IMG/VR virus record: IMGVR_UViG_3300031963_000536
Span: 1-33,967 of that record
DNA: 33,967 bases
Source: a virus
Reading direction: 5' to 3' (one strand)
Made by a program: the position numbers and the translations under genes
The notes under the pieces: model-generated
Told to the model about the DNA's origin: nothing
Seen by the model: the letters and a program-made list of their open reading frames with translations, nothing else
The model's database searches: none
Shown: positions 1-33,967 of the stretch, in pieces
Layout: the number at the start of each line of letters is the position of its first letter
How positions within the stretch are numbered: position 1 is the stretch's first letter

Positions 1-935
1 ACTGGGTGTGTAATTTGCACACTAATCGCTGTAGTTAATCGTGCAATTCCAAGACCCATACCTGCATAAGCAGAGTTTGAGGATGAACGCCAGTAGTAAC
101 GTTGACAAGCGGCTAACTCTCCCTGGATTGTGTTCATTGCCCTACGGAACGGCTGAGCCACAGACCCAACGTCTATCTGTATGCCAGTCACCTCATAATA
201 ATCATTGGTCGTAGTTGAACCAACAGGGGTGTTCTTAAAATAAATGCCAAATTCGTTGGCAGTTGCACTTACAGTTCCAGTGAAAGTAAAACGCTGCCAA
301 GTTGTTGTCAAGGTTGCGGATGAATTAATCGGAGATGCGCCACCTGTGTAACCAGTCAAAACATTTTGGTCTGTTCCTGTACCTGAGTCTATTTTAACGA
401 TTAACTGACTAGATGCAGCGGAATAACCTGAACCTTTTCTAGCATAGAAAGATAAGGTAATGGTTTTGCCAGCATACGGAATTGCATTTATCGTTTCAAA
501 AGATTGTGCAAAATATATGTCATTGGTTCCCGTTGTTGTTCTAGCAATTCGTGCACAATATTGAATAAAAGGTAAATTGGTTGAATCGCTGGTGGTTTGT
601 CTTGTCACTTGTGCGGTAGTGCCAACACCATCGGTAACGACTTGCCACCTATCTGCTGAATAAACAAACGTGCCAACAGAAGTGATTGTGGTTCCACGCT
701 GCCAGATGTCAAAGGCCCCATTCAAGACAGGGTTGCTGGAACTTAACTGGCTACCGTAGGACTTCCAAGCCAGACCTGTTGATGCGGCAGAGTCAGCCAC
801 AAGAACTTGGTCATTGCTGCCAACCGCTAGACGGTTGACCGTATCAGCAGCAGTTGCTGCGATTAGGTCACCCTTTGCGTCAACAATAGTCGGTTGGATT
901 CCGCCCTCTACTGAGGGTATTCTTCCAATGGTCAT
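1..935 (-). CDS. Tail fibre protein B, C-terminus cut by window edge
   Basis: The minus-strand frame is open from the ATG at 935 to the left edge (311 codons), so the 3' end is missing. The N-terminus carries an AKGDL / RLAVGSNDQVLVADSA segment. The middle is a Thr/Ser-rich beta-type domain. Near the edge lies GELAACQRYYWR. All three blocks recur in the same order in the protein at 32671-33831, so the two are paralogs. By comparison with that copy about 70-80 residues are lost. The family is tail-fibre or receptor-binding protein of siphoviruses; host adhesion is inferred from family and position after the collagen-like gene. The ATG lies one base beyond the stop of the upstream gene. I am confident in coding and in the paralogy, less in the exact virion role. 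Confidence 0.85.
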   Translation of the reverse strand, partial: MTIGRIPSVEGGIQPTIVDAKGDLIAATAADTVNRLAVGSNDQVLVADSAASTGLAWKSYGSQLSSSNPVLNGAFDIWQRGTTITSVGTFVYSADRWQVVTDGVGTTAQVTRQTTSDSTNLPFIQYCARIARTTTGTNDIYFAQSFETINAIPYAGKTITLSFYARKGSGYSAASSQLIVKIDSGTGTDQNVLTGYTGGASPINSSATLTTTWQRFTFTGTVSATANEFGIYFKNTPVGSTTTNDYYEVTGIQIDVGSVAQPFRRAMNTIQGELAACQRYYWRSSSNSAYAGMGLGIARLTTAISVQITHP

Positions 936-936
936 A

Positions 937-1266
937 TTATGCAATCTCGCTTCCGTAAGCGTTAAATGACATTGTTGCGGTGGATGAATAAACAGTTACA
1001 ACATCGCTGGCATTTAGTGTGATGCCAAGTGTTAATGTATCGGTGGCATTTCCAGGAAGTGAAACATCGTAAGCAACATAATGTTGAGCAGCAAGTGATG
1101 CACCATCTGGTCTAACTGCAATACGATAGGTGGCGGCAGTTGCTGCTTGGTTGCAAACTGTGATTGTTGAAATAACTGTTTCAGTTGCACTAGGGCAAGT
1201 GTAAAGAGTTGTTGCAGTTGTTGCGCTTGGGTTTGATTGACCCAAAACTTTGTATGATGTAGCCAT
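937..1266 (-). CDS. Small beta-rich tail-associated protein
   Basis: A 109-residue protein rich in Thr, Ala, Ser and Val, with alternating hydrophobic residues that suggest an all-beta sandwich (for example TETVISTITVCNQ and ASDVVTVYSS). There is no signal peptide or membrane segment. It sits between the collagen-like fibre and tail fibre B with almost no spacing, so it is probably translated with them and belongs to the virion or to fibre assembly. Small proteins of this type accompany fibres in many environmental phages, but I cannot name a family. Function unknown; the structural role is inferred from context. Confidence 0.75.
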   Translation of the reverse strand: MATSYKVLGQSNPSATTATTLYTCPSATETVISTITVCNQAATAATYRIAVRPDGASLAAQHYVAYDVSLPGNATDTLTLGITLNASDVVTVYSSTATMSFNAYGSEIA

Positions 1267-3234
1267 TTACATTCCACCTAACATTAGTATTCCTGGTAAA
1301 GCATTTGCATCTAATCCTGCTGGTCCTGTTGCACCTGTCGGGCCAACCGCACCTGTTGCACCAACTGGGCCTGTCGCACCGACTGGGCCTGTTGCTCCTG
1401 CTGGTCCTGTGGCACCTTCAGGTCCTGTAGCACCTACGGGTCCTGTTGCTCCAACTGGTCCTGTTGCTCCAACTGGTCCTGTTGCACCTGTTGCTCCATC
1501 TAATCCAGCAGGTCCTGTAGCACCGATTGGTCCTGTAGCACCAACATCACCTTGAATTCCTTGAACGCCTTGTGGTCCAGTAGCCCCAGTTGCACCAGCA
1601 GGTCCTGTAGCACCGATTGGTCCTGTGGCACCGATTGGCCCAGTAGCACCTTCTGGTCCTGTGGCACCGATTGGGCCTGTTGCTCCTACTGGTCCTGTTG
1701 CGCCAACATCACCTTGCACACCTTGTGGGCCTGTGGCACCGATTGGGCCTGTTGGTCCTGTGGCACCTGTTGCTCCATCTGCGCCATTGGCACCTGTTGC
1801 ACCGATTGGGCCAGTGGCACCAATAGGTCCAGTAGGACCTGTTGCGCCCGTGGCACCGACGGGGCCTGTGGCACCAGTTGCACCTGTCGGACCTTGTGGG
1901 CCTTGTGGTGCTTCAAGAGTTGTTAAAACAAATGAATAGTGTGTTGTGCCTTCTGTGACAAAACTATAGTTATGCGCACTTGCATCACCATTGACGCCAT
2001 AGATTTCAACAATCATTCTTTGACCAACTGAAACTGATGTTGTTGGCAAAGTAATATCTGTCTCTGTTATTACTGGACTTCCTGCACCATTCCATCCAGT
2101 CAAACTTGTATCTGAATCACCGATAGTTGATAAAACAGTTCCTGAATTGCTTGCAAGTTTCAAACGTACAAACACAGAGAGATTGTCATTGCTTGCAGGT
2201 TTCAACATCTGCATAATGAAACGTTGAGTTCCACCTGGAATAAGAGTGAAATCAAATGGGGTAGAAATATATGAAGCAATCAAAGATGTGGAATTGCCAG
2301 CAATATTTACAGTTGTTGTGCTTTCAGCAGCAGATACTGGGTCCTCACCAAGTTGCTTAAATCCAGTGAGTTCTGTAATTGAAGAATTGAAATAGTAATA
2401 ACGACCAGCAACAATTCCTTGTGGACCTGTCGGACCAGTTGCACCAGTTGCACCACTTGCACCTGTTGCTCCAATTGGGCCAGTTGCTCCTGTCGCACCT
2501 GTTGGACCTTCAGCACCAGTTGCACCAACTGGACCTGTAGCGCCAGTTGCGCCAATAGGACCTGTTGGACCTGTCGCACCAGTCGGTCCTTGAATCGCTC
2601 CAGCATTAAGCCAGGAAGAAGATGTTGTTGACCAAACATATAAATCTGGGCCAACAATGTAAGCATCACCAGGATTTCCTGTTGGATGCGCTGCTTCTAA
2701 AGCAGCAAGTGTTGCATAAGAACCAAGAATTGAAATACCAGCACCTTGTGGACCAGTAGCACCAGTTGGACCAGTTGCACCGCTTGGGCCAGTTGCACCA
2801 GTTGCTCCTACTGGACCTGTTGCACCAGCAGGACCTGTGGCACCAACATTTCCTTGTGGACCAGTTGCACCAGTTGCACCTTCAACACCTTGCACACCTT
2901 GAATGCCCTGAATACCTTGTGCGCCAGTAGCACCTGTTGCTCCAGTTGCACCGACAGGACCAGTTGCGCCTGTTGAGCCAGCAGGACCAGTTACACCTTG
3001 AACGCCTGTTGCACCAGTTGCACCTGTTGCACCTACAGGGCCAGTTGCACCTGCAGGACCAGTTGCACCAGTAACACCTTGAATTCCTGTTGCTCCAGTT
3101 GCACCTGTTACGCCAGCAGGACCAGTTGCACCTGCAGGTCCTGTTGGACCAGTAGGACCTTGTGGGCCAGCAACACCTACATCGCTGACAACAACGGTGT
3201 TTGTATCTTCATTGATGATAACTTTATTAGACAC
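1267..3234 (-). CDS. Collagen-like tail fibre protein with two embedded globular domains
   Basis: A 655-residue protein dominated by Gly-X-Y triplets of GATGP and GPTGA type, the signature of phage collagen-like fibres that trimerise as triple helices. Three collagen blocks are visible: residues about 20-160, 217-275 and 440-645. The first insert (about 163-216) holds the segment [13 protein letters not shown]. The second (about 275-440) is a beta-rich domain without triplets. The protein ends in a short cap, [10 protein letters not shown]. It lies after terminase and a small beta protein and before tail fibre B. The expected role is an extended fibre or head/tail decoration carrying globular modules. 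Repeat number in such genes often varies, and assembly collapse is possible. Confidence 0.9.
1318..3180 (-). repeat. GXY-encoding degenerate 9-18 bp tandem repeats, three blocks
   Basis: The repeats, seen on the plus strand as variants of GGTCCTGTTGCACC, encode the collagen triplets. They occupy about 1318-1915, 2420-2595 and 2745-3175, interrupted by two non-repetitive segments matching the globular inserts. Near-identical neighbouring units make slippage or unequal recombination likely. Confidence 0.85.
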
Positions 3235-3577
3235 GTGTTACCTCACCTGCAACTGTAATTTGTCCTTGGATGATTCGCGTAACAACCCCGCCTGAAGAAA
3301 TTTCTAAATCATAAACATAATAACCTGCATCTAATGCGCCAGTTTGTGCTGCTGTAGCGTGTAAAACAAGTTTGCCTAGAGCGCCTGTGATAACGATGCC
3401 ACCATTGCTGGTAGTAAGAGTTAATTCAGCAGAATCTGAATTGTAATTCTGACGCAATTGCATTGCTGCTGTGTAGCCAGTCAAATTTATTGCAGCGCCA
3501 TTTGCATCTTGATAAAGAACATTCAAGTCCCAGTCAGAACCCTGGTCCATTGTAAAATTGTAAATACCTGCAGTCAT
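3227..3577 (-). CDS. Ig-like/beta-sandwich tail or baseplate accessory protein
   Basis: A 116-residue protein. Its start ([19 protein letters not shown]) and end (YYVYDLEI, then [12 protein letters not shown]) match the layout of small Ig-like proteins encoded just upstream of fibre genes in many phages. These pair an input domain describing a linear combination of strands with a C-terminal GXXTRIIQG strand. It overlaps the collagen gene by eight bases and begins inside the stop of the 44-residue membrane protein (TAATG), so the three are translationally coupled. A role in fibre attachment or the baseplate is inferred from context. No catalytic motif is seen. Confidence 0.75.
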
Positions 3578-3711
3578 TATTTCTCCGTTGCCCAGACTAG
3601 AAATCCGCCAACCGCCATCAACGCAAGCGGAAGCGAAATCATTGCAACCCCGACTGTAAATAGAGCCACGCCAAGAACTTCAGCGGCTACTGCCCAATCT
3701 ATTTTCTTCAT
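3577..3711 (-). CDS. Small membrane protein (44 aa)
   Basis: A short ORF starting at ATG 3711 with a strong ribosome site (AAGGAGCCACA before the ATG) and ending in a TAATG overlap with the next gene. After a short charged start (MKKIDWA) the sequence is almost continuously hydrophobic (VLGVALFTVGVAMISLPLALM, roughly residues 12-40). That allows one long or two short membrane helices before the terminal ATEK. It lies between large terminase and fibre genes. Family unknown; a holin-like or membrane-anchoring function is possible but unproven. The ribosome site and coupling on both sides support a real gene. Confidence 0.7.
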   Translation of the reverse strand: MKKIDWAVAAEVLGVALFTVGVAMISLPLALMAVGGFLVWATEK

Positions 3712-3720
3712 TGTGGCTCC

Positions 3721-5241
3721 TTAGAGATTAAGTGAAAAGAATTTTGGAACTGGTTGTTTAGGTTCTGGCGCAGCGGTAGCGCGGTCATAGCCAAAAATGG
3801 AAGCAACGGCGGCGTCAATCTTGCGCTTACTTGATGATTTGGAAACCATCACACCACGTGAAGATTGCTTAGTCACGCAGTTGTTGACGTGGCGTGCAAG
3901 TCTTTCATCGCCATCGTGTGTGAATGAACCATTGACAACTGCTTCATAAAACTTCTGTGTTGCTGGCACCATACGCTCTGCGCTGTTGGGATATGAAACT
4001 ACTGGCAATCCTTCTTCGTCGAGAACCATAAATGTTCGCTGCCATCTGGCAGGGTCGAAAACAATCTCTCGCACACTGAAACGATTATCGCGTGCAGTGT
4101 TGATAATTGTTTGTTCGACTTCTGCAACTGGGACGTGCCACGTGTTGTCTGCATCTTGCGGCCTTTCCCATAATCCAACAACCATCAAATGTGGTTTGTC
4201 GCCACCAAGTAACCACGCAACCAAAGCAGTGGAGTCATTAGAGAATGCACCATCAAATGCCAAGATAACTTCTTCACCTGGTTCTGGTGTTCGCTCTTTA
4301 TCTTCCAACGCTTCCCAAGTTCCGTGAGGAAGCCACGCGGTCTGAGTCGAAGTCCAGATGTTTAATCTTTTTGTTTTGAACTCTGCTTCGGGTGTTCTCA
4401 ATACCGCGCTGGCAAAATCATCAGCGGCGCAAATGTCGCCGTATCCAGGGTTTGCTAATTTCCACGCATCTTCTGTTTTGTAATCAAGGTTTTCATCGCC
4501 TTCATACCAAGCAAAGAAGAATGTTGAATCATCTACTTCACCTGATGCGATGCGCTTGCCATAATTGTAAAGGTCATAGCACAATGAATCTTTACCGCTT
4601 GAATCTGTCTTAACACCAGCGGTGGTAATTGCTACCAACATTGGTTCTGTTCGTGCGCCCATCGCAAGTGACATTACATCAAAGAGTTCACGGTTGGGTT
4701 GTGCGTGCAATTCGTCAAAGGCAACAAAGGTTGGTGATAAACCTTCTTTGGTAAATGCTTCAGCAGAGAGAACGCGGTAACTTGCACCGTTCTTTGGATT
4801 GTAAATTGCATCGCGATAAACCTGCAAGAACTGCAACTCTGGTTCCAAGCGAATCATCTCTTTGGCATTATTGAAAACAATGCGGGCTTGGTCACGGTCA
4901 GCGGCACAAGAATAAATTTCGCCACCTGACGGACCCAGTGCCAAATGCTCAAGAGCCACAGCAGAGAGCCACGCTGATTTACCTTGCTTGCGGGGAAGCC
5001 CAATCAAGGCAATCTTATGTTTCAAATACCCATTGTCTTTGACAGCAAAGAGATTGCGAGTCAGTTCCTTTTGCCAGTCACGGAAAATCAAAGGCTCACC
5101 AGCATTGCCCGCAACAGAATCTTTAGTTATCTTGCAAAGCGTTTCAGCAAAATCAATTACTTGGTCACCGCGGCTGCCCTGGTATTCATTATCTGAAACC
5201 TTAGACAGATACTTTGGTGGCCATCCCCCAATGGCGGTCAT
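3721..5241 (-). CDS. terL: Terminase large subunit
   Basis: A 506-residue packaging motor. The N-terminal ATPase shows a Walker A-type loop, GLPRKQGKSA (residues 81-90), and a Walker B, FVAFDELHA (172-180, with the catalytic Glu after Asp). The C-terminal RNase H-like nuclease begins with ILAFDGAFSNDSTAL (Asp330) and continues to a later Asp-containing segment near the end (KRKIDAAVA). Length is normal for phage TerL. The ATG overlaps the TerS stop (TAATG), so the two subunits are coupled. It translocates DNA into proheads at the portal and cuts the genome. Cut chemistry (cos or pac) cannot be read from the protein alone. Confidence 0.95.
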   Translation of the reverse strand: MTAIGGWPPKYLSKVSDNEYQGSRGDQVIDFAETLCKITKDSVAGNAGEPLIFRDWQKELTRNLFAVKDNGYLKHKIALIGLPRKQGKSAWLSAVALEHLALGPSGGEIYSCAADRDQARIVFNNAKEMIRLEPELQFLQVYRDAIYNPKNGASYRVLSAEAFTKEGLSPTFVAFDELHAQPNRELFDVMSLAMGARTEPMLVAITTAGVKTDSSGKDSLCYDLYNYGKRIASGEVDDSTFFFAWYEGDENLDYKTEDAWKLANPGYGDICAADDFASAVLRTPEAEFKTKRLNIWTSTQTAWLPHGTWEALEDKERTPEPGEEVILAFDGAFSNDSTALVAWLLGGDKPHLMVVGLWERPQDADNTWHVPVAEVEQTIINTARDNRFSVREIVFDPARWQRTFMVLDEEGLPVVSYPNSAERMVPATQKFYEAVVNGSFTHDGDERLARHVNNCVTKQSSRGVMVSKSSSKRKIDAAVASIFGYDRATAAPEPKQPVPKFFSLNL

Positions 5242-5690
5242 TAGTTTCGCTTCTCTCTTCGCGCTATCAATTCATCAAGAGCGCTGGCCTTTTGAACTTC
5301 AGCAACTCCAAGACGTGAACGTGATGTTGGGTCAAAACCTAACGCTGCCAATGATTCACGGAAGGCTTTGTTCACTGCAGTAAATGCACGTGCATCAGCC
5401 GCTTCAAGTGTTGCCATAAATTTATTTTGCGCAGCAACGTTTGCATCAGCCAATCGGCACGCTGCTTCAACTGCTTGCATATCTGAATCAGGAGAGAGCC
5501 ACGTAATTGCATAGGCCCATGCGCGTTCCCATAACTTTGCGCCTTCTGCTTGAAGGTACGCAGGTGTTGGTGGGATTTCGCGTGCCATCGCCAGTGGCGT
5601 GACCGATGCCAACGCAGGCAAAGGCCGCTGGCCTGGGTTGCCAGTTGCTCTTTTGATTTCGTTTGGTTTCGGTGGTCTGCCCGCTGTCAT
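5241..5690 (-). CDS. terS: Terminase small subunit, P27 type
   Basis: The frame is open from 5918, but the start at 5690 is preferred. It has a ribosome site (AAAAGGAAAAA before ATG) and begins MTAGRPPKPNEIKRATGNPGQRP, the usual N-terminus of P27-like small terminases. The result is 149 residues. The remainder is mostly helical (ANVAAQNKFMATLEAADARAF), followed by FDPTSRSRLGV, another family hallmark. It recognises phage DNA and hands it to TerL, which follows with a TAATG overlap. The 142 bases upstream, to the HNH gene, hold no clear ORF of their own and are where a packaging site might lie. Confidence 0.88.
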   Translation of the reverse strand: MTAGRPPKPNEIKRATGNPGQRPLPALASVTPLAMAREIPPTPAYLQAEGAKLWERAWAYAITWLSPDSDMQAVEAACRLADANVAAQNKFMATLEAADARAFTAVNKAFRESLAALGFDPTSRSRLGVAEVQKASALDELIARREKRN

Positions 5691-5832
5691 TTTTTCCTTT
5701 TCACATAAAGAACAAAATAAAACTGAGTTTCGTAATTTCGCAGAGATGTACGAAGGCAGGGCGTCGGGGTAGATAAATTTTTTCGCATATGAGGATTTTG
5801 CCCGTACTGGGAGATGCCACGGGGGAGTTTTT

Positions 5833-6141
5833 CTATCTATCGCCTTTTTCGCTATTGCATTTTCTGCACAACACTTGCAAGTTTGAAATCTCGTATCGCA
5901 GGTCAGGGTGCAAATCAACTAGAGGAATGATGTGGTCAACTGTTAAATCTTTTGTTGCTCCACATTGTTTGCAGAACGGATGTATCTCACGCAATTGTTT
6001 AGATAGTTTGCGCCAACGATAATCGTATCCTCTGTCCAGTCTGGATACCCTGCCACGCTCTTTGATTCGCTGACATTGTTTGCATCGTGATGCACGAACA
6101 ATAACTCCACAATCAACACACGGTCTAGGAAGCATCATCAT
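5833..6141 (-). CDS. HNH endonuclease next to small terminase
   Basis: A 102-residue protein from the first of three adjacent in-frame ATGs at 6141; the longer frame to 6234 would overlap the previous gene heavily. N-terminal zinc-type cysteines CVDC and CKQC are followed by an HNH core. This has CKQCG at 57-61, TVDHIIPL with D69 and H70, then NLQVLCRKCNSEKG with N87 and a CXXC. It starts within the end of the preceding endonuclease VII-like gene. HNH proteins beside TerS are known to stimulate terminase cutting in cos phages, so a packaging role is likely. A free-standing homing endonuclease is the alternative. Confidence 0.88.
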   Translation of the reverse strand: MMMLPRPCVDCGVIVRASRCKQCQRIKERGRVSRLDRGYDYRWRKLSKQLREIHPFCKQCGATKDLTVDHIIPLVDLHPDLRYEISNLQVLCRKCNSEKGDR

Positions 6142-6511
6142 TTCTAACAAGATATTCAATTGCCATTGCAAGATGCGCTTGGTTATCTTTGAAGAATCCC
6201 AATCCTGAATTACATCTCCAACATAACAATCCACGAATCTTTAATGTTTCATGATTGTGGTCAATGATTAACTTTTTACCAACTTCTTCAGCAGTGATGC
6301 CACAGATTGCACACACATTGTTTTGCTTCTCAAGTAATGTTTCGTATTCTTCACGATTAGCAGTGCGAGTAACCTGCCGATGTATATTCCTACACGTTCT
6401 GCAAATGTTATGTCTTTTATTTTCACGTGTATTAGAAAAACGAAATTGTTCTACAGGAAGAAGTCTTAGACATTTGCGACACTCTTTGGTGTCGTCATTC
6501 GATGTCCTCAT
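6125..6511 (-). CDS. Endonuclease VII-like (recombination endonuclease) protein
   Basis: The frame is open from 6538; the ATG at 6511 is preferred because upstream codons lie inside the previous gene and a GAAGAAG ribosome site precedes it. The 128 residues match the phage endonuclease VII layout. That layout is CRKC (11-14) and CRTC (37-40) zinc pairs, CAICG (67-71), LIIDHNHE with D84, H85, H87, then RGLLCWRCNSGLG (93-105). T4 endonuclease VII resolves branched DNA before packaging, and the related protein here probably cleaves branches or nicks DNA near packaging. It is the first of two overlapping zinc-binding nucleases immediately before terminase. I am confident in family, not in substrate. 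Confidence 0.87.
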   Translation of the reverse strand: MRTSNDDTKECRKCLRLLPVEQFRFSNTRENKRHNICRTCRNIHRQVTRTANREEYETLLEKQNNVCAICGITAEEVGKKLIIDHNHETLKIRGLLCWRCNSGLGFFKDNQAHLAMAIEYLVRNDDAS

Positions 6512-6695
6512 CTTCTTCATCATCCGTTTCCAAACCAAGTGATGCCATCCTGTCGTTGACAGGTAATGACATATACATAGTTAAGGTTGACTGCACTGCT
6601 CTTGTGAGCAATGTTTCGATTGCATCAAAATGCAACGATTCATCGGTTGTAAGTTCTGTTTCGACTTCCCCGATGCTAATGTTGATGTTCAGCAT
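6495..6695 (-). CDS. Small acidic protein (66 aa), unknown function
   Basis: Begins MLNINISIGEVETELTTDES and ends in a strongly acidic tail (ETDDEEDEDIE). No motif is recognised. It overlaps both neighbours by about 17-20 bases, which fits the operon style here and supports a real gene. Acidic-tailed small proteins can act as DNA mimics or protein partners; that is speculation in this case. Confidence 0.6.
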   Translation of the reverse strand: MLNINISIGEVETELTTDESLHFDAIETLLTRAVQSTLTMYMSLPVNDRMASLGLETDDEEDEDIE

Positions 6696-6888
6696 TTTTG
6701 ATTTCCAATCGCGTGTCTAGTAGTTCGTCAATGAACTGTTCAACAATCTCGCGCTGTTGTTCGGAAAAGTCTGACTTGTTGCGTGTGACCGCTGCATGAA
6801 ACAGGGCTTCATCTATCTCTTCAATTTGACTGGAGACAGCAGAATCTGATAATGCCATTATATCAGGTTCTTGTGACAACATTGTCAA
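6676..6888 (-). CDS. Small helical protein (70 aa), unknown function
   Basis: A largely helical, acidic sequence with repeated heptad-like patterns (SSQIEEIDEALFHAAV, then EQQREIVEQFIDELLD). It starts within the stop of the zinc-ribbon/HTH gene (ATGA overlap near 6885) and itself overlaps the next gene by 20 bases. No known domain is seen. An internal ATG seven bases downstream is an alternative start. Confidence 0.6.
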   Translation of the reverse strand: MTMLSQEPDIMALSDSAVSSQIEEIDEALFHAAVTRNKSDFSEQQREIVEQFIDELLDTRLEIKNAEHQH

Positions 6889-7625
6889 ATCTTCCTGGCT
6901 TCAATGATTCCCGACAAGTCGTACATCTTCCCGCGCTTTTCGATGTTGAATTTTTTGATGATTCGATAAACCTCTCTTTGGGTCATCTGTAGCCACAATG
7001 CAATGGCTTCCACATCTAGGAAGAATTTCCTATTTGGGTTACTCATTGCCAGTGCCACCAATCTCAATACAGTCCAACTTTGTTTGCATCCAAAGCAACT
7101 GACATCAGCGGTTAAGTCGTCCACATCAATGACAACAAATTTCTTGCAATCATCTGTTGGGCAAGGTATTCGCCTTACCTGTTCTTTGAATTGTTTCGCC
7201 GCTGCCCGTCCCCTGGCGTGCAACTGCAAAACCTCTTCCACGAATTCTAAAGCCCACGGCTGCGACATTGACCATTCCAGGTGGGAAAGGTGGAAATTAC
7301 AGGTGACCTGAACCTCTGCTTCAATCGTCGGCTCCTTAGGCACCAGCGCGGGCGGTGTCAACCGCCTATCTTCGCGGATGACCCGCTCCCAGGAATGTAG
7401 GATGGTCAACAGGTCATTTGCCATCACAAAGTCCAAGGCATTGACATTGACCCCAATGGAGCGTTCGGCGCTGACGGCGCCACTGCCTGTCCTCGATGGC
7501 TCAAGGTAGAAGCCTGCCTGCCAGTGCAGGGTTGGTAACTCTTCCAAGGCATTGCACATCTTCTTGATACAACTGGCGCACGATAGTTCTGCCCGTGAGT
7601 AACGCTTACAAATGACACATTGCAT
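6885..7625 (-). CDS. Zinc-ribbon protein with C-terminal helix-turn-helix
   Basis: A 246-residue protein. N-terminal CVIC (3-6) and CASCIKKMC suggest a first zinc site. The middle holds a second zinc ribbon, CPTDDCKKF followed by CFGCKQSW. The C-terminal 45 residues look like a small HTH: FLDVEAIALWLQMTQREVYR, then IIKKFNIEKRGKMYDLSGI, the pattern of excisionase/MerR-type folds that read DNA through a winged helix. Similar two-zinc plus HTH proteins are common in actinophages between replication and packaging genes. A DNA-binding regulatory role is likely but the target is unknown. The start shares a TAATG overlap with the upstream gene. Confidence 0.8.
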   Translation of the reverse strand: MQCVICKRYSRAELSCASCIKKMCNALEELPTLHWQAGFYLEPSRTGSGAVSAERSIGVNVNALDFVMANDLLTILHSWERVIREDRRLTPPALVPKEPTIEAEVQVTCNFHLSHLEWSMSQPWALEFVEEVLQLHARGRAAAKQFKEQVRRIPCPTDDCKKFVVIDVDDLTADVSCFGCKQSWTVLRLVALAMSNPNRKFFLDVEAIALWLQMTQREVYRIIKKFNIEKRGKMYDLSGIIEARKI

Positions 7626-7984
7626 TAGAACGGGAACCCTTCTGTAGAACTGGTGGCATAGACTGGTCCTGGCCAGTAATTCGGGGCATCATCGAGCGTT
7701 TCAAATAAAGCCATTGTTGAGCAGTGGTGGTCTGCCAAGATAACCCGATTCTTTCCAGGAGCAGCCCACTTGATTCGGTTGGCGCTTCTTTCCACCGCTT
7801 CAAAGGAAACTCTGGTCCGATGGATTTCATAGGTCTGAAGCCCTGATAACTTCTTGATGATTTCTTCCTCAATGGTCAGGCGCTCTTTGTTGAGCAACCT
7901 GCTAAATCCAGCCCAAGAAATGCCCGACCAAACCAGGGTGCCGCACTTACTACAAATGATGGGTTTGAAATCAGAAGATGTCAT
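7625..7984 (-). CDS. Zinc-finger hypothetical protein (119 aa)
   Basis: Begins MTSSDFKPIICSKCGTLVW with one CXXC pair; HH followed by C near residues 87-89 might complete a zinc site. The rest is mixed alpha/beta with no recognised fold. It is the first gene after an intergenic region full of inverted repeats; the last repeat arm ends two bases before its ATG, so initiation may be controlled by that structure. It runs into the zinc-ribbon/HTH gene through a TAATG overlap. A shadow ORF in another frame (7606-7872) is not real. Confidence 0.7.
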   Translation of the reverse strand: MTSSDFKPIICSKCGTLVWSGISWAGFSRLLNKERLTIEEEIIKKLSGLQTYEIHRTRVSFEAVERSANRIKWAAPGKNRVILADHHCSTMALFETLDDAPNYWPGPVYATSSTEGFPF

Positions 7985-8107
7985 TGGTTGCCCATTTCCG
8001 TTTTCATTATGGGCAACAATGAAGTCGTATTACTTATTGGTGCCTCTATATAGGCACCACCAATAAGTAGAACCCTGGTTATGCTTCTTGCCCATTTTTT
8101 GGGCAAT
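7985..8107. promoter_or_regulatory. Inverted-repeat cluster with four TTGCCCA half-sites: operator or origin candidate
   Basis: Three palindromes in 123 bases. The first is GTTGCCCAT at 7987-7995 with ATGGGCAAC at 8009-8017. The second is TACTTATTGG at 8031-8040 with CCAATAAGTA at 8060-8069, enclosing TGCC/GGCA and an A/T core CTATATAG. The third is TTGCCCA at 8088-8094 with TGGGCAA at 8100-8106. The outer two share the same half-site. The region lies directly after the primase-helicase gene. There is no T-run, so a simple terminator is unlikely. A regulator binding site or replication origin would fit. Confidence 0.6.
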
Positions 8108-8125
8108 AAGACAAATCGGACATCC

Positions 8126-10249
8126 TTACTCATCGAAACTCCTTAAATAATCCGCTGGATACCAGATTTTTGCAGTTCCGACTGTTGAGGTTTTGACCCT
8201 GTTGTAGTGCAAGGCAGACTTCATAGCATTGCGCATAGGCTTTGAAGTTGAGTCCACTCCCATCAACTCAAACAACTCATTGGTGCTTTTACCAGGATGA
8301 GCGGTAACGGTTTGAACAAATTTATCTTCCATCGCCATCTTCTTAGCAACCTTGGCACTGGCGCCCCCAAGTTTGAGATTCCTGGTGTTTTCGTCAAAGG
8401 TCAACTGTTGCTGCTCTAGGAATACATCACGTCCATCGGCGGCGAAGAATCGGCCTTCCTCTGTCTTGGAAAGCAACCAGCGAACGTCAGCCCAGTCATC
8501 TAGGCGTGTAGCACCGCGAGCGCGTTCAATGCCGTGTTCCTGGGCGCGGCCTGTATGCATCGGAATCACCAAGTTATCCACATTTGCCCGTTTTTTAATG
8601 TAATCAAGCGTATCTAAGAAAACTCCGACATCAGAGTTTGAGTTCTCATCTCCGCTTCCAACAAAAGCGCGAGCAAATGGGTCCAGAATCCAGGTTCCGC
8701 AATCAAGGTCAGTAAGCATCTTGATGACCAATTCTTGAACACGGTCAACAATCATAGGCAAACGCTCACCACGTAGATGTACCAGGGTCACGTGGTCGGC
8801 GTGCTTTATGTTGACGTCTTTCATCCAGCGCCGATATTGATTCTCTGAGACTTCATAGTTGAAAATCACAATTCGGCGGGGATGGATTGGCTCTTGGAAA
8901 TACTCCAAGAATTTTGTTCCATCAGCCAGAGACTTGGCCAAAGCGTTCACCAGTGTCGTTTTGCCAGCCTTATATTGCGCTGTAATGGAGATATTCGCAC
9001 CTTGCGGGAAAACGTCTCTAATGACCCATTGAGCCTGTTTTTCGGGCAACTGTAGTTCATCTTTAAGGCTAGTGATAAAAACAGGGTCTTTGTATTGTTT
9101 TGCTGCTTCTTCTTGTTTGATTATCTTGGATGCTTCAAGTCGCATCCTTTGGCGTTCAACTTCTACTTCCAGTGGGTCACGGGCGGTGACTCCGCCGATT
9201 GCAGTGACATTGCCATAGGCATCGGCAACTGGCATTGAGTTGAAAGAACTAATCTCACTGACCTGGCCATAACCTTGCTGGCGTAGGGCATTGGCACAGG
9301 CTTGGAAGTCGCCGCCAAATTTAGTTAAGGCAACATAGGCAAACTTGTTGTATGAACGGTCAGAGTCCAGGGCTACCGATGATGTGAAGATGTGAAACAG
9401 GTCGTTGCCCTGATAGTTAGTAGTGGCGCTGATTCCATAATCCTTACCAGGTCTGCGCCAGTCTGTCTTACCCATTGAATCAGTATGAAGTTTAGTCCAG
9501 CCGTCAGGAATCAGGATTTCATCCCACGTTGCTCTGGCATTGAAATCATCACCTGGCAGCATCTGACCTTCAGTGCGCATTCGTGTGATTGGTTCTCTGT
9601 ATTGCTCTTTGGGCATCTCGTCTAAAGAAATGAAAAGTTCACGCAATGCATCAACTTCATCTTCAGTAAATGTCGGGATTGTTTTTGGATTGCCACGAAT
9701 GATGTTCCAGCCGTTACCAGTTGGATGGCAGATGCCTGGTGTCGGTGCTGTTACCACAAAACCGCCAGAACCTCTTGATTCTGCCAATACTGAGATGACA
9801 CCATTTTCATCTACACGGCGAGCAAATTTCTCATTGCCTGGAACCATTCCTTCACTTCTAAGGAGCCAGTGAAGGCCGCCAGATGGTGAGCGCTCAACAT
9901 ATCCGTTGTTTAGTTTTTCAAATATGTCAATGATGTTGTTTTCTTTAGCACGGTGGGTAAGAAGGTCAATCGTCTGCAAAGTTGCAGCGCGTCCTTCCAA
10001 CTCAATCATAAGAAGATTGCCAGAGATTTGCCCACAAAGAACGCCGACGCCATCTGCTTTGGAGAACCATTCAATGATAAGTTCTTTGGTTGGCATCTGG
10101 GTTTGATACTGAGTCCAGGATGAAACCGCTGGCGCCTTTTGACGGTGACGATTTACTGGCAGTGGGACAATACCTTCAAGATAAAATTCTAAAGCGCGGG
10201 CCAAGATTGATTGATTAGTAATTTGAACGGTTGATGGTTGTGTTTGCAT
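8126..10249 (-). CDS. Primase-polymerase / RepA-like helicase fusion
   Basis: A 707-residue replication protein. The N-terminal third resembles the prim-pol (bifunctional primase/polymerase) family: ALEFYLEGIVPLPVN, then VGVLCGQISGNLLMIELEG and later SPSGGLHWLLR, which carries the GxHW signature. The C-terminal part is a RecA/RepA-type ATPase. It has Walker A AQYKAGKTTLVNA (about 422-434), a Walker B-like WILDPFARAF (about 520), and VIPMHTGR followed by an arginine-rich ARGATRLDDWADVRW motif. A short helical C-terminus follows. It primes and unwinds phage DNA. The gene starts in the HNH stop (TAATG) and is followed by the inverted-repeat cluster. No separate DNA polymerase is seen, so host polymerase is probably recruited. 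Confidence 0.9.
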   Translation of the reverse strand: MQTQPSTVQITNQSILARALEFYLEGIVPLPVNRHRQKAPAVSSWTQYQTQMPTKELIIEWFSKADGVGVLCGQISGNLLMIELEGRAATLQTIDLLTHRAKENNIIDIFEKLNNGYVERSPSGGLHWLLRSEGMVPGNEKFARRVDENGVISVLAESRGSGGFVVTAPTPGICHPTGNGWNIIRGNPKTIPTFTEDEVDALRELFISLDEMPKEQYREPITRMRTEGQMLPGDDFNARATWDEILIPDGWTKLHTDSMGKTDWRRPGKDYGISATTNYQGNDLFHIFTSSVALDSDRSYNKFAYVALTKFGGDFQACANALRQQGYGQVSEISSFNSMPVADAYGNVTAIGGVTARDPLEVEVERQRMRLEASKIIKQEEAAKQYKDPVFITSLKDELQLPEKQAQWVIRDVFPQGANISITAQYKAGKTTLVNALAKSLADGTKFLEYFQEPIHPRRIVIFNYEVSENQYRRWMKDVNIKHADHVTLVHLRGERLPMIVDRVQELVIKMLTDLDCGTWILDPFARAFVGSGDENSNSDVGVFLDTLDYIKKRANVDNLVIPMHTGRAQEHGIERARGATRLDDWADVRWLLSKTEEGRFFAADGRDVFLEQQQLTFDENTRNLKLGGASAKVAKKMAMEDKFVQTVTAHPGKSTNELFELMGVDSTSKPMRNAMKSALHYNRVKTSTVGTAKIWYPADYLRSFDE

Positions 10250-10647
10250 TAGTCAATCAACCCCTTGAAAAACTTCATCAAGGGTTTTATTGGCAATCCC
10301 TTTTCAACGCGATAATTGCAAATAAACATATAAGTGAAAAGTTCAAGGCTCATTCTAAAGCCTTTTGCCATTATCCAACCATCTGAAATTTCTGAATGAT
10401 GGTCAGTGCAAAGCAAAACCAAATCTTCCAACTTCTCGTTGTATAAATTGGCATAAGTAACGTGATGGAAGTTAAAACCCCTGGCGTTTAAGGTCCAGGG
10501 CAGATTACAGGCCCAACAATAATTAGGTCGGTCAGATTCCCAATAAGCACGTTTTCTGGCTTCCCACTCTCTGGAATCCAAATAGCGTAAATAATTTTCT
10601 TTGTGGCTATATACAGAACTGGGTATAAATGGTCTAAGATATGTCAT
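10249..10647 (-). CDS. HNH endonuclease
   Basis: 132 residues from ATG 10647, chosen for its strong ribosome site (AAAGGAGTCGAT before ATG). In-frame starts at 10740 and 10794 would add a segment without recognisable fold. The core has CWAC (44-47), FNFHHVTYANLYNE with H61/H62, then LEDLVLLCTDHHSEI with C80 and H83/H84. That is a beta-beta-alpha-metal nuclease. It overlaps the primase gene by TAATG, placing it in the replication operon. Possible roles are DNA nicking for replication, host DNA attack, or homing; the sequence does not decide. Confidence 0.82.
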   Translation of the reverse strand: MTYLRPFIPSSVYSHKENYLRYLDSREWEARKRAYWESDRPNYCWACNLPWTLNARGFNFHHVTYANLYNEKLEDLVLLCTDHHSEISDGWIMAKGFRMSLELFTYMFICNYRVEKGLPIKPLMKFFKGLID

Positions 10648-10762
10648 ATCGACTCCTTTGCAGTCGGTCACGCCCCTGGCAGTTAGCGCTGCGCGGGGGT
10701 CTTTAATTACCCCAGATGGTACAAGTTTTGCTGACGACATTCTCTCCCCCATTTTTCCGTTT

Positions 10763-10945
10763 TTAGATTGACCACCAACCACGCAAGGTTCCACCTAGCG
10801 GGCAGATGTTCCAATCTGCTTTACCTTCTTCAATCCATTTCCTATGCAAATGCCTTTGTAATTCAAAATTGGTTTCGTGGGTATCTCTCCCACAATCAGG
10901 ACATTGGGGAAGTCCAATCTTCTGATAGATGTGTCTGCATTTCAC
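10763..10945 (-). CDS. Small zinc-binding protein (60 aa)
   Basis: The frame is open from 11017, but that part overlaps the FmdB-like gene. A GTG at 10945 overlaps the upstream stop as GTGA and gives a 60-residue protein. It contains CPDCGRDTHETNFELQRHL and a downstream ADWNICPLGG, so CXXC plus H/C could form a zinc finger. The Arg/Lys/His-rich middle suggests nucleic acid binding. Family not recognised. It sits in a run of small zinc proteins before the HNH gene. Confidence 0.6.
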   Translation of the reverse strand: MKCRHIYQKIGLPQCPDCGRDTHETNFELQRHLHRKWIEEGKADWNICPLGGTLRGWWSI

Positions 10946-11112
10946 TTTCCGCCCCAACCATCTCCTTTGAAATGAATTGCTGGTGGTGTGAACTCTTTGC
11001 GCATTATCGAACCGCAATGACCACAGTTGACTGTCGGTTCTACATCAAATGAGAATGATTGCAAGATGACATCTCCGCAATCGCTGCAGGTGAATTGATA
11101 TGTCGGTGACAT
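10942..11112 (-). CDS. FmdB-like zinc-ribbon protein (56 aa)
   Basis: A short gene from ATG 11112 with ribosome site AAAGGAAGC close upstream and a GTGA overlap to the next gene. The sequence begins MSPTYQFTCSDCGDV, has a second CGHCG at 30-34, and ends IHFKGDGWGGK. Two CXXC knuckles followed by FKGxGW are the signature of FmdB-family zinc ribbons, small putative regulators found in Actinobacteria and several actinophages. Biochemical function of the family is unclear. It is the first complete gene after the tRNA-like element. The match to the family ending makes me fairly sure of the assignment. Confidence 0.78.
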   Translation of the reverse strand: MSPTYQFTCSDCGDVILQSFSFDVEPTVNCGHCGSIMRKEFTPPAIHFKGDGWGGK

Positions 11113-11139
11113 TGCTTCCTTTCAGGTCGTTTGAATTTT

Positions 11140-11208
11140 GTGGAATCGGTGGAATCGAACCACCGCGCCGTACCCCGTGTATTGCGGTCCCCAGACATTC
11201 CTATCCCA
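11140..11208 (-). other. tRNA-like element: good T-arm and acceptor, no normal anticodon loop
   Basis: On the minus strand the 3' part folds as a textbook T-arm, GGTGG-TTCGATT-CCACC, followed by GATTCCA. The 5' part TGGGATA (11208-11202) can pair with that acceptor strand except for one innermost mismatch. The 37 bases between do not give a normal D-arm or an anticodon loop with T33, and no CCA is encoded. It could be a decayed tRNA, or the 3' end of a host tRNA carried as a phage attachment site. Confidence 0.45.
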
Positions 11209-11240
11209 CTTGAAGAAAACGGAAGGGTAAAACTTCAAGT
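11208..11240. repeat. Inverted repeat between ssDNA-binding candidate and tRNA-like element
   Basis: Perfect 8-bp arms ACTTGAAG (11208-11215) and CTTCAAGT (11233-11240) with a 17-base loop. It begins nine bases past the stop at 11249. There is no clear T-run on the minus-strand exit side, so termination would be weak; RNA processing or recombinase arm binding is also possible. Confidence 0.55.
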
Positions 11241-11248
11241 GAGAATCT

Positions 11249-11704
11249 TTATACTGGCTTTGCTCCTAGTTGACCTAACAGCGCCATCACTTCTGGTGAA
11301 AGATTGTTGGGGTCAATCGGTGCCGCGGGCGCAGGCGCTGGCTTTGCTGTTGCAGCGCCAAGATAGGCATTTGCTTTTGCAACTGCCGATGCATCGCCTG
11401 TGGCGTCAATGAGAATCCACGGCGCCGATTTGCCAGGCTTTGCAGTGCCTTGGCCAATACGTGCCAGAACCTTCTGGCCAGTTTTACTCTTGAGAGCATT
11501 GCGTAGCGCGACATTGAACCAGAGCAATGACGAATGCTCTTTGTTGGTATCAAGGTCAATCACGTTCACTTCAATTGCTTCTGCTTCTCCGTGAACTGTT
11601 GGGATGCCAGTCTTGTATTCAACTGGCGAGATGATAAGAAGGTGATTGGCAAGGTCTGCCACTTTCACCGTCTCTGTTGCATTACTTGGTGCAGCGAAGG
11701 TCAT
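11249..11704 (-). CDS. Probable ssDNA-binding protein (151 aa)
   Basis: The body (residues about 12-112) has a beta-rich pattern. It includes LIISPVEYKTGIPT, AIEVNVIDLD, an aromatic LLWFNVALRNAL, and APWILIDATGD. This is followed by an Ala/Pro-rich flexible linker (ATAKPAPAPAAPI) and a short terminal tail. A beta-barrel plus disordered tail is the layout of phage single-strand-binding proteins, and genes of this type lie beside Cas4/YqaJ-type exonucleases in actinophages. No exact motif proves the fold. It starts at an ATGA overlap with the upstream gene. A recombination partner to the exonuclease is likely. Confidence 0.55.
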   Translation of the reverse strand: MTFAAPSNATETVKVADLANHLLIISPVEYKTGIPTVHGEAEAIEVNVIDLDTNKEHSSLLWFNVALRNALKSKTGQKVLARIGQGTAKPGKSAPWILIDATGDASAVAKANAYLGAATAKPAPAPAAPIDPNNLSPEVMALLGQLGAKPV

Positions 11705-11922
11705 TCCCCCGACTCCATTTCTGTTAGTTTGTCTGTTCTAACTCTATTCATTGCATCTTCTTCATTGTTTTTTACAATGTCGTTGATTGTTTGTTCGTTC
11801 TCATAATAAATAAGACCAATGGGAACTCCTTTGAGTCCCAAGCATCTAGCGACGAAATATAAAATGTTCTCTTTCCACGTGGGCAAAGTTTCAACTATCA
11901 ATTTACGCGATGGTGTCGCCAT
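11701..11922 (-). CDS. Small hypothetical protein (73 aa)
   Basis: Begins MATPSRKLIVETLPTWKENI and is mixed hydrophobic/charged with one weakly hydrophobic stretch (ILYFVARCLGLKGVPIGLIYY) too interrupted to be a clear membrane helix. It has ribosome site AAGGTTGCA, overlaps the exonuclease end by 20 bases and joins the next gene by ATGA. No family recognised. Confidence 0.6.
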   Translation of the reverse strand: MATPSRKLIVETLPTWKENILYFVARCLGLKGVPIGLIYYENEQTINDIVKNNEEDAMNRVRTDKLTEMESGE

Positions 11923-12640
11923 TGCAACCTTTCGATAAGTCTTTGCTAAATGGTAGGAAGTACGGACACCAATTGCAGGTCCGTGTGGGCGCCGACGGTA
12001 TCACTGTCAGCATCGCAGGGTTGGCTTCTACATCTACCGTTGAAAGTAAGGTGTATAGGTCATCAATGCGAGAGAGCGCTTTGAGCGCTACTGATTCATC
12101 ATAATCAAAGAGTTCAACGTGCATATCATCAAGTGAACCCGATGTTGGCAGATAGACCAATCCAACTTTGTTGACGGTTGCACCTGATTGGGCTTTGCCG
12201 TAACCATAAAGTTGAATCTGCACCTGCTGCTGGATTGTCGCGCCTTCGCTGCGACGCTCCTTGAGTTGATTGAAACCGACAGTTTTCCAATCTAAGACAA
12301 TGCCACGAATTGAATCAAATAAATCAATCGTGCCTGCAAGGTTTGAACGAATCTGAACCTTCTGCTCAACTTCGTAACCTTCAAGTTTGCCAAAGACTTC
12401 TGCTAGGTAGGCGTGAATGGCAGTGCCAACTTGCGCCGCCCAAGAACTGCTCCCACTTTCGTTAGGCTTCTCCCAGTCCAAGAGTTTGTATGCAAGTCGG
12501 CGACTGCATTCGTGTCCGATTTCAGATGGCCCGATAGCAATTTGTTTTCCTCTTGGTGACCAAATACCCGCTTGAGTAATCAGTTCACGCAGTTGGTTGC
12601 CAAGTTGCTGCCCAGGCGTTGAAATACTAGCAAAGGTCAT
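11903..12640 (-). CDS. Cas4/RecB-like PD-(D/E)XK exonuclease with Fe-S cysteines
   Basis: A 245-residue nuclease. Visible motifs in order: GPSEIGHECSRRLAY with C45, GTAIHAY with H76, AGTIDLF with D106, VLDWKT with D117 and K119, QQQVQIQLYGYG (QxxxY-type), and C222, C225 and C239. The first Cys plus three C-terminal Cys form the four-ligand 4Fe-4S pattern of Cas4 and AddB. It probably resects double-strand ends for phage recombination or replication, with the ssDNA-binding candidate downstream and the 104-residue accessory protein upstream. There is no CRISPR array in the window, so a CRISPR role is not supported. The start shares ATGA with a 27-residue upstream gene. Confidence 0.9.
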   Translation of the reverse strand: MTFASISTPGQQLGNQLRELITQAGIWSPRGKQIAIGPSEIGHECSRRLAYKLLDWEKPNESGSSSWAAQVGTAIHAYLAEVFGKLEGYEVEQKVQIRSNLAGTIDLFDSIRGIVLDWKTVGFNQLKERRSEGATIQQQVQIQLYGYGKAQSGATVNKVGLVYLPTSGSLDDMHVELFDYDESVALKALSRIDDLYTLLSTVDVEANPAMLTVIPSAPTRTCNWCPYFLPFSKDLSKGCNGDTIA

Positions 12641-12720
12641 TCATCATCCTCATCTTCATAAATTTCTTCATCAGGAATTGATGGAGTAATCGGGTCAATC
12701 CACGGGTTGACAATACTCAT
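12637..12720 (-). CDS. 27-residue acidic microprotein
   Basis: ATG at 12720 overlaps the stop of the upstream gene as ATGA, and its own TGA overlaps the exonuclease ATG as ATGA. The product, MSIVNPWIDPITPSIPDE then EIYEDEDDE, is Pro-rich with an acidic tail. Tight coupling on both sides argues for real translation, perhaps mainly to relay ribosomes to the exonuclease. It is too short to test by composition. Confidence 0.5.
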   Translation of the reverse strand: MSIVNPWIDPITPSIPDEEIYEDEDDE

Positions 12721-13031
12721 TGACCATCAACCAATGAAAATCGGCGAGATTGTTGAACAACTTCCAGCATCTCAATTACTTGTGGTGGCAGAATTTCACG
12801 GGCGCGTTTGGTATCAAATCGCCGTGATTCAATCTGTGTCCAGCGAACAACAGTTTGACCATTGTGCAAACCTTCTTCACAGTCACCCAGAGCATTCTCC
12901 AGGTGACTGCGAGCGATGTCTGCAACTTCTTGCCACTCTTTAATCTTGACTAACGCTTCACGGTATTGCTTTAGCCATTGGGCGGTGTTGTCATCTAAGA
13001 CTTTGACACCCTTTTCTATTTGCATTGACAT
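12717..13031 (-). CDS. YqaJ/exonuclease-associated accessory protein (104 aa)
   Basis: The first half is a long helix (NTAQWLKQYREALVKIKEWQEVADIARSHLE). The second half carries DCEEGLHNGQTVVRWTQIES and SRRFDTKRAREILPPQVIE. The phrase GxTVxxW followed by RxDTKxxRE is characteristic of small proteins encoded with YqaJ or Cas4-like recombination nucleases in actinobacterial phages. It probably assists the exonuclease encoded two genes later. The start has a strong ribosome site (GGGGGAAACT). Family assignment is from pattern memory; biochemical role is not established. Confidence 0.65.
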   Translation of the reverse strand: MSMQIEKGVKVLDDNTAQWLKQYREALVKIKEWQEVADIARSHLENALGDCEEGLHNGQTVVRWTQIESRRFDTKRAREILPPQVIEMLEVVQQSRRFSLVDGQ

Positions 13032-13050
13032 AGTTTCCCCCTAGTCAGTT

Positions 13051-13428
13051 TTAGTACCAACGATTGCGCTTGAAAAACTCCCAGGCGGCACAGGGGCCAC
13101 CAGAGCCATATTTTCTACCGATATACGCAAGTGTTGCTACGGTTTGAGCCACACCAGATTCAGAATGTTTCATTCCAAGATTCTGATATGTACCTTCAAG
13201 CAATTGCCCGATTCCTCTGGCACTACTTGTTGGATTCTTGGCCTTGGGATTCCACGCGGATTCCTTACCGACCAATTTTGTGAAGCAGGCGAACTGCTTC
13301 TTTGTGAGCAATTCCCGCGCTATCTGCTTTGGATTTACCTGCATCAAAGCAGGTGGGTCCTTGTAGATGACGGTGGCGGGAACTGCCATTTGTGGTGCAA
13401 AGGCAGCATTGACAAACAATGATGTCAT
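13051..13428 (-). CDS. SLT-type lytic transglycosylase-like exported protein
   Basis: The C-terminal domain shows GKESAWNPKAKNP with the catalytic-type Glu, SSARGIGQLL, and a final YGSGGPCAAWEFFKRNRWY, the ending typical of actinobacterial SLT domains. The conservative ATG at 13428 overlaps the WhiB stop as ATGA and gives 125 residues but removes most of a signal segment. In the same frame upstream is KTLKGVAIIIGVSAM then TSLFVNAAFA, a near-perfect Sec signal with AxA. It is preceded by AGGAG seven bases before an ATC codon at 13488. The true start may therefore be 13488. A peptidoglycan-cutting role is inferred from family. It lies outside the lysis cassette. Confidence 0.8.
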   Translation of the reverse strand: MTSLFVNAAFAPQMAVPATVIYKDPPALMQVNPKQIARELLTKKQFACFTKLVGKESAWNPKAKNPTSSARGIGQLLEGTYQNLGMKHSESGVAQTVATLAYIGRKYGSGGPCAAWEFFKRNRWY

Positions 13429-13898
13429 TGCTGAAACCCCGATGATGATTGCGACTCCTTTGAGAGTCTTTCGATTGTTAGTTGTGATTGGATGTCTCCT
13501 TCTAATTTCACACCAGCACGCTTGAGAACAGTCGTCACATACGAATGTTCTACCTTCAGTGCCACTGCGATTTCTTTCGGTGTGCATCCCGACTTAAACA
13601 TCACGCGAACCTTTTCCGCGTTGTTTGCTTTCGGAGCATTTGCATAACGAGCATTGAGCATACGTTTGCGTTGTTCCGTAGTGAAACCAGCCCAAATACC
13701 GCTGCTGATTTCATTGTCGAGTGCGTAGTCCAAGCACTCCTTTCGTTCGGTACAACTTTCGCACAGTGCGCGAATAGTTGGGAGCGACGTTCGCTCTTCT
13801 GCACGTGATTCGGGAAAGAAAATATCTGGATTCTCAATATCCCTGCATTTGGCTTCTGGTAGTTGAGGAAGTATGGGAAGGAATTCAAAGAAATTCAC
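13425..13898 (-). CDS. WhiB-family Fe-S regulator fused to a C-terminal helix-turn-helix
   Basis: Start chosen at GTG 13898, which overlaps the upstream stop (GTGA) and has AAGGAGAGGAT upstream; an in-frame ATG lies at 13916. The 157-residue protein has the four WhiB cysteines (C18, C46, C49, C55 in CESCTERKEC) and the GIWAG turn (67-71), which bind a 4Fe-4S cluster and contact host sigma factor. After the usual end, residues about 94-130 (EKVRVMFKSGCTPKEIAVAL then KVEHSYVTTVLKRAG) look like a separate HTH. Most WhiB proteins are about 80-130 residues with a short basic tail, so this is longer than usual. It probably controls host or phage transcription. Confidence 0.9.
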   Translation of the reverse strand: MNFFEFLPILPQLPEAKCRDIENPDIFFPESRAEERTSLPTIRALCESCTERKECLDYALDNEISSGIWAGFTTEQRKRMLNARYANAPKANNAEKVRVMFKSGCTPKEIAVALKVEHSYVTTVLKRAGVKLEGDIQSQLTIERLSKESQSSSGFQQ

Positions 13899-14245
13899 AT
13901 CCTCTCCTTCAACCAAGAGTCCAAATCTTGAACCACGAAGGCCTTCTCAATGGAAGCATTTCTGCGTTTGATAACAACAAATGCAGGTGGCGCTGAATCC
14001 AAGCCACGCGCTTTGGCATAGTTTTTGGATTCAACAACCGCTTCTTCCCAGAAGGCTGGCAAAGTAATGGATTTGCGGTTCTTCAACTCAAGGATATGAG
14101 TCTTGCCCGCGATGATGGCAACAATGTCGCCTTCATCCTTCTGACCCGATAGGCGCAAACGCTCTGCTGATATTCCGTGAGAACGCAACCACTTGAGAAC
14201 TCCCAGTTCAAAAGCAGCGCCTTTGCGACCATTCGGGTTAGCCAT
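13895..14245 (-). CDS. PD-(D/E)XK nuclease, Holliday-resolvase-like (116 aa)
   Basis: From ATG 14245, joined to the upstream stop by TAATG; the longer frame to 14356 lies inside the neighbouring gene. The fold is visible as GRKGAAFELGVLKWL with E13, GQKDEGDIVAI with D40, then HILELKNRK with E53 and K55. This is the E-D-ExK arrangement of archaeal Hjc-type resolvases and related small phage nucleases. A central basic helix follows. It probably cuts branched recombination intermediates in the same module as the exonuclease. The stop overlaps the WhiB start, so the two are coupled. Confidence 0.82.
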   Translation of the reverse strand: MANPNGRKGAAFELGVLKWLRSHGISAERLRLSGQKDEGDIVAIIAGKTHILELKNRKSITLPAFWEEAVVESKNYAKARGLDSAPPAFVVIKRRNASIEKAFVVQDLDSWLKERM

Positions 14246-14595
14246 TACTTCACCAATTCTAATTTCACGGGCTTGTTGTTCTTTGCCCGATGTTCTTTGA
14301 CAATCATTATGAGTTGCTCCGCCAGGGTCAGCGCCTCTGCCTCTGTCATCTTGCAAATCTTTGCAACGACATCTGGCATATCGGCACGGACAATATCTAG
14401 GCGGGCGGCGGCATCAGGGTTCTTGAGAGCATCAACGCTTGAGAACTCCTTCAGCCCTGCAAGGTCAATCAGGTTGACCTGTTCGGTGACATCTTCCAGC
14501 AGGTCCAAGTTGGCATCCTGCTCTTCTAGGTACAGGGCAAACTCCCCATCACCTGTAGCGTGGACGCTAAAGAGCGGCTCACGGTGTCTGGTCAT
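14245..14595 (-). CDS. Hypothetical protein (116 aa)
   Basis: Begins MTRHREPLFSVHATGDGEFALYL and is acidic in the middle (EEQDANLDLLEDVTEQVNLID), then helical (EAEALTLAEQLIMIVKEHR) and ends basic (NNKPVKLELVK). No known domain is recognised. It follows the small membrane protein by ATGA and precedes the nuclease by TAATG, so it belongs to the leftward early operon. Confidence 0.65.
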   Translation of the reverse strand: MTRHREPLFSVHATGDGEFALYLEEQDANLDLLEDVTEQVNLIDLAGLKEFSSVDALKNPDAAARLDIVRADMPDVVAKICKMTEAEALTLAEQLIMIVKEHRAKNNKPVKLELVK

Positions 14596-14750
14596 TTGCG
14601 CTCCAATGCTTGCTTGATGCGCTTCTGCTTAGAATCCCACTGCTGGGCTTCTCTGATGGCTTCATCCATCGGGCTGGCATCATAGCGCAGAACCGCCACA
14701 ATAACCCCTAGAATGCCCGCTAAAGCCCCAATCATCACTATCTGGTTCAT
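14592..14750 (-). CDS. Small membrane-anchored protein (52 aa), first gene of leftward early operon
   Basis: ATG at 14750 with ribosome site GGGGGTCCGA. An N-terminal membrane helix (residues about 3-21, IVMIGALAGILGVIVAVL) is followed by a charged, helical cytoplasmic tail (MDEAIREAQQWDSKQKRIKQ). The stop overlaps the next start (ATGA). Single-helix early proteins in phages often act at the host membrane, for example in superinfection exclusion, but no family is recognised here. Confidence 0.65.
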   Translation of the reverse strand: MNQIVMIGALAGILGVIVAVLRYDASPMDEAIREAQQWDSKQKRIKQALERK

Positions 14751-14837
14751 TCGGACCCCCTTTCGTTTGCCCCAAGTATGACCCAGGGGACTGACAGCCT
14801 ACGGGCGACACGCCGACGGTGGCAATCTGGGGTTGTA

Positions 14838-14866
14838 TTGACAATCGTATGGATAGATGGTTCAAT
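14838..14866 (+). promoter_or_regulatory. Possible sigma-70-type promoter of the rightward operon
   Basis: A perfect TTGACA at 14838-14843 is followed after 17 bases by TTCAAT (14861-14866), a weak -10 match. It lies in the divergent region (14751-14914) and about 50 bases before the first plus-strand gene. The leftward promoter must also lie here, but I see no clear match for it. Confidence 0.35.
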
Positions 14867-14914
14867 TCTCTTATTGGAGCCAAGCACAGTAACTCCAGGA
14901 AACGGAAGAAGAAA

Positions 14915-15085
14915 ATGGCACAGGCAGTAGTTTTCAAAAACAAACAAAATAGTTACACGTTGCGTTTAGAAGCAGATAGCGGTTTAGCAATTGCAACTTA
15001 TTTTTTCAATACACGCAATGAAGCAATCGCAAAAGCAATAGATTTCAATTACACCCCTGAAATGATTGTTGAGGTAAATGCATAA
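14915..15085 (+). CDS. Small hypothetical protein (56 aa), first of rightward operon
   Basis: ATG at 14915 is preferred over the longer frame from 14819 because GGAAGAAGAAA precedes it. The product begins MAQAVVFKNKQNSYTLRLEA and appears beta-rich at the start and helical later (TRNEAIAKAIDF). Stop and next start overlap as TAATG. No family is recognised. Confidence 0.65.
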   Translation: MAQAVVFKNKQNSYTLRLEADSGLAIATYFFNTRNEAIAKAIDFNYTPEMIVEVNA

Positions 15086-15324
15086 TGAAAATCAAATATT
15101 CAGTTGACAGCACCCCACGTCCAGCAATCTTGGCTATGTGGCAAGATTCAACTCATCGCATAACAATTTTTGTTTATGAAAACCTTAGTTATGAAGTTAT
15201 CCGCAATGGTGTAGTTCAACGATTCGATATGAACCACTGGTACATCAGACCACAAAGCGTTGTTAAGCACGTTGAAAATGATGTTGCTTCAGGTGTTTAT
15301 CCAGGCGTTAGGAGAGTTGCATAA
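15085..15324 (+). CDS. Small hypothetical protein (79 aa)
   Basis: Begins MKIKYSVDSTPRPAILAMWQ and contains a beta-rich middle (HRITIFVYENLSYEVIRNG) followed by a helix and a basic end (GVYPGVRRVA). It is coupled on both sides through TAATG overlaps. No domain is recognised; a compact alpha/beta fold is likely. Confidence 0.68.
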   Translation: MKIKYSVDSTPRPAILAMWQDSTHRITIFVYENLSYEVIRNGVVQRFDMNHWYIRPQSVVKHVENDVASGVYPGVRRVA

Positions 15325-15416
15325 TGAAGTGTTGCGACCATAGATTCATCAAGAAGTCTTGTCTCTGCCATAACTGTTCAGGCAATCAATGTGACTATTC
15401 AAAGGAGCAAAAATAA
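15324..15416 (+). CDS. Cys-rich microprotein (30 aa)
   Basis: The product, MKCCDHRFIKKSCLCHNCSG and NQCDYSKEQK, has six cysteines and two histidines in 30 residues, enough for one or two zinc sites. Both ends are coupled by TAATG overlaps, and AAAGGAGCAAAA at its end serves as ribosome site for the next gene. Real translation is likely; function unknown. Confidence 0.55.
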   Translation: MKCCDHRFIKKSCLCHNCSGNQCDYSKEQK

Positions 15417-15625
15417 TGCACAAAGGAACATACGTGAGTTATCGCGAAAGCAAAGATGGTCAGTTCTATATGTACGGTTATTACCCAACAGGCCATTCAG
15501 TTCAAAGATATGACATAGGTAAAATCACAACCCAGGGTTCTGAAGTAATTGAAACTATAAGAGGTTTCAAGAATGCTCTGCAATTCTTCAAACAATTACA
15601 GACAATGGAGACTCAACAATGCTAG
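15416..15625 (+). CDS. Small hypothetical protein (69 aa)
   Basis: Begins MHKGTYVSYRESKDGQFYMYGYY, a tyrosine-rich beta hairpin pattern, followed by a helix (GFKNALQFFKQLQTM). The ribosome site AAAGGAGCAAAA is strong. Its end overlaps the start of a small membrane protein by seven bases. No family is recognised. Confidence 0.68.
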   Translation: MHKGTYVSYRESKDGQFYMYGYYPTGHSVQRYDIGKITTQGSEVIETIRGFKNALQFFKQLQTMETQQC

Positions 15626-15738
15626 ACCTACTCTTTGGCACACACGTTGCTGGTTGGCAGGCGATGGTGCAGTTCTGGTTCTGGTTTTCAATCGTCGCAT
15701 TCTTTGCAGTGCGCTGGATGAAAGGTAATATCAAATGA
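15619..15738 (+). CDS. Small one-helix membrane protein (39 aa)
   Basis: ATG 15619 to TGA 15738. The middle (MVQFWFWFSIVAFFAVRWM) is a Trp/Phe-rich membrane helix ending in a basic RWMKGNIK, predicting the C-terminus inside. It overlaps both neighbours. No family is recognised. An early membrane microprotein could affect membrane potential or block a second phage, but that is speculation. Confidence 0.55.
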   Translation: MLDLLFGTHVAGWQAMVQFWFWFSIVAFFAVRWMKGNIK

Positions 15739-15932
15739 GCGCGATGGGTAATTATTATCTTGACCGTCAGACAGAAGCAATCCGCTATTTAGCAGCACAA
15801 GGCATTGATGAAGAATCTCTCTGGGATGCTGCAGAAGATAGTTACCATCTTGTGATTGGTCTTGCTGAAATGCACCGCAATAATGTCAGTATAGATACCA
15901 TCAAGCGCATAATAAGCGAAGCAAAACTATGA
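15735..15932 (+). CDS. Small helical protein (65 aa)
   Basis: Mostly helical and acidic (TEAIRYLAAQGIDEESLWDA, then HRNNVSIDTIKRIISEAKL). The last part could be a short HTH-like pair, but I cannot support a named family. It starts at an ATGA overlap, and its first twelve coding bases are identical to those of the next gene. Confidence 0.62.
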   Translation: MSAMGNYYLDRQTEAIRYLAAQGIDEESLWDAAEDSYHLVIGLAEMHRNNVSIDTIKRIISEAKL

Positions 15933-16132
15933 GCGCGATGAGCAATCTACACGCAGAACTTTCCACTGCAATGACTCACGTTGCAGACAAACTCAATGAA
16001 GCAGTCGCCGATGGTTGGGGCGAAACAATGGAAGCCACCTGCCTAGTGGCAATTGAACTCTTGCAAGTCTGCGCCAATGCATTTGAGCAGATTCGCACTA
16101 TGAGTGAAAAGGTGGCAGAAGGTGGAAATTAG
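15929..16132 (+). CDS. Small helical protein (67 aa)
   Basis: Two or three amphipathic helices (AMTHVADKLNEAVADG, CLVAIELLQVCANAFEQIR). It starts with MSAM as the previous gene does; the second ATG in the frame is an alternative start. Coupled to the previous gene by ATGA; a GTG gene begins inside its end. Confidence 0.62.
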   Translation: MSAMSNLHAELSTAMTHVADKLNEAVADGWGETMEATCLVAIELLQVCANAFEQIRTMSEKVAEGGN

Positions 16133-16214
16133 GCGCTGTCAGCGATGCGGCCAGATTGATTGGCAGCAAGGTTTTCATATTCCGTGCAAATGTAATCGAA
16201 AGGAGAAGAAGTGA
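16122..16214 (+). CDS. Zinc-ribbon microprotein (30 aa), GTG start
   Basis: From GTG 16122, with AAGGTGGCAGAAG just upstream, the frame gives CQRCGQIDWQQGFHIPCKC then a basic end. CXXC and CXC form a compact zinc site. Its TGA overlaps the GTG of the next gene (GTGA), and its own AAAGGAG supplies that gene's ribosome site. The Cys pattern supports a real gene despite its length. Confidence 0.5.
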   Translation: MEIRRCQRCGQIDWQQGFHIPCKCNRKEKK

Positions 16215-16339
16215 AGAAAATCAGGTCCGTGCGTGTGTCAGATGTGCTGTGGGCAAAAGTTCAGGCTAAAGCCAAGCAAGAAGATAAAACTGTCAGTGAA
16301 GTAATCGTTGAACACTTGCGTGAATATGTAAAAGCGTAA
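16211..16339 (+). CDS. Ribbon-helix-helix (Arc/CopG-like) DNA-binding protein, GTG start
   Basis: From GTG 16211 with AAAGGAGAAGAA immediately before it. The 42 residues follow the RHH pattern: a short strand KIRSVRVS, helix one DVLWAKVQAKAKQEDK, a turn with TVSE, and helix two VIVEHLREYVKA. RHH dimers insert the strand in the DNA major groove and commonly repress their own operon. It is the last gene of the rightward operon, directly before the terminator. The divergent region at 14751-14914 is an obvious place for its operator, though I did not find a clear palindrome there. Confidence 0.72.
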   Translation: MKKIRSVRVSDVLWAKVQAKAKQEDKTVSEVIVEHLREYVKA

Positions 16340-16351
16340 GAGACAAAGAAG

Positions 16352-16389
16352 AACCCCTACACGGGAAAGGTGGCCGTGTAGGGGTTTTC
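16352..16389. terminator. Bidirectional intrinsic terminator
   Basis: A 13-bp perfect stem, AACCCCTACACGG (16352-16364) with CCGTGTAGGGGTT (16374-16386), and a nine-base loop. It is followed by TTCTT on the plus strand and by TTCTTTG on the minus strand. It lies between the convergent ends of the rightward operon (16339) and the leftward late block (16410). Confidence 0.92.
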
Positions 16390-16409
16390 TTATCGCTAGG
16401 GGATAAAGA

Positions 16410-16700
16410 CTATTGCTGGTCCTGCTTGCGTTTGATTTCAGCGAGTTCGGCGGCAATGCTTGCATATGCTGCCAAATCAATGAAGGTATCATCTTTAGAG
16501 TATTCGTGATTTTGTTGCAGTCTGGCAATCTTTACCAACGCCATACAAATTGAAACCTGCATTGGCGAAATCTCTGTCCCAAGATAGGCAGACCACAAGA
16601 CTGCAATTCTTCTGTGATTCTCATACGGTGTTCCATAATCTTCTTGGCGGTCACCATACATCAGCCTTTCGGCTTCTTTGAGAACTTCCCCCCGTTTCAT
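16410..16700 (-). CDS. DUF6378-like phage protein
   Basis: 96 residues with the pattern of this widespread phage family: RGEVLKEAERLMYGDRQEDYG, then NHRRIAVLWSAYLGTEISP, MALVKIARLQQN, and DDTFIDLAAYASIAAE. Conserved GDRxxDYG, and KIAR followed by D...D, recall helical nucleotide-binding folds such as MazG, but no catalytic proof is visible. It is the final gene of the leftward late block, just before the terminator, and follows the holin-like gene. Confidence 0.75.
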   Translation of the reverse strand: MKRGEVLKEAERLMYGDRQEDYGTPYENHRRIAVLWSAYLGTEISPMQVSICMALVKIARLQQNHEYSKDDTFIDLAAYASIAAELAEIKRKQDQQ

Positions 16701-16705
16701 CAGAC

Positions 16706-16933
16706 TTACTCCTGTTCTAAATCATCCACATCTGTGTAAAGCGCAATTTCAGTTTTCTCATTCTCAACACGTTGTGCATATTCACCAAGTCCAAGAGCAG
16801 ATAACACGAATGCAACTGCTGCTTCAACTGGCATATCTGGTGAGAGCGCGGAAACTACCAGCGCAACTGCTGATGATACAAATGCTGCAACACGTGCAGG
16901 ATTGCGGTGAACAAATGACTTCAACTTTTCCAT
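16706..16933 (-). CDS. Holin-like two-helix membrane protein
   Basis: 75 residues with a basic start (KLKSFVHRNPARV), then two hydrophobic helices, about 15-31 (VAAFVSSAVALVVSALS) and 36-50 (VEAAVAFVLSALGLG), and an acidic tail. It has ribosome site AAGGAGTAAGA, formed by the end of the endolysin gene. Small two-helix proteins beside the endolysin are the usual holins of actinophages. The pore function is inferred from topology and place. Confidence 0.7.
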   Translation of the reverse strand: MEKLKSFVHRNPARVAAFVSSAVALVVSALSPDMPVEAAVAFVLSALGLGEYAQRVENEKTEIALYTDVDDLEQE

Positions 16934-16935
16934 TC

Positions 16936-17448
16936 TTACTCCTTGAACTTAGGCTTACCAAATCCCACAATTGAGACTGGCTCTTGGCGTTTCAATTTCA
17001 ATCGCTTGGTTTTCTTGTAGGTTCTGGTCTTGAAGGCAACCATACCGCCATTGCGCTGGTCACCTTTTGAATCGCCAGAAGTATTTCCTTCAATTGTATG
17101 GACGACGCCTTTGCGAGCCTGCACGCCGATGACAATGCCGATGTGTGAGATACGCTCAACCCCGTCACCTGGGAAGTCAAAGAAGGCTAGGTCGCCTGGC
17201 TCTGGCGTGGCGGTGGCGGCGTCCTGCCATTGATTGCGGGACTCGAACGCCTGCGCCCCTGCCTGGGTTGAAATGCAGTTCGGGATGCGCAGCCCTACCT
17301 TCTTGGCGCACCACATAACAAAGGAGCCACACCACGGCAGATAGTTGGCGCCCATCTCTTTGCCAAACTTTGTCTCATTCTCTTTCGGGCCTTCTACATA
17401 TCCAACTTCAGCCCACGCGACTTGAATGAAATTGTCGCGCTGTGTCAT
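16936..17448 (-). CDS. CHAP-domain endolysin
   Basis: 170 residues. The N-terminal part reads VAWAEVGYVEGPKENETKFG, followed by LPWCGSFVMWCAKKVG with catalytic-type C40, then EPGDLAFFDF, ISHIGIVIG with H102, and HTIEGNTSG with E120. This Cys-His-Glu set is the CHAP amidase/peptidase core that cleaves peptidoglycan stem peptides or crossbridges. A short basic tail (KTKRLKLKRQ) may bind the wall; no separate binding domain is seen. It is coupled to the upstream membrane protein by ATGA and followed by the holin-like gene. Confidence 0.9.
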   Translation of the reverse strand: MTQRDNFIQVAWAEVGYVEGPKENETKFGKEMGANYLPWCGSFVMWCAKKVGLRIPNCISTQAGAQAFESRNQWQDAATATPEPGDLAFFDFPGDGVERISHIGIVIGVQARKGVVHTIEGNTSGDSKGDQRNGGMVAFKTRTYKKTKRLKLKRQEPVSIVGFGKPKFKE

Positions 17449-17663
17449 TTCTTCTTGCGCTTTGATGGTGTTCCCCCAATGAGAATTGCATAGATTTCAT
17501 CTACACGTGCTTCCAAACGATTTACTTGGTCTTTGATACTTGAGCCAGAATTAGGCTTGAGTTCTGCCAAATAGTGTTGGACTAGCCATTTGACCCCATA
17601 GGCAAATGAGCCAACAAGGGTACTGACTGCAACAGCAAGGGTTGCCATATCAAGTGGTGTCAC
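17445..17663 (-). CDS. Membrane plus coiled-coil lysis-cassette protein (72 aa), GTG start
   Basis: A GTG start at 17663, overlapping the previous stop (GTGA), with AAGGAGAAAACCAC upstream. One membrane helix (about 5-27, DMATLAVAVSTLVGSFAYGV) is followed by a coiled coil (IKDQVNRLEARVDEIYAIL) and a basic end KRKKK. This resembles small XhlA/LydB-type proteins that help lysis. It sits immediately before the endolysin. Second holin or lysis regulator, unresolved. Confidence 0.68.
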   Translation of the reverse strand: MTPLDMATLAVAVSTLVGSFAYGVKWLVQHYLAELKPNSGSSIKDQVNRLEARVDEIYAILIGGTPSKRKKK

Positions 17664-17761
17664 GTGGTTTTCTCCTTCAGCAAGACCTGAATATCATCAA
17701 ACAGGTCTATATGGTCATCAATCGTTCTTCGTATTGGAACAAGTTCCGTTACAAGGTCCAT
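17660..17761 (-). CDS. 33-residue acidic microprotein, candidate
   Basis: ATG 17761 to TGA 17660, product MDLVTELVPIRRTIDDHIDL then FDDIQVLLKEKTT, helical. The stop overlaps the next GTG. It begins inside the preceding 50-residue ORF in another frame with ribosome site AAGAAGTTAGAAA. Context supports it; no family is recognised. Confidence 0.45.
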   Translation of the reverse strand: MDLVTELVPIRRTIDDHIDLFDDIQVLLKEKTT

Positions 17762-17870
17762 TTTCTAACTTCTTGATTCTTGCCGCCAAGATTGCATTCT
17801 CTTGTGCCATTGCGCCAATCTGTATTCTCATTGCTGCCAATATCTCATTGACATCAAGTTCTTCGTTCAT
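17718..17870 (-). CDS. Small coiled-coil protein (50 aa)
   Basis: ATG 17870 follows the S74-fibre stop by one codon boundary and uses its GGGGGAATAA end as ribosome site. A heptad-patterned helix (NEILAAMRIQIGAMAQENAI, then LAARIKKLE) is followed by a Cys pair in GPCNGTC. It lies between tail fibre and lysis cassette. Coiled coil suggests oligomers; function unknown. Confidence 0.55.
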   Translation of the reverse strand: MNEELDVNEILAAMRIQIGAMAQENAILAARIKKLENGPCNGTCSNTKND

Positions 17871-19595
17871 TTATTCCCCCTTGAGTATTTGAACTTCTTT
17901 GTATAAATCCTGAATCAAAGCCAGCAATCCAGGAACAATCATTCTATCGTTCCACGATTCAACTTCGCCGTTTTCATAATCTGCAGCCACAGGATATACA
18001 GCATCAACTTCTTCTGCGATAAATCCAGGAATCAAAGCACCAAAGCGAGAATCAGATTCAGAGAGATAATCTTCGCGGTAAGTAAATGCGCGAACTGGTA
18101 AATCCAACAATTTCTTTGGGTCTAATTCATCAATATTACGAACTGGCGTGATATTTTCTTTATAACGCTCACTAGATGCAGTGCTTCTAGTAACACGGCC
18201 AAGTGAGATAGTAACGCGGCCATTGGCGGCATCGGTGACCGTTGTATGGTTTGGAGTAAATAGGTCACGTCCAGCAGTTACATCTAAAGTTGCATCAATA
18301 CTTCCGCCAACATCAAGACCGCTGCTGTCAATCAATGCATAACGAGTAGTGCTTTGAGCAAGAGATATTGCGCTCGCACCAACATAAAATTGTGGATAAG
18401 AATTGCCAACAGGGTCTGCTGTTGCGCCATAGTGAATCATTACAGCACCTGAAGATGCTGGCAAAATATGACCATAAACGGTACCCAAGTATTTGAAATA
18501 CATTGAGTTTGTTCCACCATCAAGAGTAACTGCAGTTGTTCCAGAAGATGTTTGAACAACAAAACCTGTTAGAGTTCCAGCGCTTAATTTGTCTGTGGTA
18601 ATCGTTCCTGCAGCAATCTGTGTCGCAGTAATTGTTGCTGATGCAATTTGTGAAGCAGTAATAGTATTAGCGGCGATATTATCAGCAGTGATTGTTGCGG
18701 CAGCAATCTTTGCACCAGTGATAGTGCTGGCTGCAATTTGAGTTGCTGTAATTGTGCCAGTTGCAATATTTGATGCTTCAATTGTAGCCGCTGCAATTTT
18801 TGTTCCAGTGATAGAAGCAGATGCAATTCGGTCAGCATTGAGTGTGCCAGTTGAGATATTGCCAGCATTGATATTTGAAACCGTAACAACGCTTGCATCA
18901 ATAGTTCCGCTGGTAATTTTATTTGCACTGAAATTTGCTAATGCATTTGTGCCAAGGTCATTAGCAACCCAAGCAGAACCGCTCCAGCGATAAATACGGT
19001 TGTCATCATCAGTATCAAACCAAAGGTCGCCAACAGCCGATGCCGCAGGCGCTGACGTCTGGCGAAATACTTTATTCTTGCCATCAGCCGTGGTCTGGGC
19101 TGCAGTGGCGGCGGCAGCGGCGGCGGTTGCTGCTGATTGTGCTGCTGCAATAGATGTGTCTTGAACAGATGTCCAAGCAGTTCCATTCCAAAAATATTGT
19201 TTGAATCCATCATCGGTGTCAAACCAAATGTCGCCAACTTCAGATGCTGTCGGTGCTGATGCCTGATAGAAGGTCTTAATTTTACTATCTGCAGTTGCTT
19301 GGGCTGTTGCAATGGCATTATCTTGAACTGATACCCACGCAGTTCCCGTCCAGTAATAGAGTTTGTTGCCATCATCAGTATCAAACCAAATATCGCCAAT
19401 TGTTAAATCACCTGTGGGGGCAGTTGTTTGACGGTATATTTTATTTTTTCCATTAACAGCGGTTTCAATAGAATCAAAATTAGCAGCCAAGCCATCAGTA
19501 GTATCAGCGACAACAGGAATCACAGATGTAACAGTAAAATCAGCAGTCTGTGTGACCGTGATTGGCGTGTTAGTAATCTGTGGACATAATGGCAT
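17871..19595 (-). CDS. Tail fibre with C-terminal S74 intramolecular chaperone
   Basis: 574 residues. Three repeats of a short module occupy about 52-90, 107-145 and 175-212, each with the pattern APxxxxxGDIWFDTDDGNKxYxW then GTAWV. From about 215 to 350 runs a beta-helix-like repeat of ITATQIAAGTIT type. The end (about 475-574) shows SSERYKENITPVRNIDEL, FTYRED, LIPGFIAEEVDAVYP, and NDRMIVPGLLALIQDL, the S74 chaperone that trimerises fibres and then cleaves itself off at the Ser in SSERYK. This makes it a trimeric fibre or tailspike. It follows the minor tail protein and precedes the lysis genes. Confidence 0.9.
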   Translation of the reverse strand: MPLCPQITNTPITVTQTADFTVTSVIPVVADTTDGLAANFDSIETAVNGKNKIYRQTTAPTGDLTIGDIWFDTDDGNKLYYWTGTAWVSVQDNAIATAQATADSKIKTFYQASAPTASEVGDIWFDTDDGFKQYFWNGTAWTSVQDTSIAAAQSAATAAAAAATAAQTTADGKNKVFRQTSAPAASAVGDLWFDTDDDNRIYRWSGSAWVANDLGTNALANFSANKITSGTIDASVVTVSNINAGNISTGTLNADRIASASITGTKIAAATIEASNIATGTITATQIAASTITGAKIAAATITADNIAANTITASQIASATITATQIAAGTITTDKLSAGTLTGFVVQTSSGTTAVTLDGGTNSMYFKYLGTVYGHILPASSGAVMIHYGATADPVGNSYPQFYVGASAISLAQSTTRYALIDSSGLDVGGSIDATLDVTAGRDLFTPNHTTVTDAANGRVTISLGRVTRSTASSERYKENITPVRNIDELDPKKLLDLPVRAFTYREDYLSESDSRFGALIPGFIAEEVDAVYPVAADYENGEVESWNDRMIVPGLLALIQDLYKEVQILKGE

Positions 19596-19605
19596 TATCT
19601 GACCC

Positions 19606-20718
19606 CTAGATTGTTATTGAATAAGGATTGATGGGCGATGTGTGGAATGAAACTCTCCAGTCATCGTTTGTAATTTTATGGTTCATACCTTCAATCACAA
19701 GGTTGTATTGCAAGTTGCGATTGTCAACTGTTTCACGCTTTACACTTACCTGGTCGCCAATTTCACAGGCTAGGAAATCAGGATAGAGAACTCCAAGATT
19801 CAAAGCGCTGAAATCAATCTGCTTTGCATAAGTCACAGGTGTTGCCTGTTGGCGTGATTCATACAGCGCAAGATTGGTACCAGAAGTTTCACTCAAGATA
19901 GGCGCATCAAAACGCTTTGATGTAAGACCATAAGCATCTCTGCTTATCGTGTATGTGGAAGTGACCGTGGCACTGGCGCCACGGTCCACCACAGCCTGAT
20001 TGACCACATAAAATGTTCCAGGGTCAACAACAAGGCCTTGGTAATCCAAAGAATAGGCATCGCCTTGGTCGCTAAAGAGCAACTGAGTTGGTCGTGAGAA
20101 TTTATCTGACAGTGGCACCAATGTTGCAACGCCAGAGCGAGAAATGTAAAAGCGCCCAGCAATAGAGTTGACTGCTTGATAAATCATCTGCAGACAGGAT
20201 TTTCCTTGCACTGTCTTTTGCATCGTCACAGTACCTGTCAGTGAGCGAGCAGTAGCAGACCAGCCAGCGTAATCAAGCATTCTTGTAACGCGAGATGCGG
20301 CTGTCTCTTCAAATTGTAGCGAAGCCAAGACTGGTGCTTGTGCATCGGCGATATAGCCAAGACCATCAACAAAGTTCATTGTGACAGTTGGATAATGACC
20401 CTGATTGACAACACTTGATTCTAAGAATCCTTGATAAATCGTATAACCAGTTGATGACCAGGTTGCCACAATGCGCATCTGAAGTCCTGCTTTGAGCAAT
20501 CCTGCATATGGTCCTGATGAATTGTCTGGGTCGTAGGCACCAGAGTAATTGTTGAAAATTACAGAAGCAGCGCCAGCCTGTGCCAATATGTCATATTGTT
20601 TGCGACCACGACGAATGCTTGTTTCCAAGACATCGCCTGCTGTCACAGATGTCCAAGTAGAACTAATAAAAAACTGCACAGCAATTGACGGCGCTGTTAC
20701 CCCATTATAGTTTGCCAT
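19606..20718 (-). CDS. Minor tail / baseplate protein
   Basis: 370 residues, beginning with a beta-rich domain (VAVQFFISSTWTSVT-like pattern, then LETSIRRGRKQYD and FNNYSGAYDP). Later come TVTMNFVDGLGYI and a central domain with CLQMIYQAVNSIAGRFYISR. The end (LQYNLVIEGMNHKITNDDWR, then SFHTSP) resembles minor tail proteins of siphophages that form the tail tip or hub. It starts at the stop of the tape measure (overlapping at 20718). Tail-tip role is inferred from order. Confidence 0.75.
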   Translation of the reverse strand: MANYNGVTAPSIAVQFFISSTWTSVTAGDVLETSIRRGRKQYDILAQAGAASVIFNNYSGAYDPDNSSGPYAGLLKAGLQMRIVATWSSTGYTIYQGFLESSVVNQGHYPTVTMNFVDGLGYIADAQAPVLASLQFEETAASRVTRMLDYAGWSATARSLTGTVTMQKTVQGKSCLQMIYQAVNSIAGRFYISRSGVATLVPLSDKFSRPTQLLFSDQGDAYSLDYQGLVVDPGTFYVVNQAVVDRGASATVTSTYTISRDAYGLTSKRFDAPILSETSGTNLALYESRQQATPVTYAKQIDFSALNLGVLYPDFLACEIGDQVSVKRETVDNRNLQYNLVIEGMNHKITNDDWRVSFHTSPINPYSITI

Positions 20719-22346
20719 TATTCAGGCCTTGTTCTAAAGAATCCGCCGCCAGCGCCTGCGCCACGGTATCTTTGTAACTTATTCAAACCGCTTTCAATTT
20801 CTACAACAACATCATCTTGAGTGATGTATGGAGTGTTGACATTGACTTTGACTATTGGATTTCCTGAACCTGATATGACATTGCCAGTTGCAGAACCATC
20901 GCCTTGAGCGGCAAGTGAGACTGTTGGAGCGTTAGCAATTGCCTTTTGACGCTTTAGATTAGCGTTAATAGCAGCAGCAGTTGCTTTTGCTTCAATTTCT
21001 CCAGTCATTAAAGTTAAACCATACTTCTTAAGCATTGCATTGACAATCTTTTGCTCAATTGTAAGTTCTTTTTTCTTGGCATTATTGAGTTGATTCTGTG
21101 CATTGAGTAATGAGTTAGCCAGAAGGTTGCCACCACCTGTAGTTCCACGTGTGCGCATACCACGAACTGCTGTTCGACCACGTTCTGAAACTGAAGAACT
21201 ACTACCTGCTAAGGCTTGAGCATTTTTTGCTCTAACTTCATTGCCTGCATTTTTAAGAGCAATATAACCACCAGTAAGAGCAGCAGCACCACCAATAAGG
21301 GCAAGTGCGGCAGTTGCCGATGCAACAGAAGCGCCGCCTGTGGCGTATGCTGTTGCAACAGCAGCAAGACCTGCTGATGTTCGCAAGGCTGTGAAGGCTG
21401 CAGTTAATTTACCAATTACAGTTGCAAATGCTGCAACTTTACCAACAGCGAACAATCCACCAACTATAATTGCAAAGGTTTTGACAAGACCTATGTTGTT
21501 TGAAATCCAATCAGAGAATGAAATGGCAATGGCAATTAGATTTACTGCTGCTGTGCTGGCATTGCTAAATGCTGTTGTCAACTTCTCGCCATTTGCAGCA
21601 ATCCAGGCTTCTACCTGTGGCAAAACTTTTGTTTCAATAACTTTGGCAAATCGCTCTATGACTGGAAGTAATTGATAACCAAGAGTTTCAAGGATTTCAC
21701 TATAACGAATGCGAAGAATTGCCAATCTAAATTCTAAAGTATCTGCTCTAGTTGCAGCCGCACCTGATGTTATTGCTTCAACTTCTTTGAAGATTTTAAC
21801 TAAATCTTTTGATTTTATAGTAGTTAGGTCAATGCCTTTAACCAAATTTTGCAAACCACGGAAGTTACCTTGTAAGGCTTTTGTAATTGCATTTGTCGCA
21901 CTGTTTAGGTCGGCACCAGAAAATGCTGATACATCTAATGCAGTTCCCAATAATTGCTGGGCGCTAGCGACATCGCCAGTGACTGCTGCGAGTTTGGAAA
22001 GAGCAGGGCGCAATTCGTCATCGGCAATGCCAACTTGCAATTGTAGTTTTGAAATGTAACCTTCAACAGATGCAATGGCAGCATTAGTTGCACCAGTGGT
22101 ATTGCGTAGGCTGTTGGCAAGAAGCGCTTGGCTCTTCTGGTCTGCCATTGCAGCCTGCACTGCATCTTTGCCAATCTTTACAGCGAAAACACCAACAGCG
22201 GCTGTAACAGCAGCAAAGGCCCGTACTGCATTTTTGCTGAAGTTATCAAAACTCTTGCCAAGGTTGGCAATATCTTTTTTAGCGGCTTTGGAACCCTTAT
22301 CAGAATATTGGGTTATGATTCGCGCTACTACTGCGCCAACTGCCAT
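20718..22346 (-). CDS. Tail tape measure protein
   Basis: 542 residues. The N-terminal half is helical with GKSFDNFSKNAVRAFAAVT and LGTALDVSAFSGADLNSAT, typical of tape measures. Hydrophobic segments follow (TFAIIVGGLFAVGKVAAFA; ATAALALIGGAAALTGGYIAL), then an Ala/Asn-rich tail. At the usual 0.15 nm per residue the tail would be about 80 nm. It follows the chaperone genes and a gp10-like protein and precedes the minor tail protein, the canonical place. It determines tail length and enters the host envelope during DNA delivery. Confidence 0.9.
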   Translation of the reverse strand: MAVGAVVARIITQYSDKGSKAAKKDIANLGKSFDNFSKNAVRAFAAVTAAVGVFAVKIGKDAVQAAMADQKSQALLANSLRNTTGATNAAIASVEGYISKLQLQVGIADDELRPALSKLAAVTGDVASAQQLLGTALDVSAFSGADLNSATNAITKALQGNFRGLQNLVKGIDLTTIKSKDLVKIFKEVEAITSGAAATRADTLEFRLAILRIRYSEILETLGYQLLPVIERFAKVIETKVLPQVEAWIAANGEKLTTAFSNASTAAVNLIAIAISFSDWISNNIGLVKTFAIIVGGLFAVGKVAAFATVIGKLTAAFTALRTSAGLAAVATAYATGGASVASATAALALIGGAAALTGGYIALKNAGNEVRAKNAQALAGSSSSVSERGRTAVRGMRTRGTTGGGNLLANSLLNAQNQLNNAKKKELTIEQKIVNAMLKKYGLTLMTGEIEAKATAAAINANLKRQKAIANAPTVSLAAQGDGSATGNVISGSGNPIVKVNVNTPYITQDDVVVEIESGLNKLQRYRGAGAGGGFFRTRPE

Positions 22347-22348
22347 CT

Positions 22349-22930
22349 CTAAGCCCGCTCTCTATTCAAATGTCTCTGTAATTCTGCTTTTGCTTCATCT
22401 AAAGCCCGCTTCACATTGGCTTCAATTTTAGCGCGGTCTTTATCAACAACGCGCCAGACCAAACGTGATGCTGGTTTGAATCTTGCAGATAAGGTTCGCA
22501 TAAACTGGTCGCCTTGCCTTCTGCCAGTTGCATTCTTGCCATTGTTACGGCCAGCAACTTCAAAAATTGCTCCAGCGGCTGATTTGTTTATCAAAGCACC
22601 AGCGCTGGTTGTGTAATCGGCGCGAACTTTACCTTGTGCCTTACTTTTACGAATACCAGCAATAACTTCGCCAGTATTCCAGGCAGGCCATCCAACACCG
22701 CCACGGGAACTTCTCTGAGGGTTGGCAGCGTTATATGGCCGCCAACCGCTCATTGGAGTATCTGTTTTACCGTTACCGATGCCACGTGCGATACCGTGTG
22801 CATCTCGTTCTGCATTAGCAAGTTCCGTATTGATAACTTTATTGAATCGGCGAACAGCGGATTTATCAAATTCTTTCAAAGCATCAACTGTCTCTTTGAT
22901 GCCAGTGAGAACTATGACTTCATCTGCCAT
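22349..22930 (-). CDS. HK97 gp10-like tail completion protein
   Basis: 193 residues starting TGIKETVDALKEFDKSAVRRF, a helix found at the front of gp10-type tail proteins. A basic, loop-rich centre follows (YNAANPQRSSRGGVGWPAWN) and then a helical end (VKRALDEAKAELQRHLNRE). Such genes normally lie before the major tail protein; here it is between chaperone and tape measure. Its ATG overlaps the end of the frameshifted chaperone. The name is tentative. Confidence 0.55.
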   Translation of the reverse strand: MADEVIVLTGIKETVDALKEFDKSAVRRFNKVINTELANAERDAHGIARGIGNGKTDTPMSGWRPYNAANPQRSSRGGVGWPAWNTGEVIAGIRKSKAQGKVRADYTTSAGALINKSAAGAIFEVAGRNNGKNATGRRQGDQFMRTLSARFKPASRLVWRVVDKDRAKIEANVKRALDEAKAELQRHLNRERA

Positions 22931-23326
22931 TTTTCTTTGCCCGCTCCTTCAAATAAATTCCTATTGCTTCCAAGATACCTTCAGGGGCATCAAGCAAGGC
23001 AACAGGAGAAATGCCTGTCTCCACCGCAATTGCTGCAACCGTATAGGTCAGGCTTTCGCGGTGGATTCGGAATTTGGGTCGGCGTCCAACTCTGCATTGA
23101 GAATTGTATCCAAATATTCAGGACCAAATGGCTTCACAATGACGCCATTGACCTGCTGGGCTTTCCAAGCCAACCAATAGATGTGTTCAATTTTTTGCTC
23201 TTCACCTATAAGTTTTGGAAGCCCTTTACCAAAGTTTTGCTCAAATGCGACAATGATTCGTGGTGTTAGTTTGTACACCTGTTCATTACCATCACTTGTT
23301 TTTACTTTTATTGCTAAGCCATCCAT
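22920..23326 (-). CDS. Tail assembly chaperone, -1 frameshift product (GT-type)
   Basis: The upstream ORF (23326 to 23048) would continue after a -1 shift at CCCAAAT (23078-23072) into an open frame ending at 22920, giving about 135 residues. The added part is helical (YTVAAIAVETGISPVALLDA, then ILEAIGIYLKERAKKNGR). This matches the conserved G / GT chaperone arrangement of siphophages, where a few percent of ribosomes slip to make the longer form that recruits tail tube subunits to the tape measure. No start codon with a ribosome site serves the second frame, supporting frameshifting. Confidence 0.85.
23048..23326 (-). CDS. Tail assembly chaperone, short form (G-type)
   Basis: 92 residues from ATG 23326 with ribosome site GGGGGAAAC. 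It contains QVYKLTPRIIVAFEQNFGKG and EHIYWLAWKAQQVNG, a pattern seen in siphophage G-type chaperones, and ends in an Asp/Ser/Thr-rich tail (DADPNSESTAKA) that includes the slippery site. It lies between the tail tube genes and the tape measure. It coats the tape measure before tube assembly. Confidence 0.85.
   Translation of the reverse strand: MDGLAIKVKTSDGNEQVYKLTPRIIVAFEQNFGKGLPKLIGEEQKIEHIYWLAWKAQQVNGVIVKPFGPEYLDTILNAELDADPNSESTAKA
23072..23078 (-). other. Ribosomal slippery heptamer C CCA AAT
   Basis: On the minus strand the heptamer reads CCCAAAT in register C-CCA-AAT with the chaperone frame, the X-XXY-YYZ form of -1 slippery sites. A -1 shift opens the frame continuing to 22920. Confidence 0.85.
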
Positions 23327-23344
23327 TGTTTCCCCCTTAGATTA

Positions 23345-23767
23345 TCAGGATGTTGCTTTTGTAATTGCGCCAGAAATCGGCCAAGTGACCGATACGGTTG
23401 CGAGTTCTCCAACGCTTCCAGATACTGATTGCCATTCTGAAATTAGCGCTGAGAATGAGTAGGAAGGATTGGTTGCAGATGTAGCACCGCTGGTTGGCTT
23501 TACAGTCATTGCAACTGCTGTACCAATCTTTGTTGCTGCATCGCTTGGATAAATCAAGGTTTCAAGAGCGCCAGAAGCAAAGTCCTGGTTGAACTCAAGA
23601 GTGATTTGGTTGTCACGAAGGCCAGCAACACGGGTGCGGCTGGTGTTTGACATACCTGTTGTTTCCACAACATCGAGTGTTGAGGAAAGAGTCACGGATG
23701 TGACATATTGCGAGATGTCAGTGCTTGCCAACACCACATACGCATCAGTTAAAACAATACGGGCCAT
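23345..23767 (-). CDS. Major tail (tube) protein paralog 2
   Basis: 140 residues, beta-rich, starting MARIVLTDAYVVLASTDISQ. The body contains NQITLEFNQDFASGALETLI and the end SGSVGELATVSVTWPISGAI, shared with the gene just upstream (23772-24185) in nearly the same words. Size, fold pattern and position before the chaperone fit a tail tube protein. Two tandem copies imply either a mixed tube or one copy being a specialised ring or decorated form. An HK97-type tube fold is inferred. Confidence 0.85.
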   Translation of the reverse strand: MARIVLTDAYVVLASTDISQYVTSVTLSSTLDVVETTGMSNTSRTRVAGLRDNQITLEFNQDFASGALETLIYPSDAATKIGTAVAMTVKPTSGATSATNPSYSFSALISEWQSVSGSVGELATVSVTWPISGAITKATS

Positions 23768-23771
23768 TTAC

Positions 23772-24185
23772 TTATACTCCTTTTGTGATAGCGCCTGAAA
23801 TTGGCCAAGTCACACTTGCAGTGGCCAATTCTCCCACAGAACCTGACAACTCTTGCCATTCTGAAACAAGAGCAGTGAATGTGTAGGAAGGATTTGTTGC
23901 AGATACTGCTGCACTTGTTGGCTTTACAACAACGGTTGTTGTGCTACCAAGAAGCGGATAAATTGTTTGCTCAACCGAGGATGTTGCAAAATCCTGGTGG
24001 AACTCTAGGGCTACGGAATTGTCAGCAAGACCAGATACACGTGTACGGCCTGCTGCGATTGTGGAACTGAATGCGCTGGTGTCAATAACATCTTCTGATG
24101 TTGAGATTGTCACGCTGGCAATATGGTCTGATAGGTCAACTGAGTTGATAACTATAGATGCATCAGTAAGAACGATGCGTGCCAT
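23772..24185 (-). CDS. Major tail (tube) protein paralog 1
   Basis: 137 residues with the same plan as its downstream neighbour: MARIVLTDASIVINSVDLSD at the start, ALEFHQDFATSSVEQTIYP in the middle, and GSVGELATASVTWPISGAI at the end. Start overlaps the previous stop (TAATG). Roughly half of positions look identical between the two copies by eye. It is the first and more tightly coupled copy, so possibly the main tube subunit. Confidence 0.85.
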   Translation of the reverse strand: MARIVLTDASIVINSVDLSDHIASVTISTSEDVIDTSAFSSTIAAGRTRVSGLADNSVALEFHQDFATSSVEQTIYPLLGSTTTVVVKPTSAAVSATNPSYTFTALVSEWQELSGSVGELATASVTWPISGAITKGV

Positions 24186-24358
24186 TATTTAGTGTCTCCT
24201 TCTTGTGTCGGTGCTGCTTTCGGTGTTTGTGCTGACACAAGATGGCCACCAGCAATGAGTGCTGGAATGTTGCATCCTGCTTCAAGCAGTTCTTTATCGG
24301 ATACTGACTCACCTTTGGCCTTTAGAGCAAAGCGGTCAGAATTTACTGTGTAACTCAT
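24185..24358 (-). CDS. Small connector/tail hypothetical protein (57 aa)
   Basis: ATG 24358 to TAA 24185 with TAATG overlaps on both sides. Product starts MSYTVNSDRFALKAKGESVS, has a helix (DKELLEAGCNIPALIAGGH) and a Thr/Pro/Ala-rich end. Position between tail terminator and tube suggests a virion or assembly role; no family is recognised. Confidence 0.65.
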   Translation of the reverse strand: MSYTVNSDRFALKAKGESVSDKELLEAGCNIPALIAGGHLVSAQTPKAAPTQEGDTK

Positions 24359-24765
24359 TATTCTCCTTGTCCCCAGACGGTTAGCCTGTAGCGGTAAGAC
24401 AGATATTCCACATCTCCTGCAAGATATGTTCCAGATTCTGCTGATGTCACACGCAAGGTGTTGCAGGCACCGCCAAGTGTTAAATCAGATTCAATTGCTG
24501 CTTTGATTGAATAATCACCAGAGCCAGTCAAATATTTGTCTAAGTTATCTTGCGCAGTTCTTTCAGAGAAGCGTTGCACAAGAACATAGACATCCAAGTT
24601 GGCCTGGTCTAAACCACGGCTATTGTTCAAATCAAAAGTAAAATCTAACTGACCTATGACAGCGCAAGGTGGCTGTGGCAAGTCAGGCATAATGTCGTAT
24701 GAGCGCAGACCTTTGATTGAAGATAGATTCTTCTTGATGCCTTCTCGTACTTCACTTGGCTTCAT
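24358..24765 (-). CDS. Probable tail terminator / neck protein
   Basis: 135 residues with a helix (KPSEVREGIKKNLSSIKG), a beta core (LDVYVLVQRFSERTAQDNLD) and an ending LSYRYRLTVWGQGE. Gene length and order (connector, this gene, tail tube) match tail terminator proteins, which cap the tube for joining to the head. Sequence identity to the family is not obvious, so the call leans on order. It overlaps the connector end by ATGA. Confidence 0.6.
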   Translation of the reverse strand: MKPSEVREGIKKNLSSIKGLRSYDIMPDLPQPPCAVIGQLDFTFDLNNSRGLDQANLDVYVLVQRFSERTAQDNLDKYLTGSGDYSIKAAIESDLTLGGACNTLRVTSAESGTYLAGDVEYLSYRYRLTVWGQGE

Positions 24766-25370
24766 TTGGCCATCCAGGAAACTTTACGGAATGGTCTGCA
24801 TAGGAGTTCAACATCTGGGTCTAGGCGTGAGCCAAGTCTGACAGTTCCTAGTTCTGGAGTTCCAGCCACACCAAATGGCGACTGGCGACGAACAAACAAA
24901 CGCGCAGCCTGTAATTTGCAGGCCATTTGAATTTCGTGTGGAACTGAGGACCATCCCCATACTGCTTTGACGCGTACCGATTGAGGAAGATTGAATGGGA
25001 AGATATAGGCACCGATTGCGAGCAATCTTGTGTAAGGCCATCCGCGACGTGGATTATTGATTGGCTCAACCATATAGTCTGAACTTGCCCACACTGTTGT
25101 GTATAACTGGTCAAAGTTATCATCAGTTGCAATCTCGCTGATGCTGATGAAGTCATCAGTATTGGTTGTCCACCAATCCTGTGCGGTGTAGTAGCGAGTC
25201 ACTGGTGAAGCAACGGTTCCATCTTTGTAAAAGAATCTGCCCGTGTAGTCGTCAATCATCCGACTTGAAGCCATAATTGCTGCTTCAAGCGCAGTATCAT
25301 CCTGAATATCTTCAATGTTCAATGATTCTTTCAGGTCTGACAGTGTGCAGTATGCGTTGATTAGTGCCAC
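24762..25370 (-). CDS. Head-tail connector (gp6-like adaptor)
   Basis: 202 residues from GTG 25370 (AGAGGAAAAAGC upstream); a TTG at 25400 is the longer alternative. The N-terminus (YCTLSDLKESLNIEDIQDDT, then ALEAAIMASSRMIDDYTGR) is the helical repeat of gp6-type connectors. A beta-rich middle and a helical ARLFVRRQSPFGVAG end follow. It docks on the portal and carries the neck. Position between capsid/GT and tail terminator fits. Confidence 0.85.
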   Translation of the reverse strand: MALINAYCTLSDLKESLNIEDIQDDTALEAAIMASSRMIDDYTGRFFYKDGTVASPVTRYYTAQDWWTTNTDDFISISEIATDDNFDQLYTTVWASSDYMVEPINNPRRGWPYTRLLAIGAYIFPFNLPQSVRVKAVWGWSSVPHEIQMACKLQAARLFVRRQSPFGVAGTPELGTVRLGSRLDPDVELLCRPFRKVSWMAK

Positions 25371-25464
25371 GCTTTTTCCTCTTCTCTGCCTTTGGAGCAA
25401 CTGCCCGTTCTAAATCGGGGGTTGCAGTTGCGGTTTGTTTCCGCCAAAACTTTATTCTTTCCAC
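25312..25464 (-). CDS. Candidate basic protein (50 aa), overlapping connector start
   Basis: A GTG frame from 25464 fills the 81-base gap between the GT-A gene and the connector and runs about 59 bases into it. The product is highly basic (RAVAPKAEKRKKRGTNQR). Ribosome site is weak. It could be a real scaffold-type gene or a shadow of the connector; I cannot decide. Confidence 0.22.
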   Translation of the reverse strand: MERIKFWRKQTATATPDLERAVAPKAEKRKKRGTNQRILHTVRPERIIEH

Positions 25465-26135
25465 GATAGGTGATGTTCCTCTGATAGCCAATAAGACTTT
25501 TGATGTGGCAATACCGCTCCAGTGTGAACATAGATTGGAAAGCCTAATTGTCTTATACGACGGGAAAACAGCAAATCTTCACTAATCCAATTGCCTTCAA
25601 TTGGACCATCCCAGAACCAGCACCAATCTTGGCCTTGATTAGGGTCTGCTTGCTCTCGCATCTTTTCTAACACGCTGCGATGAATCAAAACACATCCAGT
25701 GCCACAGGCGTCAATTTCAAACAAACGATTCTGGTCATACTTGAAAAGCGGCAAGAATCCTTCAGGTGCATCTTGAAAGATTGCTGGCACAGGCTTTGGA
25801 TATAAATGTTTGTGTGCATCAAAGGCTGCAAATACTAAACCTGATACAACTGGTCGCTCTTTATCGTGAGCGGCTTGAATCAAAATATCAAATGCTTCTG
25901 TGGTGAGTTGTTCATCAACATCAATCAACAAAAGCCAATCAGAATCTGTATTGTCAAGAAATGCTTTCACCACACGATTGCGCATCTTTGAAAGCAATCC
26001 AGAGCCTTTGATTCTGACAAATGGCCCTAGTCTGTCGCGGCGGTCTTGGCAGAGTTGAAACATCCGATATGCCCACGCCGCATTGACGGTGCCTGGGTCG
26101 CAGGCGCCGATTGAAACCTTATGTCCTGTTTTCAC
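25452..26135 (-). CDS. GT-A-fold glycosyltransferase-like protein
   Basis: The frame is open from 26204, but GTG 26135 is preferred, with CGGGGGATTCA directly before it, giving 227 residues. It has GACDPGTVNAAW, RNRVVKAFLDNTDSDWLLLI, then IDVDEQL with D72xD74 that binds metal-nucleotide sugar in GT-A enzymes. Later there is EIDACGTGCVLIHRSVLE, WFWDGPIEGNWISEDLLFSR with an acidic ED, and a final HHLSW-type segment. It probably transfers sugar to a virion protein or modifies host glycan; acceptor unknown. The ribosome site lies in a potential hairpin/pseudoknot. Confidence 0.75.
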   Translation of the reverse strand: MKTGHKVSIGACDPGTVNAAWAYRMFQLCQDRRDRLGPFVRIKGSGLLSKMRNRVVKAFLDNTDSDWLLLIDVDEQLTTEAFDILIQAAHDKERPVVSGLVFAAFDAHKHLYPKPVPAIFQDAPEGFLPLFKYDQNRLFEIDACGTGCVLIHRSVLEKMREQADPNQGQDWCWFWDGPIEGNWISEDLLFSRRIRQLGFPIYVHTGAVLPHQKSYWLSEEHHLSWKE

Positions 26136-26136
26136 T

Positions 26137-26202
26137 GAATCCCCCGATTCGTTAGGAAGTGTAGGAGCGGGCAAGTCGGGGGATTCCTGCCCGCCCCTAC
26201 AC
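26137..26202 (-). promoter_or_regulatory. Stem-loop whose loop can pair with the downstream ribosome site: translational control candidate
   Basis: On the minus strand a 15-bp stem (26202-26188 with 26173-26159, one G-T pair) encloses a 14-base loop holding GAATCCCCCGA (26186-26176). Downstream, TCGGGGGATTC (26147-26137) is its perfect 11-base complement. It contains the GGGGGAT ribosome site of the GT gene at 26135. The hairpin may also act as a terminator of the capsid message, although no T-run follows. Confidence 0.65.
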
Positions 26203-26225
26203 AACTATTTAGTTGTTCGTTCTAA

Positions 26226-27566
26226 CTAGAACGATGGTGCAACTAGACCAGTACCGCTGATGATTGAAGCGGCCTTTGGATAGCGCTCTGCTGTGAAAGC
26301 ACCAAAGCCATAAACAACAGTCTTGATGGTTAGGCTGCCAGGGGCAGTTGCATCAAAACGGAGTGAGAATGGTGAACCTGGTTGCTCCCAGAGATGCATT
26401 TCGCGGGCATCAACAAGATAGATTTCATCTTGGTTGGTTGCTGCGCCGTAGTTTGTTGCTACGTTTGCATCTGTGATGATTGGGAGTCCAAGTAGTTGAT
26501 AACCACTGTTTGCGTACTGTGCAACACCTGCGCCAGTTGAAACTGCGTTCTGTGGGCCACCTGCAGTTGGAACAACTACTGGGCGTCCTGCAGTATCAGT
26601 TGCAGCGAGCAAGAATGCTAGACGGCGTGGGTGCATAATCCAGTGAGTTGGTGTTGTGAAAACATTGCTCTGAACTTGCTGTAGAGCATCTGCCAACTTT
26701 GGATATAGCAATGCAACAGTTGGTGTAGTTGCAGTGAAGGTGATTGCGTTTCCACCTGATGCGCGGATTCCCTTGAACTGGCCATTTGAGCCTGTTCCAT
26801 TGAGAACCTGTGAATCAAGTGTTGTGTGCCAGGAGCGGATAAGGTCAGCGATAACGAATGTATCAATGCCTGTTCCACGCTCAATTGCTTGGCGGGATAG
26901 GTCTTGCTGTCCAGCGATTGTGCGTACTGGAACGCTGAGAAGTGTGTCATCAGCATCTGTTTCAGAAACAGCAGTGTTCTGTGTTTCCTGGATTGCTGTT
27001 GAAGTACCAGTCGTCATACGGCTGATTTCAAGTGACATACCAGCAGCAGGAAGAACCATCTTATTGGTTGCGAAATCTGCTGTTGGACGACCTGCACGTG
27101 CCAATGGCGCAGCAAGGTCAACGAGATATTGTGGAACAACAAGTCCAGCGAAGTTGGATGTATCTACATCGCGACGCTCAACTGATTCTTCCTTCATGTG
27201 GCGAGCAAGACGCTCTTGTGCGGAATAGTCTCCGCGTACTTGTGCATTGAACGCATCGCGAACAAAGGAAGTTCCATTGTCTGCGCGATATGTGCGCTCT
27301 TCACGCACGATTGAAGTTGAAGCCTTTGGAAGAGCATCTGCAACAACAGAACGTGCTTCTGCTGCCTTTGCATCTGCTGCTGCCTGTGCAGTCAACTTCT
27401 CAATCTTTGCGTCGAGTGAACGTGATTCTTCTACGAGAGCATCAACCTTGACGGTTTCCTCTGCTGTGAGGTCTGTGCGGTTCTCTGCAGCAACTGCATC
27501 AAGAACTGCATCCATTTCAGCCTTCACTGCATCACGGCGCTCAACAACTTTGTCTAGGTAAGACAT
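26226..27566 (-). CDS. Major capsid protein, HK97 fold with N-terminal scaffold domain
   Basis: 446 residues. The first about 110 residues are helical and charged (VVERRDAVKAEMDAVLDAVA; SLDAKIEKLTAQAAADAKAA), typical of the delta/scaffolding domain removed by the prohead protease. The body has MSLEISRMTTGTSTAIQETQ, RQAIERGTGIDTFVIADLIR, WIMHPRRLAFLLA and NYGAATNQDEIYLVDAREM, the order of HK97-like capsids (E-loop, spine helix, P-domain). Coding lies directly after the protease. No proteolytic domain of its own is seen. It is the main shell subunit and the likely peak-expression late gene. Confidence 0.93.
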   Translation of the reverse strand: MSYLDKVVERRDAVKAEMDAVLDAVAAENRTDLTAEETVKVDALVEESRSLDAKIEKLTAQAAADAKAAEARSVVADALPKASTSIVREERTYRADNGTSFVRDAFNAQVRGDYSAQERLARHMKEESVERRDVDTSNFAGLVVPQYLVDLAAPLARAGRPTADFATNKMVLPAAGMSLEISRMTTGTSTAIQETQNTAVSETDADDTLLSVPVRTIAGQQDLSRQAIERGTGIDTFVIADLIRSWHTTLDSQVLNGTGSNGQFKGIRASGGNAITFTATTPTVALLYPKLADALQQVQSNVFTTPTHWIMHPRRLAFLLAATDTAGRPVVVPTAGGPQNAVSTGAGVAQYANSGYQLLGLPIITDANVATNYGAATNQDEIYLVDAREMHLWEQPGSPFSLRFDATAPGSLTIKTVVYGFGAFTAERYPKAASIISGTGLVAPSF

Positions 27567-27664
27567 TATTGAGTTCTCCTTGTGAGTGTTTGTAAGGGTC
27601 CGAGGTGGTGGCGTAGATATTTCACGGCGCTCATTGAGGGTGTGAGTCTCGCTCCGACTTCGTA

Positions 27665-27682
27665 TCTGTTCGTTTGAACAGA
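27665..27682. repeat. Small hairpin between protease and capsid genes
   Basis: Perfect 7-bp arms TCTGTTC (27665-27671) and GAACAGA (27676-27682) with a four-base loop, four bases past the protease stop at 27686. The 118-base gap between protease and capsid (27567-27685) otherwise holds no gene. It could attenuate read-through or protect the capsid message. Confidence 0.5.
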
Positions 27683-27685
27683 AAT

Positions 27686-29242
27686 CTATTTATTTGCGTT
27701 GATAATTGCTTTCGCCAAACGAAGTGAGATTGTTCTGTTTTGTTCTTCGCTTGGTGCTGGTAGCGCATCAATTGCACGAAGTTCTGATGCTTTGTGTCCA
27801 ACAAGAACTTCTGTTGCTTCCCAACCATCACGAACTTCGCGATAGACGCGAATGAGAATTGCTGGGTCATCTTCTTCAGCGGTGATGGAGAAGTCAGAGT
27901 CTGGAATTCCAAGAACTCCTTCTCTCATTACGTGTTCGATGCGGCCACGTGCGGTTCCGCCTGATGAATCCCATTCTACAAAATCACCGACGACATCAAC
28001 GGCACGTGAATCTTCTTCTAAAACATCTTCTACATCTTCTGGTTGTTCAACATCTGATGGTTCTTCAGGTTGTACACCAAGAAGCATTTCAAGCATTGAT
28101 TTGCCTTCGCCAAGGTATTCATAAGATTCATCAATCTTGTCTAAAATTGCTTGAACTACTATCAAAGATTCACCAGTTACTTCGCGGCCTTCTTTGATTG
28201 CCTGCAAAGCCTTCTTGATATGTTCGCGGGCTTCAACTGATGTCGTTGGGTAGGCAGGATAGGTGACAACTGAGACATCGCCATCTGCCAATGAAACTTC
28301 AGTCAGTGTGCGCTCTGTCTTATCCTTGCTCCAGTTCTGACGGATGACGCGGAAAGCAAAACTCATTTGGTCAACATCGCCGCGTTGAACAAGGGTATAG
28401 ATGTCGCGGGCTTCTTGTGTATCTGCAAGTTCTGCATCAAAGCGAAGGCCACGCTCATCTTCAGTAAGTGACAATGTGCCATTCTTGGTGCGAGCCAATG
28501 GCAATCCTTCGTGATTGATAAGAAGTCTGACATCAGGCATTTCGGTAAGTGTCTTACGGAAAGCACCAGGTGCAATTCTCTCTTTGAATGGTAGTGGCAC
28601 GCTGGCATCGTTGAACACTGCAGCGTATCCTGACAAACGCATCACGCCATCTTCTGCTTGGCGTGCTTCCACATCCTGCACCACATATGTGCGGCGTTCT
28701 ATTTTCTTCATTTTGCTCCTTGAATCGGCTTCAGCATCCAGCGCGTCAATCTTGCGTTGCGCCCAGTTTTGCGCTCTGTCACTGAAGTTGGAATCGCCGC
28801 CCCAGAGAAGCCAAGCAACTAAGCCTGCTCCTGGATATTCAGCGTGCGAAGGGTCACTGTTTTTTGGTGCCTGTCCGTCAACCTTATGGCGGGCAAACCA
28901 CGGTGCCATTTTGCGCACCTTGTTTTCTGAGATTCTTCCTGCTGCCATATCGCGTGCTTCACGCTTGGTGGCATCAGTTAAGCCATCTCCCCCAAAACCT
29001 TCTTCAAGATATTTCAAACCACGTGCAGCGTTTTCACGAACAAAGGAAGGAGCAGATAAATCAACTGCTCTTATTTCTCCACCTGGTTCCATATCTTCAG
29101 AAATTGAAACTGCAACCATCTGGTCAATCGCATCTTGTTTATTTGCGTGACATCCAATGGTTGTGTACGAACCATCTGATTCTTCTTTTACTGCTGCCCA
29201 CCCATCGCAATCACCTTGAGAATCTGAGATGTAGTAAGGCAT
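27686..29242 (-). CDS. Prohead protease with N-terminal accessory and C-terminal acidic/beta domains
   Basis: 518 residues. The first 55 form a small domain (PYYISDSQGDCDGWAAVKEE); residues 66-170 are a helical domain often seen in actinophage head proteins (APWFARHKVDGQAPK; AWLLWGGDSNFSDRAQNW). An HK97-family U35 protease follows from about 185, with LLINHEGLPLA (H244) and DQMSFAFRVI (S294) as catalytic candidates. An acidic linker (DVEQPEDVEDVLEEDSR) leads to a beta domain at about 415-490 (VEWDSSGGTARG; GIPDSDFSITAEEDDPAI; VGHKASELRAI). An internal ATG (M178) might give a short form. It matures capsid and scaffold and sits between portal and capsid. Confidence 0.9.
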   Translation of the reverse strand: MPYYISDSQGDCDGWAAVKEESDGSYTTIGCHANKQDAIDQMVAVSISEDMEPGGEIRAVDLSAPSFVRENAARGLKYLEEGFGGDGLTDATKREARDMAAGRISENKVRKMAPWFARHKVDGQAPKNSDPSHAEYPGAGLVAWLLWGGDSNFSDRAQNWAQRKIDALDAEADSRSKMKKIERRTYVVQDVEARQAEDGVMRLSGYAAVFNDASVPLPFKERIAPGAFRKTLTEMPDVRLLINHEGLPLARTKNGTLSLTEDERGLRFDAELADTQEARDIYTLVQRGDVDQMSFAFRVIRQNWSKDKTERTLTEVSLADGDVSVVTYPAYPTTSVEAREHIKKALQAIKEGREVTGESLIVVQAILDKIDESYEYLGEGKSMLEMLLGVQPEEPSDVEQPEDVEDVLEEDSRAVDVVGDFVEWDSSGGTARGRIEHVMREGVLGIPDSDFSITAEEDDPAILIRVYREVRDGWEATEVLVGHKASELRAIDALPAPSEEQNRTISLRLAKAIINANK

Positions 29243-30630
29243 TATTTGACCTCATATACAGATTCAGGATTTGCAGGGTCAATTGTTGAGACTGCCTGCA
29301 ATTGTGTTGATGGAACTCCAGTGTGCTTGATATTTGGCATCTCCAAAGCCTTGAGAACTGCTGCTGGGTCAAAGCCAACTTGAACAAGTTGAGCAATGAT
29401 TTCAGCACGCAACTTCATACCAACTTCAGGTGCATCTGCAGCATCAATATTCTGCAATGGAACACGGTATTGGTCGCCTGCTTCGCCAAGCGGTGCTAAA
29501 TCTTCTACAGCACGAACATCGTTGAGTGAGAGGAATCCTTCACGAAGTCCTTTTGTGTAAGCGTCATAGCGCTCAAGAGTTGTGCCACGAAGTAGCGCAT
29601 CAAGATTGAACTTGATAAAACCATCTGATTCTGGAAGTAGCGGAGAGAGAGCCTGTTCAATGCGCTCCAACAATGGACGCAATGAGTGTTGCACGAACGA
29701 TAAGTTCTGTGCTTCAACTGATGCAAATGACATTGCACCAGCAACAGGATGACCCAAAAGCGAAATAGGAACGCGGAATAGGCGGGCTATTTCCTCAACC
29801 CCAAAGCGTCGTACTTCAAGCAATTGGGCATCGGCAGCGTTCAAGGTAAGCGGCTTGAAAGACGCTCCACCTGTTAGCACACCGATTTTGCCCGCTCTAT
29901 ATGGGCCAGTGTGAGTGATATTCCAATCGCGAGCCAAGTCATCAACTTGCTCTTGCGTCATCTCACTTGGCGTTTCGATAATGCCACCAGGGTTGGCAGC
30001 ATTTCCAAAATATGAAGCAGCATAAACTTCAGCGGCCATTGCAGAACCAAGAGTTACTCTGGCTGCGCCGATTGGACCTAGACCAAGTAATTGGCCAGGA
30101 AGTCTAAATAGTGGGATGTGAACAATTTCATTTGCGCTAAGTTCAAATGAGAAGTTTCCATAATTATCACGGACAAAATAACGAATAGGTTCTCCAGCAA
30201 TCGGACGTTCAACACGAACATCGCGAGGATTGAGAACATAGAGTTCAAGAACTTCGCCCATTTCATCCATAACTTTGAGGATGAAAGCGTTTCCTTCTAA
30301 GTTCAAAGAAGCAATGATTTGTTCGTAGAACTCAAGACGTGTGGTGCTTGGGTTTGGATTATTGACCCAGTTTGGTGTCTCGCCATAAACAGCAGCGTAG
30401 GAAATACGGTTGCGACCACGGCGCACATATGCACCTAATGGAAGTGAGGAAATCGTGTCGCCCAAGAGTCGAACGCAGGCATACACCGTTGACATACGAA
30501 CTGCTGTTTCAGAGTTGACGTCAACTCCTGCAGGCGATGCATACGCTGGTCTGCCTGGAATCAATGGTTCAACGAACTGATTCTGCGCACGCTTTTCACC
30601 TGCTGCGCGAAGTCTTTTAGATAGACTCAT
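29242..30630 (-). CDS. Portal protein, HK97 type
   Basis: 462 residues. After a short start, VRMSTVYACVRLLGDTISSL and PLGAYVRRGRN mark the family core. Later FYEQIIASLNLEGNAFILKV, DVRVERP, and GVEEIARLFRVPISLLGHP complete the pattern. A helical ending (FLSLNDVRAVEDLAPLGEAG) is the usual crown or barrel region. Its start overlaps the GT4 gene end by 14 bases. It forms the dodecameric ring for DNA packaging and ejection. Confidence 0.93.
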   Translation of the reverse strand: MSLSKRLRAAGEKRAQNQFVEPLIPGRPAYASPAGVDVNSETAVRMSTVYACVRLLGDTISSLPLGAYVRRGRNRISYAAVYGETPNWVNNPNPSTTRLEFYEQIIASLNLEGNAFILKVMDEMGEVLELYVLNPRDVRVERPIAGEPIRYFVRDNYGNFSFELSANEIVHIPLFRLPGQLLGLGPIGAARVTLGSAMAAEVYAASYFGNAANPGGIIETPSEMTQEQVDDLARDWNITHTGPYRAGKIGVLTGGASFKPLTLNAADAQLLEVRRFGVEEIARLFRVPISLLGHPVAGAMSFASVEAQNLSFVQHSLRPLLERIEQALSPLLPESDGFIKFNLDALLRGTTLERYDAYTKGLREGFLSLNDVRAVEDLAPLGEAGDQYRVPLQNIDAADAPEVGMKLRAEIIAQLVQVGFDPAAVLKALEMPNIKHTGVPSTQLQAVSTIDPANPESVYEVK

Positions 30631-31696
30631 TGCCTGCCTTTTCTGCTAAGTGATACCAACCGTCATCCCAGAGGGTTGACAGTCTGAGGAAGTAATCTTC
30701 GTACTCTTTGGCGATAACATCTAAGTTGTATCTGCCAACAGAATGTTCTCTGATTTTCTTTCGGTCTAGTTCTTTGACCTTTTCGGCTGCATCCATAAAC
30801 TCTTGCAGCGTTCTGCAACGGTAGCCTGTTAGACCGTTGATATTGTTTTCAGTAAATGCTCCCCAATCGGTTGTGATTGTTGGAGTACCACAGGCTTGGG
30901 CTTCAATCACCACGTTTCCAAATGGCTCAATGTAGAGAGTTGGAGCAAAGGTTGCGATTGCACCGCCCATTAGTTCTGCCCGATGCTCTGGCCCCACTGA
31001 GCCAACAAACTCTCCATATCCTGATTGTTCACCAGGTCCTGCAAGGATAAGTCTTTTGCCCAATCTTTCGCATACTTCTTGAGCAATGCGAAAACCTTTG
31101 CGTTCAATCAAGCGACCAATGAACAGGTAATAGTCGCCATCACCTTTGCCAAGTGGAAACATCTCTGGCTCTAGGTACCCAGGAATCACAGTGTCAAAGA
31201 ATTGACCATCAACTGCTGTTGGGTTTTTGTGTCCTGCATAGATGCTATGCATCCAGGCGTATGATTCAAAAACGCGAAACTTGCTAAAGACACCGCCATA
31301 ACCAACGCCAAATTCAACGCTGATGTGATTGGGGTATTTATCAGCAATCTCTTTATGGGCATATCCGCCAATGAGACAGATAAAATCTTGCGGCTGGATA
31401 TGGCTTTGCATCAGCCTAATCACATTGGTGTTGAAGATTCTCCAGTGCAGAGCATTGGTATCAAAACTTGCCGATGTGTAGTGGCCGTTGCCAACTGCCT
31501 GCGCCCGTCGCTCTTCTGAGATACAGGTAATGAGTTTTGTAACTGGCGCATCAACCTTTTCGCCAGCGTACAAATAAACTTCGTGACCAAGGCTGGTCAT
31601 CATTATGCAAAAGCGGCGCACCTTCTCTGTGAAAGCACAACCGCTAAATTCTTTTGTTACCTGCGTGTGTGGCAGGCTTACTACGTGAAATCTCAT
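30617..31696 (-). CDS. GT4-like glycosyltransferase in the head operon
   Basis: 359 residues of GT-B type. The N-terminal domain begins MRFHVVSLPHTQVTKEFSGC. The C-terminal domain has DYYLFIGRLIERKGFRIAQE, LILAGPGEQSGYGEF, and FAPTLYIEPFGNVVIEAQAC followed by GTPTITTDWGAF, the EPFGNVxxEAxACGxP motif of GT4 (donor phosphate and sugar binding). It transfers a sugar from an activated nucleotide sugar; the acceptor is unknown. Lying between recombinase and portal, with overlap to portal, it is probably expressed late and may glycosylate virion proteins such as the fibres. Confidence 0.88.
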   Translation of the reverse strand: MRFHVVSLPHTQVTKEFSGCAFTEKVRRFCIMMTSLGHEVYLYAGEKVDAPVTKLITCISEERRAQAVGNGHYTSASFDTNALHWRIFNTNVIRLMQSHIQPQDFICLIGGYAHKEIADKYPNHISVEFGVGYGGVFSKFRVFESYAWMHSIYAGHKNPTAVDGQFFDTVIPGYLEPEMFPLGKGDGDYYLFIGRLIERKGFRIAQEVCERLGKRLILAGPGEQSGYGEFVGSVGPEHRAELMGGAIATFAPTLYIEPFGNVVIEAQACGTPTITTDWGAFTENNINGLTGYRCRTLQEFMDAAEKVKELDRKKIREHSVGRYNLDVIAKEYEDYFLRLSTLWDDGWYHLAEKAGNESI

Positions 31697-31710
31697 ACAT
31701 CCCCCGATGT

Positions 31711-32499
31711 TTAGATTAGATTGACCAAAGACCTTGTGCGTCCTGTTGAAAGTTGTGTGTACACCTGTGTGGTTGCAACACTTGAATGACGCATCAAATC
31801 TCTGACTGCTAGTAAATCACCACCTGATTTTTCAAGCATCGTAGTGGCAAAATAATGTCTGCAAGCGTGAAAGGTTTTCTTGGGTATGCCAAGTCTTTTC
31901 ATTTCCGCTGATGTTTTCTTTGTCAGGCGGTTTGGCGATACTGTCCACAATCTGCCATTTGTATTGTGGGCAAGGATTGTTTCAGCCACAGTCTTTGCAA
32001 CTGGCACTGATAGGTCAGTGCCGCCTTTGCCTGCAATGCGTAGAACGTAGCCATCTTCAGCCTGCTCTAAATCAACCCCACGAAGGTTGGCAACTTCCAT
32101 TGCACGAAGGCCAGCCATACATCCCAAAATGAACCAATCGCGCATTGGCTGCCTGGCTTCTGTCATCAGCATCTTGGCTTCGTTTGGAGTTATCGGATGT
32201 GGCAGGCCACGCGGTTTGCGCACATTGGGTAAATCTTCAATTGAGTTGTTATCAATCAGGCCCATCTTGCGCATTGCCTTGAATGTGGAGCGTAGGCGGG
32301 CTGCGTAGGTGCCTTTGGTCGAACTTGCATTGACTCCAAGCAATAGGCGCTGGAAATCATCCACGGTGGCATTCTGGGGATGTACCCCCAAGCGCATCAA
32401 CATATTCCAGTCGTTGCGAAATAAGGCCATTGAATAGCCTTGTGTTTTGTACCGTGACTCTAATTTCTCACGGATTACTTCTAACGGTATTTCTTCCAT
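31711..32499 (-). CDS. int: Tyrosine recombinase (integrase-like)
   Basis: 262 residues. The N-terminal core-binding domain is FRNDWNMLMRLGVHPQNATV onward. Catalytic set: R132 in AGLRAMEVANLRG, K158 in AGKGGTDLSV, H211 and R214 in HACRHYFAT, H238 in LMRHSSVATT, and Y247 in VYTQL. All are present, so it should be active. The length is short, without an arm-type DNA-binding domain, like simple XerC/D or invertase-type enzymes. It lies between a fibre cassette and late head genes. No excisionase is visible beside it. It may integrate the phage or recombine the fibre cassettes. Confidence 0.92.
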   Translation of the reverse strand: MEEIPLEVIREKLESRYKTQGYSMALFRNDWNMLMRLGVHPQNATVDDFQRLLLGVNASSTKGTYAARLRSTFKAMRKMGLIDNNSIEDLPNVRKPRGLPHPITPNEAKMLMTEARQPMRDWFILGCMAGLRAMEVANLRGVDLEQAEDGYVLRIAGKGGTDLSVPVAKTVAETILAHNTNGRLWTVSPNRLTKKTSAEMKRLGIPKKTFHACRHYFATTMLEKSGGDLLAVRDLMRHSSVATTQVYTQLSTGRTRSLVNLI

Positions 32500-32507
32500 T
32501 CCGTTAG
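32481..32507 (-). promoter_or_regulatory. Inverted repeat around the recombinase start codon
   Basis: Perfect 7-bp arms CTAACGG (32481-32487) and CCGTTAG (32501-32507); the start ATG (32499-32497) falls in the loop. As RNA it could mask the ribosome site; as DNA it could be an operator. Confidence 0.45.
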
Positions 32508-32519
32508 ATTATCAGAATT

Positions 32520-32669
32520 CTACGAGATTGTGCCGTTTTCTTTGGCGGCTTCTAGTTCATCCCAAGTGCTTTTCAGCATTGAGGTATATTCGCCGTTGCC
32601 TCGGTCAATAATGACGTGTTCTACTTTTGTGCCGTCAGTTAATTCCACTTCAATGATTTCATAGTTCAT
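32520..32669 (-). CDS. Fibre-associated small protein (49 aa), copy 1
   Basis: ATG 32669 starts one base after fibre A's stop. Product MNYEIIEVELTDGTKVEHVI then IDRGNGEYTSMLKSTWDELE has a beta-then-helix plan. The core VEHVIIDRGNGEYTSM recurs at the right edge (VEHIIIDRGNGEFTSM), so this is one of two copies. Such small proteins following or preceding fibres often help fibre folding (tail fibre assembly type), which is the inferred role here. Confidence 0.75.
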   Translation of the reverse strand: MNYEIIEVELTDGTKVEHVIIDRGNGEYTSMLKSTWDELEAAKENGTIS

Positions 32670-32670
32670 T

Positions 32671-33831
32671 TTATAACTCCGCACTCATTCCGATGTAAGC
32701 AGACGTAGAATTGTTTGCTCTAATGACCATTAAATTTCCACTTGTCAATCCTGAAGCACCTGTAACGTTTACTGTGCTAGTCGTTGTTCCAGCATAATCC
32801 AGCGTCAATCCGCTTAAACTTGAGGAAACTGAAACAAAATCACCAAGCCCAAGATTAGCAAAATCAACCGATGATGGTTTGGTTCTCATTGGCACAGGAT
32901 TATTAATTAACATTGTTGCGGTAGTTGTTGCCGTTGCTCTGCCCAAGCCAAATGGTTGATAACCGCTATCTCCACCTGCTCGCCAGTAATACCTCTGGCA
33001 AGCGGCTAACTCGCCTTGGAGTGTGCCTGTCGCAGTTTGGAAGGCGGTTGCTACTGAGCCTGCTTCAACCTGAACGCCCCAAAAATCAATAGTTGCATTT
33101 TGAATACCTAATGAGTTCGTGGGGGCGTTGAAATCTGTTCCTGCAGAAGTCCACAATCTAACATTAAGAGCATCGTCGTTTGCTGTTCCGATTGTTTTGC
33201 CAGAGATTGAGGGAACCGCAAAAGTTACAGAATATCTAGCCCAAGATGTAGTAATTGCTATTTTGCCACCAGCAGTTTGAACGTCTCCAGAAGGTGAACC
33301 GCCGCTTCCAAAAGTTTGAACTACGCTGACAGCAACGGACGGAGTTCCGCTTGATGCTTTTGCCCAGAATGATACTGTGATTGTCTGATTAGCAAATGTT
33401 CGGACTGATTCAATTGCTTGTGAATAAATAAATCTATCAGCCGCTGCCGACTGTCCGCTAATAGCACAACGCACAAAATTCTTGCTTTCGTAACCAGCAA
33501 CAGGTGCAGTTCCAGGAGTGAAAGTTTCAGCCGAAAGAGTTAAACTACCGCCCGTTCTAGCAAATGTCCATCTATCAAAATTGTAACCAAATGTGGAAGT
33601 TGTAGAAGTAAATCCTCTTTGGTTAATGTTGAAATCACCGTTAATAATCTTATTCTTCCCAGCGGCGAAATTGCCTTGCCAACGAAGTCCCGTTGTGGCG
33701 GAACTATCTGCCAGAAGTGTGTCGCCGTTGTTGCCTACTGCGAGGCGAGCCTGTGTAGTGCTATAGGTGAATAGATCACCCTTTGCGGTAAGCGGCGAGT
33801 TCGCCGTTGTAGGTACGCGTCCTGTTGCCAT
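32671..33831 (-). CDS. Tail fibre protein A
   Basis: 386 residues. N-terminal block AKGDLFTYSTTQARLAVGNN and LLADSSATTGLRW; middle beta-domain similar to carbohydrate-binding folds; GELAACQRYYWRAGGDSGYQ near 280-300; then PVPMRTKPSSVDF and a beta-rich end (NLMVIRANNSTSAYIGMSAE). It parallels the fibre at the left edge over its full visible length. The start shares TAATG with the preceding small protein. Receptor binding is inferred. Confidence 0.88.
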   Translation of the reverse strand: MATGRVPTTANSPLTAKGDLFTYSTTQARLAVGNNGDTLLADSSATTGLRWQGNFAAGKNKIINGDFNINQRGFTSTTSTFGYNFDRWTFARTGGSLTLSAETFTPGTAPVAGYESKNFVRCAISGQSAAADRFIYSQAIESVRTFANQTITVSFWAKASSGTPSVAVSVVQTFGSGGSPSGDVQTAGGKIAITTSWARYSVTFAVPSISGKTIGTANDDALNVRLWTSAGTDFNAPTNSLGIQNATIDFWGVQVEAGSVATAFQTATGTLQGELAACQRYYWRAGGDSGYQPFGLGRATATTTATMLINNPVPMRTKPSSVDFANLGLGDFVSVSSSLSGLTLDYAGTTTSTVNVTGASGLTSGNLMVIRANNSTSAYIGMSAEL

Positions 33832-33967
33832 TAGATTAGGCCCCCTTCAGTTTGTTTTGCTTGCTGTTCATCCCATACCGCTTTAGGCATAGAGGTAAAT
33901 TCGCCATTACCTCGGTCTATGATGATGTGCTCTACTCCGTATAAATCGGTAATTATTTTATTATCCA
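33831..33967 (-). CDS. Fibre-associated small protein, copy 2, 5' end cut by one base
   Basis: The frame reads xTG then DNKIITDLYGVEHIIIDRGN and GEFTSMPKAVWDEQQAKQTE to a TAA that overlaps the fibre A start. By alignment with copy 1 the xTG at the edge is the start codon with its first base lost. It is therefore nearly complete and about 45 residues long. Confidence 0.7.
   Translation of the reverse strand, partial: DNKIITDLYGVEHIIIDRGNGEFTSMPKAVWDEQQAKQTEGGLI

Follow-up and report, generated by a model that had tools for sequence, protein, structure and literature searches.

The viral contig analysed here, in the following called the window, comprises 33,967 bases (IMG/VR virus record IMGVR_UViG_3300031963_000536, positions 1 to 33,967). 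Its minus strand carries a series of genes that runs from the portal over the prohead protease and the major capsid protein (MCP) to the glycosyltransferase GT2 and a head-tail connector; a second glycosyltransferase, GT1, is found on the same strand. The main subject of this work is a hairpin that begins about 24 nt downstream of the capsid stop codon. Between this stop and the main stem lies a further small hairpin, ACAACTAAATAGTTGT (window 26201-26216, minus strand), which is present in several close relatives only. Elsewhere in the window, a perfect 13-bp hairpin (AACCCCTACACGG/CCGTGTAGGGGTT, 16352-16386) followed by TTTTC is, judging from its sequence, a probable terminator. The features discussed are collected in Table 1.

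Table 1. Features of the capsid-GT2 junction and of related gene starts (window positions, except for the last line).
Feature	Position	Strand	Evidence
Major capsid protein gene	26226..27566	-	PF05065 5e-17; phrog_2263 major head protein
Conserved stem, 5' arm GTGTAGGGGCGGGCAGG	26202-26186	-	fold; covariation in 38 representatives
Loop AATCCCCCGA, with invariant anti-SD core CCCCCGA at 26182-26176	26185-26176	-	CCCCCG[A/G] in all capsid-anchored relatives
Conserved stem, 3' arm CTTGCCCGCTCCTACAC	26175-26159	-	fold, covariation, G-U vs A-C asymmetry
SD mini-hairpin GAATC-GGGG-GATTC with Shine-Dalgarno GGGGGA; TCGGGGGATTC complementary to loop	26137-26150	-	
Glycosyltransferase GT2, GTG start	25452..26135	-	PF00535 6e-5; phrog_34859 9e-28
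Glycosyltransferase GT1	30617..31696	-	PF00534 2e-13; phrog_3408 3e-71
GT1 SD mini-hairpin ACATC-GGGG-GATGT, directly before ATG; complementary to CCCCCGA loop, candidate trans target	31697..31710	-	
Small-protein SD mini-hairpins in relatives	L628 9334, L630 6884, L632 9656, L634 7999	- (reversed-sequence coordinates)	

Regarding the host, the capsids of the nearest isolates belong to mycobacteriophages (36-39% identity), and the window contains a whiB-like gene (13659-13856, minus strand), a marker of actinobacterial phages. Because of these two features we infer an actinobacterial host. A search of GenBank phages for DNA similarity to this phage gave no match, and a search of cellular genomes for prophage relatives of the capsid also gave none. 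The phage family carrying the element is large, apparently uncultivated and probably actinobacterial.

Minus-strand positions 26202-26159 form a hairpin of 17 bp, G-U wobble included, with the main stem by itself reaching ~-32 kcal/mol. The 15-bp stem and 14-nt loop described in the original prediction are obtained when the last two pairs of this hairpin are left open. Folding of the region, which had been proposed there as a check, yielded a strong structure: 121 nt fold to -42.7 kcal/mol, compared to -28.6 for shuffles (z -4.1), and 0/200 shuffles were equally stable. The loop segment GAATCCCCCGA (26186-26176) is, as had been stated, the exact reverse complement of TCGGGGGATTC (26147-26137) over 11 nt, and at 0 mismatches the window holds just this one pair of copies. 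Also the placement of the downstream copy on the ribosome site of the glycosyltransferase was correct, as TCGGGGGATTC carries the Shine-Dalgarno sequence (SD) GGGGGA of the GTG-started GT2.

To obtain relatives, three capsid searches of IMG/VR were carried out and the DNA downstream of the capsid gene was inspected without requiring any motif, counting relatives with enough downstream sequence. The element was present in 96/96 distinct capsid-downstream regions with capsid identities of 68-100%, a set that includes some loci recruited via the loop pattern itself, and in 44/44 of a further (third) set, judged by inspection. The stems of these relatives measure 14-17 bp and are extremely diverse in sequence yet all paired, e.g. 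GTGTAGGGGCGGGCA, GTTTAGGTGGCTTAA, GCACAGAGCAGGTGAG, GTAAGAGGCGGGTT and TGTGTGGCCGGCGATG. The covariation that the original prediction had recommended to look for in related phages proved to be strong in the stem. Among 38 representatives, all 15 of 15 stem pairs show double changes, 91% of the cells are paired, and there are 166 double-changed cells vs 46 in shuffles (0/500); the covariation score is 0.80, compared to at most 0.22 in slid registers.

A G-U pair on one strand reads as A-C on the opposite strand, and of the 924 cells of 66 distinct stems 816 are Watson-Crick, 95 G-U and just one A-C. From this asymmetry it follows that the selection target is the RNA of the capsid-GT2 transcript, and not DNA or the RNA of the opposite strand. 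While the stem sequence turns over, the loop CCCCCG[A/G] and the SD GGGGG stay invariant. The hairpin with the C5 loop occurs once per record examined; further CCCCCGA copies on the sense strands of relatives were considered as additional hairpins and rejected, being coding or unstructured. Altogether, there is strong support for a conserved RNA element where the capsid and glycosyltransferase genes meet.

The second component of the junction is the GT2 start. The GTG at 26135-26133 is kept as GTG or ATG at the same position in relatives, and a 250-aa reading frame that would run from an upstream TTG through the hairpin was rejected, as the conserved start comes after the SD. The GGGGG SD is found in 59/59 distinct GT2 leaders; capsid leaders have AGGAG instead of GGGGG. 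In most GT2 leaders this SD is itself enclosed in a mini-hairpin of the design arm-C-GGGG-G-arm, with covarying arms (31 double-changed cells vs 10) and two inner pairs that hardly vary. This mini-hairpin was detected in 52/59 (88%) of the distinct GT2 leaders vs 14% with shuffled flanks and in 12/15 (80%) of the GT1 leaders vs 9% with shuffled flanks, and in 0-18% of the leaders of nine other genes. In the case of a tail gene, GGGGG is present as SD in 33/33 leaders and the mini-hairpin in 3%. The junction thus contains two hairpins with complementary loops, the C5GA hairpin and the GGGG-loop SD hairpin, both of which covary.

Complementarity between the CCCCC loop and the GGGGG SD exists in all MCP-anchored relatives, with runs of 5-11 bp and duplex energies of -12 to -22 kcal/mol. 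The run is usually 5-9 bp, 11 bp being particular to this phage. A pairing of such length had been held unlikely by chance; the 11 bp are real, but the length is partly explained because the SD copy is itself the mini-hairpin GAATC-GGGG-GATTC, and 1/47 distinct loop/SD combinations among the relatives reaches 11 bp. Co-evolution of loop and SD, sought in the flanks, was not found (native run 7.51 bp, swapped 7.42, P about 0.17). The absence of compensatory changes between the two segments in homologous phages had been named in advance as a refutation of the pairing, and no such changes were found; this test cannot be passed, because the cores of loop and SD are both invariant. Conservation of GGGGG was also considered as proof of pairing and is weakened by the tail-gene control (33/33, without the hairpin). 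GGGGG serves as SD for several other genes of the window and is common in this role in the phage; since it is also fixed in the hairpin-less tail gene, its conservation may have other causes.

The linker bears on the geometry of a possible contact. In this phage, 11 nt precede TCGGGGG, an adequate length for crossing the stem. In some clades the distance between a 16-bp stem and GGGGG is ~5 nt; from A-form geometry, such a linker seems insufficient for an intact H-type pseudoknot in cis. Loop and SD could meet in these clades only if the stem melted in part or if another RNA molecule were involved. Of the pseudoknot that was originally suggested, the complementary invariant core stands in all relatives, and the simple cis form is sterically doubtful at ~5-nt linkers. 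Loop-SD contact as such is what the two complementary loops suggest.

Our main reading, to which we assign a probability of roughly 0.52, is that the element is a translational riboregulator, its C-rich loop masking the G-rich SD loop and so lowering GT2 beside the capsid. The 3' UTR of the capsid mRNA would display the invariant CCCCCGA loop on its stem of 14-17 bp, and the small hairpin downstream would present the GGGGG SD of GT2. Both loops could then base-pair over 5-9 bp (11 in this phage), be it as a loop-loop kiss, as a cis pseudoknot or between RNA molecules, and this pairing would stop ribosome binding at GT2. The duplex energies given above would be sufficient for masking of the SD. 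As an outcome, few enzyme molecules would be made next to hundreds of capsid subunits, with later release perhaps via a factor or ribosome traffic. In this way the element probably tunes the amount of an enzyme encoded next to the abundant capsid, by a putative repression of GT2.

The loop complementarity could also be secondary, with the hairpin serving as a post-capsid attenuator or as an mRNA 3'-end or processing structure, in which case the strong stem would reduce transcription past the capsid gene or shield its 3' end. The position directly after the capsid gene and the ~-32 kcal/mol of the stem alone would suit such a role; strong hairpins are also found after the capsid genes of related mycobacteriophages (L203-L206), and phage T7 has a partial terminator behind its capsid gene. 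However, the stem has no U-tract, the next bases being TTCCTAACGAA, and the site is absent from the terminator scan, which disfavours the terminator alternative raised at the outset. A terminator would also leave unexplained the invariant 7-nt loop that matches the next SD, as well as the covarying SD mini-hairpin. Overall we regard this explanation as rather unlikely.

A protein that binds the loop has to be taken seriously as a rival reading, even if we consider it improbable. Here, a protein of the phage or of the host, be it the capsid, the glycosyltransferase or another, would recognise the CCCCCGA loop as an operator and control GT2 or the capsid mRNA, in the way known for the MS2 coat protein and its operator hairpin. 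The loop is fixed and the stem sequence free, and the GA of the loop is retained even in relatives that have lost the matching TC, where no pairing of these bases with the SD is possible; this retention also tells against the masking account. The post-capsid hairpins of the mycobacteriophages Courthouse and WXIN (L204 from 2853, L206 from 2874) show a comparable pattern, with one common loop, ATATAGC, on different stems, which is what a factor binding the loop would promote; this loop is not complementary to the next SD. A protein operator alone, however, does not explain the exact complementarity to the adjoining SD.

SD mini-hairpins are not confined to GT2. In the case of GT1, the arms covary in relatives (GGTC/GACC, GATTC/GAATC, TAGAATC/GATTCTA) and GGGG is fixed in 13/15 distinct leaders. 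In 1.09 Mb of relatives, 64/88 GGGG-loop hairpins lie at gene starts, and glycosyltransferases of four kinds account for 53 of these 64; the other gene starts include those of a small protein of ~105 aa and of a primase, besides single cases. The small protein gene (window 13031) has relatives with the SD mini-hairpins ATTC-GGGG-GAAT and TGATTC-GGGG-GAATCA. The SD hairpins are therefore a small family across genes, complementary to the C5 loop, and a regulon strictly of glycosyltransferases is weakened as an idea by the mini-hairpins at some other genes. A tail-assembly-chaperone-like gene (window 23326-23345, minus strand), which follows two major-tail-like genes, has a GGGGG SD in 33/33 distinct relatives, lacks the mini-hairpin and is a possible further target of the C5 loop.

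Action in trans is conceivable because of the short linkers and the complementarity to the leaders of GT1, GT3 and GT4. In its widest form, the capsid 3' UTR hairpin would be a master antisense regulator working both in cis and in trans, so that the level of capsid mRNA silences a small regulon. A single C5GA loop would then kiss the SD mini-hairpins that occur at GT2 starts almost without exception, at the majority of GT1 starts and at the GT3 and GT4 starts, and those of a few non-glycosyltransferase genes. We consider this extended version doubtful.

It is quite improbable that loop and SD are conserved separately and never pair, GGGGG being simply a favoured SD class and the complementarity coincidental. 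The GGGGG SDs at several window genes and the lack of loop-SD co-evolution would agree with coincidence, but a chance match of a 7-nt invariant loop to the next SD is unlikely (~30 positions x 4^-7, our own estimate), and the choice of SD is gene-specific, as the capsid and other leaders show. Finally, the mobile nested palindrome or MITE-like element considered initially is excluded by a single copy in the window, an always constant site and divergent stems unrelated in sequence, 105/105 hairpin-bearing new viral pattern matches lying within contigs of the capsid/GT2 family.

The absence of a named riboregulator, as originally noted, was confirmed with Rfam 15, which gave 0 matches over the whole window at the gathering threshold; with E values up to 5 nothing credible appeared, the best local match being mir-6794 (23.6 vs a threshold of 74 bits). 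In 84,980 cellular genomes, the loop plus SD pattern matched 92 stretches; few of these have a hairpin, and none belongs to the capsid/GT2 family. These matches are chance-like; one in Olsenella (L581), beside a terminator-like hairpin, was set aside as looking like chance. No description of the element was found in a literature search of partial coverage. We are thus dealing with a strongly covarying RNA element that has no Rfam match, is present in all relatives examined of a large phage family, and connects glycosyltransferases that modify virion or host with the production of capsid. Should the loop act as proposed, the phage would set the ratio of structural protein to enzyme by RNA alone, and perhaps one hairpin would reach several genes. 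Loop, stem and SD can be altered independently, so that the model is clean and quickly testable.

Several known systems resemble parts of this arrangement. SD-masking H-type pseudoknots are known from the preQ1-I and SAM-II riboswitches, the rpsO/S15 operator and the T4 gene 32 leader. Common to them and the phage element is a hairpin loop able to pair with the SD of the gene that follows downstream; unlike them, the phage element has a stem of 14-17 bp instead of a short one, has no ligand core, keeps the SD in its own mini-hairpin and in some clades has too short a linker. The T7 partial terminator Tphi shares the strong hairpin immediately behind the major capsid gene, and differs in that the phage element lacks a U-tract and has an invariant loop whose bases complement the SD of the following gene. 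In E. coli, the sRNA OxyS masks the fhlA ribosome site in a kissing complex, in which a hairpin loop pairs with the SD inside the loop of another hairpin and prevents ribosome binding (PMC2946933); OxyS is a separate host sRNA, whereas the phage loop is part of the capsid 3' UTR and precedes its target by a short distance. In the case of S. aureus RNAIII, the conserved C-rich apical loops of hairpins 7, 13 and 14 are aimed from their stems at the G-rich SDs of several mRNAs, namely rot, coa and spa (PMC2837412). RNAIII is a long bacterial regulatory RNA with no sequence or genomic relation to the phage element, which is one short hairpin. Overall, the mode of regulation would be of a known kind, and it is the anatomy and the location that are unusual.
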